Part shown: one piece after another, positions 1 to 64,000 of the stretch | Layout: each line of letters begins with the position of its first letter | Position numbering within the stretch: the stretch's first letter is position 1 | Assembly: GCF_024721305.1 (NCBI RefSeq) | Contig: NZ_JAMXOD010000005.1 | Span: 1 to 64,000 of the forward strand | Reading direction: 5' to 3' | Length of the DNA stretch: 64,000 bases | Source: Aequitasia blattaphilus | Lineage (GTDB): Bacteria > Bacillota > Clostridia > Lachnospirales > Lachnospiraceae | The notes under the pieces: model-generated | The model's database searches: none | Told to the model about the DNA's origin: nothing | Seen by the model: the letters and a program-made list of their open reading frames with translations, nothing else | Made by a program: the position numbers and the translations under genes

Positions 1-564
1 ATCAATCCCCAAGATATTTTCTGCTCTTTCTTTTCCTTCTCTTACTTGGCTTTCATAAGAAAACAAAAGACTGGCATAGTACTTCCCGGAGGGTTCCCGA
101 CTTATGGTTACGGATTTCAGCTGATAATTGCTTGGAATCTCTCGATGGAGAATCATTCGGATGGATGAAATTTTTGGAAGTTTTAATCTATGCTTTTCGA
201 TTCGGATATTGCCATTGACAAGATTAGTAGTATAACTTGCCTTACTGTGATGTTTGGATTTGAAGTTTGGGAATCCCACTTTTGGTTGTTTGAAGAAATT
301 CTGATATGCCTTTTCCAGGTGACGTTGTACATTTGCTAATGCAAGGGAGTCTACTTCCTTTAACCATGAATACTCCCTCTTATAAGATGCCGGAGTGTTC
401 TTTAACATCTTTTGATTCTTTTTATATTCCTCAATCTTATCTGCCAGCATCTGATTATACAAGAAACGACAGCATCCAAAGGTTTTCTTTAATTGTTCTT
501 CCTGCTCTTTATTTGGGTATAGGCGAACTTTGATTGCTTTGTTCTCTCTCTTTTCTTGCTTCAT
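1..564 (-). CDS. tnpB: TnpB, RNA-guided nuclease of IS605 family, N-terminal 188 codons only
   Basis: The reading frame opens at ATG 564-562 (protein begins MKQEKRENKAIKVRLYPN) and stays open for 188 codons to the window edge. The N-terminal region has the usual TnpB features: a basic start, the YPNKEQEEQL segment and LANVQRHLEKAYQNFF. The last visible residues are ENILGID, the start of RuvC motif I, so the cut falls exactly at the presumed first catalytic Asp. TnpB proteins are guided by an omega RNA made from the right end of the element and cut at the excised donor site. The start lies inside tnpA, 56 nt before the tnpA stop and in another frame, consistent with coupled translation. Whether the rest of the gene is intact cannot be seen. 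Confidence 0.9.
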   Translation of the reverse strand, partial: MKQEKRENKAIKVRLYPNKEQEEQLKKTFGCCRFLYNQMLADKIEEYKKNQKMLKNTPASYKREYSWLKEVDSLALANVQRHLEKAYQNFFKQPKVGFPNFKSKHHSKASYTTNLVNGNIRIEKHRLKLPKISSIRMILHREIPSNYQLKSVTISREPSGKYYASLLFSYESQVREGKERAENILGID

Positions 565-964
565 CTTTCCTACCCTGGCTTTCAATATAACTCCGAATGG
601 TTTCAACGGGTGCACCACCGGTACTAAGGAGACAAAAGCTCTTGCTCCAAAAAGCTTCTTTCCATAATTTCTTTCGTACTTCGGGATATTCCTTTTTAAT
701 CAACCGGCTACTGGCACTTTTATATGCATTGATAAATTTACTGAGTTCCGTTTTTGGCTGTGCACGGAACATCACATGAACATGGTCTTTATCATAGTTC
801 CATTCTTCCAACGTGATTCCATAATTTGGTGCAATATAAGAAAAAATCTCTCTGGCACGATTGGAAATATCCGTATCAATCACTGGATGGCGATATTTGA
901 TGACCATAATCAGATGATAATAGAGCAGAAATACTGAATGTGAATTATTATCCAATTTCTTCAT
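509..964 (-). CDS. tnpA: TnpA, Y1 single-strand transposase of IS200/IS605 family
   Basis: A 151-residue protein of normal length for Y1 transposases. The HUH motif is visible as HVH at residues 61-63, and the nucleophilic tyrosine is most likely Tyr126 in the SYIESQ helix near the C-terminus. These enzymes excise and insert single-stranded circular copies at short target sequences next to the left end. A good ribosome-binding site (GAAGGAG) sits just before ATG 964. The last 56 nt overlap the start of tnpB. No frameshift is seen, so the gene could be active. The segment after the catalytic helix is short and basic, which is normal for the group. Confidence 0.93.
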   Translation of the reverse strand: MKKLDNNSHSVFLLYYHLIMVIKYRHPVIDTDISNRAREIFSYIAPNYGITLEEWNYDKDHVHVMFRAQPKTELSKFINAYKSASSRLIKKEYPEVRKKLWKEAFWSKSFCLLSTGGAPVETIRSYIESQGRKDEARKEREQSNQSSPIPK

Positions 965-1005
965 TTTATCAACTCCTTCATCTTTTCTACTGAGTTTATT
1001 ATATC

Positions 1006-1047
1006 ACAAAAACGACATCAGAACAAGTGTTCTGATGTCGTTTTTGT
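1006..1047. repeat. Perfect 20-bp inverted repeat at IS left end
   Basis: Bases 1006-1025 and 1028-1047 are exact reverse complements with a 2-base loop (core CGACATCAGAACA). A and T runs flank it on both sides, so it could terminate transcription in either direction. Its place 42 bp upstream of tnpA fits the family habit of a left-end hairpin that shields the transposase from outside transcription. Confidence 0.7.
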
Positions 1048-1141
1048 ATTATTTTTTGTAATAGTTTATGGTAGCTACGCCAAGATATTTCCAAAATCAG
1101 ATTTCAGTCAAAAACTTTTTCATTGCCGACAGGCAAGTAAA

Positions 1142-1657
1142 TCAATTCATCTCACTCCCTATAGAGGAAGGAGAATTCTTGATGTTTTTGTTAAATCTAC
1201 TGTATGCTAAATTGCTGTCTGACAGATTGCATTCTGAAAATGCTACATATTCAAATTTCGAATAATCAAAATTGGCCATAGCAAAATTGCTGCTTTCCAT
1301 ACGCACATCTTTGAATACTCCGTTGGTAAACAGCGTACCCAATCCCTTGCAATTAGCAAAACGAACTTTACTCATGTATATATTATTCAGGTTACAGCCA
1401 GAAAAATCGCATCTCGAGAATAAAACGTTACTAAATTCAGCATTTTCAAAGCCGCACTTGTGAAAACTGCATCCTTCAAACATTGACTGGCTTATCACAA
1501 TATTCTTATAGTCCTCTTCCTCATTGTTTAAATCTTCAAAAAAACTTTCTTCTATTGCCTGGTCCGAAAGTGATGCATCCCATAGCGTATCCTTCGTTCC
1601 TTTCAACAACTTTAACGTATCTGGTACGTATGGCTCCTGGATTTTCTTCTTTTTCAT
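1142..1657 (-). pseudogene. Pentapeptide-repeat protein, apparently cut short by the IS
   Basis: The frame gives 171 residues. After a charged N-terminal 45 residues there is a run of pentapeptide units of the A(D/N)LXX type, for example FSRCD, FSGCN, LNNIY, FANCK, FDYSK, FSECN, LSDSN and LAYSR, which would fold as a right-handed quadrilateral beta-helix. The repeat register stops at about residue 156 and is replaced by a low-complexity tail (NIKNSPSSIGSEMN) encoded by what looks like IS left-end DNA. Proteins of this type in Firmicutes are usually longer, about 200 residues or more. Some relatives protect gyrase from quinolones or microcins, but nothing here shows that role. ATG 1657 is preceded at a distance by AAGGAG. 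Confidence 0.65.
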
Positions 1658-1821
1658 ATAGACTGTTTTACTCCTTCTTTCCTTGTCTGCTCACCCTGTA
1701 CAATTGTACTTTCAGAAAACGTTCACGTCAACAAAAGTATTCTGGAATTTTTTTGATTTACATGTTAAAATCTTATTGTCAAGTAAGCTGTGACTAACAA
1801 ACATTGGATTGGAGATAAACT

Positions 1822-2628
1822 ATGAGAAAATTACATGGTGTTGCTGATACATTATTTATTCCCTTAGAAGCTCGCATTTTTGTATCAAAGAACTATCCGG
1901 AATACTTTTATGATGCGAAAGCATTGGAACTAGAGAAGTACATTCCCGATAATAGTATTCGCAAAAATTCCTCTGAATATTCCATGATGGCTTCTGTTGC
2001 CAGATATTATAACATGGATCAAATTGTAAAAACCTTTATTGATAAACACGAACTCTGTAACATCGTCTATCTTGGAGCTGGACTCGAAACGGCCTATTAT
2101 CGGCTCAATACAAGTAAGGCACTCTTCTATGAGGTTGACTTACCGGATGTCATAGCAGCAAGACATTCTGTCTTAGGTGAAACTAAAAATGATTTTTTGA
2201 TCGGCGGTGATTTGTTCTCTTTACAATGGACAGCGCAAATCGACACTTCTCTTCCTACCCTCATCGTTGTCTCTGGTGTTTTTCAATATTTTACAGAAGA
2301 AAAGATTTTAAAATGTATTTCTGATCTCAAAAGCACTTTCAAATTTGGCCAGCTTCTTTTTGATGCCACGAACGAAACTGGTATTAAATATGCAAATAAG
2401 TATGTACAAAAAACGGGAAATAAAAATGCACTTATGTATTTCTTCATTAACAACAGTCTGGTATTTGCAAAAAGAACTAACACCTCTTTGATTGAAGAAC
2501 ACGCGTTTTTCAAGGATGCCCGGAAACTATTATCAAAAAAACTAGGTCTCTATACGCGAATTGCTATGAAGATTGTAGATGATAAGAAAAGAGCCATCCT
2601 GGTGCACCTTAAGTTAATAAAGAAGTAG
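1822..2628 (+). CDS. Class I SAM methyltransferase, leucine carboxyl methyltransferase (LCM/PPM1) family
   Basis: A 268-residue protein. The SAM-binding motif I appears as YLGAGLETAYYRL around residue 80, followed by YEVDLPDVI (motif II acidic loop) and the conserved SGVFQYF segment around residue 150, a layout shared with the LCM family and polyketide-type O-methyltransferases. The natural substrate cannot be told from sequence; small-molecule carboxyl or hydroxyl methylation is plausible. It is a single gene, divergent from the pentapeptide gene, and ends in a strong hairpin that overlaps its stop codon. Confidence 0.8.
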   Translation: MRKLHGVADTLFIPLEARIFVSKNYPEYFYDAKALELEKYIPDNSIRKNSSEYSMMASVARYYNMDQIVKTFIDKHELCNIVYLGAGLETAYYRLNTSKALFYEVDLPDVIAARHSVLGETKNDFLIGGDLFSLQWTAQIDTSLPTLIVVSGVFQYFTEEKILKCISDLKSTFKFGQLLFDATNETGIKYANKYVQKTGNKNALMYFFINNSLVFAKRTNTSLIEEHAFFKDARKLLSKKLGLYTRIAMKIVDDKKRAILVHLKLIKK

Positions 2629-2664
2629 ACAACTGTTGAATCTCTTCAACAATTGTCTACTTCT
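2621..2664. terminator. Bidirectional terminator hairpin
   Basis: Twenty-base arms AGAAGTAGACAAYTGTTGAA and its complement pair with one mismatch around a 4-base loop. It lies between the convergent methyltransferase and AraC-type genes and can serve both; on the minus strand it is followed by a broken T-rich stretch. Confidence 0.75.
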
Positions 2665-2681
2665 CATTCTATGGCTTAAAT

Positions 2682-3041
2682 TTACTCTCCCTCTTCATAT
2701 TTCATCGTTGCAAAGTAATTTTTTCTATATCTCAACGGCGTAATTCCAAACTCCTCTTTAAACATAGAGCTGAAATGGCTCAAACTTCTATATCCACAAT
2801 GCAACGAAACGTCTGATATTGTCATACCGCTTTTTTCCAACATCATTTTTGCATTTGATAGCTTTTCTTTTCTGTAATAATTATATATCGTTGTTCCGTA
2901 CAGTCGTTTAAATCCTTCTCTTAGTGTCGTCTTGCTCATTCCAAGATTCTGACACAATTCATTTGTCGTTGGAGGATTTGCATAATCTCTAAACATCAGC
3001 ATTGGGATCTTCATGATCTGTTCTTCCTCATACTTATACAT
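2682..3041 (-). CDS. Small AraC-family DNA-binding protein without sensor domain
   Basis: A 119-residue protein made almost entirely of the two-helix-turn-helix AraC/XylS domain: first HTH around residues 28-50 (NELCQNLGMSKTTLREGFK) and second around 75-100 (ISDVSLHCGYRSLSHFSSMFKEEFGITPLRYR), with the GYRSLSHFSSMFK signature intact. No N-terminal ligand domain is present, so activity is probably set by expression level or a partner. It is the last gene of a three-gene minus-strand run after the LytTR regulator and the surface protein, with 23 bp separating it from the latter. Some related Lachnospiraceae regulators resemble PchR-type proteins reduced to the DNA-binding part. Confidence 0.85.
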   Translation of the reverse strand: MYKYEEEQIMKIPMLMFRDYANPPTTNELCQNLGMSKTTLREGFKRLYGTTIYNYYRKEKLSNAKMMLEKSGMTISDVSLHCGYRSLSHFSSMFKEEFGITPLRYRKNYFATMKYEEGE

Positions 3042-3064
3042 GCTTATTCTCCTTTATATACTCT

Positions 3065-4855
3065 TTATTTCAGCATTTTCCTTAGATTTCTCTTTTTCTT
3101 TTGATTAAACCATTTTATTAATCTAACCATTCGAAATACTTCCACGCCACATGACGCAAGTACTGCGGCAGATGAGAGAAACGTCACAACATATAGATGT
3201 TTCAAAAATGGTTTCTCCTCTTCTTCCTGTTCCGTTGTTACATCCGCCTCTTTTGCCTGTGGTATCTCCTCACCCGGCACACGGACTCTGTTTTCAGCTT
3301 GGGAAGTCGTTCTCACCGCCTCAACCGGCTGTGACTGCACAGTTGTCTGAGGTTCTTCTATTTGCTGAGACGAACCCCTTGCACCTGTCTCTACTTGAGG
3401 TAACTTCGTTTCCAAACTTTCTTTGTTCTCACTTTTTTCTTCAGGGACACTCTCTTCCAATACCTCCTGGGGAATGTTTGCCTTTGGTGATTCATTCTCC
3501 TGTGTTGTATCTTTTGTAGGAATATCCGTTTTAGGAGTATCCTTCTCTGGCTTCTCTTTATCCGGCTCTTTTATCTGAAAATTCTCTGTTTGAATCGAAT
3601 AACTCTGCTCTGCTTGAGTCTGTCTTCCCTCAAAATTTGTATAACTGATTTGAATCAGTAAATTGTACGTCTTGTTAGGGCTGGCTTTCTCTGCTAAATG
3701 CAAATCCAAGTCAGCGCCAAAAACACAACTGCCCTTTTGATATCCCAGCCAGTCTCTCTCTTCACCCATACTTCCATATGCCGTAATAGAATCTGCTAAG
3801 GGTGAACTCATTTTTGACACACTTTCATTTGTCGGCACATAATTTTCTTTGTTAAAAATCAGATATCTGTCTCGTCCAATCACAGTTACTCTGCTCTTCG
3901 TCTTTTCTCCCGCCTCTAAACCATCCGGTATCTTTATTTTTACTTCCAAATCCCAGTAGGGCTCATGCTCTACCTTGTTTTGCAGATAAAAAAAGTATCC
4001 AGTTAAAAACAGGTCGTCTGACTGTTTTGAACCAATATCTCCCTTTTGATTCAGCTCCAGCTTCTTAACCTCTTCTGCTTCATTTTTCGGATTTTCAACA
4101 TAATAATATAATCCTGTAAACACTTGCTTTGTTTCATACATTTTAGGTATTAAAACAAAACAATCTTCTCTGACGATTCCCTGGCAACGCTGCAGTATCA
4201 CATTCGTATACAGCACTGGCCGGCTCTCTTCACCGTTTCTGCCTGCGTTAGCAATCTTCTCACCTATAAGCATGGCTGCTCCATCTTCACTCTCTTGACA
4301 AGTTGTTAAAAATCTCATGGAAAAGGGTCCATCCAGCCATGTACATAAGCTTTGAAATTTAATAGATACCTTCTTGCCATCTTCGGAACAGTAAACTTCT
4401 ATATTATCTTTGTCATATTCCGCCTCTGTAAGATGAAATATCATTCCTTCCGGCGCCTCCAGCTCTGTTTCGAAGCCAGCATGATAGCAACAGTCTTCTA
4501 CCGATATCTCTGTATAATAATTATAATCTCTAATATAATCCCAGTTTTCCGGGTCAATCTCTTCCCCATCTTGTGAGTAATACGAAATACTAAAAGCCGG
4601 CACTTTACTATAGACATCCACATCCACATCACCAGCACGTGCTTTATCTCCATGTAAAAAACTGATTCCAATGAAAAATATAATTATAATACTTTTCAAA
4701 TGAATCCTGTGATTCGAATGACTCTTCCCCTTTTGAATCTCATCACTTAATCCATCCATTTCCTTTTTCTTCTTATTCAGAAAAATTCGAATTCCAATAT
4801 TTAGGAGTATTGCAAAAATCAGTACTAAAATACCAATCATATTAATTCTTGACAT
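3065..4855 (-). CDS. Membrane-anchored extracellular protein of unknown function
   Basis: A 596-residue protein that I do not recognise. It has a hydrophobic segment at residues 6-26, a short highly charged linker, a second hydrophobic segment at about 53-68 ending in ARAG (a possible cleavage site), a roughly 340-residue extracytoplasmic region starting DVDVDVYSK and containing scattered cysteines (for example EDCCYHAG), then a Pro/Glu/Lys/Thr-rich stalk at about 430-540, and a C-terminal membrane segment (YVVTFLSSAAVLASCGVEVF) with a basic tail. This is the build of a wall-spanning surface protein held by a membrane anchor rather than by sortase. It is 15 bp downstream of the LytTR regulator, which suggests that the regulator controls or is controlled by it. 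Confidence 0.7.
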   Translation of the reverse strand: MSRINMIGILVLIFAILLNIGIRIFLNKKKKEMDGLSDEIQKGKSHSNHRIHLKSIIIIFFIGISFLHGDKARAGDVDVDVYSKVPAFSISYYSQDGEEIDPENWDYIRDYNYYTEISVEDCCYHAGFETELEAPEGMIFHLTEAEYDKDNIEVYCSEDGKKVSIKFQSLCTWLDGPFSMRFLTTCQESEDGAAMLIGEKIANAGRNGEESRPVLYTNVILQRCQGIVREDCFVLIPKMYETKQVFTGLYYYVENPKNEAEEVKKLELNQKGDIGSKQSDDLFLTGYFFYLQNKVEHEPYWDLEVKIKIPDGLEAGEKTKSRVTVIGRDRYLIFNKENYVPTNESVSKMSSPLADSITAYGSMGEERDWLGYQKGSCVFGADLDLHLAEKASPNKTYNLLIQISYTNFEGRQTQAEQSYSIQTENFQIKEPDKEKPEKDTPKTDIPTKDTTQENESPKANIPQEVLEESVPEEKSENKESLETKLPQVETGARGSSQQIEEPQTTVQSQPVEAVRTTSQAENRVRVPGEEIPQAKEADVTTEQEEEEKPFLKHLYVVTFLSSAAVLASCGVEVFRMVRLIKWFNQKKKRNLRKMLK

Positions 4856-4870
4856 ATGCTTTTACTCCTT

Positions 4871-5584
4871 TCATACTGTCCTGTTAGCAAAGACTTCACG
4901 AAGCTGTTTTACACCTTGCCTGCTCACAGGCAATTCAGTTCCGTCTTTTAAGGTGACTTCTGACGAGGTAAACGTCTTCACATATGCTACATTTACCAAT
5001 ACAGATCGATGGATTTTTATAAACCCATAGGCACCAATCATATTTTCTATCTTTCCCAAAGTCGAATAAAACTCAAAACTATCACTCTTTTTGTAGTAGA
5101 CAGTGATTACTCTTAAATCAACCTTAAAATATTTGATATCCTCTATATCTATATTTCTGTTTTCTCCTGCGCAGTTTACAGATATATATTCCTTGCCCAT
5201 TTCTTTGTATCTGTTATAGAATTTAAGAAAAATCTCCTCTGACTTTTCTTTTTCTGTTCTATCTTTTAATATGTAATGAAATGCATTTACGTCAAATGCC
5301 TCAAAAACATACTTGTCGCTATTTGTATAGAAGATAATCTCATTTTTATAGCCAGCTTTTCTCAACTTTTTTGCAGTATCAATTCCATTACCCTCAGGCA
5401 TAGAAGTTTCCATATACAAAAGATCCGCTCTTTTAGGTTCATCTTCCCAATCAAAAAGTAATGCGCTCTCTTTTTGATATATCGTCACTTGAATTGGAAC
5501 ATCATGTTCTTCTGCAATTTCCTCCAGCCACTTTCGATATTTTCCTGCCGCCTGATTATCATGATCACATATAGCAACTTTCAC
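4871..5584 (-). CDS. LytTR-type response regulator with Glu in place of the phospho-acceptor Asp
   Basis: A 237-residue protein with an N-terminal receiver-like domain (about 1-120) and a C-terminal LytTR DNA-binding domain (about 135-235, with FIKIHRSVLVNVAYV and LPVSRQGVKQL). The acidic pocket residues Asp7 and Asp9 are present, but the residue where AgrA/LytR proteins carry the phosphorylated Asp is Glu59 (LLYMETSMPEGNG). Glu at that place often mimics the phosphorylated state, so the protein may not depend on a kinase, and no histidine kinase gene is next to it. It leads a run with the surface protein (15 bp gap) and the small AraC-type protein. Confidence 0.85.
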   Translation of the reverse strand: MKVAICDHDNQAAGKYRKWLEEIAEEHDVPIQVTIYQKESALLFDWEDEPKRADLLYMETSMPEGNGIDTAKKLRKAGYKNEIIFYTNSDKYVFEAFDVNAFHYILKDRTEKEKSEEIFLKFYNRYKEMGKEYISVNCAGENRNIDIEDIKYFKVDLRVITVYYKKSDSFEFYSTLGKIENMIGAYGFIKIHRSVLVNVAYVKTFTSSEVTLKDGTELPVSRQGVKQLREVFANRTV

Positions 5585-5887
5585 TCTTAATCCCTACTTT
5601 CTCTCAAAATATATACTCTTTATATAATTACATATTTTGCTTTTTTTGTCATCACGATTCTTATTCTTTCCTCCTTTCATTGTGCGGTTTGTCTCTTTTA
5701 AGGCTAAATTGATTATAAAAGAGCTTTCTTTTAATTGGGCGGGTTATGTCATGAATGACTATTTTTATGTCATAAACGACCCATTATTTCATTTCGATAA
5801 TATTTATCGATAGTTAGTTATCGCTACCCGTTTTGTTCCTATTGCAGTATAATAAAACCGCAAATGAATCGAAAGGAAAAACTTACT
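5585..5887 (+). promoter_or_regulatory. Palindrome-rich intergenic region ahead of the formate/nitrite-family gene
   Basis: This non-coding stretch holds several operator-like elements. Two near copies of TTATGTCAT(G/A)AA(T/C)GAC start 22 bp apart (about 5744-5759 and 5765-5780); each contains an inverted TGTCA-N4-(T/C)GAC core that resembles CRP/FNR-type sites in layout. A perfect palindrome TCGATAA-tat-TTATCGA lies at about 5794-5810 and overlaps a second one, CGATA-gttagt-TATCG. A consensus -10 (TATAAT, 5848-5853) follows, with no good -35, as expected for an activator-dependent promoter. The 5585-5700 part is the upstream region of the LytTR gene; I see no clear site in it. Confidence 0.55.
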
Positions 5888-6652
5888 TTGAATAGTTCAG
5901 AAAATACTCTAAAAATTTGTACCTCTATGGGTGTAAAAAAAGTTCATAAAACACTTCTCTCAAAGCTCATATTAGGTTTTATCGGTGGTGCAATGATATC
6001 TCTCGGGTATCTTGCATACCTTCGTATCGCAGCTGTATTCAGCGGAGCTTGGGAAGGAATAGGCCATCTGATTGGCTCTGCAATTTTTCCGATAGGCCTT
6101 ATTATAATACTGCTGGCTGGAGGTGAACTCGTAACTGGAAACATGATGGTTGTTTCCTCCTCATTATTTGAGAGAAAAATCACTTTAAAAGATTGGATTC
6201 TTAATCTAACTACTATCACACTTGCCAATGCCCTTGGTGCTCTTTTTGTTGCACTCTTTTTCGGACATTTATTAGGTTTAACCAGTCAGGGAATTTATTT
6301 GGAAAAACTATTGAGTCTCTGTCACCATAAGCTGGATGCTACCTTCCTTCAATGCTTCTTATCCGGTATTGGATGCAACTGGTTCGTTGGTCTGTCACTG
6401 TGGCTCTCCTATGGCGCCAAATCCGGCGGGGCAAAAATCCTAGCAATCTGGTTTCCTGTTATGTCCTTTGTTGTCATTGGTTTTCAGCATTGCGTTGCCA
6501 ATATCTTTTTAGTATCTGCAGCGATTATGGAGGGACACTATAGCTGGCTTGCATTTATTCAGAACTTCCTACCTGTTTTTCTTGGGAATATCGTTGGTGG
6601 TTCTGTATTTGTAGCTGCCTTCTACTATCTATCCTATTCTCCAAAAGAATGA
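5888..6652 (+). CDS. Formate/nitrite transporter (FNT) family channel
   Basis: About 254 residues with six membrane segments and the FNT half-helix loops (for example LAGGELVTGNMM and CNWFVGLSLWLSYGAKS, plus FQHCVANIFLV). FNT proteins are pentameric channels for formate, nitrite or hydrosulfide; the exact anion is not decided here. I prefer a TTG start at 5888, because AAAGGA at 5872-5877 is correctly spaced for it. The upstream ATG at 5864 lies only about 11 bases after a TATAAT and has no ribosome-binding site. No formate or nitrite enzyme gene is adjacent. The repeated operator-like elements upstream point to redox or anaerobic regulation, which is inference. Confidence 0.85.
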   Translation: MNSSENTLKICTSMGVKKVHKTLLSKLILGFIGGAMISLGYLAYLRIAAVFSGAWEGIGHLIGSAIFPIGLIIILLAGGELVTGNMMVVSSSLFERKITLKDWILNLTTITLANALGALFVALFFGHLLGLTSQGIYLEKLLSLCHHKLDATFLQCFLSGIGCNWFVGLSLWLSYGAKSGGAKILAIWFPVMSFVVIGFQHCVANIFLVSAAIMEGHYSWLAFIQNFLPVFLGNIVGGSVFVAAFYYLSYSPKE

Positions 6653-6703
6653 GAATCCCCTTGCTTTTCATTCAAAATTGGTATACACTGAGTTAGAAAA
6701 TAA

Positions 6704-6769
6704 ATGACGAAAGAACAAACGAGGTATTTTGGTGAGTGTTTTTGGTATCTAACTAAAGCAACTTTATAG
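6704..6769 (+). CDS. Candidate leader peptide 1 (21 residues)
   Basis: ATG 6704 to TAG 6767-6769 encodes 21 residues starting MTKEQTRYFGE and ending in FWYLTKATL. The codons for the aromatic and Leu residues near the end lie on segment A of the leader stem, so a ribosome paused there would block A-B pairing. No clear Shine-Dalgarno sequence precedes it and the possible promoter is very close, so translation is uncertain. Confidence 0.35.
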   Translation: MTKEQTRYFGECFWYLTKATL

Positions 6770-6817
6770 ATGATGAGTAAGCATTGTGGAGTCAAGGTTT
6801 ATTTGTCGTGCTTTTAG
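6770..6817 (+). CDS. Candidate leader peptide 2 (14-15 residues)
   Basis: ATGATG starts directly after the TAG of the first small ORF and encodes MMSKHCGVKVYLSCF, ending at TAG 6815-6817. Its last codons and stop lie on segment B of the leader. The abutting stop and start suggest re-initiation by the same ribosome. There is no independent ribosome-binding site. Confidence 0.3.
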   Translation: MMSKHCGVKVYLSCF

Positions 6818-6849
6818 ATACCTGTCTATATCAATCGATTGTTTCTGTG

Positions 6850-6876
6850 GATAGTGGGGTACTGCTATCTTTTTTT
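6850..6876 (+). terminator. Intrinsic terminator inside the MutS2-like leader
   Basis: GATAGTGG pairs with CTGCTATC around a GGTA loop (8 bp, two G-U pairs), followed at once by seven T. It lies 70 bp upstream of the ATPase start, in the gene's own leader, so it is likely conditional. Confidence 0.65.
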
Positions 6877-6946
6877 ATATCCAATTTTATACTTTCGAAT
6901 CATTTATTTTCAAAATCGACAGGTATTCTTACCGAAAGGATACAAC

Positions 6947-8839
6947 ATGAATAAAGATATACAAAACGCAGTAGAATTTAGCAAAATAAAAGACTTGCTT
7001 CTTTCTCTTACTATTAGCGATATGGGAAAAGAACTTATGAACACAAAAGAACCTTCCACACATTTAAATACGGTTCAAAAACGTTTGACAGAAACCAGTG
7101 AGGCTGTCACATTATTAAATGCAGGGAAGCAGGTTCCATTTCTCGGTGTTGGACAAATACAATATTTGACAACACGTATTATGAAAGGAAGTATCTTAGA
7201 AGTTGAAGAGCTTCTGGAGTATGCCGATTTTTTAAGAGGATTTCGGCAGATGAAGACCTTCTTTACAAAGCATTCCTTCGAGGCTCCTATACTCCTCTCA
7301 TACGCTCTTAGCTTACAAGAGTTTCAGGAGGTAGAGGATGAAATATACCGTTCCATACAAGGACGTCAAATAAGGAACGAATGCTCCAAACCTTTATCGA
7401 AGATACGAAAATCGATTCAGGATTTAGAGGCTTCCATACAAAAGACACTGCAGAAGTTTTTGCGGAACAACTCGTCTATTGTACAGGATCCTATTATTTC
7501 CTTAAAAAATGGACACTATACCATTCCCATAAAGACGGAGTTTAAAAATCATTTTTCCGGAAATATAATCGAAACCTCCGGAAAAGGAATCACGACATTT
7601 ATGGAGCCTTCAAGCGTTTCAAAAATGAACGCTGAGCTTCAAATAAAAAAGGGAGAAGAAGAACTGATTGTGTATCAGATTCTTGCGAACCTAACCGGAT
7701 TAATCTCGGAACAGCTCGACGAGATCAAAGCATCTATGGAGATTTTATCCGAGATTGATATTATATTCGCCAGAGCACGGTACAGTATTTCAATTGGCGG
7801 GAAGAGACCTCAGGTGAACAAAGAAGAATTCGTTTATCTGGATCAAGTTGTTCACCCACTACTTGATTCCAATGCTGTTCCCCTTACGCTAAAGCTTGGG
7901 AATGATTTCCGGCTCCTTGCAATTACCGGAGCAAATGCCGGCGGGAAAACCGTCACACTTAAAACATTAGGCCTTGTAACTTTAATGACCATGTTTGGCT
8001 TACTAATTCCTTGCAAGGAAAAAACAAACATCTGTATCTTTGATGATATATTGATTGATATTGGCGATAATCAAAGTATGGAAAACTCTCTCAGTACCTT
8101 CTCTGCCCATATGAGTAATATCTCATCTATTTTAAATAGTGCCGGACGAAATACTCTGGTTCTATTGGATGAGCTTGGAAGTGGAACAGATCCAAAAGAA
8201 GGGGCTGCTCTTGGAATTTCCATCTTGGATTCTCTCTATCAAAAGGGGTCTTTAATCCTGGTCACAACACATTACGGTGAAATCAAAGAGTATGCCAGAA
8301 AGCACGCAGACTGCGAAACTGCTGCAATGGACTTTGACCACGATACACTGTTACCAAAATATAAGCTCCTCCTTGGAGAAACCGGGGAAAGCGGTGCCAT
8401 CAGCGTGGCAAAGAGAATGGGGATACAAAGAGATGTTCTGAAGAATGCAAAAAACCTTTTAGACAGTAACTCCTACTCCACAGAAAAACTTGAATTTCAA
8501 AAGATTCAGGAGAAGACAAGCCCCCTGAAAACAGAGATTCTCCTTAAAAAGGGAGACCGTATTAAAATAAGCGAGCAGAAAGACTGGGGACTCTTTTATG
8601 ATATGGTAGATTCACATATTGCAAGAGTCTATATGAATCATGGGTTCTTAGAAATGCCTCTTAAAAAAGTAACTCTTTTAGAAAGCCGGGATCAACTATA
8701 TCCCCCTGATTATGATTTTGAAAGCCTGTTTGAAGATTTCTCAGAAAGAAAGAAGCGACGTGATTTAGACCGGGGATCTAAAAAAGCTTTAAAGCAATTA
8801 GACAAAGAATCGAAACTTAGAAAAGATGCTGCCAATTAA
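6947..8839 (+). CDS. MutS2-like ATPase lacking the Smr domain
   Basis: About 630 residues from ATG 6947, which has CGAAAGGA upstream; a longer in-frame reading from 6839 runs through the terminator and is rejected. The order is MutS core and lever helices (about 1-300, including a coiled region at 180-300), the ABC-type ATPase with Walker A GANAGGKT near residue 328, the signature region NSLSTFSAHMSNI, Walker B LVLLDELGSGTD near 405 and a His switch in TTHYGE, then a helical part and a KOW-like stretch (KKGDRIKISEQKDWG). Typical MutS2 is about 780 residues and ends in a Smr nuclease-like domain, which is absent here. MutS2 of Bacillus subtilis has been reported to act on collided ribosomes; KOW domains often contact ribosomes. 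Role here is unproven. Confidence 0.85.
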   Translation: MNKDIQNAVEFSKIKDLLLSLTISDMGKELMNTKEPSTHLNTVQKRLTETSEAVTLLNAGKQVPFLGVGQIQYLTTRIMKGSILEVEELLEYADFLRGFRQMKTFFTKHSFEAPILLSYALSLQEFQEVEDEIYRSIQGRQIRNECSKPLSKIRKSIQDLEASIQKTLQKFLRNNSSIVQDPIISLKNGHYTIPIKTEFKNHFSGNIIETSGKGITTFMEPSSVSKMNAELQIKKGEEELIVYQILANLTGLISEQLDEIKASMEILSEIDIIFARARYSISIGGKRPQVNKEEFVYLDQVVHPLLDSNAVPLTLKLGNDFRLLAITGANAGGKTVTLKTLGLVTLMTMFGLLIPCKEKTNICIFDDILIDIGDNQSMENSLSTFSAHMSNISSILNSAGRNTLVLLDELGSGTDPKEGAALGISILDSLYQKGSLILVTTHYGEIKEYARKHADCETAAMDFDHDTLLPKYKLLLGETGESGAISVAKRMGIQRDVLKNAKNLLDSNSYSTEKLEFQKIQEKTSPLKTEILLKKGDRIKISEQKDWGLFYDMVDSHIARVYMNHGFLEMPLKKVTLLESRDQLYPPDYDFESLFEDFSERKKRRDLDRGSKKALKQLDKESKLRKDAAN

Positions 8840-8864
8840 ATAAACTTATTAATGGAGGAATAAA

Positions 8865-9704
8865 ATGAAAACAATTGAATTCAACAACATAAAGCTCTGT
8901 ACAGAAAGCTTCGGTAAACCAGAAGACCCTGCCATCCTTTTAATCATGGGCTCTGCAAGCTCTATGGTATGGTGGGAAGTTCCCTTTTGTGAATTATTAG
9001 CAGAAAATGGATTCTTTGTCATACGATATGATAACCGGGATACAGGTGCTTCTACCTGTTATCCAGTAGGAAAACCTGATTATACTTTGGAAGATATGGC
9101 AGATGATGCCATAAAGATTTTAGATGGATATGGAATTTCGAAGGCTACTATTATGGGAATGTCTCTCGGTTCTGTGATTACACAAATCGCCGCACTTCGC
9201 CATCCCGACAGAGTTTCCGGAATTATCCTTTTAGCATCCATGTATTTTGCCGAAGGCGCCGACAGGCTCCCCGGCTCCTCACCAGAGGTGACACAGTTTT
9301 TTGAAGAGCTCTCTATGAAAGAATCTCCAACGGACACAGACGAACTCGTTGAATTTGCTCTTAGTCAATGGAAAATGACGAATCAAAGTGATCTTCCTCA
9401 TGATATCGACCATATTCGCAAAATGATTTATGTGGATGTCCGTCGCGCCACTAACTATGCAAGCAGACTCAATCATTCTTTTGTACCGGCAACTGGTGAT
9501 GCGCTTCTTCGTATCAGCGAAATCTCTTGTCCATGCCTCGTTATTCATGGAACAAAAGACATTGTAATTCCCTATGTTCATGGTGAGATGCTGGCAAAAA
9601 CAATTCCCGGAGCCAAACTCTTAACCTTAGATGGTGCCGGCCATGAGATGCATCCTCTGGATTACTCCATTATTGTGAAAAATATTTGTGAAATTTTCCG
9701 ATAA
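8865..9704 (+). CDS. Alpha/beta-hydrolase family enzyme
   Basis: A 279-residue protein with the complete fold signature: LIMGSASSMVWW (oxyanion region), the RYDNRDTGAST loop, nucleophile elbow GMSLGS, the acid in HGTKDIVIP, and the catalytic His in GAGHEMHP. It resembles the aclacinomycin methylesterase / RdmC-like and haloperoxidase-like group, but the substrate cannot be assigned. TGGAGGA precedes ATG 8865 and the gene begins 25 bp after the MutS2-like gene, so it may be co-transcribed with it. Its last 35 bp overlap the end of the convergent DUF2085 gene. Confidence 0.85.
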   Translation: MKTIEFNNIKLCTESFGKPEDPAILLIMGSASSMVWWEVPFCELLAENGFFVIRYDNRDTGASTCYPVGKPDYTLEDMADDAIKILDGYGISKATIMGMSLGSVITQIAALRHPDRVSGIILLASMYFAEGADRLPGSSPEVTQFFEELSMKESPTDTDELVEFALSQWKMTNQSDLPHDIDHIRKMIYVDVRRATNYASRLNHSFVPATGDALLRISEISCPCLVIHGTKDIVIPYVHGEMLAKTIPGAKLLTLDGAGHEMHPLDYSIIVKNICEIFR

Positions 9705-10044
9705 GAAAACGAAACATAGCAAAGTATACGCCTACTACTCCAAAGCCACCTAAGGCTCCGGTGATGAGTCGGCGTATATTTGTGGATTTCTTTATCTTTA
9801 ATTCCTGTATTCCCCAGTCGATGCCCATAATACCTAATAGACTTAGTGAAAGGGCAAGTGGGATACGGAGGAATACTCCTGCTATCACTGCCACCATCTG
9901 TCCAATGGCTACTCCTGTACATCTGGCACAAACGGGGAATTGTTTTCCTTTATAGAAAAAGCTTCTTTCCGGCAGTTGATGGCATCCACTGTGATTTCCA
10001 ATAATTCTTAGTGTTTTTAAAATCGATTGCCGCAATTTTGACAT
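9670..10044 (-). CDS. DUF2085 family membrane protein
   Basis: A 124-residue protein with the DUF2085 hallmark HQLPERSFFYKGKQFPVCARCTG, where a His and paired Cys residues precede three membrane segments (about 45-65, 65-80 and 95-115). The Cys/His arrangement suggests metal binding at the membrane surface, but the function of the family is unknown. It starts inside the 3' end of the zinc-ribbon gene (28-bp overlap) and its own 3' end overlaps the convergent hydrolase gene by 35 bp. Confidence 0.8.
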   Translation of the reverse strand: MSKLRQSILKTLRIIGNHSGCHQLPERSFFYKGKQFPVCARCTGVAIGQMVAVIAGVFLRIPLALSLSLLGIMGIDWGIQELKIKKSTNIRRLITGALGGFGVVGVYFAMFRFLIGKFHKYFSQ

Positions 10045-10247
10045 GTATACTCCACCTTAGAACTTGTTTTCGTGCTTCTTCTGCCTTTTCCCATACCACA
10101 AAGTCCGCATAAGACTCCCGGGAGGCTAAAAAGCAAAAAGCCAATGCAAGCCTTTATCCAACCAAATCCCTTCACTTTTTCATTACTTGTCGTTTCTGTA
10201 ATTACCTGAGAGGTAATATGGTTACTTCCGCATCTTGGACATATCAT
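10017..10247 (-). CDS. Small zinc-ribbon membrane protein
   Basis: A 76-residue protein with CPRCGS at residues 3-8 and CQNCG near the C-terminus, giving a four-cysteine zinc ribbon that brackets one hydrophobic segment (ACIGFLLFSLPGVLCGLCG). Many short clostridial proteins have this plan and no known role. It is translated just upstream of, and overlapping, the DUF2085 gene, so the two are probably made together. ATG 10247 follows AAAGGAG. Confidence 0.7.
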   Translation of the reverse strand: MICPRCGSNHITSQVITETTSNEKVKGFGWIKACIGFLLFSLPGVLCGLCGMGKGRRSTKTSSKVEYTCQNCGNRF

Positions 10248-10272
10248 CTTTTTAATCTCCTTTTTCGTTTCT

Positions 10273-11115
10273 CTAGCTAATATACCACATTCCTTTTAAC
10301 TTGGCGATTTCTTCTTGATAGCCCTCCAGTTCATTTGGTGTCTCTAAATAGCATGGAATCCCTTGAAGCTTCGGATGATTAATGATATGTCGAAATGTTT
10401 CGATACCGAGGGATCCTTCTCCCAGCTTTTCATGTCGATCCTTATGACTGGAAAAAGGATTTTTACTGTCATTTAAATGGATTGCTTTTAACTTATCCAA
10501 TCCAACGATATTATCAAACTCTTGTATCACATCTTCCAAATGATTTTTAATATCATAGCCACCATCATAGATATGACACGTATCCAGGCAGACACCTATG
10601 TGCTCTTTTAACCTCACACCCTCGATGATTTCTGCCAGCTCCTCGAAAGTACGTCCGATTTCCGTGCCCTTTCCGGACATCGTTTCCAGCAATACAGTTG
10701 TTTGTAGTTCCTTATATAAGACATTATTTAAAAGACGGATAATCTTGTCGATACCCTCTTCTTTCGTGGCCTTTGTGTAGGAACCGGGATGAAAGTTGTA
10801 GCAGTTTCCCGGAAGGTATTCCATCCTCATCAAGTCATCTTTTATGGTCATATATGCGAAATCCCGTACCTTTTCGTCTGCCGAAGCAGGATTAAGCGTA
10901 TAAGGTGCGTGAGCAAGTATCTTCTCTATGTCATGCTTTTTAGCATATGCTCTATATTTTTTTATATCCTCTTCGTCAATTGCTTTTGCCTTACTTCCTC
11001 TTGGATTTCTTGTAAAAAACTGAAACGTATTTGCCCCTATTTTCACAGCATCCTCTCCCATATGAAGGAACCCTTTTCCAGAAGATAAATGACAGCCTAT
11101 CCTTAATTTCCCCAT
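10273..11115 (-). CDS. nfo: Endonuclease IV (AP endonuclease)
   Basis: A 280-residue TIM-barrel enzyme that cuts the DNA backbone 5' of abasic sites in base excision repair. Metal-ligand segments are visible: GCHLSSGKG at the N-terminus, NFHPGSY (about 105), [25 protein letters not shown] (about 175-190), [22 protein letters not shown] (about 215-235; split here only by description) and YLETPNE near the end. Length is normal. The gene begins 1 bp after the recQ stop, so recQ and nfo form a repair operon. Confidence 0.95.
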
Positions 11116-11116
11116 A

Positions 11117-12943
11117 CTATTTTAATACCTCCAAAAATCTTTCTCCATACTTCTCAAACTTAAATTCTCCCACACCACTAATTGTGAGCATCTCCTGCTT
11201 CGTTTTTGGAAGCATCCGGCTCATCAAAGTCAATGTCTTATCCGAAAACACCATGTAAGGAGGCACCCCTTCTTCATTGGCGATTTTCCTTCGCAGACCG
11301 CGTAATTTCTCAAACACAGCCTCTTCAACCTCAGACAGAATAATGCCGGCAGAATTACGTTTCTTTTTCTTCTTCGATACCTTCGGTTCCCGTTCTTGTT
11401 CTTTTGCCATCTTCATAACAAGTGCTTCTTCCTGCTCTCCCACTGCATTTGATGTCTCCGTCAGTTTTACAATACTGTATTCATCATCTGTGATTGCAAG
11501 ATAATCATTGAGCAGCAAATAGTTCATCATCTGACGCAATTTATGTGTCGGTATCTTCGCCAGCTGGCCATAAAAAGGATTCTCATTCATACGGTATTGC
11601 CGAATTTTTGCGGTATTCGCTCCATGTACTGTATCGATAATCACATTTACACCGTACCGTTGGCGGCTGGACTGCACACAGCCAATCAATATTTTGGCTT
11701 CTTCTGTAATATCTATCGTCTCAAACTGAGTCAAACAGCTGGAGCAATTTCCACAATAATTCGACTGGTATTCCCCAAAATAGCGAAGAATATAGTCTCG
11801 CAGGCATTCGTTGGTAAAACAATAGAACGTCATTTTTCGGAGCCGCTCACGATCCCGTTCCATCACAATTTCTCTTGTGATATCATCTAATTCCTGGTTG
11901 TCCTGATTGTTATTAATAAAGAATTGATTGGTGACCACATCCTGTCCACTATACAACAAGATACATTCTCCCGGCTCACCATCTCTTGAGCAGCGCCCTA
12001 CCTCCTGATAGTAGGACTCCACATTCTTTGGCATATTATAATGGATAACATACCGTACATCTGCCTTGTCAATTCCCATTCCAAAGGCATTGGTTGCCAC
12101 CATAATCTGCTTTCGATCATAGATGAAGTCCTCTTGATTTTCCTTACGCTCCAAGTCATTTAACCCTGCGTGATAACGAGTAACCGAAAATCCGTCATCC
12201 CCAAGACGGTCGCAAATTTCTTCTACCAATTTCCGCGTCAGACAGTATACAATACCACATTGGTTCGGATGGGTTTCAACGAAATTCTTAACCATACTGT
12301 ATTTGTCTTTTGGCGCCTGTACTCCCAGATACAAATTGGGTCGATCATAGCCCGTTGTGACAACCGTGGGTTCCTGCAGCATCAAAATATCGATAATATC
12401 TTCTCTTACCTCTTTCGTTGCCGTAGCTGTAAATGCACTGACAACCGGCCGCTTTGGTAACTGTTTGATAAAATCTACGATCTTCAAATAACTGGGGCGG
12501 AAATCCTGCCCCCACTGTGAGACACAATGAGCTTCATCAACCGCCACCATGGCAATTTCAGTATTCAGTGCAAAATCCAGAAACCCGGCTGTCATCAGCC
12601 GCTCCGGGGCTACATATATAATGGGATAGCGACCTTCTTTTGCATAAGAAAGCGCCTTGTAATACTGATTTTCTGTTAAAGAACTATTTAGAAACGCTGC
12701 GTGAATTCCGGCTTGATTCAGTGCCGAGACCTGATCCTTCATCAGTGAGATTAACGGAGAAATAACAAGAGTAATTCCATTCATAAGCATTGCCGGAACC
12801 TGAAAACATATGGATTTTCCATGTCCTGTGCTTTGTATTCCCATTGTATCCTTGCCGGAAAGAATACTGTCGATTAGTGTCTCTTGACCTTCCCGGAAGG
12901 TATCAAAACCGAAATATTGTTTTAAAACTTTATATTTATCCAT
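11117..12943 (-). CDS. recQ: RecQ ATP-dependent DNA helicase
   Basis: A 608-residue superfamily 2 helicase moving 3' to 5'. Walker A is [11 protein letters not shown] near residue 41 (GHGKS instead of the common GGGKS), the DEAH box is [15 protein letters not shown] near 135, motif III SAFTATA near 165 and motif [12 protein letters not shown] near 315. A zinc-binding subdomain follows ([15 protein letters not shown] and CGNCSSC), then a winged helix and a C-terminal HRDC domain (about 525-608). It works in recombination repair. It heads the recQ-nfo pair. Confidence 0.95.
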
Positions 12944-13017
12944 TTCATGTATCTCCTATAATATCTGTAAATTACTCCTATCTTCTCACTTTTCATCCAT
13001 ATATGCAATCCAAAAAA

Positions 13018-13045
13018 GAATAAGAGCGTAAAAACGCTCCTATTC
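13018..13045 (-). terminator. Terminator of the ABC exporter operon
   Basis: On the minus strand GAATAgGAGCG pairs with CGCTCtTATTC around a TTTTTA loop and is followed by TTTTTT. It overlaps the stop codon of the last ABC gene. Confidence 0.8.
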
Positions 13046-14516
13046 CAACACCCAAGCCGAACTCTCTCTTTGCAGTCTGGACATATGGGCAAATATTCCA
13101 TTTTTCTTTTCTAATTCTACTGGCGTTCCTTCTTCTACTACCTGTCCCTCTTTTAAAACAACGATTTTGCCTGCACCTGAAATTGTTCGCATACGATGTG
13201 CAATTACCAAAACCGTTTTATCCTGAATCAATCTGGAAAGTGCTGATTGGATTAAAGTCTCGTTTTCTACGTCCAGAGATGCCGTAGCCTCATCCAGTAA
13301 AATAATGGGGGCTTGCTTTAGAAATGCTCTTGCAATGGATATTCTCTGACGTTCTCCACCGGAAAGTTCACAACCATTTTCTCCAATCTGGCTGTTCCAC
13401 TTATCCGGAAGCTTCTCGGCGAACTCATCTACATTTGCAAGTCTGGCTGCTTCCTTTACCTCTTTATCTGTCGCGTTTGGATTCCCTATACGAATATTTT
13501 CTAATATCGTATTATTAAAAAGTGTTACATCCTGGAATACAATGGAATAAAGAGACATCAAGGTTTCCGGATCAATCTTCGAGATGTCCATTCCTCCAAC
13601 GGTAATGGTTCCTTTCTGAATATCCCAGAACCTAGCGGCAAGTCTTGAGGCAGTAGTCTTCCCACCTCCGGAAGGCCCCACAAGAGCCGTAACCTCTCCC
13701 TGCTTCGCCGTAAAAGATACATCCGAAAGCACGGTCTCTCCGTCGTCATAAGAAAAAGAAACATCTGAAAAAACAATGTCATATCCTTCATTTGTTAAAG
13801 CTTCGACACCTTTTTGAATCGGGTAATCTAAAATTTCTGATTTTTTTCTCCAGCTCCTTTAAAACCTTTTCTTCTGCATTATTGGATCGCAAATCATTCA
13901 TCGTCTCAATACATTCTTGAATTCCATCTTCTGCAGCCATCTTTGCAGCCATAGCCTTTCGTCCAAGAAACTTATGCATACCAGTGGAAAATCCTACAAT
14001 ACCAAAAGATATTGGAAGCACCCACAGGGCTGCAATTGCCATTCTCCACTCAAGGAAAAATAACGAAATCGCGATTAGAACCGTTGATAGAATAGATCCA
14101 ACCAAAGGACACACAAAATGGGATTGGCTCGTTTCCAACACTGCGCAATCATTCATGATAGCAGATGTCAAATCGGACAAATCTTTTTTCCCGAAGAAGG
14201 ACAGGGGTATTTTCCGTAATTTCTCTGCAATAGAGATACGGCGTTTCCCTGTTTCCAAATAAGTCGCCAGGTAAGTTCCGTTATATTGGAACCATGTCGT
14301 AACTAAAATTAAAATAATACTTAATATGCATCCACCTACATAAAAATAAGCACGCTCTCTAAGGGTATTCTCCATGAGATCTGTAATTAACATATATAAA
14401 AGTCCTGCCGGAAACATCAGCGCAATGTTTTGTAATGCACATTCAATACTTCCTATTATTGTATCCTTTGCACCCTTTTTTGAGAGGGCAAATCTTCTTT
14501 GAAGTTTCTTAATCAT
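13040..14516 (-). pseudogene. ABC exporter half-transporter B, broken by internal deletion and frameshift
   Basis: The 5' part, from ATG 14516 (which overlaps the stop of gene A as ATGA), encodes about 226 residues of the membrane domain up to KELEKKI. The frame then passes through 16 unrelated residues to a stop at 13788. Just past the break, another frame reads EILDYPIQKGVEALTNEG and continues through a full ATPase domain (Walker A GPSGGGKT, signature LSGGERQR, Walker B IILLDEATASLD) to the stop at 13040. Relative to full-length relatives of about 580 residues, some 85 residues from the end of the membrane domain are missing at about 13840-13850. Any product would be two useless halves. Relatives are YbtQ/IrtB-like exporters or importers. 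Confidence 0.8.
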
Positions 14517-16276
14517 ATGGCATTCACCTTCCATTCTGCTGATTTTTGATAGTCATTCCACATATTACTGAAAATTCCTTTCATTGCATTTAAGTCATCA
14601 AAGGAGCCTTTTTCCTTGATTTCACCTTCCTTTAGCACATAGATGCAATCTGCATGCCTTACCGTAGATAAGCGATGCGCAATCATAATAACTGTGCGGC
14701 CCTTTGCAAGCTGGGAGAATGCTTCTTGAATCAAGTTTTCATTATCAGGATCTGCAAATGCGATAGCTTCATCCATTACAATAATCGGAGAATTCTTTAA
14801 AATTGCTCTTGCAATTGCAAGTCTTTGTTGTTCTCCACCGGAGAGATAGATTCCTTCCGTTCCAATCCTCGTCTCTAATCCTTTAGGGAATTTTTCAATA
14901 ATATCCATACATTGTGCGGCCTTAAGAGCATTTTGTACTTCCTCTTTCTTTGCCGCTGGATTTCCAAGGCGGATATTTTCCAGAATCGTACCTTTTATTA
15001 ATCTCGAATTTTGAAAAACGAAAGATACCGTGTTCATAAGTTCTTCCTTCGGAATATCTTTTACATCTGCTCCTCCAATTCGTACAGTGCCCTCTTGGGG
15101 ATCGAAGAATCTGGATATAATACTAGCGAGAGTTGATTTGCCTCCTCCAGATGGACCTACAAATGCAATGGTTTCTCCCGGTTTCACATGGAGGGATATG
15201 TTTTCTAATGCGTTCTTATTTCCATCGTAGCTAAAAGTAACATTCGAAAGCTCTACAGATGCATCCTTTGGCCGTGCTGTGTTGGTAGAAACTAAGGGCT
15301 CCATTTCTAATACCGACTCGATACGTTTTATGGAGTCCTACACAATCATTTCATTTTCACTTTGATGCATCATTTTTGATAAAACCACCGAAATAATAGG
15401 TGTTATAATAATATAAAAAATCAGGTTCAGCAAGAACGTATTCTCAGGCGTCTTTCCAGAAAGCACAAAACCTCCAATAATTAAAAAGATAAATACACTA
15501 TTCACCCCTAAGGTATAAAGCATCATTGGAATGCGTAGTTCCTTTGTGTAGGCAATTGCCCATTTACTATAGCGATCAATGGAATCCTTAAAACGCTTAA
15601 AAGAAAAAACGGTTTGCCCAAATGTCTTTACAATCGGAACACCTCTTACGTATTCTACTGCCTCATTCGACATATCATTTAGTGCTCCCTGATATTCTGA
15701 AATCTTTTCCTGCATACTTTTTCCAGCCATCTTCATCATTACAAGAAATCCACATATAACAGGGAAAAAACTCAAGAGACCGAGACGCCAGTCAAATACA
15801 AACAAGAGAGTCAAAAGGCCGGCAATCATTCCATATGCTTTTGCTTTATCCGGAAGCTGATGGGCAAGGTAAGTTTCCGTCGCCCCACTGGTTTGTGTGA
15901 TGATTCTACGTAGGTGCCCACTTCCTAAGGTTTCAATTCTACCTAGGGGCAGTGTTGTGATGTGTCTCGTTAGTCGCAGGCGGATATTTGTGGCAACGCG
16001 AAAGGCTGCTAAGTGAGAACACAATAATCCCATGATATAGATAACAACTGACAAAATCGCGAAAAGAACCGCCATCCATCCATTGTGTGTAAGATTCGTC
16101 GCATTCTTGAAATCGGGTGCTGTTTCCAATACTTCTCTGATGATTTTCCAGATATACCAAAAAGGCACTAATCCCAAAATTGCACTGAGTGCTGAGAAAA
16201 TCCATGAGATATAGGTGAGATACCTATGTCCTCCCCCATAGCTCATAAGTTTTGAAAAGTTTGATTGTTGTTTCAA
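14513..16276 (-). pseudogene. ABC exporter half-transporter A, interrupted by an in-frame amber codon
   Basis: One continuous frame of 588 codons encodes an N-terminal membrane domain with five to six helices and a C-terminal ATPase (Walker A GPSGGGKS, signature LSGGEQQR, Walker B IIVMDEAIAFAD with Ala where the usual Thr follows, His switch AHRLSTVRH). A TAG at 15340-15338 stops it after codon 312, inside the linker that otherwise reads NEMIV-stop-DSIKRIESVLEMEP without any frame change. A single C to T change of a CAG (Gln) codon would explain it. The part after the stop could restart at ATG 15304. Gene B follows with an ATGA overlap and TetR lies upstream. Confidence 0.8.
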
Positions 16277-16308
16277 TGTGATACCTCCTGCTATTTTATT
16301 TCTCTTTC

Positions 16309-16324
16309 GTTAGCAAATGCTAAC
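16309..16324. promoter_or_regulatory. Perfect palindrome ahead of ABC gene A
   Basis: GTTAGCAAATGCTAAC is a 7-bp inverted repeat with a 2-base centre, 33 bp upstream of the start of ABC gene A and 18 bp from the hairpin at the end of tetR. It could be an operator; it does not match the larger palindrome upstream of tetR. Confidence 0.35.
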
Positions 16325-16341
16325 TCATGCTCTTAAATATT

Positions 16342-16360
16342 GGGCTATAAATTATAGCCC
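16342..16360 (-). terminator. Perfect hairpin at the end of the TetR gene
   Basis: GGGCTATAA and TTATAGCCC pair perfectly around one base, touching the tetR stop. No T-run follows on the minus strand, so it may be a weak terminator or an mRNA-end stem between tetR and the ABC genes. Confidence 0.45.
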
Positions 16361-16974
16361 TAAATCCCGATGGTTTTCGACCATCCTGCTGTATAGAAAT
16401 CATGCAGCTCCTCGATACATTTGATGGCTCGCTCTTTTGGAATATCATGTATAATAATCTCAAAAAAGGAGGAAAACATCCCACTTACAAGCATATGTTC
16501 AAAATAAGGATCCATCCTTTTTACGCTCTGTCCCAACTCTTCTAACACATCCATAAAACGATGTGTTGCCTCAATCTCCATCTCAACGGTTCGGTGCACA
16601 TAATCTTCATATTTTGTACCGGCTGCTGCACCGAGGATTAATCGAAACGCATCCTTATAATCATACGCATAGTCAAGCATATCAAACATATATTGATTCC
16701 CTGTTTCTCCCATATGAGAGGGTTGTTCTTCTTTGGGAAGATTGGCAAACTCTGTTATCACTTTTCCAAACATATTCAACATATAATCTGCCGGCTCACC
16801 CACCAGTGCATCAAATAGCTCTTCTTTGCTTTTATAATAACCGTAAAAAGCTCCTGTTGTTACTCCTGCTCTTTGTACAATATTCCGGAGAGATGCTCCC
16901 ATAAAACCTTTTTCCAAAAACTCTTCTGCGGCATATTGGTGAATCTTTTCCAAAGTTTTCGACTCTTCGGGCAT
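16360..16974 (-). CDS. TetR-family transcriptional regulator
   Basis: About 204 residues from ATG 16974, chosen because AGAGGTGG lies just before it; a GTG nine bases further up is also in frame. The N-terminal HTH is classic (AAEEFLEKGFMGASLRNIVQRAGVTTGAFYGYYKSKEELFDAL region, about residues 12-55), followed by a helical ligand domain. It lies directly upstream of the two ABC half-transporter genes and is the likely regulator of that pair. The gene itself looks intact although both targets are damaged. A large palindrome overlaps its own ribosome-binding site, implying autoregulation. Confidence 0.88.
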   Translation of the reverse strand: MPEESKTLEKIHQYAAEEFLEKGFMGASLRNIVQRAGVTTGAFYGYYKSKEELFDALVGEPADYMLNMFGKVITEFANLPKEEQPSHMGETGNQYMFDMLDYAYDYKDAFRLILGAAAGTKYEDYVHRTVEMEIEATHRFMDVLEELGQSVKRMDPYFEHMLVSGMFSSFFEIIIHDIPKERAIKCIEELHDFYTAGWSKTIGI

Positions 16975-16980
16975 AAAAAC

Positions 16981-17024
16981 CACCTCTATATAACACTGTT
17001 ATATAACAGCATTATATAGAGGTG
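16981..17024. promoter_or_regulatory. 44-bp nested palindrome, probable TetR operator
   Basis: Outer arms CACCTCTATATAA (16981-16993) and TTATATAGAGGTG (17012-17024) are exact complements. Inside is a second perfect palindrome, CTGTTATATAACAG (16996-17009). Only two CA dinucleotides between them break the symmetry. It covers the ribosome-binding region of the tetR gene. Confidence 0.7.
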
Positions 17025-17086
17025 AAAATGGATTATCAAGACAAAACTTACACTGCGCTAATATTCCAGCCTTCTGCTCAAATCGT

Positions 17087-17743
17087 CTACTCCAAAAGTG
17101 TTTTTCTAGGCCGAATAGTTGCCGAATATAGCTTGCAAAGAAATAGGCTTAGCAATACTCCTCCTAAAATATCGGTAAACCAATGAACTCCAGAAATAAG
17201 ACGTCCAATAATTGTAATCAAAATGAGTGCTATGGCTAGGATTTCTAATATTTTTCTCACCTTTTTATTCTTTACTCTGATATGAAACTGCATCTTTGCA
17301 GTGCTCATGATACAAAAAACAATCATCGTATGTGAGGAAGGATAAGATGCCTCTAAATGTCCATTCATTAAGATAGGCCTATAATTTACAATCCACTTTT
17401 CAAAGAAAATGTATACACCAATCACAGCACCATAGAAGATTCCCAGTGCAATAATATCTTTATCTACCTTTCCAATCCCTCTTCTTTTTATAAGCTGAAC
17501 AGTACCCAGGCATGCAAACCCGAAGGCTGTAATAAGGGCTACTATTCCAAGCCAATCCGTTATGTGATACCACATCAGATTTACACCAAACAGTTGAAAA
17601 ACATATTGATTAAGTGTCGCAAAACCTACGGAAGACCCTTTCGGACCAATTGCCCTTACATCAATCGTTTTCATGATTATTGTGAACAAAATAAATAGTA
17701 CTCCTAACAGACTTGCTTGCATTAACTTTCTTTTCATTTTCAT
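17087..17743 (-). CDS. PAP2-family membrane phosphatase
   Basis: About 218 residues from ATG 17743, which follows AAAGGAG; an earlier in-frame ATG at 17776 has no such site. Six membrane segments carry the three phosphatase motifs: KWIVNYRP (C1), SYPSSHT (C2) and GRLISGVHWFTD (C3), so the catalytic His and Asp are present and face outwards. Enzymes of this family remove phosphate from lipid phosphates such as undecaprenyl pyrophosphate or phosphatidylglycerol phosphate. It stands alone between tetR and the XRE gene. Confidence 0.9.
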   Translation of the reverse strand: MKMKRKLMQASLLGVLFILFTIIMKTIDVRAIGPKGSSVGFATLNQYVFQLFGVNLMWYHITDWLGIVALITAFGFACLGTVQLIKRRGIGKVDKDIIALGIFYGAVIGVYIFFEKWIVNYRPILMNGHLEASYPSSHTMIVFCIMSTAKMQFHIRVKNKKVRKILEILAIALILITIIGRLISGVHWFTDILGGVLLSLFLCKLYSATIRPRKTLLE

Positions 17744-17790
17744 AATTTCTATTTCTCCTTTGTTTTTTTTAAACATAGCACAAAAGAAAA

Positions 17791-17813
17791 AAAGAGCGCT
17801 AGAAACGCTCTTT
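17791..17813 (-). terminator. Terminator of the membrane XRE gene
   Basis: On the minus strand AAAGAGCG pairs with CGCTCTTT around TTTCTAG and runs into TTTTTTTC. It lies just downstream of the XRE-family gene. Confidence 0.75.
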
Positions 17814-17835
17814 CACATGGGTGATACTTTCCGTA

Positions 17836-18441
17836 TCATTGCCACTTTATAAGTAATATCCCCTTGATTATCAACAAACTAAGTAAAAATGATCCGGGAT
17901 AAGGATGACGTGCTACAATGGAAAACAGAAGCAAAAATGTATTCAGTGCAAGACTGATTATCCCTCTGTACTTCTCCCAGATTCGATTTTTAATATTTTG
18001 TAACGCCAGCTCTACAATACCGAATAGAACGGTTATGACAATTGCGATGCAATAAATAATCTGCACATAGTCTTTTGTATCCTGAAGCGTGAAAAGGGAG
18101 ACCATTCTGACTCTCTCCCCTTCCTGCTGCCCAAAAAACGGCAGAAATATTAGTAACACCGTAATGCAATCCAATAAACCAAAGAACAGATTGCCCATCG
18201 CACCGGTTTTTTCTTTCTGCTCTGACTCTGCAAGAGAGATTATTTCTTCTCCGGAAAGCAGCTCATCAATGGATACTGCAAAAAGTTTTGCAATTGCCTT
18301 TAACGATTCTATACTTGGAAGTCCTCTGCCGGATTCCCATTTTGAAACAGCCGTACGAGACACAAACAACGCTTCTGCAAGTTCTTCCTGCGTCCATCCT
18401 TTTTGTTTTCGTAACAGTTGTATTTTCTCACTTAATTCCAT
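17836..18441 (-). CDS. XRE-family regulator with membrane domain
   Basis: A 201-residue protein. Residues 5-58 form a clear XRE helix-turn-helix (LRKQKGWTQEELAEALFVSRTAVSKWESG). After a linker there are four hydrophobic segments from about residue 85 to the C-terminus, so it is a membrane-bound transcription factor, a type common in Clostridia and often linked to sensing of cell-envelope changes. Its target is not evident; the MacB-like ABC operon lies directly upstream in the same direction. Confidence 0.87.
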   Translation of the reverse strand: MELSEKIQLLRKQKGWTQEELAEALFVSRTAVSKWESGRGLPSIESLKAIAKLFAVSIDELLSGEEIISLAESEQKEKTGAMGNLFFGLLDCITVLLIFLPFFGQQEGERVRMVSLFTLQDTKDYVQIIYCIAIVITVLFGIVELALQNIKNRIWEKYRGIISLALNTFLLLFSIVARHPYPGSFLLSLLIIKGILLIKWQ

Positions 18442-18504
18442 TTTATTTATATTCCTTTCTCAAATTGCACTTTTTCATTATACACTTTTCGAAAGAATTT
18501 TCCA

Positions 18505-19902
18505 CTAATCTCCCCGTATTGCTGCCAGTGGACTTAGCTTCATCCCTCGTGAAGCCGGCAGCATTCCTGCCAAAACACCTACAATAACTGCAAAAAATAT
18601 TGCTGCCAGAGCTAACCAAATCGGGATATACGAAATGTCTCTGCTCAACCCCATTGCTGCCCCTCCCTGGGCAACCAGAAAATTAATAATGCCAGATAAA
18701 ATAAAACTGAGAGTACATCCAATAACGCCTCCAAATAATCCGATACTTGCCGCTTCTAACAGAAACATCCTGCGAATACTCTTTAAACTGCATCCCAATA
18801 CTTTCATGACTCCTATTTCTTTCGTTCTTTCATAGATGGACATCATCATCGTATTTGCAATTCCGATTGCTGCGACAAACAAGGACACTGCACCGATTCC
18901 ACCAAGTGCTGCTTGTATCATAAAGAATTGCTTTTTCATGCTGTCCAGATAATCTTGGTTCGTTTGAACATTGAATCCCATATTCTTTATTTCATTTATC
19001 ACTTGATCCACATTCTCTATGTCATCTACGACAACCTCTGCTGATGTGTAACAAAAATCCCGATATGCTTTTCCCGATTTTGTTGTTGGCTGTCCCGGAA
19101 TCACATTTCCTTGAAACTCCTTTTTCAGCACCTTTCTCAAAGCATCAATGTCACAGTACACATAATAAGAATTCATCGAATACGCTTCGATTCCACCTTC
19201 CATTACTCCACTTGCCTTTACCACCTGTTTGTTTACAGTTTTCACCTTTGTGGCTTCATCAACTGTTTCTGCGTTCTGGGATTTTTCAAGGCTTTTAAAA
19301 TAATTATCAGTATCCAGAATAAGAAACACAGAGTCTTTTGTTAAATCAATATTGGGAATTTCTCCCGTTTCCCAATACCCCTTATTCGTTCCCTTTTCCA
19401 AAAAATCTGCCAAAACTGCATTGCCATAAACCAGCTCTAACCGACTGCCTCCTGGCGTGGGCATTTTTCCATATCCAAGCTTTAGATTTTTATTTTCAAG
19501 GCCTTCCTTTGTCGAAGCATATAATTGTATATAGGCCTCGTAATTTCCTTTCAGTGCCACTGCCGTCATTTGGTATTGAGGATTTATACTGCTGATATGT
19601 TCTATTTCTTTTAGTTTCGCCAAAGTACTGTCTGTAACGTATTTCTCTACATCCTCCTGTTCACCAGCATTTCCAGAATAAAAATAGCTCTCACCCGCTT
19701 CAGCGCCAGATACCGTAATCGTCTTTAGTCCTCCCGACTCTTCCACCTCCTGAAGCATGGATTGCTGTAATCCTAAACCCAAGGAAATCATGGTTACAAT
19801 TGAGGCTGTTCCAATGACAACGCCTAAAACTGTTAAAAATGTGCGAAGGCGTCTTTTTCTTAAATTGTCCAAACTAATCTTCAGAATATCCCTCAAGTGC
19901 AT
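18505..19902 (-). CDS. MacB/FtsX-type ABC permease
   Basis: A 465-residue protein with an N-terminal membrane helix (RTFLTVLGVVIGTASIVTMISLG), a large extracytoplasmic MacB-type domain of about 250 residues, and three C-terminal helices with the FtsX motif (ANTMMMSIYERTKEIGVMKVLG). This is the mechanotransmission design, in which ATP hydrolysis moves an outside domain rather than passing substrate through the membrane. It is the third gene of a three-gene operon; its start overlaps the end of the adaptor gene by 29 bp. Confidence 0.9.
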   Translation of the reverse strand: MHLRDILKISLDNLRKRRLRTFLTVLGVVIGTASIVTMISLGLGLQQSMLQEVEESGGLKTITVSGAEAGESYFYSGNAGEQEDVEKYVTDSTLAKLKEIEHISSINPQYQMTAVALKGNYEAYIQLYASTKEGLENKNLKLGYGKMPTPGGSRLELVYGNAVLADFLEKGTNKGYWETGEIPNIDLTKDSVFLILDTDNYFKSLEKSQNAETVDEATKVKTVNKQVVKASGVMEGGIEAYSMNSYYVYCDIDALRKVLKKEFQGNVIPGQPTTKSGKAYRDFCYTSAEVVVDDIENVDQVINEIKNMGFNVQTNQDYLDSMKKQFFMIQAALGGIGAVSLFVAAIGIANTMMMSIYERTKEIGVMKVLGCSLKSIRRMFLLEAASIGLFGGVIGCTLSFILSGIINFLVAQGGAAMGLSRDISYIPIWLALAAIFFAVIVGVLAGMLPASRGMKLSPLAAIRGD

Positions 19903-21343
19903 CCAATAACTCCTCCTCTATTTGGTCTTTTCCGTTGCCCTTTTTCTTTTTTACTTTTAAAATAATTGTTACAAAAACTCCCAGAATAACAATCCCTGCT
20001 ACGATTGGTACAATTGGAATTCCACTTTTTTCTTTCTGTGGAACATCCATTTCAGACACTGTTGTGTCTTCACCTTTCTCAATCTTTATTGTCATTTCTT
20101 TTGTCATGGTTTGCTGATTGCCTGCTTCATCCTCATAGGATACCGTCATCGTAATTGCATCCCCTTTTGGTGCTGCTTTCGTTCCTTTTAGCATCACATC
20201 AATACTTGCGGTCGCACCGGATTCCACGTGCCCCAGAAAGATTTCTTCCTTTTCAATGGCTGCGCCGGTAAAACTGGCCTTTACATTATAAAGCTTAATA
20301 CGTCCGAGATTATAGAGATTACACATGACATTGCTTTCTTCACCAACCGTAATTTCATCTGGCGCAATGTCAAAATCGGAAAGTTCAAATCGTGGGCTTT
20401 GCCTGACAGACAAAGCCAATTCAGAATTGCCTTCTATTTGATTTCCACTTCCATCTTCATAAACCATTTTTAGACCCAGACCGTATGGCTTATTTACCAA
20501 ATCTGCTTTCGCATTTAAGTTAATACTAACTTCTCCTGCACCTCCCGCTCCTATACTGTCAATATAGACCGAACTGCTGCCCGATGTAGGCAGAAATGCA
20601 GGTGCTACATTTTCTTCCTTGCCTTCTGAGGATGCATTAAAATCAAAAAGCATATTGGAAACTGTTGTTGTTTTCGAAGTGTTTTTTAACTGAACAAATA
20701 AAGTAAAATTAGCTCCTGTCCTCACTTCTGCCGGTTCCGTACGAAATCCGGTGACAATGACTCTTGGCACCGCCTTATTTCCAGTAGAACCACTGCCGCT
20801 GTACACAGGCTCCCCATTACTAACCATAGGCATTTCTCCCATCCCTTCTTCTGGCTCTCCTTCACTCTCTCCTTCTGGTTCTTCCTGAGGCTGAGGTTCT
20901 TCAATGGGCTCTGGTACCTTTCCGTTTACATAGATAAGGCGCTGGCTTACTTCCATGTCTTTTGCTTCTGCTACAAAAACCACATTATATCTTTTGTTTT
21001 CAATATTGTTTTTCCCTGTCAAATTGAAGGATACAACCGCTTCCTCCCCTGGATTTAAGCTTTTTATCACTTCTTTATATTCCTGAAACTCTGTGGCAAA
21101 TGGCCACTGGGAACCATCCATTCCCAAATCCGGGTGTACCTCTATATTTTCTACTATATTTTCCGTTTCATTTTTTACTTTTAATCCAATTTGAATTGCC
21201 TCACCCGAAACCACCTCAGGTGTTCTTTCCTCCACAACACTTAAGCTAAGTCCAGCTGCTGCAAAAGCCGTCATGGGAAATGCGCCTCCTACAAAACACA
21301 GTAGAACCATTATTCCTGCTAGTATACTTTTCATCCTTCTCAT
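19874..21343 (-). CDS. Membrane-anchored NEW3/CARDB-like domain protein, ABC partner
   Basis: A 489-residue protein with a signal peptide (about 1-30, ending TAFAAA), two to three beta-sandwich domains of the NEW3/CARDB type (segments such as SGEAIQIGLKVKNETENIVENI and GANFTLFVQLKNTSKTTTVSN), a Glu/Pro-rich linker (about 145-165), and a C-terminal membrane helix (IPIVPIVAGIVILGVFVTIIL) with a Lys-rich tail. In gram-negative MacAB the adaptor is a coiled-coil MacA; here a beta-sandwich protein fills the position between ATPase and permease. It starts directly at the TAA of the ATPase gene (TAAATG), so synthesis is coupled. Confidence 0.8.
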   Translation of the reverse strand: MRRMKSILAGIMVLLCFVGGAFPMTAFAAAGLSLSVVEERTPEVVSGEAIQIGLKVKNETENIVENIEVHPDLGMDGSQWPFATEFQEYKEVIKSLNPGEEAVVSFNLTGKNNIENKRYNVVFVAEAKDMEVSQRLIYVNGKVPEPIEEPQPQEEPEGESEGEPEEGMGEMPMVSNGEPVYSGSGSTGNKAVPRVIVTGFRTEPAEVRTGANFTLFVQLKNTSKTTTVSNMLFDFNASSEGKEENVAPAFLPTSGSSSVYIDSIGAGGAGEVSINLNAKADLVNKPYGLGLKMVYEDGSGNQIEGNSELALSVRQSPRFELSDFDIAPDEITVGEESNVMCNLYNLGRIKLYNVKASFTGAAIEKEEIFLGHVESGATASIDVMLKGTKAAPKGDAITMTVSYEDEAGNQQTMTKEMTIKIEKGEDTTVSEMDVPQKEKSGIPIVPIVAGIVILGVFVTIILKVKKKKGNGKDQIEEELLDALEGYSED

Positions 21344-22048
21344 TTAGTTTCCCTCTTTTCTCCTATGATCTATTATTTTAATAATCCGTCCATCACGTAT
21401 GTGAAATACCCGGTCTGCATAATTTGCAAGCTCTTCATCATGGGTTACCATAATAAGTGTTTTCTTATTCTCCCGGACAACACGCTGCATTAATTCCATA
21501 ATCTCTTTTGAAGTCTGAGAATCTAAATTCCCTGTAGGCTCATCTGCAAATATAATCTTAGGATTTACAACCAATGCTCTTGCAACCCCTATTCTTTGCT
21601 GCTGTCCGCCAGACATTTGGGTTGGAATGTGCTTTTCATGTTTTGTAAGCTTTACGAGCCGAAGCATTTCTTCTGCTCTTTTCATACGCTCCTTTTTGGA
21701 CACTCCCATGAAGCTTAGGGGGAATGCTATATTCTCCACGGCATTTAAGGTACTCATCAAATGAAAGGACTGGAATATAAAGCCTACATTCTCTCTTCGA
21801 AAACTCACCAGCTCTTCCTCTGTTCTGCCTTCAATGTGCTCTTTATTTATAATCACCTCACCCTTTGTAGGAGGTTCTAAGCCAGCCAGCAGATTAAGAA
21901 GAGTTGATTTACCAGAACCTGAGGTACCCACAATCGCACAGAATTCACCTTTCTCGATAGAGAAATTTACCTCATATAAAGCCTTTACAATCTCATCTCC
22001 AACCTTATAGAGCTTTGATAAGTTTTTAACCTTGATAATTTCTTCCAT
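21344..22048 (-). CDS. ABC transporter ATPase, MacB/LolD type
   Basis: About 234 residues from ATG 22048, which has AAGGAG upstream; a reading starting 105 bases earlier has none. Motifs: Walker A GTSGSGKST near residue 41, Q-loop FIFQSFHLM, signature MSGGQQQR, Walker [14 protein letters not shown] and the H-loop VTHDEEL. It powers the membrane-anchored partner and permease encoded just downstream in the same operon. Confidence 0.93.
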   Translation of the reverse strand: MEEIIKVKNLSKLYKVGDEIVKALYEVNFSIEKGEFCAIVGTSGSGKSTLLNLLAGLEPPTKGEVIINKEHIEGRTEEELVSFRRENVGFIFQSFHLMSTLNAVENIAFPLSFMGVSKKERMKRAEEMLRLVKLTKHEKHIPTQMSGGQQQRIGVARALVVNPKIIFADEPTGNLDSQTSKEIMELMQRVVRENKKTLIMVTHDEELANYADRVFHIRDGRIIKIIDHRRKEGN

Positions 22049-22135
22049 ATGTTCTCTCTCCTTACTGTTTCTCAGTATAGAAGGGAAAACGAAAGATTTT
22101 TTTGTCATCTTTCTGAAGATTTTCTTAAGAAAAAA

Positions 22136-22161
22136 TAGAGCCTGCATCTGCAAGCTCTATC
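22136..22161 (-). terminator. Terminator downstream of ogt
   Basis: Minus-strand ATAGAGCTTGC pairs with GCAGGCTCTAT around a short loop and is followed by TTTTTTC. It separates ogt from the ABC operon. Confidence 0.8.
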
Positions 22162-22212
22162 CTATACTTTCTTATCTGATTAGATTATCCATCATCTCTT
22201 TATAACGCTTTG

Positions 22213-22722
22213 TTAATTGCTATCTGTCCCCTCCTCATGTTCCAATAAGTGTCTCTTCTTCTCAATTCCACCTGCATACCCCGTCAAGCTTCCATCTGTC
22301 CCTATCACTCTGTGGCAGGGAATGATAACCGATATTGGATTATGTCCCACTGCTCCTCCAACTGCCTGAGCAGACATCGTAGGTTTCCCCATTTTCTCTG
22401 CCATCTTTCTGGCAATTTCTTTATAAGTAATCGTTTCTCCATAGGGAATCTCACACAGGATTTCCCAGACCTCCTTACGAAACTCACTTCCGATTGGCGC
22501 AAGAGGTAATAATTTTATATCCGGCTTCTTTCCATCAAAATAGTTCTTCAGCCATTCCTTTGTTTTCGCAAAAACAAGGATATCTTCCTTTTCAATCATC
22601 TCGTCAAAAATCTCTTCCCCGTGATACTTCTGTCCTTTTAGCCACAAACCAATTAGATTCTCTTCATCCGATGCCAAGGTCATTATACCAATTGGTGAAT
22701 TATAATCTGTTCGATAAATCAT
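22213..22722 (-). CDS. ogt: Methylated-DNA--protein-cysteine methyltransferase
   Basis: About 169 residues from ATG 22722, directly preceded by AAGGAGG. The C-terminal domain has the active-site motif IPCHRVIG near residue 140 and the SAQAVGGAVGHNP region that forms the DNA-contacting helix and Asn hinge. The protein transfers the methyl group of O6-methylguanine to its own cysteine. It is a single gene, divergent from the Bce-type regulator. Confidence 0.95.
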   Translation of the reverse strand: MIYRTDYNSPIGIMTLASDEENLIGLWLKGQKYHGEEIFDEMIEKEDILVFAKTKEWLKNYFDGKKPDIKLLPLAPIGSEFRKEVWEILCEIPYGETITYKEIARKMAEKMGKPTMSAQAVGGAVGHNPISVIIPCHRVIGTDGSLTGYAGGIEKKRHLLEHEEGTDSN

Positions 22723-22859
22723 CCGTCTCCTCCTTTTCCCCACTACTCATACGATATAATCGGAGAAATCATTTGTCAATGTGATTTCATTTTTATTTTG
22801 CATTTTATAATTCGGACACTTATACTCTAATTAACGAAAAATAATACGAGGTCTTACAT

Positions 22860-23540
22860 ATGAATGAAAATATTACCATCATGCTTGTTGAGGATGATGA
22901 CGTACTGAAAAATGAATTAAGAAACTACTTGTGCAAATGGGGGTATGCAGTCACAGAACCTGTTGATCTTCAAGATATCACCACCGAATTTCATAAACCT
23001 CATCCTCATGTTGTTCTGATGGATATCGGACTCCCCTACTTTGATGGCTACTATTGGTGCAAAAAAATCCGAGAGTTTTCCAAAGTTCCTATTCTTTTTA
23101 TCAGCAGCCGAAATGATGACAGGGATAAAATAATGGCCATTACACAAGGCGGAGATGATTACGTAGAAAAACCATTTAATCTCGAACTGCTAAGGGCAAA
23201 AATTGATGCCATTTTAAGAAGAACATACGAATATCGGATCAAGAAAACTCTCTCTCTTGATACAAACCTTTTCTTCGACTATGGAACCCATGACCTTACC
23301 TTTCAGGATAGGAAAATCGAACTGACAAAATCAGAAACGCGAATCCTTATCTATTTGATTGAGCATAAAGGAGAAGTCGTTACCAGAGAGGAACTAATGG
23401 ATCAGCTTTGGAGCACCGATGAGTTTGTCTCTGACAGTACCTTAACCACCCTTATCTCACGTTTACGTACAAAAATTGCCCATTACTATAAAAATGATTT
23501 TATACAAACCAAGAAAGGACAAGGATATTTCATAAAATGA
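22860..23540 (+). CDS. Bce-type OmpR-family response regulator
   Basis: A 226-residue protein with a receiver domain (acidic EDDD at 12-15, phospho-acceptor Asp in VVLMDIGLP near residue 57, and Lys in VEKPFN) and a C-terminal OmpR winged helix (recognition segment SDSTLTTLISRLRTKI). It pairs with the intramembrane-sensing kinase that starts 4 bp before its stop, and controls the ABC genes downstream through a TNACA-N4-TGTAA site. Such modules respond to bacitracin or lantibiotics. Confidence 0.92.
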   Translation: MNENITIMLVEDDDVLKNELRNYLCKWGYAVTEPVDLQDITTEFHKPHPHVVLMDIGLPYFDGYYWCKKIREFSKVPILFISSRNDDRDKIMAITQGGDDYVEKPFNLELLRAKIDAILRRTYEYRIKKTLSLDTNLFFDYGTHDLTFQDRKIELTKSETRILIYLIEHKGEVVTREELMDQLWSTDEFVSDSTLTTLISRLRTKIAHYYKNDFIQTKKGQGYFIK

Positions 23541-24529
23541 CCTATTTCAAAAAATACTTCAAATATCTATTCCTGATTTTCCTTACAATTCTTTCTTTCA
23601 ACCTCTACTTTTTATTTCTGCTTCCAACTGTAAGGAAGCAATATCTCCTTTATCTGAATATACTGCTTTTTCTCATATTATTCATATTTTTTTGCATTGA
23701 ATACTATCAGTTTCGTAAAAGAGAACAACATATTACAGATTTACTAACAAAAGAAACTATCATCACTTCTGAAATGAATGCATTCGAGAATAAGGACATT
23801 GCTCTTCATGATATCGAAATACTAAATCTGGAGCTTCAGGAAGAATATGATAAACTGTGTGATTTGCAAGACTACTTCACAAAATGGTGTCACGAGATAA
23901 AGACTCCTTTGTCTGCGTCTCTGCTTTTAACGGAGCAGATCGAGGATTCCTTTCAAAAATCAGCCCTAAGAGAACAGTTAGAGAAAATCACACGTTCTTT
24001 GAATACAGCCTTACTGGGTACAAAGATTCAAAGCAGCCTTCTTGATCTTACAATCAGTCCTACTCCTCTTTTAAGCTGCGTGAATGCTTCCATAAAGAAT
24101 AATCGCTTCTTTTTGATTCGAAAAAAATTCGAACTGGATATTAATAGCGACAACGAAACCGTCTATACAGATGCCGCTTGGCTTACCTATGTTTTAGATC
24201 AGCTTCTTAGTAATGCACTGAAATATCAGGGAAATGAGAGTCCCGTTATAAAAATATGGAGTGAGACTTCTTCCGATGGAATCATTTCTCTACATATCCA
24301 AGACAATGGAGAAGGCATTAAATCACATGATATAGGGCGTGTATTCGAGAAAGGATTTACCGGCAGCAATTACCATAACGGCAAATACGAATCTACCGGT
24401 ATGGGACTTTATATGGCCAAAATAATCATTGACAAATTAGGGCATGAAATATTCGTAGAAAGCGTCTATACCAAATACACACGTTTCACAATCCGCTTTG
24501 AGGATAACCGGGAATTCTTTCTTCACTAA
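23537..24529 (+). CDS. Bce-type intramembrane-sensing histidine kinase
   Basis: A 330-residue kinase with two N-terminal membrane helices (about 8-30 and 36-58) joined by only a few residues, so it has no extracellular sensor; in Bce systems the partner permease does the sensing. The H-box is FTKWCHEIKTPLSAS near residue 115, followed by the N-box QLLSNALKYQ and glycine boxes DNGEGI and GMGLYMAK. It overlaps the regulator gene by 4 bp. Confidence 0.92.
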   Translation: MTYFKKYFKYLFLIFLTILSFNLYFLFLLPTVRKQYLLYLNILLFLILFIFFCIEYYQFRKREQHITDLLTKETIITSEMNAFENKDIALHDIEILNLELQEEYDKLCDLQDYFTKWCHEIKTPLSASLLLTEQIEDSFQKSALREQLEKITRSLNTALLGTKIQSSLLDLTISPTPLLSCVNASIKNNRFFLIRKKFELDINSDNETVYTDAAWLTYVLDQLLSNALKYQGNESPVIKIWSETSSDGIISLHIQDNGEGIKSHDIGRVFEKGFTGSNYHNGKYESTGMGLYMAKIIIDKLGHEIFVESVYTKYTRFTIRFEDNREFFLH

Positions 24530-24530
24530 T

Positions 24531-24604
24531 CTTACAAAAATGTAAGATACCAAGAAGTTTTGTAAGATGAATGAAAGGATTCTTTCTTCGATTCATTCTA
24601 TAAT
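24531..24604 (+). promoter_or_regulatory. BceR-type operator and promoter of the ABC genes
   Basis: CTTACA-AAAA-TGTAAG (24531-24546) is a perfect match to the known BceR-family consensus TNACA-N4-TGTAA. A second TGTAAGAT half-site begins 20 bp downstream at 24561, two helical turns away. A consensus -10 TATAAT lies at 24599-24604 with a poor -35, as expected when the regulator activates. Confidence 0.85.
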
Positions 24605-24628
24605 TGTAATCGTAAGGAGGAATTAAAA

Positions 24629-25390
24629 ATGACGAATAAAAAAGTAATCGAAATTAAGCACTTAATAAAAAGCTACGGATTAAAAGGGTTTCAAACCCCG
24701 GTGCTAAAAGGAATCGATCTTACGGTGTATCAACATGATTTCATAAGCATTATGGGACCCAGCGGTTCCGGCAAAACCACGCTGCTAAATATCCTGTCTT
24801 CTATCGACAAGCCTACAAAAGGTACCGTTCTTTTAGATGGAAAAGATATTACAAAAATGAAAAACAAAGAAATGTCTAAGCTGCGAAGAGATAAAATTGG
24901 TTTTGTATTTCAAGATTATAATCTTCTTGATACACTTACTCTAAGGGATAACATTGCCCTGCCCCTCTCTTTAAATGGAGCCTCTGGTAAAACCTGTCTC
25001 CAAAAAACGGGAGAATTGGCGGAAATGTTTGGATTATCCTCTCATTTGGACAAATATCCCTATCAGCTTTCCGGTGGGCAAAAGCAGCGCGGGGCAACAT
25101 GCAGAGCTCTTATTACCGATCCAGAAATCATATTCGCTGATGAGCCAACTGGAGCCTTGGATTCCAAATCAAGTAAAGACTTAATGCAATGCCTTCAAAG
25201 CGTTAATGAACAGAAAAAAGCTACGATTCTTATGGTGACCCATGACTCTTACTGTGCCTCTTATGCAAAAGATGTATTCATCTTGAAAGATGGACTCATC
25301 CAGTGCAAGCTTAGCCAGGGAACTGATCGAAAAGACTTCTTTGACCGTATTGTGAATACACAGTCCTCCATAGGAGGTGATTTCTCGTGA
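24629..25390 (+). CDS. Bce-type ABC transporter ATPase
   Basis: A 253-residue ATPase: Walker [10 protein letters not shown] near residue 45, Q-loop VFQDYNLLD, signature LSGGQKQRG, Walker [14 protein letters not shown] and H-loop [11 protein letters not shown]. The [12 protein letters not shown] and [19 protein letters not shown] stretches are typical of BceA-like proteins. AAGGAGG precedes the start and the gene overlaps the permease gene by 4 bp. Confidence 0.94.
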
Positions 25391-27258
25391 GTTTATGGAA
25401 ACTAGCATTTCAGAACTTTCGGAAACAGTTCAAAAACTATCTTGCATTGATTCTATCCCAGGCATTCTCCATCTCCATTCTACTGAATTTTCAGTATTTG
25501 AGATTTTCCGATTCCCTCGCAGTATTAGGGGAGCAGAACCAGAACCAATTGGATGTGCTTGTAAATGTAATCTCTGTAATTTTAATATGTTTTATGTTTT
25601 TCTTCGTTTGGTACTCTACCAACGTTTTCCTTAAAAAAAGAAAAAAGGAAATTGGTATTTTCGTTTTTATGGGATTGACGAACCAGAAAATCGGACAACT
25701 GTATATGATTGAATGCTTCATAACCGGAATTTTAACGACCGGAATCGGTATTGTATTTGGAATTATGACAACACAGCTCTTTCAAATGATCCTTTTAAGA
25801 CTTTCTGATATCAGCATTGAACTAAACTTCCAGTTTATACCGAAACCCATTTTGCTTACACTCCTAATCTATCTTGTTATCTATCTGTTCTTTATCCTAA
25901 GTGGATATATTAGTATTGTAAGAAGCAATGTTTTAGATTTAGTAAACACAAATCGGAAAAACGAGTTCGTTAAACAGAATTCTTTTTCCCTAATTTCCAA
26001 GACCATCTTAGGGATTGTGTTATTGGGTGTGGGATTCTATTTTGCAACGAAGGACGGTGGTATAGAAGTCATATCCAACCTGCTCCTTGCTGTTATATTA
26101 GTAGTTTTTGGAACATACTTTATTTTAGGCGGACTTGTCCCTCTTATTTTTCAGAAGCTTGCGAAGCAGAAATTGTTTTTGTATAAGAATCAACGTGTAC
26201 TCTGGATTAACAATATGATTTTCCGAATGCAGAGAAACTATCGTACCTATGCGATTGTAAGTGTCCTCATGCTCTCTGCCGTAACCGCACTGGCAACCGG
26301 TTTTTCCATGAAGACCCGATATGACAACATTATGCATTTCCGAAATACCTATACTTACCAAGTATTTAGTGTGCGTTCTGATTTAGAGGATGAGATTGAT
26401 AGTTTAATTGAAAAGGATAATGATATTGTAGTGAAATCTACTACCCCTCTTTTATTTCTTTCAGATAATAAAGGCGTACTCTCCTATAGCAACTTAAAAG
26501 CTCTTGCCAAGGAGAGTCGTCAAGAATTTTCGCTAAAAGAACCCAAGGATAAAGAGGTTATTGCTGTTAGTCAACTCCATCTCCTCTCTCTTATTACGGA
26601 TCTTTCGGATATAAAGGTTGAAATAAATGATGAGAGTTATACACAAATTGATGAGACCTCCATCCCATACATGGGCTATTTGCAGGAAATAACAGAATTT
26701 TTTATGGTAAATGATCAAGACTACCAAAAACTCTTAGACCAAGGACAGCAGTATTATACTTATAACTACCGTATTTCTGATATTTACAATTTTGCAGCTT
26801 CCAATGATGAGCTGGAATCTATTATAAGTGATCAAGAAGATACTTTTACCGGGAGAGTTACCATCGACCCTGATAACAAAGAGACCGAGTGGGTAAAAAT
26901 CCTGTATTCCTTATGTATATTCATGTTCATTGTTTTCATTCAGGCAAGCGGAAGCGTTCTATTCATGAAAAACTACGAAGATGGATTAGAAGAGCGCGAA
27001 CGTTATGGTGTATTGAAGAAAATGGGCATCAACGGAAAAGCTCTACGGCTATCCATTGCAAAGGAACAAACATTTACCTACCTATTTCCCTTCATCCTAA
27101 TGAGTTTTTCCAGTTACTTTTCCATACACGCTTTGGAAAAATTAATGTATGCCAATCTACTCCCAGTAAACATAGTCAGCGTTTTAATCATTTTAGGATT
27201 TTTACTTTTCTGCTATATTGTCTCCGTATTTTCTTACTTTAAAACTGTAGACGTATAA
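25387..27258 (+). CDS. Bce-type ABC permease and peptide sensor
   Basis: A 623-residue protein with the ten-helix Bce layout: four helices in the first 180 residues including the FtsX-like KKRKKEIGIFVFMGLTN motif, further helices at about 200-310, a large extracellular domain of about 200 residues between helices 7 and 8 (about 315-510), and three final helices with a second FtsX-like EERERYGVLKKMG motif. BceAB proteins release antibiotic-bound lipid II cycle intermediates and signal to the kinase. The specific peptide cannot be read from sequence; the extracellular domain decides it. Confidence 0.93.
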   Translation: MSLWKLAFQNFRKQFKNYLALILSQAFSISILLNFQYLRFSDSLAVLGEQNQNQLDVLVNVISVILICFMFFFVWYSTNVFLKKRKKEIGIFVFMGLTNQKIGQLYMIECFITGILTTGIGIVFGIMTTQLFQMILLRLSDISIELNFQFIPKPILLTLLIYLVIYLFFILSGYISIVRSNVLDLVNTNRKNEFVKQNSFSLISKTILGIVLLGVGFYFATKDGGIEVISNLLLAVILVVFGTYFILGGLVPLIFQKLAKQKLFLYKNQRVLWINNMIFRMQRNYRTYAIVSVLMLSAVTALATGFSMKTRYDNIMHFRNTYTYQVFSVRSDLEDEIDSLIEKDNDIVVKSTTPLLFLSDNKGVLSYSNLKALAKESRQEFSLKEPKDKEVIAVSQLHLLSLITDLSDIKVEINDESYTQIDETSIPYMGYLQEITEFFMVNDQDYQKLLDQGQQYYTYNYRISDIYNFAASNDELESIISDQEDTFTGRVTIDPDNKETEWVKILYSLCIFMFIVFIQASGSVLFMKNYEDGLEERERYGVLKKMGINGKALRLSIAKEQTFTYLFPFILMSFSSYFSIHALEKLMYANLLPVNIVSVLIILGFLLFCYIVSVFSYFKTVDV

Positions 27259-27302
27259 AGCCAAGAGGCATATATTTCGTAGGAAATTTATGCCTCTTGG
27301 CT
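27259..27302. terminator. Strong bidirectional terminator
   Basis: AGCCAAGAGGCATA pairs with TATGCCTCTTGGCT, and an inner ATTTC/GAAAT stem extends it. It lies between the convergent Bce permease and DUF4097 genes. Confidence 0.8.
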
Positions 27303-27308
27303 CTTATT

Positions 27309-28460
27309 TCATCTCCACATAAAATCAATATCACCGCTGCTGGTATTCACTTGTACTTCTATGTCCGGATTCTCCTTCGTTCCCACAACACCGGTTGCCC
27401 TCTCTGCTTTCCGGTCAAAGCTAAGAGTGTCGTCAAAATCCGTCATGATTTCTCCACTGGTGGTATTTGCCTGGAACTGAAAGTTAATATCTTCTGGTAG
27501 TATACAGGATACGTAACCACTTGTCGTCTTAATCGATAGACTATCTGTTAAATCTGTGAATTTTAAATCCACATCACCTGAAGAGGTTTCTACTTTGCTG
27601 CCACCTTCAATCTGTCCCGCCTCTACGTAACCACTTGTAGTACTAATGTCAAGATTCCCCGCAATTTTACTAATATCTACATCCCCGGAGCTGGTTGCAA
27701 TTAAGGTATCACCAATAATCTCTTGCACCTCTACATATCCACTGGAAGTCCCCACTTCAAAATTTCCTGTCTGGTTCTTCACTGTGACATCACCGCTGCT
27801 GGTTGCAATCTGGGTATCTCCGACACATTCTACTAATTCCACGTAACCACTTTGGGTGGAAATTTCGATTGCACCTTCCAAATACACTGCGTCTACGTCA
27901 CCGCTACTGGTTTTAATAAATATGTTTTTCGCTTTTACACTTTGGAGTTCAACATATCCACTCGTTGCATTTAAGGTGAAATCAGCCAGCTTTAAATCAT
28001 TTTCTCCGAAAATATCACCACTGCTCGCCTTAATGTCCATTGCTCCACTGTAATCCTGTGGCAGATATATTTCAAAATAGCGGTAGTTATTGCCAAAGAC
28101 AAACCACGTTCTTCCTCTCTCGTCGTTTGCTTTGATTCGCAGTGTATCACTATTTTCTTCTACATTTACAAATGGCTTTTGTATTGCTTTATTTCCAACA
28201 TACTCTTTAATTACCATCTCATTTGTGTCCCCTGATTGAAAGAAGACATCACAGTTACGATTCGTAATTTCAATGTTTTGAATATCTTTCATTGCAATTT
28301 GCTGTGTATTAATTAGTTTTGTTTCCGTAAAATAATTCGACGCTTCGCCGATAACCGGTAATTGCTCCGTTCCCCGAACCAATGCATAAGTCATTATTCC
28401 TATTAATCCCAGCAAAAGGACCGAAAAAAGGATAATTAAACCCTTCATTATATTTTTCAT
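27309..28460 (-). CDS. DUF4097 beta-strand repeat protein, membrane anchored
   Basis: A 383-residue protein with one N-terminal membrane helix (about 4-27) and a long beta-solenoid region. From about residue 145 the motifs SGD(I/V) and SGYV alternate strictly about every 19-20 residues (ASSGDI, ATSGYV, TSSGDV, TQSGYV and so on to TTSGYV), so successive turns carry Asp and Tyr in turn. The DNA shows matching degenerate repeats. DUF4097 proteins are thought to be adhesin-like or envelope-stress proteins. It is the third gene of a PadR-DUF1700-DUF4097 cassette, a common Firmicutes arrangement. Confidence 0.88.
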   Translation of the reverse strand: MKNIMKGLIILFSVLLLGLIGIMTYALVRGTEQLPVIGEASNYFTETKLINTQQIAMKDIQNIEITNRNCDVFFQSGDTNEMVIKEYVGNKAIQKPFVNVEENSDTLRIKANDERGRTWFVFGNNYRYFEIYLPQDYSGAMDIKASSGDIFGENDLKLADFTLNATSGYVELQSVKAKNIFIKTSSGDVDAVYLEGAIEISTQSGYVELVECVGDTQIATSSGDVTVKNQTGNFEVGTSSGYVEVQEIIGDTLIATSSGDVDISKIAGNLDISTTSGYVEAGQIEGGSKVETSSGDVDLKFTDLTDSLSIKTTSGYVSCILPEDINFQFQANTTSGEIMTDFDDTLSFDRKAERATGVVGTKENPDIEVQVNTSSGDIDFMWR

Positions 28461-28484
28461 TATTCGCTACTCCTTTTTGCGTGA

Positions 28485-29138
28485 CTATTTATCATTTAAC
28501 TGAAACAATAGATTTACAATTGCCTGTGCACATATTCCAATCAAAAACATAACCCAAGTAATATGCCAAGCCATCGTTGCAAAGCTAATTACAAAATAGA
28601 GAACCAACACAACCATCCATATAATAGTGTTGACTGAATTTTGAACAGACTTTTTCTTTTTCCCATTACTGTTCCACTCTTTAAATTCTTCCACCATTGT
28701 GTCATCTGCTCTTTTATATTTTGGATAAGCTGCTCCAACGTAAACTAAAATACTTGTCGCAACGGCCGCAAACAATAGCATTCCCATTATCCCTACGCTG
28801 TCAAAGGACGTAAATTCATCTACTGCGATAGCAAATACAACGCCCAGGATATAAAGTCCAACTGCAATTGCTCTATAGAGTGCAAGTTTTTTGATTACCT
28901 CCTCATCCTTTTGAGGGATTTCTCTTCCCAATTCTTCTGGAGCAAAAAGCTGCTCCACATCTCCAATTGAATGAATCACAATGTCAAAGGCATCTTTTTC
29001 TGCCACCTTATCTTCCACCAAGTCAAAGTATCTCTCCATCGAGTTTGCCATCAACTCTTCTTTTAACTCATATGATGCCCGTGTTTTTGGTGCATCAGCA
29101 AACAAATTGTCAATATATTTTCTTAATTCATCAACCAT
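28485..29138 (-). CDS. DUF1700-like membrane protein with permease-prefix N-terminus
   Basis: A 217-residue protein. The N-terminal 75 residues are helical and soluble (LRKYIDNLFADAPKTRASYELKEELMANSMERY, given here only as the region 5-37), a segment known from DUF1700 and permease-prefix proteins that lie beside PadR regulators. Four membrane segments follow at about 90-110, 115-140, 165-185 and 190-212. It lies 10 bp after the PadR gene and 24 bp before the DUF4097 gene. PadR may be titrated by this protein, as inferred for similar cassettes. Confidence 0.8.
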   Translation of the reverse strand: MVDELRKYIDNLFADAPKTRASYELKEELMANSMERYFDLVEDKVAEKDAFDIVIHSIGDVEQLFAPEELGREIPQKDEEVIKKLALYRAIAVGLYILGVVFAIAVDEFTSFDSVGIMGMLLFAAVATSILVYVGAAYPKYKRADDTMVEEFKEWNSNGKKKKSVQNSVNTIIWMVVLVLYFVISFATMAWHITWVMFLIGICAQAIVNLLFQLNDK

Positions 29139-29148
29139 TTTTTCCCTC

Positions 29149-29472
29149 CTACTTTATCAACTCATCAATAATTTTTTTCGTTTTTTCCCATTCACTTATC
29201 TGGTTCTTATACGCTTCTTTACCCTCTTCAGTTATGGCATAATATCGCCGTCTGGCGCCGCTTCCTTCATTTCCCCAGTAAGAGGTGATATTACCCATCT
29301 GTTCCAATCTTCGAAATGCTGAATAAAGCGTGGCTTCTTTTAGCTCATATATACCATTGGTTTTTTCCAGGATATCTTTATTAATCTGATAACCATAACT
29401 ATCATGCTCCATAAGATGAGCTAATATAATTGTTTCCGTATGTCCCCGCAACATATCAGATGTCATTGACAT
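29149..29472 (-). CDS. PadR-family transcriptional regulator
   Basis: A 107-residue PadR subfamily-2 type protein: winged helix at about 10-80 (ETIILAHLMEHDSYGYQINKD and LYSAFRRLEQMGNITSYWG) and a short C-terminal dimer helix. It is the first gene of the cassette with DUF1700 and DUF4097 proteins. A palindrome covers its own -35 element. Confidence 0.93.
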   Translation of the reverse strand: MSMTSDMLRGHTETIILAHLMEHDSYGYQINKDILEKTNGIYELKEATLYSAFRRLEQMGNITSYWGNEGSGARRRYYAITEEGKEAYKNQISEWEKTKKIIDELIK

Positions 29473-29507
29473 ATTTCCAATCTCCTTTCCTGCTTTCTTC
29501 TAAAATA

Positions 29508-29543
29508 AACTTATCACGAGATACCTCGCCTGTCAAGGTATCT
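29508..29543 (-). promoter_or_regulatory. Promoter and operator of the PadR cassette
   Basis: On the minus strand AGATACCT and AGGTATCT form perfect 8-bp arms with a 9-base centre (29519-29543). A TTGACA -35 (29536-29531) lies inside it, with a weak -10 TAAGTT 17 bp on. Repressor binding here would block RNA polymerase, so PadR autoregulation is likely. Confidence 0.7.
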
Positions 29544-29573
29544 TTTCATTTTATGTATATATTTTTGCGATAT

Positions 29574-29622
29574 ATATAAAAAGCCATCTCTTTACCAGGA
29601 TTTCTTGGTAAATGAAATGGCT
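29574..29622 (-). terminator. Terminator of the fructoside operon
   Basis: Minus-strand AGCCAT and inner TTTACCA arms pair with TGGTAAA and ATGGCT, and TTTTTATAT follows. It ends the operon after the GH32 gene. Confidence 0.75.
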
Positions 29623-29634
29623 CATTAATGTTAT

Positions 29635-31101
29635 CTATTGATTTATTTTTCCGCTTTCCAAAGTTAATTTTAAGCTTCCTTCCACTGAGAGAGAAAAATC
29701 ACGTCCCTTTTCAATCTCGAAAAAGGTAACAGTCATAGCTTTCCCGCCGTCTAGAAACACCTCAATTGAAGAGGTATCTCTTAAGATCTCCAGCTTTAAT
29801 TTATTTCCATGAAGAACTACACTTCTTTGGGTTAACAATTCTTTTTCGGCTCCTGAAATTTCATGGCCAGCTCTTTCCCTTGACAAAGTGAATAGTTCCT
29901 TCTCAACATCATAACAAAAAATAATTGCTTCGTTTAATCCCTTAGCATATTGAACGTTTATCTTGGTGTGATTACTCATTTCCATTTCCAAGGACATATA
30001 ATGCTGGTTACACACTTCATCCTTAAGCTCTAAGGTCTGATTAACCATTTCTTTGTCCTTAATTTGATGCTCTATTTTAATTGCCTGATAGATAGAGGTT
30101 GCCGGTCTTTGACACAACTGATTATCTACAATCGACAACCTTCTTGGAAATGTCATCGAACCTGCCCATCCATGACCTAATTCATTGGTTGGCATACGGC
30201 GATTCCACATTTGCATCCAGGCCACCATCACCCTCTCACCTACACTGTTTTCACAGGTTTGAGGAGCATAGAAATCTAATCCAAAATCAATTTCATGATA
30301 GTTTTCTGTACAAAACCTCCCTGACTCCCAATCTACTTCTCCAATAAAAGCAACTGTTGAACTTGTATTTTTATAAGACAATCCCTCCTCTTCCATTTGT
30401 ATTGGGGACATAATCAAAACATCCTTTCCATCCAAATGAAACAAATCCGGACACTCCCACATAATCCCTTGTTTCTTTTCACCTTCCAGTAAAACCGAAT
30501 AGAACTTCCATTCCACTAAATCCTTTGACTGAAATAGCAATATTTGTCCTCGACTGTCGACTGTCTTTGCTGCAACAACGGTATAGAAAAAGTTTCCTTT
30601 TCGAAAAACTTTTGGATCTCTAAAGTCTTCACATTCTGCGATTCCTTCCAAATGTTTCTCATCAATAACGGGATTTTTTGAATATTTCTCAAAGTTTACT
30701 CCATCTTCTGAAACAGCCAGACACTGTACTTGTCGGGTTTTCTCTCCATCTACGTTGTGTCCTGTATACAAAAGATACAGTTTTCCATCCTTTTCAATGG
30801 CACTTCCTGAAAAACACCCGTCCCGATCATAAGAATCTCCTGGGGCCAAAGCCACAGGTAAATGCTCCCAGTGCATTAAGTCTTTACTTTTTGCATGTCC
30901 CCAGTACATTGGTCCCCAAACGCTATCATATGGATAGTATTGGTAAAACAAATGGTACTCTCCCCGAAAATAGATAAATCCATTTGGGTCATTGATCCAT
31001 CCAATGGGAGCCATCAAATGAAATTTATTACGATATTCCTGATTCACTCCCGCTGCTTCTTTTTCTATATACTGATTTGCTTTTATAAGCTTCTGTGTCA
31101 T
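29635..31101 (-). CDS. GH32 beta-fructosidase (sucrose or fructooligosaccharide hydrolase)
   Basis: A 488-residue glycoside hydrolase of family 32. The nucleophile Asp38 is in WINDPNG, the transition-state Asp is in FRDPKVF near residue 170, and the acid/base Glu is in WECPDLF near 225; a C-terminal beta-sandwich follows from about 350. There is no signal peptide, so it acts on sugar inside the cell, free or phosphorylated. Because the operon has an ABC importer and no PTS gene, unphosphorylated sucrose or short fructans are the more likely substrate, unlike ScrB. It is the last gene, 9 bp after the permease. Confidence 0.93.
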   Translation of the reverse strand: MTQKLIKANQYIEKEAAGVNQEYRNKFHLMAPIGWINDPNGFIYFRGEYHLFYQYYPYDSVWGPMYWGHAKSKDLMHWEHLPVALAPGDSYDRDGCFSGSAIEKDGKLYLLYTGHNVDGEKTRQVQCLAVSEDGVNFEKYSKNPVIDEKHLEGIAECEDFRDPKVFRKGNFFYTVVAAKTVDSRGQILLFQSKDLVEWKFYSVLLEGEKKQGIMWECPDLFHLDGKDVLIMSPIQMEEEGLSYKNTSSTVAFIGEVDWESGRFCTENYHEIDFGLDFYAPQTCENSVGERVMVAWMQMWNRRMPTNELGHGWAGSMTFPRRLSIVDNQLCQRPATSIYQAIKIEHQIKDKEMVNQTLELKDEVCNQHYMSLEMEMSNHTKINVQYAKGLNEAIIFCYDVEKELFTLSRERAGHEISGAEKELLTQRSVVLHGNKLKLEILRDTSSIEVFLDGGKAMTVTFFEIEKGRDFSLSVEGSLKLTLESGKINQ

Positions 31102-31109
31102 TACTCCTC

Positions 31110-31958
31110 CTACTTAATTCCCGTTCCAGAGCCCCCTAGACCCTGAAGGATATATTTTTGTGCAACAATATAAACAATGATAAGAGGAATTGTCGATATT
31201 GTCAGAACAGCCATTACTTGGTTAATATATACCGGCTGTGTTGTATTAATTGTTGTAATCGCTACTTGCATAGAAAATTTACTTCGATCTGTTAATACCA
31301 TCAGTGGCCACAGATAATCATTCCAGCTTGCGATAAAAGAAAGAACACCTACTGTTGCAACTGCCGGTTTCGACATCGGTAACATAATGCGGAAAAAAAT
31401 CCGTATAATTCCGGCTCCATCCAATTTCGCCGATTCAATAATTTCTTCTGGTATCGCAATAAAGAAATTTCGAAACAAATAGATGTTAAAGGCACTCGCC
31501 ATTGCCGGCAATATAACTGCCAACCTTTTATTAACCAATCCCAGAGAATTCACAATAGTGAACTGAGGAATCAAGACCACCTCAACCGGAATAATCAAAA
31601 GCGCCAGTAAAATACCAAAAATAATCTTTTTCCCTACAAAGTTTACCTTTGCAAAAGCAAAACCGGCCAAGGCATTCACAATAATTGATCCAAATGAAAA
31701 TGTTAAACCATAGATAATACTATTGATTAAGTACGTGCCAATACTAAACCTTTTAATGACTTCCTTATATGTCGTAAACCATTCAGAAGGATTGAAACTT
31801 GGCAAAAATGCTTTCAAAGAAGACAAATTTAAATATACATCCGCTTCCGGCTTCATAGAAGATACAACCATCCATAACATTGGAAAAATAAATACTCCTG
31901 CTAATAGAATCAAAAGTATATATTCAAAAATCCGCAGAGGCCTTATTTTCTTTCTCAT
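31110..31958 (-). CDS. ABC sugar permease, MalG type
   Basis: A 282-residue permease with six membrane helices and the EAA coupling motif (EEIIESAKLDGAGIIRIFFRIMLP near residue 175). It belongs to the carbohydrate uptake transporter 1 family and pairs with the MalF-type permease that overlaps it by 4 bp. No ATPase is encoded in the operon. Confidence 0.93.
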   Translation of the reverse strand: MRKKIRPLRIFEYILLILLAGVFIFPMLWMVVSSMKPEADVYLNLSSLKAFLPSFNPSEWFTTYKEVIKRFSIGTYLINSIIYGLTFSFGSIIVNALAGFAFAKVNFVGKKIIFGILLALLIIPVEVVLIPQFTIVNSLGLVNKRLAVILPAMASAFNIYLFRNFFIAIPEEIIESAKLDGAGIIRIFFRIMLPMSKPAVATVGVLSFIASWNDYLWPLMVLTDRSKFSMQVAITTINTTQPVYINQVMAVLTISTIPLIIVYIVAQKYILQGLGGSGTGIK

Positions 31959-32839
31959 ACTTCCTTATCCTCCTTCACTAGTTTTCTCTGAACAATCGTA
32001 ATCAGTCCTATCATTGTGGTAAAGATTAAAGCAATCGAGCTGGAATAACCACCCAAACGATCCGTAAATCCTGTTTGATATATGTAGTAAACCATAGTCA
32101 TCGTTGAGTTCATTGGTCCACCTTGTGTCATTACCATTGGCTGTACAATCAATTTAAAGGCAGATATCAACGTTGTAAGCAAAACAAATATAACGGTAGG
32201 CTTTAACAAGGGCATTGTGATATACCAAAACTGTTCAAATTTCGTAAATCCATCGATTTCTGCCGCTTCGTAAACATCCCCTGGAATGTTTTGCATACCT
32301 CCTAAAAACAGGAGCATTTGATACCCCGCTCCTTGCCAGGCAGAGACAAATACAATCGTATACATTGCTTGCTTCGGACTGGTAAGAAAGGGCTGTGATG
32401 CAATACCAACCTTCTCAAGTAAGGTATTGATTAGACCTTCATTGGGATTTAACAGGTAAAGCCACAAAATAGATATGACAACCAAGGACATAACAACAGG
32501 TGCAAAAAATGCCACTTTAAAAAACATATTTCCTTTGCGCTGTTTATTGACAATCAATGCCATTCCCAAGGCAGCTCCTAACTGTACCGGAATGATCCAA
32601 ACAACAAATTTAACCGTATTCCATATACTTTTAATAAAAATCGGATCTGCAAATAGACGTTTGAAATTTTCAAGACCAATAAACTGTCTTGCCTCAGGTG
32701 TCAACAAATAGTAGTCTGTAAATGCATAATAGATGACCATACACACCGGTATTACTAAAAAAATAATTAACAGTGTCAACGCCGGTGCCAAAAAACCATA
32801 TCCAATTATATTTTCTTTAACCTTTTTATTCTTAAACAT
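31955..32839 (-). CDS. ABC sugar permease, MalF type
   Basis: A 294-residue permease with six membrane helices and the EAA motif (VYEAAEIDGFTKFEQFWYITMP near residue 190). It forms the membrane channel with the MalG-type partner and takes substrate from the lipoprotein encoded 60 bp upstream. Confidence 0.93.
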   Translation of the reverse strand: MFKNKKVKENIIGYGFLAPALTLLIIFLVIPVCMVIYYAFTDYYLLTPEARQFIGLENFKRLFADPIFIKSIWNTVKFVVWIIPVQLGAALGMALIVNKQRKGNMFFKVAFFAPVVMSLVVISILWLYLLNPNEGLINTLLEKVGIASQPFLTSPKQAMYTIVFVSAWQGAGYQMLLFLGGMQNIPGDVYEAAEIDGFTKFEQFWYITMPLLKPTVIFVLLTTLISAFKLIVQPMVMTQGGPMNSTMTMVYYIYQTGFTDRLGGYSSSIALIFTTMIGLITIVQRKLVKEDKEV

Positions 32840-32861
32840 AAGGTACGCCCCCTTCGTAAAA

Positions 32862-32891
32862 GAGGGTACTTCCTAAAAATGAAGCACCCTC
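32862..32891 (-). terminator. Stem-loop between the binding-protein and permease genes
   Basis: GAGGGT-x-CTTC arms pair with GAAG-x-ACCCTC; on the minus strand only TTTTA follows. It is probably a partial terminator or mRNA-stabilising stem that gives more binding protein than permease, as is usual in sugar ABC operons. Confidence 0.6.
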
Positions 32892-32899
32892 ACAAAGCA

Positions 32900-34213
32900 C
32901 TATTTCAATGAATTATCAATTGCTTGCTGCATCTCTGTCGCTCTGGCATCCACAACTTTTTGTATGTCTGGATTTTCTTCAAAGTAACTAATGTCTTGTA
33001 CCGCTTGCTGGAATGCACGCGAAACCTGAGGATACGCAACTACAACCGGTCTTGCATGCCCGGACATTTGATTCTGCTCCATCAGTACTCTCATTCCATC
33101 TGATACTTCATCTTTTATCAACTCAATTGTGGAGTTACGAATTGGCAATACACTATTTCCTAAACTAATAATTTTGCTAGACTCTGTATTTGTAGCATAT
33201 TTAATAAACTCTGAGGAGGCGTCCTTTTCCTCAGTCTTTGTTGTCATCGCCAACTGCCAGCTTCCTGTTGGAGATACAAGTTCCTTCGTTGTATCTGATA
33301 CTGGATAAGGAAGAATTCCATATTCGATATCTGTGTAGTTTTCCTCCAGATCAGCCATTGTCCATGATCCACTTAAAAGCATGGCGTATTTTCCAGTCTC
33401 GAAACCTTTTTCAATTGGACTAATTGTTGTATAACCGTTCTTTACCAAATCTTGTATAAATTGAAGTGCTTCTACTGTCTTTTCATCATTGAAATATCCT
33501 TCCGCTTTCGTTCCGTCTTCATTTACCACATTTCCACCGTTCGACCAAAGAAAAGGCGTATAGCCATAGGTGAGCATCTCATCACCGGAAGCCAGCTGCA
33601 TATTAATTGCAGGAGTCTGATATTTCTCTGTAATAGTCTTACATACACTCTGGAATTCGCTCCATGTCCATGGGTCTTCCAATGTTGGCAGCTGATCTTC
33701 TTCGATACCAGCCTCTTTAAACATTGCTTTATTATAATACACACCAACATTTGACTCTGAAAATCCAAAGGCATACATTTTTCCATCGTATGTTCCTTGC
33801 TGAATAATACTGTCTAAAACATCATCCATATCTGCATCTTCCAGATACTCATCCAATGGTGCAATAACTCCTGAATGTGCATAAGCTGCTGTGTTTGGTC
33901 CATCTAAAGTAATCACATCTGGTAAACTGTTCGTTGTGATGGCTGCATTGACCTTGTCCTCATAGCCACCGCCACTACCACTGCGTGGAATGTATTCCGT
34001 TACTGCCTTATAAGTTCCTTCGTACTCTTCATTGAAGTTATCTACTATTTCCTGCCACGCTTTTCCCTCTGGGGTCTCATCTGAAAAATGAACCCATACC
34101 TTGATTTCTCCAGGATTTCCACTAACTTCTTCCTTCTTTTCTCCACCACAACCTGTCATGATTCCCATTAGAACCGCGGCAACTGCAGCAATCATTCTGC
34201 TTCTCTTTTTCAT
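32900..34213 (-). CDS. Extracellular sugar-binding lipoprotein
   Basis: About 437 residues from ATG 34213, which has GGAGGAG upstream; a reading 78 bases longer has no such site and runs through an operator. A lipoprotein signal ends in MTGC with Cys22 as the lipid-anchored residue. The rest is a family 1 solute-binding protein (early KVWVHFSDETPEGKAW, later VKNGYTTISPIEKGFETGKYAML). It delivers sugar to the permeases. It is the first gene of the operon and is controlled by two palindromic sites in front of it. Confidence 0.93.
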   Translation of the reverse strand: MKKRSRMIAAVAAVLMGIMTGCGGEKKEEVSGNPGEIKVWVHFSDETPEGKAWQEIVDNFNEEYEGTYKAVTEYIPRSGSGGGYEDKVNAAITTNSLPDVITLDGPNTAAYAHSGVIAPLDEYLEDADMDDVLDSIIQQGTYDGKMYAFGFSESNVGVYYNKAMFKEAGIEEDQLPTLEDPWTWSEFQSVCKTITEKYQTPAINMQLASGDEMLTYGYTPFLWSNGGNVVNEDGTKAEGYFNDEKTVEALQFIQDLVKNGYTTISPIEKGFETGKYAMLLSGSWTMADLEENYTDIEYGILPYPVSDTTKELVSPTGSWQLAMTTKTEEKDASSEFIKYATNTESSKIISLGNSVLPIRNSTIELIKDEVSDGMRVLMEQNQMSGHARPVVVAYPQVSRAFQQAVQDISYFEENPDIQKVVDARATEMQQAIDNSLK

Positions 34214-34233
34214 TTCGCTCCTCCTTCTTTTTT

Positions 34234-34318
34234 TGAAACGTTTCCATTTATTTTTATTAAAAATTGGAAACGTTTCATTTCCTAATTCCAAGATATCATT
34301 TTATTCATTTTCTGTCAA
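34234..34318 (-). promoter_or_regulatory. Promoter with paired LacI-type operators
   Basis: The promoter is TTGACA (34318-34313), a 17-bp spacer and TATCTT (34295-34290). Two identical palindromic cores GAAACGTTTC lie downstream of it at 34267-34276 and 34235-34244, 32 bp apart (about three turns), in mirror order with matching flanks (TGGAAACGTTTCA). The spacing suits a LacI-family tetramer or two dimers acting as a roadblock. Confidence 0.85.
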
Positions 34319-34327
34319 TATGATTTC

Positions 34328-34352
34328 AAAAAAAAATCGTCTGTTAACGATT
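34328..34352 (-). terminator. Terminator of the LacI-family gene
   Basis: Minus-strand AATCGT-TAACAG-ACGATT is followed by seven T. The loop includes the stop codon region of the regulator. Confidence 0.75.
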
Positions 34353-35324
34353 TTTTTCTTTGGTTGTTTCCCCCTGATAAAAAGAAACAGGTATCACAAC
34401 TCTTTTTGGCTCCTCTTTCTTTAAAATCATTGCCATCATTGTATCCACTGACGCTCTCGCCATCTCTTCTATCGGCTGTACAATTGTAGAGATTAAATAG
34501 TCTCGTTCTTTTGATAACTTAACTCCATCAAATCCAATAATTTGATAGTCATCCGGAGCCTTACGTCCCAATTTCTTCATGACGCCAATAACATCCAATG
34601 CCATAAAGTCGTTCACAGAAAATATCCCATCTATTTCCGGATTGTTTTTTAAAAAGGGTTCCAGCTGCTGTTCCAATTCTTGTATTGGTTCTACCATATC
34701 CAGTACTTTGACTGGAATACCATTTTCCTTGCATACATTATAATACCCTGCTTTTCTGTTATTTGTTTCGTTTGGAAAAGGAGACACACCTCCTATATAA
34801 CATAAATTTCTACAACCTCGATCAATCAATTCCTGGGCTGCAATCTGTCCACCCAAATAGTTGTCCGCTGTAACATAAGAAATTTGTTCGGAAAAATGCC
34901 GGTCAATACTTACAAAGGGTAAGTCCGAGGAGATGTACTTATCAATGTCCGAATACGTAATACCAATTATTCCATCCACCTTACTTTGTTTCACCATCTC
35001 AATGTATTCATTTTCCTTTTCTGCACTTCCGTCGGCATTACATAAAAAAAGTCTGTATCCTTTACGGCTTAATCTTTCTTCTATGTGGTAAGCAAATTCG
35101 GCGAAAAAAGGATGCCAAATTGTAGGAAGTATTAAAGCAATCGTATTGCTTCGATTCGTTTTCAATCCTCTTGCATACTCATCTGGCTTGTAATCCAACT
35201 CTTCAATTGCTCTCATTACTTTCTCATAGGTTTTATCTTTAACTTTAACACCATTTATGACTCTTGAAACAGTACCAACGCCCACTTCTGCCAGTGCTGC
35301 TACGTCCTTCATCGTTGCTTTCAT
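34344..35324 (-). CDS. LacI-family repressor of the fructoside operon
   Basis: A 326-residue regulator: LacI HTH (MKDVAALAEVGVGTVSRVINGVKV, described as residues 5-28), hinge helix around 45-58, and a periplasmic-binding-type sugar domain (TIALILPTIWHPFFAEFAYHIEE start, later GIFSVNDFMALDVIGVMKKLG). It lies just upstream of the ABC operon in the same direction. Its own promoter region has a related palindrome, so autoregulation is likely. The effector is probably sucrose, fructose or a derivative, which is inference. Confidence 0.93.
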   Translation of the reverse strand: MKATMKDVAALAEVGVGTVSRVINGVKVKDKTYEKVMRAIEELDYKPDEYARGLKTNRSNTIALILPTIWHPFFAEFAYHIEERLSRKGYRLFLCNADGSAEKENEYIEMVKQSKVDGIIGITYSDIDKYISSDLPFVSIDRHFSEQISYVTADNYLGGQIAAQELIDRGCRNLCYIGGVSPFPNETNNRKAGYYNVCKENGIPVKVLDMVEPIQELEQQLEPFLKNNPEIDGIFSVNDFMALDVIGVMKKLGRKAPDDYQIIGFDGVKLSKERDYLISTIVQPIEEMARASVDTMMAMILKKEEPKRVVIPVSFYQGETTKEKNR

Positions 35325-35375
35325 CTTCTCTGTAATCCTTTCTCGGTTTTCCTCTAATAAGCATTATAGCAGAAA

Positions 35376-35391
35376 TTGGAAACAATTCCAA
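35376..35391 (-). promoter_or_regulatory. Operator-like palindrome upstream of the LacI gene
   Basis: TTGGAA-ACAA-TTCCAA is a perfect palindrome with a 4-base centre. It shares the GGAAAC...TTCC pattern of the operon operators and lies about 52 bp upstream of the repressor start. Confidence 0.65.
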
Positions 35392-35450
35392 ATTCAGAAT
35401 TATGCTGCCATGCCTTTTGCATCAAAACAAAAGACATGGCAATTTTCTTT

Positions 35451-36041
35451 CTAGCTCATCAACTCCTCTTTCTCTCGATTGTAATAATATGCGTGATTCG
35501 AAAGTACTTCCTGCTCTCCTACCTGTGTCTCGTTTATCTCCTGTATCATAGCATCCAAATCCTCTCTGGATATTGCCTTTGATTTCGGCACAATAATCAC
35601 CTCATGAATACTGCTGGGCAAAACATAATAATCTTCTTCCAATGTCTTCCCAATTTCTTTCAGCTCACCTTGATACAGAATAGATGCCGCTCCCCAAATG
35701 CCTTGCTTATTGCTTAAAATATACATAATTTCTTCTTCTGGTTTCATTTCACAGCCGGTCAGTCTCGTAAGAACTTCTTCAATGGATGTAAAATCTGATG
35801 GCAGTAATCTTTCAGTATTTTCCCTTGCGATACGGTAAAGGGTTTCTGTATTCAGTTTCCATAAATGGGATAAATTTTCTTTGATAATCATAGCTCTTTG
35901 TTCATAATACACACAAAAAACAATAGCCAGATCCAAATATAAGATATGAGGAGTATCTCTTAATAGCTCCTGATTGCGATGAGGATTAATCAGTTGAAAA
36001 ATAATCCTGTCCTTTACTTCTTCTAATTCAATTGAACTCAT
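35451..36041 (-). CDS. DUF5688 family protein
   Basis: A 196-residue soluble protein with the DUF5688 traits: LLRDTPHILYLDLAIVFCVYY near the start, and YILSNKQGIWGAASILYQ plus YYVLPSSIHEVIIVP in the second half. The family is confined largely to Lachnospiraceae and has no known function; many members are longer at the N-terminus. No membrane segment or signal is present. It stands alone between the LacI gene and efp. Confidence 0.75.
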   Translation of the reverse strand: MSSIELEEVKDRIIFQLINPHRNQELLRDTPHILYLDLAIVFCVYYEQRAMIIKENLSHLWKLNTETLYRIARENTERLLPSDFTSIEEVLTRLTGCEMKPEEEIMYILSNKQGIWGAASILYQGELKEIGKTLEEDYYVLPSSIHEVIIVPKSKAISREDLDAMIQEINETQVGEQEVLSNHAYYYNREKEELMS

Positions 36042-36104
36042 GCTTATCCTTTCGGCAGCATTCTTATGGAGTAAAGAAATGAATATTACGGTCTTATTAT
36101 TATA

Positions 36105-36134
36105 AAAAAACCTTGCAGAATTTGCAAGGTTTTT
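36105..36134 (-). terminator. Terminator of efp
   Basis: AAAAACCTTGCA pairs with TGCAAGGTTTTT around a short loop, with a T-rich tail on the minus strand. Confidence 0.85.
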
Positions 36135-36140
36135 CTTTCT

Positions 36141-36698
36141 TTATGCTCTTGACAGATATTCACCTGTTCTCGTATCAATTTTTAACATATCACCTTGTTC
36201 AACAAACAATGGCACCATAACCTGAGCTCCTGTTTCTACAATAGCAGGCTTTGTCGCACCTTGTGCTGTATCACCTTTAAATCCTGGTTCTGTTTCAATA
36301 ATTGCAAGTTCTACTGTGATTGGTGGCTCTATTGAGAATACACTGCCCTGGTAAGAAATTACCTTTACATTCTCATTTTCCTTTACAAACTTCAATGAGT
36401 CTCCAACTGTATCCTGGTTTACTGCAATCTGCTCGTAGCTCTCTGTATCCATAAAGTGGAATAAATCTCCATCTGAATAAAGATACTGCATTTCTTGTCT
36501 TTCAATATGAGCTGTGTCAAATTTTTCAGAAGGTCTGAATGTCTTCTCCACGACTCCTCCATTGATAATATCTTTTAACTTAGTACGTACAAAAGCAGCG
36601 CCCTTTCCAGGCTTTACATGCTGAAAATCCATTATTTGATAGACGGTGCCTTCAATATTTACAGTTAATCCGTTTTTAAAATCCCCTGCTGATACCAT
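36141..36698 (-). CDS. efp: Translation elongation factor P
   Basis: About 185 residues from ATG 36698, which follows AAGGAGG. It has the three EF-P domains: KOW-like N-domain with the loop KPGKGAAF (Lys near 32-34 is the modified residue in many species), middle OB domain and C-terminal OB domain ([18 protein letters not shown]). EF-P relieves ribosome stalling at polyproline. It ends the amidase-aroK-yqeG-efp run. Confidence 0.97.
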
Positions 36699-36756
36699 AA
36701 ATTCCTCCTTAATCATTGCTTTTACCTTACAATTCTATAATACTCCTGGCTTTTTT

Positions 36757-37263
36757 TCAACCTTTTTTCAATTTATTCTTCTGATACGAACGCAAAACAA
36801 TTCTTTCCAGATATCTCTTAAGCACTATTTGAATCTCTTCTTTCGGGTGGATGGGTTTGGTTAAAATATTATAAATCCCAATCCGCTTTGCTCCCCATAC
36901 ATCTGTAAAGAGCTGATCCCCTACAAACAGAGTCGTTTGACGATTCGTTCCCATGAGACTCATTGCCTTTATGTAGTTGTCTTTTCTGGGTTTTTTTCCA
37001 TCCCATATAGCATTTACTTTGATTTCCTCATTAAAGGAAGCAACTCTTGGTTCCTTATTATTCGAGAGAAGACATGCCGAAAAACCTATTTCTTTTAGCT
37101 TTGCAAAGAAAACCTTTACCTCCTCTGTTGCAGGTGCACCATGGGGCACCAGAGTATTATCAATGTCAAAGATTACCCCTCGATATCCTTTTCGATAAAA
37201 CTCCTCAAAATTAATATTATAAACAGAATTTCGATATTCATTCGGATAGAATTTTTCTAGCAT
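36757..37263 (-). CDS. yqeG: YqeG-family HAD phosphatase
   Basis: A 168-residue HAD IIIA protein. Motif I is FDIDNTLVPHG, motif II LLSNNKE, and motifs III/IV KPRKDNY and FVGDQLFTDVWGAK. YqeG belongs to a phosphatidylglycerophosphate phosphatase-like group, although the Bacillus protein's role is not fully settled. It overlaps aroK by 7 bp. Confidence 0.92.
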   Translation of the reverse strand: MLEKFYPNEYRNSVYNINFEEFYRKGYRGVIFDIDNTLVPHGAPATEEVKVFFAKLKEIGFSACLLSNNKEPRVASFNEEIKVNAIWDGKKPRKDNYIKAMSLMGTNRQTTLFVGDQLFTDVWGAKRIGIYNILTKPIHPKEEIQIVLKRYLERIVLRSYQKNKLKKG

Positions 37264-37778
37264 TTGTTTAACCTTTCCACTTTCTTTATGATTTCATCAC
37301 CAATCATATTAACTGTTTTGTGATTAATCCTTATTTTTATGTCTGCAATCTCATTATATAGATCCTTACGGGAATTGAACAGATTGATTAAATACTTTTT
37401 CTTATTGGTTTGACTATTAACAAGAGGGCGTCTGTCATTGTTGGCCACTCTTTTATACGTGGTTGCAAGAGATGCCTGAAGTAAAACAACAACTCCAATC
37501 TCTTTTAGCAGTCTCCTGTTTTCCTCTTTGATAATCGTTCCACCACCTGTGGAAATAATACAATTTTCTTTCTCTTTTAGGGAGATTAGATAATTCGTTT
37601 CCAGATTCCGAAAATATTCTTCCCCCTTCTTGGCGAAGATTTCGTTAATCTCCATACCTTCTGCCTTTACAATCTCTCGATCCATATCCAAAACCGGTTG
37701 CTTAAGTACCTTTCCCAGCCTTCTTGCAATGGTCGATTTCCCAGCTCCCATAAATCCCACAATCACAATATTATTCAT
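37257..37778 (-). CDS. aroK: Shikimate kinase
   Basis: About 173 residues from ATG 37778, which follows GGGGAGG; the longer reading lacks a site. Walker A is GFMGAGKST, the shikimate-binding Asp is in LDMDREI, STGGGTI is present, and the lid Arg is in NDRRPL. It phosphorylates shikimate in aromatic amino-acid synthesis. It overlaps the amidase gene by 8 bp. Confidence 0.93.
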   Translation of the reverse strand: MNNIVIVGFMGAGKSTIARRLGKVLKQPVLDMDREIVKAEGMEINEIFAKKGEEYFRNLETNYLISLKEKENCIISTGGGTIIKEENRRLLKEIGVVVLLQASLATTYKRVANNDRRPLVNSQTNKKKYLINLFNSRKDLYNEIADIKIRINHKTVNMIGDEIIKKVERLNKC

Positions 37779-38445
37779 CTGTGCCTCCCCGGTTAATTGC
37801 ATTTTGGACGTCGGTCTTAAAATCCACAAATGCCTTTTCATCTTCCACAAAATACTTCGGACAATTTTTTCCAGTTACGTCATAATGTCGAATGATTTCC
37901 TCTGCTGTCAAATCAAATTTTCTACAAAGCCACCCACAGAGCTGAACCAATGAATCATAAGTTGCTTCCTTCGGTTTTCCCGTTTCATCCGGATGACAAA
38001 ATTCAATGGAAACACTGTCTATATTACGGTCGTTTGATGCGTAAGCAACCTCCCAAGTCGGAACACATTGAACAATCTCTCCTTCTAATCCCACCACAAA
38101 ATTACTGCTTGCCTGGGTTGTATGAGTGTCTTTCAAGCCTTGAAAATAGTCACGATTATTCATAGCTGTAGACCCTGGATTTGCCGTATAATGAATCACA
38201 ACATTTTTAATTTCGGTCACCTCAATACCTGGTCTTGAGTACGGGTTTACATCCAATAGGGCAACAGTCATTGCTGGTTTCGATGCATCAATTTCCTTTG
38301 CTTCTTCTTCTCTTTCCGTTTTCATTCTTTGATAGATGAATAAAAAGAGCATTAATACACAAAGCAAACAAAGCCCTACTTTAATTAGGGCTTGCATAGA
38401 ATCTTTTTTTGTTTGCTTCGGTTTGTTTTTTTTCATATTTGTCAT
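37771..38445 (-). CDS. Membrane-anchored N-acetylmuramoyl-L-alanine amidase
   Basis: A 224-residue protein with a Lys-rich cytoplasmic start, one membrane helix (ALIKVGLCLLCVLMLFLFIY) and an amidase_2/PGRP domain. Zinc ligands are His in VIHYTANPGS and His in IIRHYDVTGKNCPKY, with Cys/Lys in the latter segment; IEFCHPDETG supplies the catalytic-core strand. It cleaves the sugar-peptide bond of peptidoglycan on the outside. The start overlaps the galM stop (TAATG). Confidence 0.9.
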   Translation of the reverse strand: MTNMKKNKPKQTKKDSMQALIKVGLCLLCVLMLFLFIYQRMKTEREEEAKEIDASKPAMTVALLDVNPYSRPGIEVTEIKNVVIHYTANPGSTAMNNRDYFQGLKDTHTTQASSNFVVGLEGEIVQCVPTWEVAYASNDRNIDSVSIEFCHPDETGKPKEATYDSLVQLCGWLCRKFDLTAEEIIRHYDVTGKNCPKYFVEDEKAFVDFKTDVQNAINRGGTDE

Positions 38446-39428
38446 TAAAAGTAAAATTTATATCCCGTCTTCGTCTGATAGGTAGCACCTTTCTTTGTGA
38501 TTGGTGACTGAAAAGCTTCTTGATTCACTGCATCAGGGAAATACTGAGTCTCAAAGCATAATCCATGACGCTTTTTGTAGACTGCACCATTTTTCCCATT
38601 TTCCTTCTCAATAAAGTTCCCTGTATAGAACTGCATTCCTGGAAGATCTGTATACACTTCCATTTTTACATTTGTATCCTCGGCATAAAGATATGCCACC
38701 TTACGGTATCCACTTCCGTTTAATACCCAGTTATGATCATAGCCGCCAGCAATATTCAGCGGTTCGTAATCTTCATTAATCTCTTTCCCGATTTTCTTCT
38801 CTTTACGGAAATCCATTGGCGTATTCTCTACACTTCTGATTTCTCCTGTTGGAATCAGATCTTCATTCGTTGGTGTAAAACCATCTGCATCAATCCACAC
38901 CTTTTGTTCTAATACACTTCCCCCATCATGCCCGGAAAGATTGAAATAGCTATGGTTTGTCATGTTTATTAACGTATCCTCATCTGGGGCTGCGCCATAG
39001 GAAATCAAAAGTTCATTCTCCGGTGTCAACTCATAAGTAACTGATATTTCTACATTTCCTGGATATCCTTGGTCTTTATCTGGACTAAACAAAGTAAAAG
39101 TAACTCGATTTTCATCTGCTTCTTTTACGTTCCATTTTCTTTTACTGTAAAAATTCATACCACTGTGAAGGTTATTTTCATGATCGTTTTGGTCAAGCGT
39201 ATACTCTTTCTGATTCAATGAAAATTTTCCACCTGCAATTCTATTTGCAACTCTTCCTACAATGGCACCGAAAAAGGTGCCTCCTTTTTCATACTCTGCA
39301 TCACTATCGTATCCTAGCACCACATCAATCTTCTTTCCATTTCCATCCGGTACTAATAGATTAACCAAAGTTCCTCCAAATTCACTTAATGTTACTTCTA
39401 AACCATGCTGATTCTTTAATGTAATCAT
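38445..39428 (-). CDS. galM: Aldose 1-epimerase (galactose mutarotase)
   Basis: A 327-residue beta-sandwich enzyme. The catalytic His is in NMTNHSYFNLSGH near residue 165 and the catalytic Glu in LCFETQYFPDAVN near 295; GRVANRIAGGKF and NNLHSG are also present. It interconverts alpha- and beta-galactose, feeding GalK. It is the third gene of the galK-galT-galM set. Confidence 0.95.
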   Translation of the reverse strand: MITLKNQHGLEVTLSEFGGTLVNLLVPDGNGKKIDVVLGYDSDAEYEKGGTFFGAIVGRVANRIAGGKFSLNQKEYTLDQNDHENNLHSGMNFYSKRKWNVKEADENRVTFTLFSPDKDQGYPGNVEISVTYELTPENELLISYGAAPDEDTLINMTNHSYFNLSGHDGGSVLEQKVWIDADGFTPTNEDLIPTGEIRSVENTPMDFRKEKKIGKEINEDYEPLNIAGGYDHNWVLNGSGYRKVAYLYAEDTNVKMEVYTDLPGMQFYTGNFIEKENGKNGAVYKKRHGLCFETQYFPDAVNQEAFQSPITKKGATYQTKTGYKFYF

Positions 39429-39439
39429 ACTTCACTCCT

Positions 39440-40948
39440 CTACAACTCTGCGATAAACCGAAGAAAAGCAGTCTCTCCTTCTTTGTTTTGCTTAAATACC
39501 CCTGCGTCCTCAAGTACACCTTTAAATACTTGTCCAATTTCTTCTTGTAATATTTCTGAAATGTTATCTTTCGTTATTGTATCATAGTTTGGCAGAAATT
39601 CACTTACCCAATCTGCATGTTTTTCTAAAATTTTATTTTCACGCATTTCTTCTATGCTTTTTCCTTCCAGAATATATCCTTCCAAAAGTTCCATCTCTGT
39701 TTTTAATCTGGATGGCAATACCGCAAGTCCCATAACCTCGATGAGCCCAATGTTTTCCTTCTTAATGTGATGATATTTATTTCTGGGATGATAGACTCCC
39801 AAGGGACTTTCCTCTGTGGTAATATTATTACGTAAAACCAAATCCAGCTCATAAGCATCATTCACATACCTTGCAATGGGAGTAATTGTATTGTGGCGTT
39901 CTTCTTTCGTATAGGGAAAGATAAAAGCCTCTTCATCTTTATATTCTATCCATGTCTCCAAAACATGATTTGCCATCTCAATAAGACGCTCTGGATTTTT
40001 ACTTGAAATACGCAGAACAGACAGGGGCCATTTTACAATACCTGCTGATACGTCTTCATAACCCTCTATTTCCACTTTCCTGCTGATTGGTGCTTTTGCC
40101 ATAGCAAACTCGTAATGACCTCCCTGAAAGTGATCATGGCTCAAAATAGAGCCTCCTACAATGGGAAGATCCGCATTTGAACCCAGGAAGTAGTGGGGAA
40201 ACTGTTTGACAAAGTCCAAGAGCTTTACAAAAGTATCTCTTTCAATTTTCATTGGCTGATGCTTGCCATTAAAAACAATACAGTGTTCATTATAATACAC
40301 ATAAGGAGAATATTGAAGCCCCCATAATGAGGAGTTCATTTGTAACGGAATAACACGATGATTCTCTCTTGCCGGGTGGTCAATTCTTCCCGCATACCCT
40401 TCATTTTCCATACAAAGCAAGCACTTTGGATACGTATTCACTGTTGCCTTTTTTGCAGCTGCAATTGCCTTTGGATCCTTCTCTGGTTTTGAAAGATTAA
40501 TGGTTATATCAATTTCACCATACTCCGTATTTACTTTCCATTTCAAATCCTTCGACACACGATATCTCCGAATATAATCGCTGTCCTGACTGAATTGATA
40601 ATAGTAATCGGTTGCTTCCTTCGGTGCAATCTGATACTGATTCCAGAATTTTTCAATTACTTGATTTGGCCTTGGAAGCAATGTATTCATAAGTTTTGTA
40701 TCAAATAAATCCCGCTGAGTAATAGTATCTTCTATAATCCCCTTTTCAACTGCCTCATCTAAGAGCTCTTTTAAGATATATTCTAAATTCAAATCGGAAT
40801 CCGTCCCAGCCTCACCCTCTGTTTCTTCATAAAAATCCTCTTGAAGAAGATCCAGAAGTAAATTTCTTGTATAGATTGCTTCGTTTTTTGGAGTTAATCC
40901 ACTTTGAATTCCATATTCAACCAGCTTATCAATTTTTCTGCTTACCAT
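39440..40948 (-). CDS. galT: UDP-glucose--hexose-1-phosphate uridylyltransferase, class II
   Basis: A 502-residue protein of the Firmicutes class II GalT type, longer than the E. coli enzyme. The N-terminal domain includes MNTLLPRPNQVIEKFW, and the active-site region includes CLLCMENEGYAGR and SHDHFQGG. It converts galactose-1-phosphate and UDP-glucose to UDP-galactose and glucose-1-phosphate. Overlaps galK by 7 bp. Confidence 0.96.
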   Translation of the reverse strand: MVSRKIDKLVEYGIQSGLTPKNEAIYTRNLLLDLLQEDFYEETEGEAGTDSDLNLEYILKELLDEAVEKGIIEDTITQRDLFDTKLMNTLLPRPNQVIEKFWNQYQIAPKEATDYYYQFSQDSDYIRRYRVSKDLKWKVNTEYGEIDITINLSKPEKDPKAIAAAKKATVNTYPKCLLCMENEGYAGRIDHPARENHRVIPLQMNSSLWGLQYSPYVYYNEHCIVFNGKHQPMKIERDTFVKLLDFVKQFPHYFLGSNADLPIVGGSILSHDHFQGGHYEFAMAKAPISRKVEIEGYEDVSAGIVKWPLSVLRISSKNPERLIEMANHVLETWIEYKDEEAFIFPYTKEERHNTITPIARYVNDAYELDLVLRNNITTEESPLGVYHPRNKYHHIKKENIGLIEVMGLAVLPSRLKTEMELLEGYILEGKSIEEMRENKILEKHADWVSEFLPNYDTITKDNISEILQEEIGQVFKGVLEDAGVFKQNKEGETAFLRFIAEL

Positions 40949-42114
40949 AATTGTCTCGCTCCGTCTCCAATATCAACAACGTAAAACTCTGCCTCAAGTC
41001 CAAACCGTTCTTTATATTTTGCACCAATTTCTTGAATAAATGTATCTACTGTGTCATTTTTTACAATACTCACGGTACATCCACCAAAACCACCACCAGT
41101 AATTCGTGATCCTATTACTCCTGATAAGTCTTTTGATAAGTCAACCAGATAATCAATCTCCTCAGCAGACACTTCGTAATCCTTTCGAAGAGACTCATGA
41201 GACTCATACATTAATTTGCCAAACTTTGCGATTTCTCCCTTTTTCAAAGCCTCTTCTGCCTGAATCGTTCTTTGGTTTTCATATACTGCGTGTTTTGCTC
41301 TTTTCCTTACGGTATCATCTGTAATGACTGATTTCACTTTTTCAAACTCTTCAATCGATAGTTCACCTAAAGACTTTATTTTCACTGCTTTTTGCAATTC
41401 CTCCACAGCCTTTTCACAGTCACTTCTTCTGTCATTGTATGCAGAATCCACCAAGGAATGTTTCACCTTGCTATTTGTAATAACAATTTTTTCATCTGGC
41501 AGATTAACAGGAGCATACTCATACTCTAAAGTATTCGTATCTAAAAAAATGGCATGATCTTTTTTTCCCATTGCTGAAGCAAACTGATCCATAATTCCAC
41601 AATTCATCTTGTTAAAATTATTCTCTGAGTACTGTCCAATCAAGGCCACATCCACCATGGAAACATCTGCAAATCCGTAAGAATCACGAATAATCAGTCC
41701 CATAAGCACCTCTAAAGATGCAGAAGATGATAAGCCTGATCCATTCGGTATATCTCCATAGATTAACACATCCATTCCCTGGTCAATTTTGTAACCTCTC
41801 TCTTGGTAGGTCCAAAATACTCCCTTGGGATAATCCGTCCATCCATCCGCTTCACTCGGTGCTATATTCTCTAAATCTACTTTTATAACACCTTTATTGG
41901 GTATGTTTAAAGAATAAAACTGTATTGTTTTATCTTCTCGTTTACGGATTGCTCCGTAAGTTCCCAGAGTGAGTGCACATGGAAATACGTGTCCGCCATT
42001 ATAATCTGTATGCTCACCGATTAGATTGACTCTTCCAGGAGCAAAATAAACCTTTATATCGCCTCCACTACCATACATTTCTTCAAATTTTTCTATCATC
42101 TGTTCTTTCGTCAT
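40942..42114 (-). CDS. galK: Galactokinase
   Basis: A 390-residue GHMP kinase: GRVNLIGEHTDYNGG at about 28-42, GSGLSSSASLEVLMG near 125 and GGGFGGCTVS near 335, with the catalytic Asp in NCGIMDQFAS. It makes galactose-1-phosphate and leads the Leloir genes. No galE is in the window. Confidence 0.97.
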   Translation of the reverse strand: MTKEQMIEKFEEMYGSGGDIKVYFAPGRVNLIGEHTDYNGGHVFPCALTLGTYGAIRKREDKTIQFYSLNIPNKGVIKVDLENIAPSEADGWTDYPKGVFWTYQERGYKIDQGMDVLIYGDIPNGSGLSSSASLEVLMGLIIRDSYGFADVSMVDVALIGQYSENNFNKMNCGIMDQFASAMGKKDHAIFLDTNTLEYEYAPVNLPDEKIVITNSKVKHSLVDSAYNDRRSDCEKAVEELQKAVKIKSLGELSIEEFEKVKSVITDDTVRKRAKHAVYENQRTIQAEEALKKGEIAKFGKLMYESHESLRKDYEVSAEEIDYLVDLSKDLSGVIGSRITGGGFGGCTVSIVKNDTVDTFIQEIGAKYKERFGLEAEFYVVDIGDGARQLW

Positions 42115-42214
42115 AGGTTTGCCACCTCCATTTATTTGTTCCCCCTCATAATACCCTTTAATTTGCCCTTAGTCCATGTAATATTTATGTGGAAATCTAG
42201 AATATTTTATGAAA

Positions 42215-42249
42215 AAAGACAGGATTCCTTTTTTTCGAATCCTGTCTTT
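42215..42249 (-). terminator. Terminator of the AGCS symporter gene
   Basis: AAAGACAGGATTC pairs with GAATCCTGTCTTT, and on the minus strand TTTTC follows. Confidence 0.8.
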
Positions 42250-42268
42250 CATTATTCATTCTTATTTT

Positions 42269-43633
42269 TTATAGCTTCGGTAAAGAATTTGATTCCTTAT
42301 CTATTTTTTTAACCATTCCTGTTAGGGCTAATAGACCTAGTAAGTTTGGTATAACCATCAAACCATTAAAGCAATCTGCCATATTCCAAACAAGATCTAC
42401 CTTAAGTGCTGATCCAACTACGATACACGCACATACAAGGAAAGCATAAACCTTAACCGCCTTTACTCCAAAAAGGTACTTCACATTTGCCTCTCCAAAG
42501 AAATACCATCCGATAATCGTGGAAAACGCGAAGAAAAACAAACAAATCGCCAAGAACACTTCACCCATTTTTCCGAACACTGATGAGAATGCTGCTTGAG
42601 ATAATGCCGTTCCTGTTAAGCTGCCATCTGGAGTCAAGACTCCTGTAATAATAATTACGAAAGCTGTTAAGTTCAAAACAACAAATGTATCAATAAATAC
42701 GCCCATCATAGCTACGTATCCTTGCTCTGCAGGGTGCTTCACCTTTGCAATCGCATGAGCATGTGGTGTAGAACCCATACCAGCTTCATTAGAAAACAAT
42801 CCTCTGGCAACACCCTTTTGCACTGCCATCTTAATGGTAGCACCTGCTACACCTCCAGCAATTGACGCTGGTTTAAATGCCCCTACTACGATAGCATAAA
42901 AAACGTGTGGCAGATTTGTAATATTAGCGATGATAACAATCAAGCAGCCCAGGATGTAGAACAACGCCATTATTGGCACCAAAAGCTCTGTTACTTTCGC
43001 GATTCTCTTTATTCCACCTGCAAATACAATAAAAGCCAGGACTGCAACAACAATACCAATAATAACTGGACTAATACCAAAAGCTGTCTCAAAAGCCGCG
43101 CCAATTGAATTAGACTGTACTGCATTTCCCATAAATCCTAGTGCAAAAATGATTAATACCGCAAAAATTGCTGCCAATACCTTACCAATTCCGCCTTTGA
43201 ATGCTGCCTTAATGTAGAAAACTGGTCCACCTGTAACATTTCCCTCCTGGTCAACATTTTTATACTTCTGAGCCATTGTTGCTTCCGCATAAATCGTTGC
43301 CATTCCAAAAAATGCACTAATCCACATCCAAAAAATCGCACCTGGACCACCCACTGCAATCGCTGTTGCGGCACCTGCAATATTTCCAGTACCTACCTGT
43401 GCTGCAATTGCTGTTGCCAAGGCCTGAAAAGAGCTCATTCCATCTTTCCCAGCGTCACCTTGCTTCTTAAACATACCACCAAAAGTACGTTTAAAACCTT
43501 CCGTAAACTTTCTTACCTGAATGAATTTCAGATTAAATGTAAACCAGATACCAGTTCCTACCAGTAAGAAAATCAACAAATAATCCCACAAAAATCCATT
43601 TACTACACTTACTATTTTTTCTAATACAGCCAT
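42269..43633 (-). CDS. Sodium:alanine/glycine symporter (AGCS family)
   Basis: About 454 residues from ATG 43633, which follows AGGAGG. About eleven membrane helices with the AGCS signature regions SSFQALATAIAAQVGTGNIAGAATAIAVGGPGAIFWMW (described as residues 65-100) and RGLFSNEAGMGSTPHAHA. It imports alanine, glycine or D-alanine with Na+ or H+. Stands alone downstream of guaB. Confidence 0.95.
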   Translation of the reverse strand: MAVLEKIVSVVNGFLWDYLLIFLLVGTGIWFTFNLKFIQVRKFTEGFKRTFGGMFKKQGDAGKDGMSSFQALATAIAAQVGTGNIAGAATAIAVGGPGAIFWMWISAFFGMATIYAEATMAQKYKNVDQEGNVTGGPVFYIKAAFKGGIGKVLAAIFAVLIIFALGFMGNAVQSNSIGAAFETAFGISPVIIGIVVAVLAFIVFAGGIKRIAKVTELLVPIMALFYILGCLIVIIANITNLPHVFYAIVVGAFKPASIAGGVAGATIKMAVQKGVARGLFSNEAGMGSTPHAHAIAKVKHPAEQGYVAMMGVFIDTFVVLNLTAFVIIITGVLTPDGSLTGTALSQAAFSSVFGKMGEVFLAICLFFFAFSTIIGWYFFGEANVKYLFGVKAVKVYAFLVCACIVVGSALKVDLVWNMADCFNGLMVIPNLLGLLALTGMVKKIDKESNSLPKL

Positions 43634-43856
43634 GTTACCCTCCTTCTCTCTTATAGACACAAACAATAACTATATTTAATATCTATATAATACGTTTTTA
43701 TTCGATTTTTTTCAAGTCATTACTCTTTACTCCATACTTTTTTTGTCTTAATGTGATTTCTCCGCCATTTTTTCGTTTTTGTGTTCAACAGAGCCTCTAT
43801 TTCGTTAAAATTTAGACATCCTCTTGTGACAATCTTAATTTTTTTGATTTTTTCAT

Positions 43857-43886
43857 AAAAAGACCCCTCACATTTCTGTGAGGGGC
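43857..43886 (-). terminator. Terminator of guaB
   Basis: GCCCCTCAC pairs with GTGAGGGGT around a 6-base loop and TTTTT follows on the minus strand. Confidence 0.85.
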
Positions 43887-43893
43887 AATAATT

Positions 43894-45357
<1,464 letters not shown>

Positions 45358-45429
45358 TCACTTTCAAATTCAAATCTCATATGTTTTAAACGCTATCATA
45401 CAAAATTTTTTTTGATTTGTCAATGGGTA

Positions 45430-47058
<1,629 letters not shown>

Positions 47059-47079
47059 TTACCTCCAACTTATCAATTA

Positions 47080-47364
47080 TTATTTTATTATTGCAAGAAT
47101 GTCGTCTTGTCTTACAATAGTATATTCTTCATCATCTAACTCTACTGTTGTTCCAGCATACTTCGAATAAATAACCTTTTCTCCTACCTGTACCTGCATC
47201 TTTACTTCCTTGCCGTCAACCATTCCGCCTGGTCCTACAGCAACTACCTCTGCCTGTTGTTGTTTTTCCTTTTCCTGACCTGGAAGTACAATTCCTGATT
47301 TTGTAGTCTCTTCTGCCATAAGAGCTTTTAAAATCACTCTGTCATTTAATGGTTCTAATCTCAT
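47080..47364 (-). CDS. groS: Co-chaperonin GroES
   Basis: A 94-residue 10-kDa chaperonin (LEPLNDRVILKALMAEETTKSGIVLPG, described as the N-terminal 30 residues). The mobile loop and GPG dome motif are present. First gene of groESL, under CIRCE control; GGAGG precedes the start. Confidence 0.98.
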   Translation of the reverse strand: MRLEPLNDRVILKALMAEETTKSGIVLPGQEKEKQQQAEVVAVGPGGMVDGKEVKMQVQVGEKVIYSKYAGTTVELDDEEYTIVRQDDILAIIK

Positions 47365-47389
47365 TATTAATTCCTCCTTTTACTTTTTG

Positions 47390-47416
47390 TTAGCACTCAC
47401 AAAAAGAGAGTGCTAA
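47390..47416. promoter_or_regulatory. CIRCE element (HrcA operator)
   Basis: TTAGCACTC-N9-GAGTGCTAA is an exact match to CIRCE, 25 bp upstream of groES. HrcA represses the operon here until heat stress. Confidence 0.97.
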
Positions 47417-47429
47417 ATCCCATAGATAT

Positions 47430-47458
47430 AAAATAGCACTCTCTCCATATTTTGTCAA
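47430..47458 (-). promoter_or_regulatory. Sigma-A promoter of groESL with an extra CIRCE half-site
   Basis: Minus-strand TTGACA (47458-47453), 17-bp spacer, TATTTT (47435-47430). The spacer carries GAGAGTGCTA, another CIRCE half, at 47443-47434. The -35 overlaps the stop of the next gene upstream. Confidence 0.8.
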
Positions 47459-47757
47459 CAATTTTTGTAAAACCCTTTTTGTACTAAAAACAGAATAAAA
47501 TTTTTGTCTTTACTCCAAAACCGCTCTTCAATTTCCCCTTCACAAACTTGTATTTGACCTTCATCATTTACAACGCTGCACTCGTAAACGGCATCCAGGG
47601 AAAATAATGGCAATACCTCTTTCACTTCAATATACATCACTTCTTTTTTTTCATCATAGCTATAGACTTCACCATGGTATGTAGTGTCGTCAAAAAATCC
47701 CTCTTCCAGGATCATTTCCGTCATCCTTAAATCCACCGGCTGTCCTTCAAACATCAA
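47455..47757 (-). CDS. Conserved hypothetical protein, 100 residues
   Basis: I do not recognise this protein. It is acidic, soluble and mostly beta-strand in appearance (repeated patterns such as YHGEVYSYDEKKEVMYIEVKE), with cysteines near the C-terminus (GFYKNC). No signal or membrane segment. It lies between codY and groES in the same direction, 57 bp from the codY stop, after a terminator. AAAGGAG precedes the start. Its stop lies in the groES -35 element. Confidence 0.65.
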   Translation of the reverse strand: MMFEGQPVDLRMTEMILEEGFFDDTTYHGEVYSYDEKKEVMYIEVKEVLPLFSLDAVYECSVVNDEGQIQVCEGEIEERFWSKDKNFILFLVQKGFYKNC

Positions 47758-47765
47758 ATCAACTC

Positions 47766-47802
47766 CTTTAAAAAAGGGGCGTTGCTGTAAATAGCAATCC
47801 CC
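47766..47802 (-). terminator. Terminator of codY
   Basis: Minus-strand GGGGATTGCT pairs with AGCAACGCCCC around a short loop, followed by TTTTTT. Confidence 0.8.
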
Positions 47803-47813
47803 TAAATCTTTGA

Positions 47814-48593
47814 CTATCTTCGATCTGCCTTAATTTTTTCCAGCTCCACAAATGCGTGATCGTTCATAACCTTTATATACGTTCCCTTCATTCCTGAAGA
47901 CCGGGATTCAATCACACCTGCACTTTCAAACTTTCGAAGCGCATTCACAATAACAGACCTTGTAATTCCAACCCGATCTGCGATTTTACTTGCTACCAGA
48001 ATTCCTTCTGTACCCTTTAGTTCATCAAATATATGGATAATCGCTTCCAGTTCTGAATAAGAAAGTGTACTAATTGCTGATTGAACAATATGTTCTTTTC
48101 GATCCTCTTCTGCGCTCTCTTCATTCACTGAACGAAGCATTTCAAGACCGACGACGGTGGTTCCATACTCACTTAATATAATATCATCAATTGTATAGGT
48201 TTGATCTTTCTTATACAGGAAGAGAGTCCCTAAGCGTTCTCCTGCAATATTAATTGGTGTAATAATTGCGAAATAACCTGCTATCAAATCAGAACTAAAT
48301 CCAAGAGTTTCCAAATTCACATTTTCTTTTGTGGATAGCACGCTTAACAATCTTTCATTCAGAAGCTCATCAATATAACTTCCTACGTCGCTTCCGATGA
48401 ACTCATCGATGGTTGGTACAAGTTCAGACTGACTAATCCCCAGAACTTTTCCCTTTTTACTGACAACTAAAACATTAGAATGAAGTATCTCTGTCAGCAC
48501 CTTACAGATATCATTAAATACGACTTTGCTGGAATTGTTATTGTGTAATAATTTGTTTATTTTCCTGGTTTTGTCTAATAATTGCACACTCAT
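47814..48593 (-). CDS. codY: GTP- and isoleucine-sensing repressor CodY
   Basis: A 259-residue regulator with an N-terminal GAF domain (about 1-155, containing the branched-chain amino-acid pocket) and a C-terminal winged helix with the conserved ASKIADRVGITRSVIVNALRK (about 205-225). It represses nutrient-acquisition genes when GTP and branched-chain amino acids are plentiful. Here it follows topA, as in many Firmicutes. Confidence 0.97.
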   Translation of the reverse strand: MSVQLLDKTRKINKLLHNNNSSKVVFNDICKVLTEILHSNVLVVSKKGKVLGISQSELVPTIDEFIGSDVGSYIDELLNERLLSVLSTKENVNLETLGFSSDLIAGYFAIITPINIAGERLGTLFLYKKDQTYTIDDIILSEYGTTVVGLEMLRSVNEESAEEDRKEHIVQSAISTLSYSELEAIIHIFDELKGTEGILVASKIADRVGITRSVIVNALRKFESAGVIESRSSGMKGTYIKVMNDHAFVELEKIKADRR

Positions 48594-48670
48594 CTTTGTT
48601 CCTCCATCTCATGAATGTATATTATCATACAATTACTTAACATTCAATTTAATTTACAAAATATTTATAA

Positions 48671-50740
48671 TTATTGCGTTTTAGTCAGAATATGTCCACA
48701 TTGTTTATTTGTGCACATGAGTTTATTTCCCTTTTCTACCATATAGCTTCCACATACATCACATTTTGTTGTAGATGGCTTCTGCCATGACATAAATTCA
48801 CACTCTGGATTGTCTTCACACCCAAAATATTTCCTTCCCTTTTTGGTTTTTCGAATTACCACTTCTTTTCCACAAATCGGGCATGGAACACCAATTTTCT
48901 CCAGATAAGGTTTCGTATTTCTACACTCAGGAAATCCTGGACACGCCAGAAATTTACCGTGAGGACCGTATTTAATCACTAGATTTTTTCCGCAAAGTTC
49001 GCAGACTTCTTCCGTAACCTCATCTTCAATTTTCACTTCTTCCAGCTCTTCTTCTGCTGTTTTTACAGAGGCATCTAAATCCGGATAGAAGTTTTCAATA
49101 ATTGTTTTCCAACGTACTTTTCCTTCCTCTACACCGTCCAGAAGACTTTCCATGTTAGCCGTAAAATTCACATCAACAATCGATGGAAAAGAATGTTTCA
49201 TAATCCCATTTACTACTTCTCCAATTTCTGTGAGATAAATATTCTTTTTTTCCTTGGTTACATACCGTCTGGCAATTATCGTCGAAATTGTCGGAGCATA
49301 AGTACTGGGACGTCCAATCCCCAATTCTTCCAAAGTCTTAACCAAAGAAGCTTCTGTATAATGTGCCGGTGGTGATGTAAAATGCTGCTCCGTTTCAAAG
49401 TCTTCTTTTGTAAGTTTTGAATCCTTTGAAATATGATTTACCACCACATTGGAAATTTCCTTTTCCTCCTCTGCTTCCTGATAAACAGACTTAAATCCTT
49501 CGAAAACAATTTTCGAACTTGAAGCAGTAAATTTGTGTTCGCCCGCTCCAATACGCACAGACTTTGTTTCATATTTTGTAGGTTCCATACGGCTTGCAAC
49601 AAATCTTCTCCAAATCAGCTGATACAAACGAAACTGATCTCTTGATAAAGATTCTTTTACTGCAATTGGAGAGCGCGCTACGTCTGATGGACGTATCGCC
49701 TCATGAGCATCTTGTATGTTTTTCTTCTTGCTTTTGTTTTTATCTTCATCTGTTACGTATTCTTTACCATACTGAGCCGCAATGTAATCTCTTACGCTCT
49801 GATCGGCTTCCTCTGATACTCTCGTTGAATCGGTACGAAGATAGGTAATCAAACCCACGGTTCCATTCCCTTTAATATCAATACCTTCATAGAGCTGCTG
49901 TGCAACCCGCATTGTTTTTGCAGTTGCAAAATTTAATGCCTTTGCTGCCTCCTGTTGTAAGGTAGAGGTTGTAAATGGAAGTGGTGCTCTTTTAATACGT
50001 TCGGAGGTTTTCACTTCCTCTACAAGAAATTTCTTCCTGCCTATTTCTTTTAGAATCTCATCCAACTCCTCTTTGGAGCGAATCACTGCTTTTTTGCTTC
50101 CTTTACCGTAGTACTTTGCATTCAACAGTTTTTTTTCTTTTTCTACTTTTAAATTAACATCCAGAGACCAATACTCTTCCGGTATAAAACTATTTATTTC
50201 CTCTTCCCGGTCTGCGATAATGCGAAGGGTAACAGACTGAACACGACCTGCACTCAATCCTCTTTTCACCTTTGCCCACAAAAGGGGACTGATTTTATAT
50301 CCCACCACTCGGTCTAAAACTCTTCTTGCCTGTTGGGCATCTACCAAATTCATATCAAGAGCTCTCGGATTCTTAAGAGATGCTTTTACGGCATTTTTGG
50401 TAATCTCATTAAAGCTAATTCGATATACATCTTTATCTTCAATTTTTAAAGCCTTTGTCAGGTGCCAGGAAATTGCTTCTCCTTCCCGGTCAGGGTCAGT
50501 TGCGAGAAATATCTTGTCCGCTTTTTTTGCTTCCTTTCGAAGCTTCGCCAACAATTCTCCTTTCCCTCTGATTGTAATATATTTGGGTTCATAATCATTC
50601 TCTACATCAACACCCAGCTGACTTTTCGGCAAATCCCGAACGTGTCCATTGGATGCGGTAACTACATAGTTACTCCCCAAAAATTTTTTAATCGTCTTAA
50701 CCTTTGTTGGTGATTCTACGATTACTAAATAACGTGCCAT
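48671..50740 (-). CDS. topA: DNA topoisomerase I
   Basis: A 689-residue type IA topoisomerase. The Toprim domain (VIVESPTKVKTIKKFLG at the start, DPDREGEAISWHL near 110), active-site Tyr in GLITYLRTDSTR near 300, and three C-terminal four-cysteine zinc ribbons (CELCGK, CPICGKE, CDVCGSY). It relaxes negative supercoils. Upstream neighbours dprA and comM are the usual Firmicutes context. Confidence 0.98.
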   Translation of the reverse strand: MARYLVIVESPTKVKTIKKFLGSNYVVTASNGHVRDLPKSQLGVDVENDYEPKYITIRGKGELLAKLRKEAKKADKIFLATDPDREGEAISWHLTKALKIEDKDVYRISFNEITKNAVKASLKNPRALDMNLVDAQQARRVLDRVVGYKISPLLWAKVKRGLSAGRVQSVTLRIIADREEEINSFIPEEYWSLDVNLKVEKEKKLLNAKYYGKGSKKAVIRSKEELDEILKEIGRKKFLVEEVKTSERIKRAPLPFTTSTLQQEAAKALNFATAKTMRVAQQLYEGIDIKGNGTVGLITYLRTDSTRVSEEADQSVRDYIAAQYGKEYVTDEDKNKSKKKNIQDAHEAIRPSDVARSPIAVKESLSRDQFRLYQLIWRRFVASRMEPTKYETKSVRIGAGEHKFTASSSKIVFEGFKSVYQEAEEEKEISNVVVNHISKDSKLTKEDFETEQHFTSPPAHYTEASLVKTLEELGIGRPSTYAPTISTIIARRYVTKEKKNIYLTEIGEVVNGIMKHSFPSIVDVNFTANMESLLDGVEEGKVRWKTIIENFYPDLDASVKTAEEELEEVKIEDEVTEEVCELCGKNLVIKYGPHGKFLACPGFPECRNTKPYLEKIGVPCPICGKEVVIRKTKKGRKYFGCEDNPECEFMSWQKPSTTKCDVCGSYMVEKGNKLMCTNKQCGHILTKTQ

Positions 50741-50763
50741 TTAAAAACTCCTCTCAAGTACAT

Positions 50764-51849
50764 TTATATTTCTTTAATCTTCACATAATAATTCTTCGAT
50801 ATCTCTTTTACAATTCCCTCTAATTCGAGTTCAATCAACCCCTTTAAAACCTCTCCAATATCCAACTTCGTCACTTTTACTAATTCTTCGAGATTTTTGG
50901 GAAAGAAATCGAGACAACTATACAACAAAAATTCCGTCCTTTCAAGTGTTTTTTTATTTTGTTTACTATTTCCATCTGAAATTTTACCATTTATCTTCAT
51001 TTCTTCCATGAGTTTTTCTACGGACAAAAAGATATTTGCACCTTCTTGAATCAGGTTATTACACCCCTCACTTAAAGGACTTGTAATTGGTCCCGGCAAA
51101 GCATATACCTCTCTCCCTTGTTCCAATGCCATATCCGCCGTAATAAGGGAGCCGCTCCTCTTACGGGCTTCCACTACAAAAACAGAATCGCAGAGTCCAC
51201 TGATAATCCGATTTCGCGCCGGAAAATGGCTTTTGAAGGGTTTCGTATTAGGTGGGTACTCCGATAGAACTCCACCACATTTTATTAAGTCCGAATAGAT
51301 TCCTCTGTGTTCTCTGGGATAACAAATATCGACTCCACACCCCAGGATTCCATAGGTCAATCCACCTGCATTCAATGCTCCCCTATGAGCAATGCTGTCA
51401 ATTCCCCTTGCCATTCCGCTTACAATTGTCACCCCTGCTTTTCCTAGTGCCTCTGCCACTTCTAGCGCCACACCCTCTCCATAAGGAGTTGGTGCTCTGC
51501 TTCCTACAATCCCAACAGATACAGCCTCTAAATCCAAACTCCCTTTATAATAAAGGGCATAGGGAGGACTATAGATTTCTTTTAGCTTCTTGGGATAGTT
51601 CTTACTATAGTAGGGAAGGAAATTAATTTCCTTTTCATTCATCTCTTCATTAATCCTTTTTATATCTCTCTTTTTCTCGATTTTTAATACTTCTTTTTCA
51701 TTTTCAGTTAAAAAAGGAACCTTCTCAATTTGTGTTTCTTCTATATTATATACTTCTCGGGCAGAGCCCAATTTTTCCCTTAACAGTTTTTTCTTTTTTC
51801 CACCTAAATGACGAATTCCCGCAAGCCAGATTTCATATTCTTCACTCAT
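50764..51849 (-). CDS. dprA: DNA-processing protein DprA
   Basis: About 361 residues from ATG 51849, preceded by AAGGAG. A SAM-like N-terminal segment, the Rossmann domain with VGSRAPTPYG near 115 and GCGVDICYPREH, then a C-terminal winged helix (about 300-361). It loads RecA onto incoming single-stranded DNA during transformation. Starts 19 bp after comM. Confidence 0.96.
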   Translation of the reverse strand: MSEEYEIWLAGIRHLGGKKKKLLREKLGSAREVYNIEETQIEKVPFLTENEKEVLKIEKKRDIKRINEEMNEKEINFLPYYSKNYPKKLKEIYSPPYALYYKGSLDLEAVSVGIVGSRAPTPYGEGVALEVAEALGKAGVTIVSGMARGIDSIAHRGALNAGGLTYGILGCGVDICYPREHRGIYSDLIKCGGVLSEYPPNTKPFKSHFPARNRIISGLCDSVFVVEARKRSGSLITADMALEQGREVYALPGPITSPLSEGCNNLIQEGANIFLSVEKLMEEMKINGKISDGNSKQNKKTLERTEFLLYSCLDFFPKNLEELVKVTKLDIGEVLKGLIELELEGIVKEISKNYYVKIKEI

Positions 51850-51868
51850 AACACTGACTTCTCCTTTC

Positions 51869-53365
51869 CTACCTGATGCGGTATCCCAAGGCTTCTTTAA
51901 GATGTCTGGATTCAACTTCTTTTTGTCCCTCCATATCTGCAATCGTCCGAGCCACCTTTAAGACTTTATGATAACTCCGAGCTGTTAATCCCAGTCGCAA
52001 AAAAGCTTTTTCCATTAAGGGTTTATCTTCAGGCTGAAGGTTGATATATTTTTTGATTTGACTGATATTCATTTCTCCATTTACTCCTATGTTTTCCTTC
52101 TCAAACCGTCTCTCCTGAATTTTTCTTGTTTTTACTACACGCTCTTGTATGTCTTTTGAACTCTCTGCCTGTTTTTCCGATTGAATTTCTTCAAAAGTGA
52201 TTTTCGGTGTCTCAATACACAAATCAATGCGATCCAAAAGAGGCTTGGAAATTCTGGCCTGATATTGCTCTCTTTCATAAGCATTACAACTGCATCTCTC
52301 TACATCTGGATAATACCCGCAGGGGCAAGGATTACATGCTCCCACAAGAATGAATTCAGCCGGAAAATGATACACTGTCTGTCTTCTTAAAATGCTAATT
52401 GACCGGTCATCCATTGGTTCTCGCAGAGCTTCTAATACTCCCCTTTTAAACTCAGATAATTCATCAAGAAAAAGTACGCCTTTATGGGATAGCGTAATTT
52501 CTCCCGGGCTAGGAGTCATTCCTCCCCCAATCAGCCCCGCTTTTGTCACATTATGATGCACTTTTCGGAAAGGACGCTCCTGAATAAGAGGTGCCATTGG
52601 ATTAATTAGTTTTGCAAGACTATAAATCTTTGTCACCTCTAGCATTTCCTCCTGATTCATAGGTGGAAGTATCCCCGGAACTCCTCTGGAAATCAGGGTT
52701 TTTCCGCTTCCCGGCGGTCCAATCATTAAAATATTGTGACCACCACTTACTGCAATTTCCATTGCCCGTTTCGCCCCCTCCTGTCCCTTTATCTCCCCGA
52801 AATCAACCGTGGATTTTCGCGTATTTCCTTTGATTTTCCTTTCTCTTCCAGTCTTCAATCGGGGGGTATTTTCCATAATAATCTCAGATAAAAATTCAAC
52901 AGGCACTATCTCGACACCTTTTACCAGTGCCGCCTCACGATAATTTTCACTTGGAATAACATACTTCTTGATACCCTTCTTTTTTCCTTCCATTACAATG
53001 GATAAAATTCCTGGGATTCCATTCACTTTACCATCCAAACTTAATTCCCCTGCATAAAGGGTTTTCTCTTCTTTCTTCACCTGCTCCATAGCCTGTAAAA
53101 TTCCAATGGCAACAGGAAGATCAAAGGAACTCCCTCTTTTACGTATTGTTCCTGGTGACAAGTTTGCTACCACATGCTTTGCCGGCATATATATGCCCGT
53201 ATTTCGCAGCGCAGTACGTACTCTTTTGGTCGCTTCCTTTACCTCTGATGAAAGGCAACCAATGATTTCAAATAGCGGAAGCCCATTGCTAATATCTACC
53301 TCCACCTGCACTAAATGAACCTGCATTCCATCAATACAAGCAGAAAGCACTTTGCCAAATGCCAT
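51869..53365 (-). CDS. comM: ComM/YifB-family Mg-chelatase-like AAA+ ATPase
   Basis: About 498 residues from ATG 53365. N-terminal Lon-substrate-like domain (about 1-170), AAA+ core with Walker A GPPGSGKT near 215 and Walker B LFLDELSEF, zinc-like CNPCPCGYYPD and CSCN cysteines, and a C-terminal Mg-chelatase domain. ComM is a helicase that promotes branch migration in transformation. Forms an operon with dprA and topA. Confidence 0.95.
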   Translation of the reverse strand: MAFGKVLSACIDGMQVHLVQVEVDISNGLPLFEIIGCLSSEVKEATKRVRTALRNTGIYMPAKHVVANLSPGTIRKRGSSFDLPVAIGILQAMEQVKKEEKTLYAGELSLDGKVNGIPGILSIVMEGKKKGIKKYVIPSENYREAALVKGVEIVPVEFLSEIIMENTPRLKTGRERKIKGNTRKSTVDFGEIKGQEGAKRAMEIAVSGGHNILMIGPPGSGKTLISRGVPGILPPMNQEEMLEVTKIYSLAKLINPMAPLIQERPFRKVHHNVTKAGLIGGGMTPSPGEITLSHKGVLFLDELSEFKRGVLEALREPMDDRSISILRRQTVYHFPAEFILVGACNPCPCGYYPDVERCSCNAYEREQYQARISKPLLDRIDLCIETPKITFEEIQSEKQAESSKDIQERVVKTRKIQERRFEKENIGVNGEMNISQIKKYINLQPEDKPLMEKAFLRLGLTARSYHKVLKVARTIADMEGQKEVESRHLKEALGYRIR

Positions 53366-53538
53366 AGCACACCTTCTTTCTTTTTTTATTTGTTGGGATA
53401 ATTGGTGAAACACCAAAGAATTGTTCTCTCAGATAAGTTTTATCATCATAGCTCACTTATTTTTCACTGTCAATAATAAAAAGCTTTGCGAAACCACTTT
53501 AAATATAGTATATATAGACTAGGGGGGATTCAATCGCA

Positions 53539-54798
53539 ATGAATAGTAAACTCAAAAAGACCTTTTTATTAGCATTATTGTCTATATTTAGCGGGCTCAT
53601 TAGTATGCGCTTTTTTGACAGTGATTTCCAGATCTCTGTCTCTGTCATTTTAATTCTTATTTTTATTTATACCATGCAGCCACTTTACAATTTTTTACTC
53701 TTTGCATTAACCGGAATAGGCCTGTTTTTTCTGCGCATAATCGTTCATCTTGTCTTTTATAGCCAAGATGCTTTTTCCTGTTGGGCTTATGTCCCGGAAA
53801 TATTCTTTTACCTCACCTACGGAATTCTTTTTGTTCTGTTTCACCGGCTGCAAAAAGAACGGAAAGCTCCCTCTCTTTTTGCTTTTCTACCTATCATTTT
53901 TATTGATTATGGAGCAAACAGTATAGAGCTTTTAATCCGTATGGGAAGTAACATGTTTAATCGTGAAACACATTTAGGTATTTTATTTGTCGCTTTTTTG
54001 CGGACCTTTGTATCAATCTCTGTTTTAAAGCTAATCGAATATTATAAAATTCTTTTGTTAAAACAAGAACATGAGGATAGATATAAGCGAATTTTAATTT
54101 TTATTGCCCGGCTGAATGAGGAGCTGGTTTGGCTCAAAAAAAACACGGAACTCATCGAACATACCATGTCAACTTCTTACCAGCTTTATGAAACCTTAAA
54201 AACCACAGACAAAGATAATAAACTTGCTGCCATGGCTCTTAGTGTAAGCAAAGATATCCATGAAATCAAAAAGGAATATTTATTGATATTACGTGGTCTT
54301 TCCGTCGTGTTGAAGACAGAAGAAGAGGCTGATGGCATGTATATTAAAGACATCCTGTTTCTTATCAAGGACAGTGTTAAGACCTTCGCTGATGAGCTTA
54401 ACAAAGAGCTTATTGTGACTTTAAATATAGAAGAAAATTTCTATACAAGTAAACATTATCTTCTTCTTTCCGTCTTTCGGAATCTGCTGGTTAATGCCCT
54501 GGAGGCTGCACCTGGAAAAATCGTCACAATGCATGTTGAAGAGCACATGGAAAATGGCTTTTATACCTTTCGTGTTTCTGATGATGGAATTGGTATTCCG
54601 GCAGACACTATTGATGCTATTTTCCTGCCGGGATTTTCTACAAAGATAAATTATGCAACTGGGGAAGTGAATCGTGGACTGGGTCTGTCTCTCGTCCAAG
54701 ATATGATTGAAAAAGATTTCAAAGGAGAAATCAAAGTAAAAAGTGATTCCAATGGAACCGAATTTTTTGTTTCTTTAGATGTTGGGGAGGTTGTTTAA
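53539..54798 (+). CDS. GlnK-like membrane histidine kinase
   Basis: A 419-residue kinase with about six N-terminal membrane segments (to about residue 175), a coiled region, and a C-terminal HATPase domain: N-box FRNLLVNALEAAPGK near 310, DDGIGIP near 350, RGLGLSLVQDMIEKDF near 375. The phospho-acceptor His is unclear, possibly DIHEIKKEYL. Its partner regulator starts at the next base. The pair resembles the Bacillus GlnK-GlnL (YcbA-YcbB) system, which responds to glutamine. Confidence 0.85.
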   Translation: MNSKLKKTFLLALLSIFSGLISMRFFDSDFQISVSVILILIFIYTMQPLYNFLLFALTGIGLFFLRIIVHLVFYSQDAFSCWAYVPEIFFYLTYGILFVLFHRLQKERKAPSLFAFLPIIFIDYGANSIELLIRMGSNMFNRETHLGILFVAFLRTFVSISVLKLIEYYKILLLKQEHEDRYKRILIFIARLNEELVWLKKNTELIEHTMSTSYQLYETLKTTDKDNKLAAMALSVSKDIHEIKKEYLLILRGLSVVLKTEEEADGMYIKDILFLIKDSVKTFADELNKELIVTLNIEENFYTSKHYLLLSVFRNLLVNALEAAPGKIVTMHVEEHMENGFYTFRVSDDGIGIPADTIDAIFLPGFSTKINYATGEVNRGLGLSLVQDMIEKDFKGEIKVKSDSNGTEFFVSLDVGEVV

Positions 54799-55647
54799 AT
54801 GAAATTTTATTTGTTAGATGATGATAAAAATGTATTATTTTTGCTGAAACAGATTATTATCAGCAGGAAGTTAGGGAGTGTTGTTGGGACCAGTGTTTCT
54901 CCTGTAGATGCTCTCGAAGATATTCGTGAAATAGATCCTGACATCGTCTTCGTGGATTTATTAATGCCTGAAATGGACGGTATTACTTTTATCAAAAAAA
55001 TGAAAGAGGAACGTCTTTCTCCTTCTATTATTATGCTTTCTCAAGTTTCTTCTAAGGATATGATTGCCAAGGCGTATGAACAAGGTATTGAGTTTTTCAT
55101 TCAAAAACCGATCAATGCAGTTGAAGTAGAGGCGGTGATTCAAAATATCGGTAAAAACATTACGATTATGGATACCTATAAAAAAATGAAGGGGCTCTTT
55201 GATTCCGGCATTAATATCTCCGCTCCCGTTACACGCGAGAATCAAGATACCGAAATTTCCGATTACTTAAAAGGGATTTTGCAAAAATTAGGAATTTTTG
55301 GTGACGTTGGAAGCAAAGATATTCAGGAAATTGTCTACTACCTATTAAAAAACAATCTTACTCTTGGGGAAATTCCTTTAAACGAGGTCTGTAAAATTTT
55401 AAGTGATTCTCCCAAATCTATGGAGCAGCGAATCCGAAGAGCTGCTACAAATGGCATGATTAATTTAGCTCATTTGGGCCTTGAGGATTATTCCAATGAA
55501 TATTTTATTGAATATGCCAGTACCCTCTTTAGCTTTGAACAGATTCGAAAGGAAATGGACTTTATCAAAGGAATAAGTACTACAAGAGGGAATGTGAAAA
55601 TCAGGAACTTCATCAATTCTTTAGTGCTTTATTGCCAAAATTTTTAA
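54799..55647 (+). CDS. GlnL/YcbB-like response regulator
   Basis: A 282-residue protein with a receiver domain (LDDDKNVLFLL, phospho-acceptor Asp in IVFVDLLMPEMDG near 53, Lys in IQKPINA) and a C-terminal YcbB-type DNA-binding domain (about 150-275, including SPKSMEQRIRRAATNGMINLA, given as 207-227). Starts directly after the kinase stop. Likely binds the TTTTG(T/A) repeats just downstream. Confidence 0.87.
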   Translation: MKFYLLDDDKNVLFLLKQIIISRKLGSVVGTSVSPVDALEDIREIDPDIVFVDLLMPEMDGITFIKKMKEERLSPSIIMLSQVSSKDMIAKAYEQGIEFFIQKPINAVEVEAVIQNIGKNITIMDTYKKMKGLFDSGINISAPVTRENQDTEISDYLKGILQKLGIFGDVGSKDIQEIVYYLLKNNLTLGEIPLNEVCKILSDSPKSMEQRIRRAATNGMINLAHLGLEDYSNEYFIEYASTLFSFEQIRKEMDFIKGISTTRGNVKIRNFINSLVLYCQNF

Positions 55648-55661
55648 TTATTCCCGTCTTG

Positions 55662-55687
55662 TTTTGTAGTTTTTTGAAACTTTTTGA
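55662..55687 (+). promoter_or_regulatory. Triple TTTTG(T/A) repeat, candidate GlnL-type site
   Basis: TTTTGT (55662), TTTTGA (55672) and TTTTGA (55682) occur with exact 10-bp spacing. The known Bacillus GlnL box is TTTTGT-N4-TTTTGT, the same spacing. It lies between the regulator stop and the PfoR-like gene, 56 bp before its start. Confidence 0.7.
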
Positions 55688-55742
55688 AACTCCGGATATA
55701 TGATGTACTACATAACATTGGTATGTCGAAAGGAGTAGTTTT

Positions 55743-56792
55743 ATGTTAACTATCGTATCTGGAGTAGGTTTGTTACTATTGGCACTTTCTGCATTTTCAC
55801 TTTTCAGCTTAAAAATGCCGAAAGGCCAGCTGGCCATGAGTGGTATGGCAAATGCTGCCGTTGCAACTTTTCTTGTTGAAGCGGTGCATAAATATATTTC
55901 TGGTGATTTGCTGGGAATCAAATTCTTTCAGGAACTAGGCGCAACCAGCGGCAGTTTGGGTGGTGTCGCAGCTGCAATCTTAGTTCCCATTTCTATGGGG
56001 GCAAATCCCGTATTGGCCGTTGTTGCAGGTGTTGCAGTTGGGGGCTATGGCATTTTGCCTGGATTTATTGCAGGATACGTCGTAGGATTTTTAGCACCTC
56101 TGATTGAGAAAAAGCTACCAACAGGCCTGGATATTATTGGCGGCGCTTTACTAATCGCACCAATTGCCCGTTTAATTGTTATCTTTGTAAATCCAGGTGT
56201 GGATGTGGTCCTTGCCCAAATTGGTACAACGATTACTGCAGCAACGGAACAATCTCCTCTTGTAATGGGATTATTATTAGGAGGTATCATGAAGATGATT
56301 TGTACCTCTCCCCTTAGTTCAATGGCTCTTACAGCCATGCTTGGTCTGGATGGCCTTGCTATGGGAATTGCAGCAATTGCCTGTGTCGGTGGTTCCTTTA
56401 CAAATGGTATGATTTTCCATCGTTTAAAGCTTGGAGATAAGAGCAATACCCTTGCAGTCATGCTTGAGCCTTTAACACAAGCGGATATTATTACATCCAA
56501 TCCAATTCCAATTTATGCTTCCAATTTCTTTGGCGGCGGACTTTCTGGTATGGCGGCAGCTGGTCTTGGAATTATTAACAATGCACCAGGTACAGCTTCT
56601 CCAATCCCTGGCCTTTTAGCTCCCTTTGCTTTCAACCCTCCGGTTAAAGTATTAATAGCTATTGGCTTGGCTGTTCTCGGCGGTCTTTTGGCTGGTTTTG
56701 TAGGAAGCCTGGTATTCAAAAATTATAAAAAGCCTGCCGATAGAACTGCAGCACATCATGACGTTCCTATGGATCATGCAGGAGTCGCATAA
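55743..56792 (+). CDS. PfoR-like PTS EIIC-type membrane protein
   Basis: A 349-residue protein with about nine to ten membrane segments and the COG3641/PTS_EIIC_2 pattern (GVAAAILVPISMGANPVLAVVAGVAVGGYG, described as residues 77-107; SPLSSMALTAMLGL; GGSFTNGMIFHRLKLGD). It lacks EIIA/EIIB domains and no such genes are adjacent, so it may be a non-PTS transporter. Relatives include Clostridium perfringens PfoR. AAAGGAG precedes ATG 55743. Confidence 0.87.
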   Translation: MLTIVSGVGLLLLALSAFSLFSLKMPKGQLAMSGMANAAVATFLVEAVHKYISGDLLGIKFFQELGATSGSLGGVAAAILVPISMGANPVLAVVAGVAVGGYGILPGFIAGYVVGFLAPLIEKKLPTGLDIIGGALLIAPIARLIVIFVNPGVDVVLAQIGTTITAATEQSPLVMGLLLGGIMKMICTSPLSSMALTAMLGLDGLAMGIAAIACVGGSFTNGMIFHRLKLGDKSNTLAVMLEPLTQADIITSNPIPIYASNFFGGGLSGMAAAGLGIINNAPGTASPIPGLLAPFAFNPPVKVLIAIGLAVLGGLLAGFVGSLVFKNYKKPADRTAAHHDVPMDHAGVA

Positions 56793-56800
56793 AAATTCAT

Positions 56801-56836
56801 AAAAATCGCCCAGGCCATGAGGTCTGAGCGATTTTT
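56801..56836 (+). terminator. Terminator of the PfoR-like gene
   Basis: AAAAATCGC-c-CAG pairs with CTG-a-GCGATTTTT; T-run follows on the plus strand. Confidence 0.85.
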
Positions 56837-56884
56837 GGGGTATAATTAATTATGCGAACATCTGGTAATCATTTTTTGTATTCG

Positions 56885-59638
56885 TTATTTTAAAGTTTTT
56901 CTCTTAATAATCATTACCCACACAATCAAAGTAACACAGAGCAGAAAAATCAATAGCCCTATAGTAGAATTTCTACTGTCTCCTGTTCTTGGATTGCTAT
57001 TATCTCCTGTTTTAAGATTGCTATTATCTCCTGTTTTTGGATTTCCTTTTGCTTCCTTATTTGACTTTGAGTCTGCATTTTCTTCTTTTTCCTTTTCCCA
57101 CTGTACAGCGCAGGTCTTACTCTGAACAGAAAGACTCGTCACAGAGTCTGTTACTACCACATAGTAAGAACTGCCCTCCTCTCCTTTCGGCAAAACCAAA
57201 CGATTCTCTGTTGCTCCCTCTACAGGCGCTCCGTTCTTGTACCATTGATAGTTCAGTGCATAGTCACCTTCTGCCACAACTGAAAGGGTAATCTGAGAAT
57301 CCGTAGCCTTTGTCGTAATTGATTCTGGCAAATCCACAATAAGCGTAGGTGAAACAGCGCTATGTACCGTCACTTCTGCAGTCGGAGTATCGAGATAGGT
57401 TGTACCTCCATCCACAGAAACTTTTATTGTATAAATCTGATCAGCAGCTGTCACATTGGCCGGAAAAGTATAGGTGGCGGTTTGGGATGTATCACCACCT
57501 AACATCGATGTAATTGGTGTGGCATTTCCCTCTAGAAAGACTGCTGCACTCACACCATAAGCAAGACCTGTTCCACAAATGCTAAGCTTACTTGTTCCTC
57601 CAGAGCTTCTGTGTTCACTCTTATCAACTGTTACGCTGGATACGGTCTTGGCAATCAAGCAGGTCCTACTCTGAACAGAAAGACTCGTCACAGAGTCTGT
57701 TACTACCACATAGTAAGAACTGCCCTCCTCCCCTTTCGGTAACACCAAATGATTCTCTGTTGCTCCCGCTACAGGCTCTCCGTTCTTGTACCATTGATAG
57801 TTCAGTTCATAGTCACCTTCTGCCGCAACAGAAAGGGTAATCTGAGAATCCGTAGCCTTCGTCGTAATGGATTCTGGTAAATCCACAATAAACGCAGGCG
57901 CAGCAGCACTATGTACCGTTACTTCTGCAGTCGGAGTATCGAGATAGGTTGTACCTCCATCCACAGAAACTTTTATTGTATAGGTCTGATCAGCACCTGT
58001 CACATTGGCCGGAAAAGTATAGGTGGCGGTTTGGGATGTATCACTACCTAACATCGATGTAATTGGTATAGCATTTCCCTCTAGAAAAACTGCTGCGCTC
58101 ACACCATAAGTAAGGCCTGTTCCGCTAATGTTAAGTTTGCTTGTTCCTCCAGAGCTTCTGTGTTCACTCTTATCAACTGTTACGTTGGATACTGCCTTGG
58201 CAATAAACGATGCCGAGACGGCAACCTCTTCTCCAGGCATTACAAACGTATATTCTCCCGGCGTCTGGGTGGCGGTTAATGCAATACCGTCTGGATTACT
58301 CTCTGAAATGATTTTTAAGCTATCCCTTACATAAATGCAGTTTTCTTCTGGATTCGCAGCTACAGTTATTGTATCTCCCTTAACACCTTTTGTTATGAAT
58401 GCACCTTGTATCGTAGATTCCACCTTACCATAGCCAACTGTTTCATCATTAATAGAATATCCACTCCATCTCATCTTCGCTGCTGCACCTGGAACAAAAA
58501 TAAATCCAGAGTGGTAATCCCCTATAGCAATCTCAGAATAATGTCCTTGTGGCAACCAAACACATGCACTCATGTCGGTAGGCAGCCCATACTGATCCGA
58601 TTCGGATGCTACCGTTGCCGCTCGATAGTCCCCAATTGAAAACGCTGTGCCAGTCCGCAAATCTGTTCCATATTGCTCGTGCACGTTTGGCACCGTAACA
58701 GGATAAACACGGTTTCCCTTCCCATCATTTGTATTTTCACCTACTGGAAGTTTTCCATTTACAGCAAAGAAGCTCCCGCCGGTTATAGTAAGGGTACCAC
58801 CATTGTATTCATGCTCTCCTGCTCCTACATCAAATCCTCTAATCGCGCCTGCGGAAATAAACCCACCATTTATAATAAGACTTCCACCATTTCCTCGACT
58901 TCCTCCACCGATTCCCGCACCTGAGCCCTCTTTAACAATGGCAGTAACATATCCTCCATTTACAGTAACATCACCCCCGGAACCCTCATAATATCCACCA
59001 ATTCCAGCGGCTTCTCCTGTAGAAGTAGCTAAAAGCCGTCCACCATTAACAACGACCGTTCCGCAATCTTCACTGCCAGGATTCCCGCCAATTCCAGCGC
59101 CGGAAGCACTTTCTGTTTGTAGGGTTCCGATCCCCTCCATCGACGAATCATCCTCAATCGTTAAGGTTGCTCCACTGGGAACATGAATTCCAGCGTAGGT
59201 GTTTCCTTCAATAAAGTTTTCTCCCGCCAAAAAAAGTGTTAGCTTCGCCCCTTGCTCCAACTTCAGTGGACTACCCCATTGTGGTCTATATATATTGACA
59301 TTTTTAAGTATTACTGAACCATTGTAAGAATCTGGAATAACAAAGCGTCTGCTTAAAGGGTTATCTGCATTATACGAATGACATGCGCCAGTCACACATA
59401 TATCACCCGAATTAAGTGTAATTACACTTATGCTCACCTCTGAGTTTACTGTGTTAACAACACTAAATTTTCCTCCTGATTCCATTGCTGCCTTGTTCAA
59501 TTCTTCATTGCTCCAAGATACATCAATTGTTGTTAATTCCGCCGCTTGTACAACACTTAACTTATTCCCAGAAAAAATAGGCAAACACAAAAAAAGAAAC
59601 AGTGTTGCCAAAATAATTTTTTTCAACGTTTTATTCAT
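56885..59638 (-). CDS. Large cell-wall anchored protein with beta-helix region and duplicated domain
   Basis: About 917 residues from ATG 59638 (GAGAGGA upstream). Signal peptide (about 1-35, ending VQAAE), a Gly-rich right-handed beta-helix-like region at about 90-270 with repeats around GAGIGG and VNGG(R/Y)(L/V), a middle domain at about 300-480, then two nearly identical 183-residue units at about 475-842 with SSGGTSKL and YQWYKNG motifs (Ig-like), and a charged spacer. It ends with three 8-residue repeats (NPKTGDNS, NLKTGDNS, NPRTGDSR), a hydrophobic helix and a basic tail: a sortase-type sorting signal of NPxTG form. Role is probably adhesion or glycan binding; not proven. It is a single gene. 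Confidence 0.85.
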   Translation of the reverse strand: MNKTLKKIILATLFLFLCLPIFSGNKLSVVQAAELTTIDVSWSNEELNKAAMESGGKFSVVNTVNSEVSISVITLNSGDICVTGACHSYNADNPLSRRFVIPDSYNGSVILKNVNIYRPQWGSPLKLEQGAKLTLFLAGENFIEGNTYAGIHVPSGATLTIEDDSSMEGIGTLQTESASGAGIGGNPGSEDCGTVVVNGGRLLATSTGEAAGIGGYYEGSGGDVTVNGGYVTAIVKEGSGAGIGGGSRGNGGSLIINGGFISAGAIRGFDVGAGEHEYNGGTLTITGGSFFAVNGKLPVGENTNDGKGNRVYPVTVPNVHEQYGTDLRTGTAFSIGDYRAATVASESDQYGLPTDMSACVWLPQGHYSEIAIGDYHSGFIFVPGAAAKMRWSGYSINDETVGYGKVESTIQGAFITKGVKGDTITVAANPEENCIYVRDSLKIISESNPDGIALTATQTPGEYTFVMPGEEVAVSASFIAKAVSNVTVDKSEHRSSGGTSKLNISGTGLTYGVSAAVFLEGNAIPITSMLGSDTSQTATYTFPANVTGADQTYTIKVSVDGGTTYLDTPTAEVTVHSAAAPAFIVDLPESITTKATDSQITLSVAAEGDYELNYQWYKNGEPVAGATENHLVLPKGEEGSSYYVVVTDSVTSLSVQSRTCLIAKTVSSVTVDKSEHRSSGGTSKLSICGTGLAYGVSAAVFLEGNATPITSMLGGDTSQTATYTFPANVTAADQIYTIKVSVDGGTTYLDTPTAEVTVHSAVSPTLIVDLPESITTKATDSQITLSVVAEGDYALNYQWYKNGAPVEGATENRLVLPKGEEGSSYYVVVTDSVTSLSVQSKTCAVQWEKEKEENADSKSNKEAKGNPKTGDNSNLKTGDNSNPRTGDSRNSTIGLLIFLLCVTLIVWVMIIKRKTLK
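56979..57045 (-). repeat. 24-bp tandem repeat encoding the triple sorting-like motif
   Basis: Three copies with exact 24-bp spacing (TCTCCTGTT at 56979, 57003, 57027) encode the NPKTGDNS-type repeats just before the final membrane helix. Confidence 0.8.
57111..58208 (-). repeat. Tandem duplication of a 549-bp (183-codon) unit
   Basis: Bases 57111-57659 and 57660-58208 are near-identical when offset by exactly 549; differences are scattered single bases. Each encodes an Ig-like pair of beta domains inside the wall-anchored protein. The whole-codon length keeps the frame. Confidence 0.9.
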
Positions 59639-59772
59639 AACATTCCTCTCTCTCAGCATAATATAGATATTATATCATAGTCGAGCCTTTTTAACACAAT
59701 TTGCATTAAATTCATTATCGAACTTTTACTTCTGAATCCCCCCCGATCTGGAGCCCACAATATACACCCAAA

Positions 59773-59804
59773 AAGGAGCCCTCACCAATTGACGATAGCT
59801 CCTT
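59773..59804 (-). terminator. Terminator downstream of the U32 gene
   Basis: Minus-strand AAGGAGC pairs with GCTCCTT and TTTTTGG follows. Confidence 0.65.
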
Positions 59805-59841
59805 ATCTCTCACTTAAAATATGATTTTCTCCAAAATATAT

Positions 59842-61065
59842 CTATTCTTGCTTTCTCAAAATATCAAAAACTTCAGCCTCACCACTTAATTCCACATACA
59901 AAACCTGCTTCGGATGCGGTGCACTTTCTTGCTCATTTCCATCCTCATCAAGAATACGCTTCACAGTCACCAATGGGTTCTCCCCGTTTGGCTTCATAAT
60001 CTCAATCTCTTCCCCTACACTAAATTTATTCTTCTGCTCAATCCGATAAAGTCCATCTTTTACTTCTTTAATCATACCAAGATACGTATATTCTTTCACA
60101 TACGTATTGCTATCATAAATCTGCGTGGATTCATCTGGCTTTCCAAAATAAAATCCCGTGGTAAACTGACGATAAGTACAATTCGAGATTTGCTCCAGAT
60201 ACCATGGCATATTTTCTTCGTACTTTTTCGGATTCTCAAAATAATCATCAATAGCCTTCCGATAAGTTCTTGCAACCGTTGCCACATAAAGAGCTGTTTT
60301 CATCCTGCCTTCAATTTTGAAACTGTCGATACCGGCTTCCACCATTTCCGGAATGTGTTCAATCATACAAAGATCCTTGGAGTTGAAAATATAGGTACCT
60401 CTTTCATTTTCATAGACCGGCATATATTCTCCCGGTCTTGTCTCTTCCACTACCGAATACTTCCAACGGCAAGGATGCGTACAGGCTCCCCTGTTTGCAT
60501 CTCTTCCTGTAAAATAGTTGCTCAAAAGACATCTGCCAGAATAACTGATGCACATCGCCCCATGCATGAAACTCTCAATCTCCATTTCCTCAGGAATTTT
60601 TTCACGAATTTCTTTAATCTCCTTTAAAGAAAGCTCTCTTGCACTTACCACTCGTTTCGCTCCCAGATTCCACCAAAAAAGATACGTACCATAATTGGTG
60701 TTATTCGCCTGTGTGCTTATGTGAATTTCAATTTCCGGGCATATCTCCTTTGCAATCTGAAAAATAGCAGGATCGGCGATAATAAGAGCGTCTGGACCCA
60801 TATCCTTCAGCAGAGTGAAATACTCCCTTACACCTTCTAAATCCTCGTTATGAGCCAATATATTGGCTGTAACATACACCTTAACATCTCTTTCATGAGC
60901 AAAGTCGATACCTGCTCTCATATCCTCTGTAGAGAAGTTCTTTGCTTTTGCCCGAAGACCAAAAGCTTCTCCACCTATATAAACTGCATCTGCACCAAAT
61001 ACGACTGCGGTTTTCAGTACCTCAAGGCTACTTGCTGGCACTAATAATTCCGGTTTTTTTCTCAT
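59842..61065 (-). CDS. trhP: TrhP-like U32 family protein (tRNA wobble uridine hydroxylation)
   Basis: A 407-residue U32 protein. The signature region is ESFMHGAMCISYSGRCLLSNYF near residue 165 (one part of it), with CTHPCRWKY nearby, giving iron-sulfur cysteines. In E. coli and Bacillus, U32 proteins make 5-hydroxyuridine at tRNA position 34 from prephenate. It lies 1 bp after the O-methyltransferase that completes 5-methoxyuridine, which supports this job over the older protease label. GAGGAG precedes ATG 61065. Confidence 0.8.
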   Translation of the reverse strand: MRKKPELLVPASSLEVLKTAVVFGADAVYIGGEAFGLRAKAKNFSTEDMRAGIDFAHERDVKVYVTANILAHNEDLEGVREYFTLLKDMGPDALIIADPAIFQIAKEICPEIEIHISTQANNTNYGTYLFWWNLGAKRVVSARELSLKEIKEIREKIPEEMEIESFMHGAMCISYSGRCLLSNYFTGRDANRGACTHPCRWKYSVVEETRPGEYMPVYENERGTYIFNSKDLCMIEHIPEMVEAGIDSFKIEGRMKTALYVATVARTYRKAIDDYFENPKKYEENMPWYLEQISNCTYRQFTTGFYFGKPDESTQIYDSNTYVKEYTYLGMIKEVKDGLYRIEQKNKFSVGEEIEIMKPNGENPLVTVKRILDEDGNEQESAPHPKQVLYVELSGEAEVFDILRKQE

Positions 61066-61066
61066 T

Positions 61067-61714
61067 TTATTTCTCCTCGTTTTTTATACTTAGGGCAACC
61101 CCATCTCCCAAAGGTAAAATCGATGTTGTTAAACTCTTATGATGTTTAATTGCATACAAGTACTCTCTCATTCTACCATGAATCGTTCGATCCCTTCTCT
61201 TAATCCCATATCTTGATTCCAGAATATCTCCCTCCTGCAAAACATTATCTGTCAAAAGAATTCCTCCTTCTCTCAACAGTCTCAGCAGCACAGGAAGATA
61301 GTAGATATATTGACCCTTCGCTCCATCCAGAAAAATGAAATCATAAGTCTCTTCCAGACCTTCAATCACATCTTTTGCATCCCCTTCAATTAAGGTTATT
61401 TTGTTTTCCATTTCAGCTCTTTGAATGTTATTTCTTGCAATAGGAATTCTTTTTGCATAATTTTCGATTGTGGTGATTTGTGTCTCTTTTCCTGTATAAG
61501 TCCCCATATATACGGCAGAAAAACCAATTGCCGTACCGATTTCTAATATATTTTGAGGACTGTGAATTTGAAGGATTGTTCTTAAAAAGGATTGGGTTTC
61601 CTTTTTAATAATCGGCACATATCCTTGAATTGCTTCCTTTTCCAGCTCCCCTAAAATTCCTTTATTCTCTTCTTCTAAAGATTGCAAGTAAACCGAAAGT
61701 CGACTCGTATCCAT
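61067..61714 (-). CDS. trmR: TrmR-like tRNA 5-hydroxyuridine methyltransferase
   Basis: A 215-residue class I methyltransferase of the O-methyltransferase 3 family. SAM motif I is ILEIGTAIGFSAVYMG near residue 55, and EGDAKDVIEGL and YDFIFLDGAKGQY follow. Bacillus TrmR (YrrM) methylates 5-hydroxyuridine in tRNA to 5-methoxyuridine. Placement next to the U32 gene matches Bacillus yrrMNO. Confidence 0.85.
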   Translation of the reverse strand: MDTSRLSVYLQSLEEENKGILGELEKEAIQGYVPIIKKETQSFLRTILQIHSPQNILEIGTAIGFSAVYMGTYTGKETQITTIENYAKRIPIARNNIQRAEMENKITLIEGDAKDVIEGLEETYDFIFLDGAKGQYIYYLPVLLRLLREGGILLTDNVLQEGDILESRYGIKRRDRTIHGRMREYLYAIKHHKSLTTSILPLGDGVALSIKNEEK

Positions 61715-61774
61715 TATTTCCTCCCTGAAACGAAATGAAAAGGAGCGAATTACCCGCCCCTTCTCCTGTCTTTA

Positions 61775-63442
61775 TTAAACGTCCATAATAATCGGTAAAA
61801 TCATTGGTCTTCTCTTCGTTCTCTTCCAAATGAAATCATTCATTGTATCACGGATTACTAATTTTATTTTACTCCAATCCGCATTTTTCTGATGAGCCAG
61901 GCAATCTTCTACGGCCTTTGTTAAAACCTTTCTTGCCTCTTCCATCAACCCTTCTGATTCTCGTACATAGACAAAACCTCTTGAAACAATATCCGGTCCT
62001 GCCATAAGCTGATTACTGCCCCGTTCTAAAGTAAGTACCACAATCATAATTCCATCTTCTGCCAAATGTTGACGATCCCGCAGAACAATATTTCCTACAT
62101 CTCCTACACCTAGCCCATCTACCAGAATTTCTCCTGTTGGTACATGATCCACGACCTTTGCGCTTTCTTCACAAAGCTCTAAAACATCTCCTGATTGAAG
62201 AATAAATGTATTCTCCTTTGGTATTCCAAGAGACTGTGCAATATTCAAATTCGCTCTTAAATGTCTGTATTCACCGTGTACCGGCACTGCATATTTGGGA
62301 TGTACCAGAGAATAAATAAGCTTCAACTCTTCCTGACAAGCATGTCCTGATACATGAGCCTCTTGTACAATTACATTAGCACCCTTTTCATACAATTCAT
62401 TTACTACCTTCGATACCGATTTCTCATTTCCTGGAATCGGAGAGGAGCTAAATATAACAGTATCTCCTGGCATTATTGTCACTTTTTTGTGAATATCCGC
62501 TGCCATTCTGGAAAGAGCTGCCATAGACTCTCCCTGACTTCCGGTTGTAATAATAACAGTTTTTTCTGGGGGATAATTTTTAAGCTGGTCTACACTAATT
62601 AATGTTTTGTCTGGAACATCCAGGTATCCCAGTTCTCCTGCAACATCAATAATGTTCACCATACTTCTTCCTTCAACTACTACTTTTCGATCGTACTTAA
62701 TGGCCGAATTAATAATCTGCTGTACACGATCCACATTGGATGCAAAAGTCGCAACAATAATTCTCGAGTTTGCGTGTTCTGCAAACATATGATCAAAAGC
62801 AATTCCTACTGTTTTCTCCGACTGAGTAAATCCCGGCCGCTCAGCATTTGTACTGTCTGATAAAAGAGCAAGAACACCTTTCTTTCCAATTTCAGCAAAT
62901 CTTTGTAAATCAATAGAATCTCCAAAAACTGGAGTATAATCCACCTTAAAGTCTCCTGTATGAACAATGATTCCTGCTGGCGAATATATGGCCAAAGCCG
63001 ATGCATCCTGAATACTGTGATTCGTTTTAATAAACTCGATCCGAAACTTTCCGAGATTAATCGATTGTCCGTGACGCACGACCTTTCTTCTTGTACTGCG
63101 CAGCAGATTATGCTCTGTTAGCTTCTTTTCAATAATTCCCATCGTTAACTTCGTTGTATAAATCGGAATATTGATTTCTCTTAACACATACGCCAAGGCT
63201 CCGATATGATCCTCATGGCCATGGGTAATAATAAACCCTTTCACTTTTTCGATGTTATCTTTCAGATACGTAACATCTGGGATTACCAAATCAATTCCCA
63301 GCATTCCGTCTTCTGGAAATGACAAACCGCAATCCACCACAATAATACTGTCTTCATATTCAAAGGCAGTAATATTCATTCCGATTTTTTCCAATCCCCC
63401 GAGTGGAATAATTCGGACCTTTCCTTTGTATTCTTTTTTCAA
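61775..63442 (-). CDS. rnj: Ribonuclease J
   Basis: A 555-residue metallo-beta-lactamase/beta-CASP RNase. ITHGHEDHIGAL holds the metal ligands near residue 75, VHTGDFKVDYTP near 160, beta-CASP region to about 450 (SGHACQEELKLIYSLVHPK, part of it), and a C-terminal dimer domain. It has 5'-3' exo- and endoribonuclease activity in mRNA decay. Between fur and trmR. Confidence 0.96.
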   Translation of the reverse strand: MKKEYKGKVRIIPLGGLEKIGMNITAFEYEDSIIVVDCGLSFPEDGMLGIDLVIPDVTYLKDNIEKVKGFIITHGHEDHIGALAYVLREINIPIYTTKLTMGIIEKKLTEHNLLRSTRRKVVRHGQSINLGKFRIEFIKTNHSIQDASALAIYSPAGIIVHTGDFKVDYTPVFGDSIDLQRFAEIGKKGVLALLSDSTNAERPGFTQSEKTVGIAFDHMFAEHANSRIIVATFASNVDRVQQIINSAIKYDRKVVVEGRSMVNIIDVAGELGYLDVPDKTLISVDQLKNYPPEKTVIITTGSQGESMAALSRMAADIHKKVTIMPGDTVIFSSSPIPGNEKSVSKVVNELYEKGANVIVQEAHVSGHACQEELKLIYSLVHPKYAVPVHGEYRHLRANLNIAQSLGIPKENTFILQSGDVLELCEESAKVVDHVPTGEILVDGLGVGDVGNIVLRDRQHLAEDGIMIVVLTLERGSNQLMAGPDIVSRGFVYVRESEGLMEEARKVLTKAVEDCLAHQKNADWSKIKLVIRDTMNDFIWKRTKRRPMILPIIMDV

Positions 63443-63460
63443 TTTAATACCTCCATTTTC

Positions 63461-63910
63461 TTATTTTGAACGGCACTCTTTACATACACCGTAAAATTTT
63501 AATTCATGATCCAGAACGTGAAATCCTGTCTCCTCTTCAATGAAATCCTCTAACGAATCCAGTCGATCATCCTTAAAAGGTGTTACCTTCCCACACTCCT
63601 TACATATGAGGTGATGGTGATGATGTACGCCTTCTTCTAAACTGGTCTGGGCAATTTCATATCTTGTATATCCGTCATCAAGACTAATTCGGTCTACCAG
63701 CTTCATTTCATACAATAGTTGAACAGTACGATAAATCGTTGCCAGTCCAATATCCGGATAATCTTCTCTTACCAATTCATAAATATCCTCAGCCGATAAA
63801 TGCTTATCTTTCTGACTAGCCAACACTTCCAAGACAATTAATCTCTGTTGTGTTATCTTTAAACCTTTTTCTTTCAGTAATGTTTTAAATGTTTCCTGAT
63901 TAATAGACAT
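63461..63910 (-). CDS. Fur-family metal- or peroxide-responsive repressor
   Basis: About 149 residues from ATG 63910. Winged helix (about 1-80, SAEDIYELVREDYPDIGLATIYRTVQLL, given as 36-63) and metal domain with HHHHHLICKECGK near 90 and CKECRSK at the end (two CxxC structural zinc sites). Fur, Zur and PerR are not separated with certainty. It follows a DUF1292 gene and precedes RNase J, the standard clostridial order. Confidence 0.93.
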   Translation of the reverse strand: MSINQETFKTLLKEKGLKITQQRLIVLEVLASQKDKHLSAEDIYELVREDYPDIGLATIYRTVQLLYEMKLVDRISLDDGYTRYEIAQTSLEEGVHHHHHLICKECGKVTPFKDDRLDSLEDFIEEETGFHVLDHELKFYGVCKECRSK

Positions 63911-63917
63911 AGATTCC

Positions 63918-64000
63918 CTACCTTTCAATCGACACATCTTCCAAGAGTTCTTCAAACACCTTCAGTACTGCGTTTAACTCTTCTTCGTCTTCAACTTCTT
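63918..64000 (-). CDS. DUF1292 family protein, C-terminal end only
   Basis: The last 26 codons (ending ELLEDVSIER, TAG at 63920-63918) read in from the right edge of the window. The acidic EVEDEEELNAVLKVFEELLED tail (up to that length) fits DUF1292 proteins, which usually sit just upstream of fur in Clostridia. Most of the gene lies beyond the window. Confidence 0.65.
   Translation of the reverse strand, partial: EVEDEEELNAVLKVFEELLEDVSIER

Follow-up and report, generated by a model that had tools for sequence, protein, structure and literature searches.

A candidate ribosome-mediated transcription attenuator upstream of a Smr-less MutS2-class ATPase gene in Aequitasia blattaphilus, with comparable leaders in other Bacillota

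The window analysed here is a stretch of 64,000 nucleotides from Aequitasia blattaphilus, a member of the Lachnospiraceae (contig NZ_JAMXOD010000005.1, positions 1 to 64,000, forward strand). It contains a gene for a 630-residue ATPase of a MutS2-like class without Smr domain, preceded by a leader with the following elements, all of which lie on the forward strand.

6661-6689, +: weak promoter-like site, TTGCTT (6661-6666), a 17-nt spacer and TACACT (6684-6689)
6721-6724, +: Shine-Dalgarno sequence GAGG of the leader ORF, in the same alignment columns in the relatives L004 and L096
6732-6752, +: leader ORF, GTG AGT GTT TTT GGT ATC TAA, encoding the peptide MSVFGI, identified by comparison with relatives
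6744-6752, +: anti-antiterminator arm A, GGTATCTAA, within the leader ORF, defined by its pairing with arm B
6798-6805, +: TTTATTTG, resembling the NusG-type TTNTTT pause motif, of putative function
6814-6822, +: arm B, TTAGATACC, partner of arm A, from folding
6819-6861, +: possible antiterminator, 6819-6822 with 6858-6861 and 6826-6829 with 6851-6854, from folding
6849-6877, +: intrinsic terminator, stem 6849-6870 and T run 6870-6876, from a terminator scan
6918-6929, +: element A', GACAGGTATTCT, an alternative candidate partner for arm B just upstream of the Shine-Dalgarno sequence of the gene, from a pairing test
6923-6943, +: hairpin that would mask the Shine-Dalgarno sequence of the gene (AAAGGA, 6935-6940), by eye from the predicted fold
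6947-8839, +: gene of the Smr-less MutS2-class ATPase (630 residues), from the ORF list, domain searches, a structure model and a profile comparison

An ATPase with the MutS2 core, the loss of its Smr domain and a KOW-like segment had all been proposed in an earlier, sequence-only reading of this locus, and all three are borne out. The domain search detects a MutS_V ATPase domain in the protein, which possesses the MutS lever/clamp and the ATPase core with its Walker motifs, and its match to the mutS2 profile TIGR01069 ends at position 535 of 790. No Smr domain was detected in this protein by the same search, and none of the 34 members of the Smr-less alignment A8 gave an Smr match; the canonical 791-residue MutS2 of the same genome carries both an Smr and an MSSS/SH3 domain. 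Profile comparison of eight Smr-less with eight canonical C-termini supports KOW/SH3 homology (95%, E 3.9e-8, 44 columns), and residues 538-579 form five strands in the structure model. This part is counted as divergent, since neither the window protein nor the A8 members match the Pfam MSSS family. A conserved C-terminal tail, LYPxDYD...RK, takes the place of the Smr domain; the C-terminal profile found three matches among sequences of solved structures, the best at E 0.31 and none credible. In the absence of the C-terminal Smr domain, the class is placed beside MutS2 rather than within MutS2 proper. The name endonuclease MutS2, carried by the NCBIfam family (TIGR01069) and by the annotation of one relative (L035), conceals this class and is probably wrong for it, because the nuclease-like Smr domain is missing. 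Identity with KamC, the reactivase ATPase of lysine 5,6-aminomutase, was rejected (207.7 bits against a cut-off of 300 bits for NF052383). An ORF of 279 residues (8865-9704), which by eye resembles an alpha/beta hydrolase, begins 25 nt past the ATPase gene and may be co-transcribed with it. The host genome also encodes a protein with NFACT_N, a domain of RqcH.

The leader anatomy is best appreciated by comparison with L004, a relative of the same genus whose protein is 76% identical to that of the window and in which the attenuator layout is kept. Its leader peptide is identical (MSVFGI), with a silent change, GTG for GTT, at codon 3, and its terminator lies at the same place with partly different stem letters. 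The promoter-like site, too weak to be reported by the consensus promoter scan, has a counterpart there by eye (TTGATT-17-TACACT, same place). The arm A core GTATCT is kept in the aligned relatives, except in L255 (GTATTT). The sequence-only reading had placed the sensor in two abutting small ORFs, 6704-6769 and 6770-6817, which are not kept in relatives: the first is open and of the same length in L004, with no 21-codon ORF in L096, and the second is broken by a stop in L004. The ORF that is conserved, 6732-6752, lies in another frame than these two. Conservation in the leaders of orthologues thus holds for the stems and for this ORF, not for the pair initially named; the seven-T terminator was recovered as described. 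No Rfam family matched the window at gathering score, and no Rfam leader was matched in eight loci at E values up to 1; of the two matches obtained, one is a purine riboswitch elsewhere in L035 and the other a BSnc120 match in L004, weak and far below gathering score. A search for a second copy of the leader in the genome gave 17 matches at E up to 10, none convincing (best non-self E 0.34).

The distribution of the class was established with a profile (A1) built from 16 Smr-less proteins, the matches of which are bimodal in the order and phylum genome sets. Of 295 genomes in the order, 63 carry the class, with 64 matches of at least 664 bits and a next best score of 608 bits; all 64 extend to the profile end except those in G473 and G324, and the matches checked from 608 bits down end before it or have longer frames. 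In the phylum, at least 662 bits are reached in 31 of 398 genomes, for each of which two matches were listed; the next score is 629 bits, and G715 and G902 cover the profile only partly. The C-terminus of the Lachnospiraceae form matched at least 428 relatives, 80 of which were kept, including Lactonifactor longoviformis, Faecalicatena orotica, [Clostridium] symbiosum and Eubacterium plexicaudatum. A first scan of genome contigs with the window protein gave no matches, and the patterns used found no relatives among viral contigs. A quick tree comprising 46 Smr-less proteins, 14 canonical ones and a single MutS1 groups all canonical MutS2 rows (support 95). The Smr-less rows need one label change and, with a support of 17 for the branch uniting them, would represent either a single clade or an ancestral group out of which canonical MutS2 arose. 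The nearest neighbour of the window protein is L004, followed by L096, from another family, and then by further families, a grouping which suggests that the gene may have been transferred between families.

The window gene itself shows no sign of a mobile location. The plasmid collection supplied four Smr-less genes; the records of L033 and L036 measure 2.6-2.7 Mb and that of L035 690 kb. In L034 (NZ_CP013204.1), a plasmid record of 115.5 kb from Paenibacillus, the Smr-less gene has the leader MSVNVLN and a tyrosine recombinase (integrase) gene at a distance of about 1.2 kb; this record indicates plasmid carriage at least once. The records of L033, L036, H5 and H8, filed as plasmids, are of chromosome size (2.63, 2.70, 2.90 and 2.11 Mb) and thus give no basis for it. 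One genome of the order (G496) holds two Smr-less copies, L064 and L109, with separate leader types, MSECVLN and MSVVVSK. A record named Klebsiella pneumoniae (CP069367.1; H11/H21) contains a MutS2-like stretch in four pieces, with 33.5% protein identity and 372 bases that are 65% identical to the window gene at the DNA level; it is possibly foreign sequence in that record.

The recurrence of the leader was quantified against shuffled sequences and canonical mutS2 genes. Once the duplicates L038, L046, L040 and L120 had been dropped, 117 Smr-less and 35 canonical loci were retained; removal of four Smr-less loci with less than 450 nt upstream left 113, and seven were added to reach 120 for the terminator count. 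Among the 80 kept relatives, 73 had a usable start and 66 of them at least 450 nt upstream, 62 being new. Among 182 Smr-less genes, 153 have a terminator in the 200 nt upstream of their start, versus 8 of 35 canonical ones (106/120 and 47/62 for the two Smr-less sets; 33, 7 and 4 in the shuffled counterparts of the three sets), and these shuffle figures, like those below, are descriptions rather than probabilities, since the relatives are not independent and significance is overstated. With one rule for all sets (a Shine-Dalgarno match of at least four letters, 5-14 codons), a tiny ORF occurs in 103/113 and 54/62 Smr-less loci and in 6/35 canonical ones, for shuffle means of 63.1, 42.75 and 14.0. 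Such ORFs being common in shuffles, their mere presence is weak evidence and the peptide motif a stronger one: ML[SRNITV][VI][VILAFT] appears in 17/113 loci, in 26/62 of those fetched later and in 0/35 canonical loci (shuffle means 0.3, 0.1 and 0.05). When the leader ORF was chosen by Shine-Dalgarno sequence and start codon alone over the 182 loci, 10 of which have no tiny ORF of this kind, the peptide start M(L)[ST][VIA] was seen in 59/172 versus 3.6% in shuffles. A hairpin with TTNTTTR lies downstream of 27 of 124 leaders with motif-selected ORFs versus 3.5% of shuffles; the window has TTTATTTG but fails the hairpin test. L251, a member of the window's group in which no such leader ORF was seen by eye, was for that reason kept out of the seven added loci, so that it lies outside the terminator count, the count of leader ORFs chosen by Shine-Dalgarno sequence and start codon alone, and the locus-by-locus pairing counts.

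What is conserved in the peptides is essentially their beginning. In 19 leaders of the window's type, picked partly for fit and six of them (L109-L117) assigned by leader and N-terminus rather than by tree, codon 2 is Ser in 19/19 and codon 3 Val in 13/19. Related peptides are MSVASI, MSVVVSK, MSVVVSQ, MSIVVSK, MSWVVSQ, MSAVVSK, MSAVGTK, MSARSSK and MSVIVLL, to which MSVVSI, MSVVS and MSGVFSK can be added by eye, together with leaders reduced to MSV-stop in L249, L252, L253 and L254. L092 offers only MSNRF or MDCIYFPGEDT. Within the window's type, the Ser of codon 2 is kept with varying codons (AGT, AGC). Past codon 3 the frame is not kept and the RNA string GTATCT mostly is, read as GGT ATC TAA in the window versus GTA TCT AAA TAG in L109; the first leader codons thus seem to be conserved as peptide and the remainder as RNA. 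Elsewhere, many Lachnospiraceae leader peptides have the form MLSVIVMEKIAK, and a group of Bacilli has peptides ending in ...VLN with the string GTTCTTAACTAA, the complement of which lies 84-88 nt downstream in all five loci tested (L034, L035, L081, L084 and L091). A macrolide reading of the Lachnospiraceae peptides (SIAVV, IFVI) was considered and not retained; neither of these two terms occurs in the available part of PMC10314930. Two Smr-less genes, L044 and L045, have very different leader peptides, MLADWWKSRKSR and MLADWWNTKKCR. In the deep-branching L256, with the leader MSVVS, pairing of the leader with the downstream region beats 200/200 shuffles.

The single leader of the window folds weakly better than its shuffles (z -1.2; 25/200 as good), and its A:B helix is not unusual alone (p 0.19); A:B reaches p <0.05 in 4/19 loci taken singly, the window not among them. 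The case for an attenuator is built on its recurrence in other loci. In an alignment of five related leaders, A:B and the terminator are paired in 90/90 cells with two pairs changed on both sides, a result equalled by 20/500 shuffles. The antiterminator is 96% paired in the same five leaders, with no both-side changes and a covariation score matched by 445/500 shuffles. Of the compensatory changes on which the sequence-only reading had relied for a check, two pairs are thus seen in A:B plus terminator and none in the antiterminator. In a free transcript reaching 6863, the probabilities are 0.90 for the A:B helix and 0.01 for the antiterminator. Masking a ribosome-sized stretch at the start codon or at codon 3 brings A:B to 0.04 or 0 and the antiterminator to 0.59 or 0.61, and a mask at codon 6 gives 0 and 0.44; in L004, the antiterminator reaches 0.95, 0.93 and 0.90 for the same three positions. 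The complete terminator wins in every folded state (0.94-0.98 in the window, 0.99-1.0 in L004), so that the antiterminator must act by timing and not by equilibrium. The mutually exclusive stems proposed earlier are in this sense supported by folding, the antiterminator being favoured only before the terminator is complete.

Over the 124 loci, the terminator 5' arm has a mean upstream pairing of 0.566, which goes up to 0.632 when the leader ORF is masked, versus 0.580 with random masks. The pairing rises by more than 0.1 in 38/124 loci and falls by as much in 9/124, with little change elsewhere; random masks give 9/124 and 4/124. The A':B pairing has a p value of 0.005 in the window, L004 and L096 and is below 0.05 in 10/19 loci, and it is not preferred when the whole transcript is folded. 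Since A' overlaps the hairpin that masks the Shine-Dalgarno sequence, arm B could also release translation of the gene, by analogy with the proposal made for vmlR in the available part of PMC9226507.

Beyond the anatomy, conservation, distribution and homology reported above, we infer stalling and antitermination in the leader and an action of the protein on ribosomes. The preferred reading, to which we give a probability of about 0.7, is a ribosome-mediated transcription attenuator controlling an inducible, predicted ribosome-splitting, Smr-less MutS2-class ATPase. The ribosome-sensing attenuator of the sequence-only reading is supported by comparison, with a leader ORF other than its pair. 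In growing cells, ribosomes would finish the tiny ORF at once and its 3' half would pair with arm B; the terminator would then form and transcription would end at about 6876. An inhibitor holding a ribosome on the first codons would cover arm A, leaving arm B and the stretch behind it free to base-pair with the terminator's 5' arm, and transcription would continue into the gene. The ATPase would most likely bind blocked ribosomes and split them, acting alongside the housekeeping MutS2 as its inducible counterpart. Bacillus subtilis MutS2 is reported to split collided ribosomes; its KOW part binds uS10, and it detects collisions through two parts, of which SMR is one (PMC10897456, available part). 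A role in inducible ribosome rescue or antibiotic tolerance would fit this published work by analogy. The absence of the collision-finding SMR part from the window protein counts against the ribosome-splitting reading; with this recruiter gone, the protein may, as a guess, recognise single blocked ribosomes by its own tail. The NFACT_N (RqcH-type) protein could take the split product.

Several other explanations were weighed against this attenuator of a ribosome-splitting factor. The leader might sense slowed translation in general, caused by starvation, shortage of charged tRNA or any inhibitor, rather than a drug class, with the gene encoding a general rescue factor. The variation of the peptides past their first codons and the loss of frame past codon 3 would suit such a sensor, as would the control by WblC, which is reported to respond to many different inhibitors as well as to amino acid starvation (PMC12421871, available part). 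The Ser of codon 2, kept in the window's type despite the AGT/AGC change, argues against it, and we consider it unlikely. Also against it, starvation leaders usually repeat one amino acid and precede biosynthesis genes. An amino-acid attenuator in the strict sense was discarded, since the gene has no biosynthetic role and some leaders consist of MSV-stop only.

The attenuator could also be real and its product act on DNA, in recombination or mismatch processing, in keeping with the DNA-related activities described for MutS2 proteins (PMC3200294, available part) and with the NCBIfam name endonuclease MutS2. The Smr domain is missing, however, the KOW part, which binds uS10 in Bacillus MutS2 (PMC10897456, available part), is retained, and control by stalled ribosomes points to translation, which makes this alternative quite improbable. 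Hardly credible, finally, is the proposal that the terminator merely ends the transcript of the upstream ORF (5864-6652) and that the tiny ORFs are due to chance. This 262-residue ORF does end at 6652 on the same strand, the promoter-like site 6661-6689 is weak, and short ORFs are frequent in shuffles (63.1/113). Against this, the Shine-Dalgarno sequence, ORF, stems and terminator all lie past the end of that ORF, the same parts recur before Smr-less genes with different annotated neighbours (L034, L035), and both the peptide motif and the terminators are more frequent than in shuffles or in the canonical control.

Returning to the attenuator with a ribosome-splitting product, the nature of the inducers may be approached through the length of the leaders. 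Several ABC-F uORFs that answer blockers of early elongation have three to four codons, namely MIN, MR[I/M], MK[L/Q], MAGN and MLV (available parts of PMC12421871, PMC10201436 and PMC9226507), that of tiaA being longer (MVGDDDISG; PMC12421871, same limits). The MSV-stop leaders are just as short as these uORFs of three or four codons. Chloramphenicol stalls best with Ala, and less with Ser or Thr, before the last residue (PMC11832420, available part), a preference for Ala/Ser/Thr with which the small residue before the presumed stall site in M-S-V or M-L-S-V is consistent. By analogy with both features, we infer a drug class, peptidyl transferase centre inhibitors, as candidate inducers; the leader may also respond to any block of translation. 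A broader proposal, that Smr-less MutS2 proteins form a large, so far unrecognised family of antibiotic-inducible ribosome-rescue factors in Bacillota, distinct from ABC-F and HflXr, induced by peptidyl transferase centre inhibitors that stall ribosomes on M-S-V or M-L-S-V, is put forward tentatively, with the odds somewhat against it. The recurrence of the leader/gene arrangement in many Bacillota suggests, from genome comparison, that it may be a widespread response to blocked ribosomes. B. subtilis has been reported as likely to have ribosome-splitting factors beyond MutS2 (PMC11633108, available part). If the present reading is true, a family that retains the splitting ATPase, has lost the collision-sensing Smr domain and stands behind a ribosome-sensing switch would directly qualify as a candidate for such an extra factor in its host genomes, and inducible antibiotic tolerance would be connected to collision rescue in Lachnospiraceae as well as in further Bacillota.

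Each of the mechanisms involved is known, and it is their combination and the family that appear undescribed: full-text searches gave no title or abstract start on the Smr-less class or its leaders, subscription papers and preprints being outside these searches and a mention inside a paper being possible. HflXr offers a parallel to the window gene as an attenuator-controlled paralogue of a housekeeping ribosome-splitting factor, although it is a GTPase of the HflX family and not a MutS2-class protein. B. subtilis MutS2 has in common with the window protein the ATPase core (PDB matches 9a5o and 7qv3) and, through the comparison with canonical Lachnospiraceae MutS2, the KOW part; the window protein differs by the lack of Smr, a shorter stretch before KOW, its conserved C-terminal tail and the attenuator upstream. 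Among leaders, a close counterpart is that of the ABC-F gene vmlR of B. subtilis, with, as predicted for the window, a uORF in the anti-antiterminator stem, a TTNTTT pause motif, a terminator and a Shine-Dalgarno hairpin (PMC9226507, available part; the motif is named after this source and PMC10314930, available part). Its uORF is Met-Ile-Asn and its product an ABC-F ATPase, in contrast to the Met-Ser-Val start and MutS2-class gene found here (PMC9226507, same part). The msrD leader (MsrDL, MYLIFM) combines a six-codon peptide, transcription attenuation and a terminator, a combination also proposed here; its peptide is a different one and stalling occurs at its stop codon (PMC10314930, available part), in contrast to the window's type of leader, in which conservation is limited to the first codons. 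The cplR leader of Clostridioides difficile, found by its conservation, places, as predicted for the window, a short uORF and a terminator before a ribosome-acting ATPase, the uORF being MR[I/M] and the gene an ABC-F gene, unlike those of the window (PMC10201436, available part).
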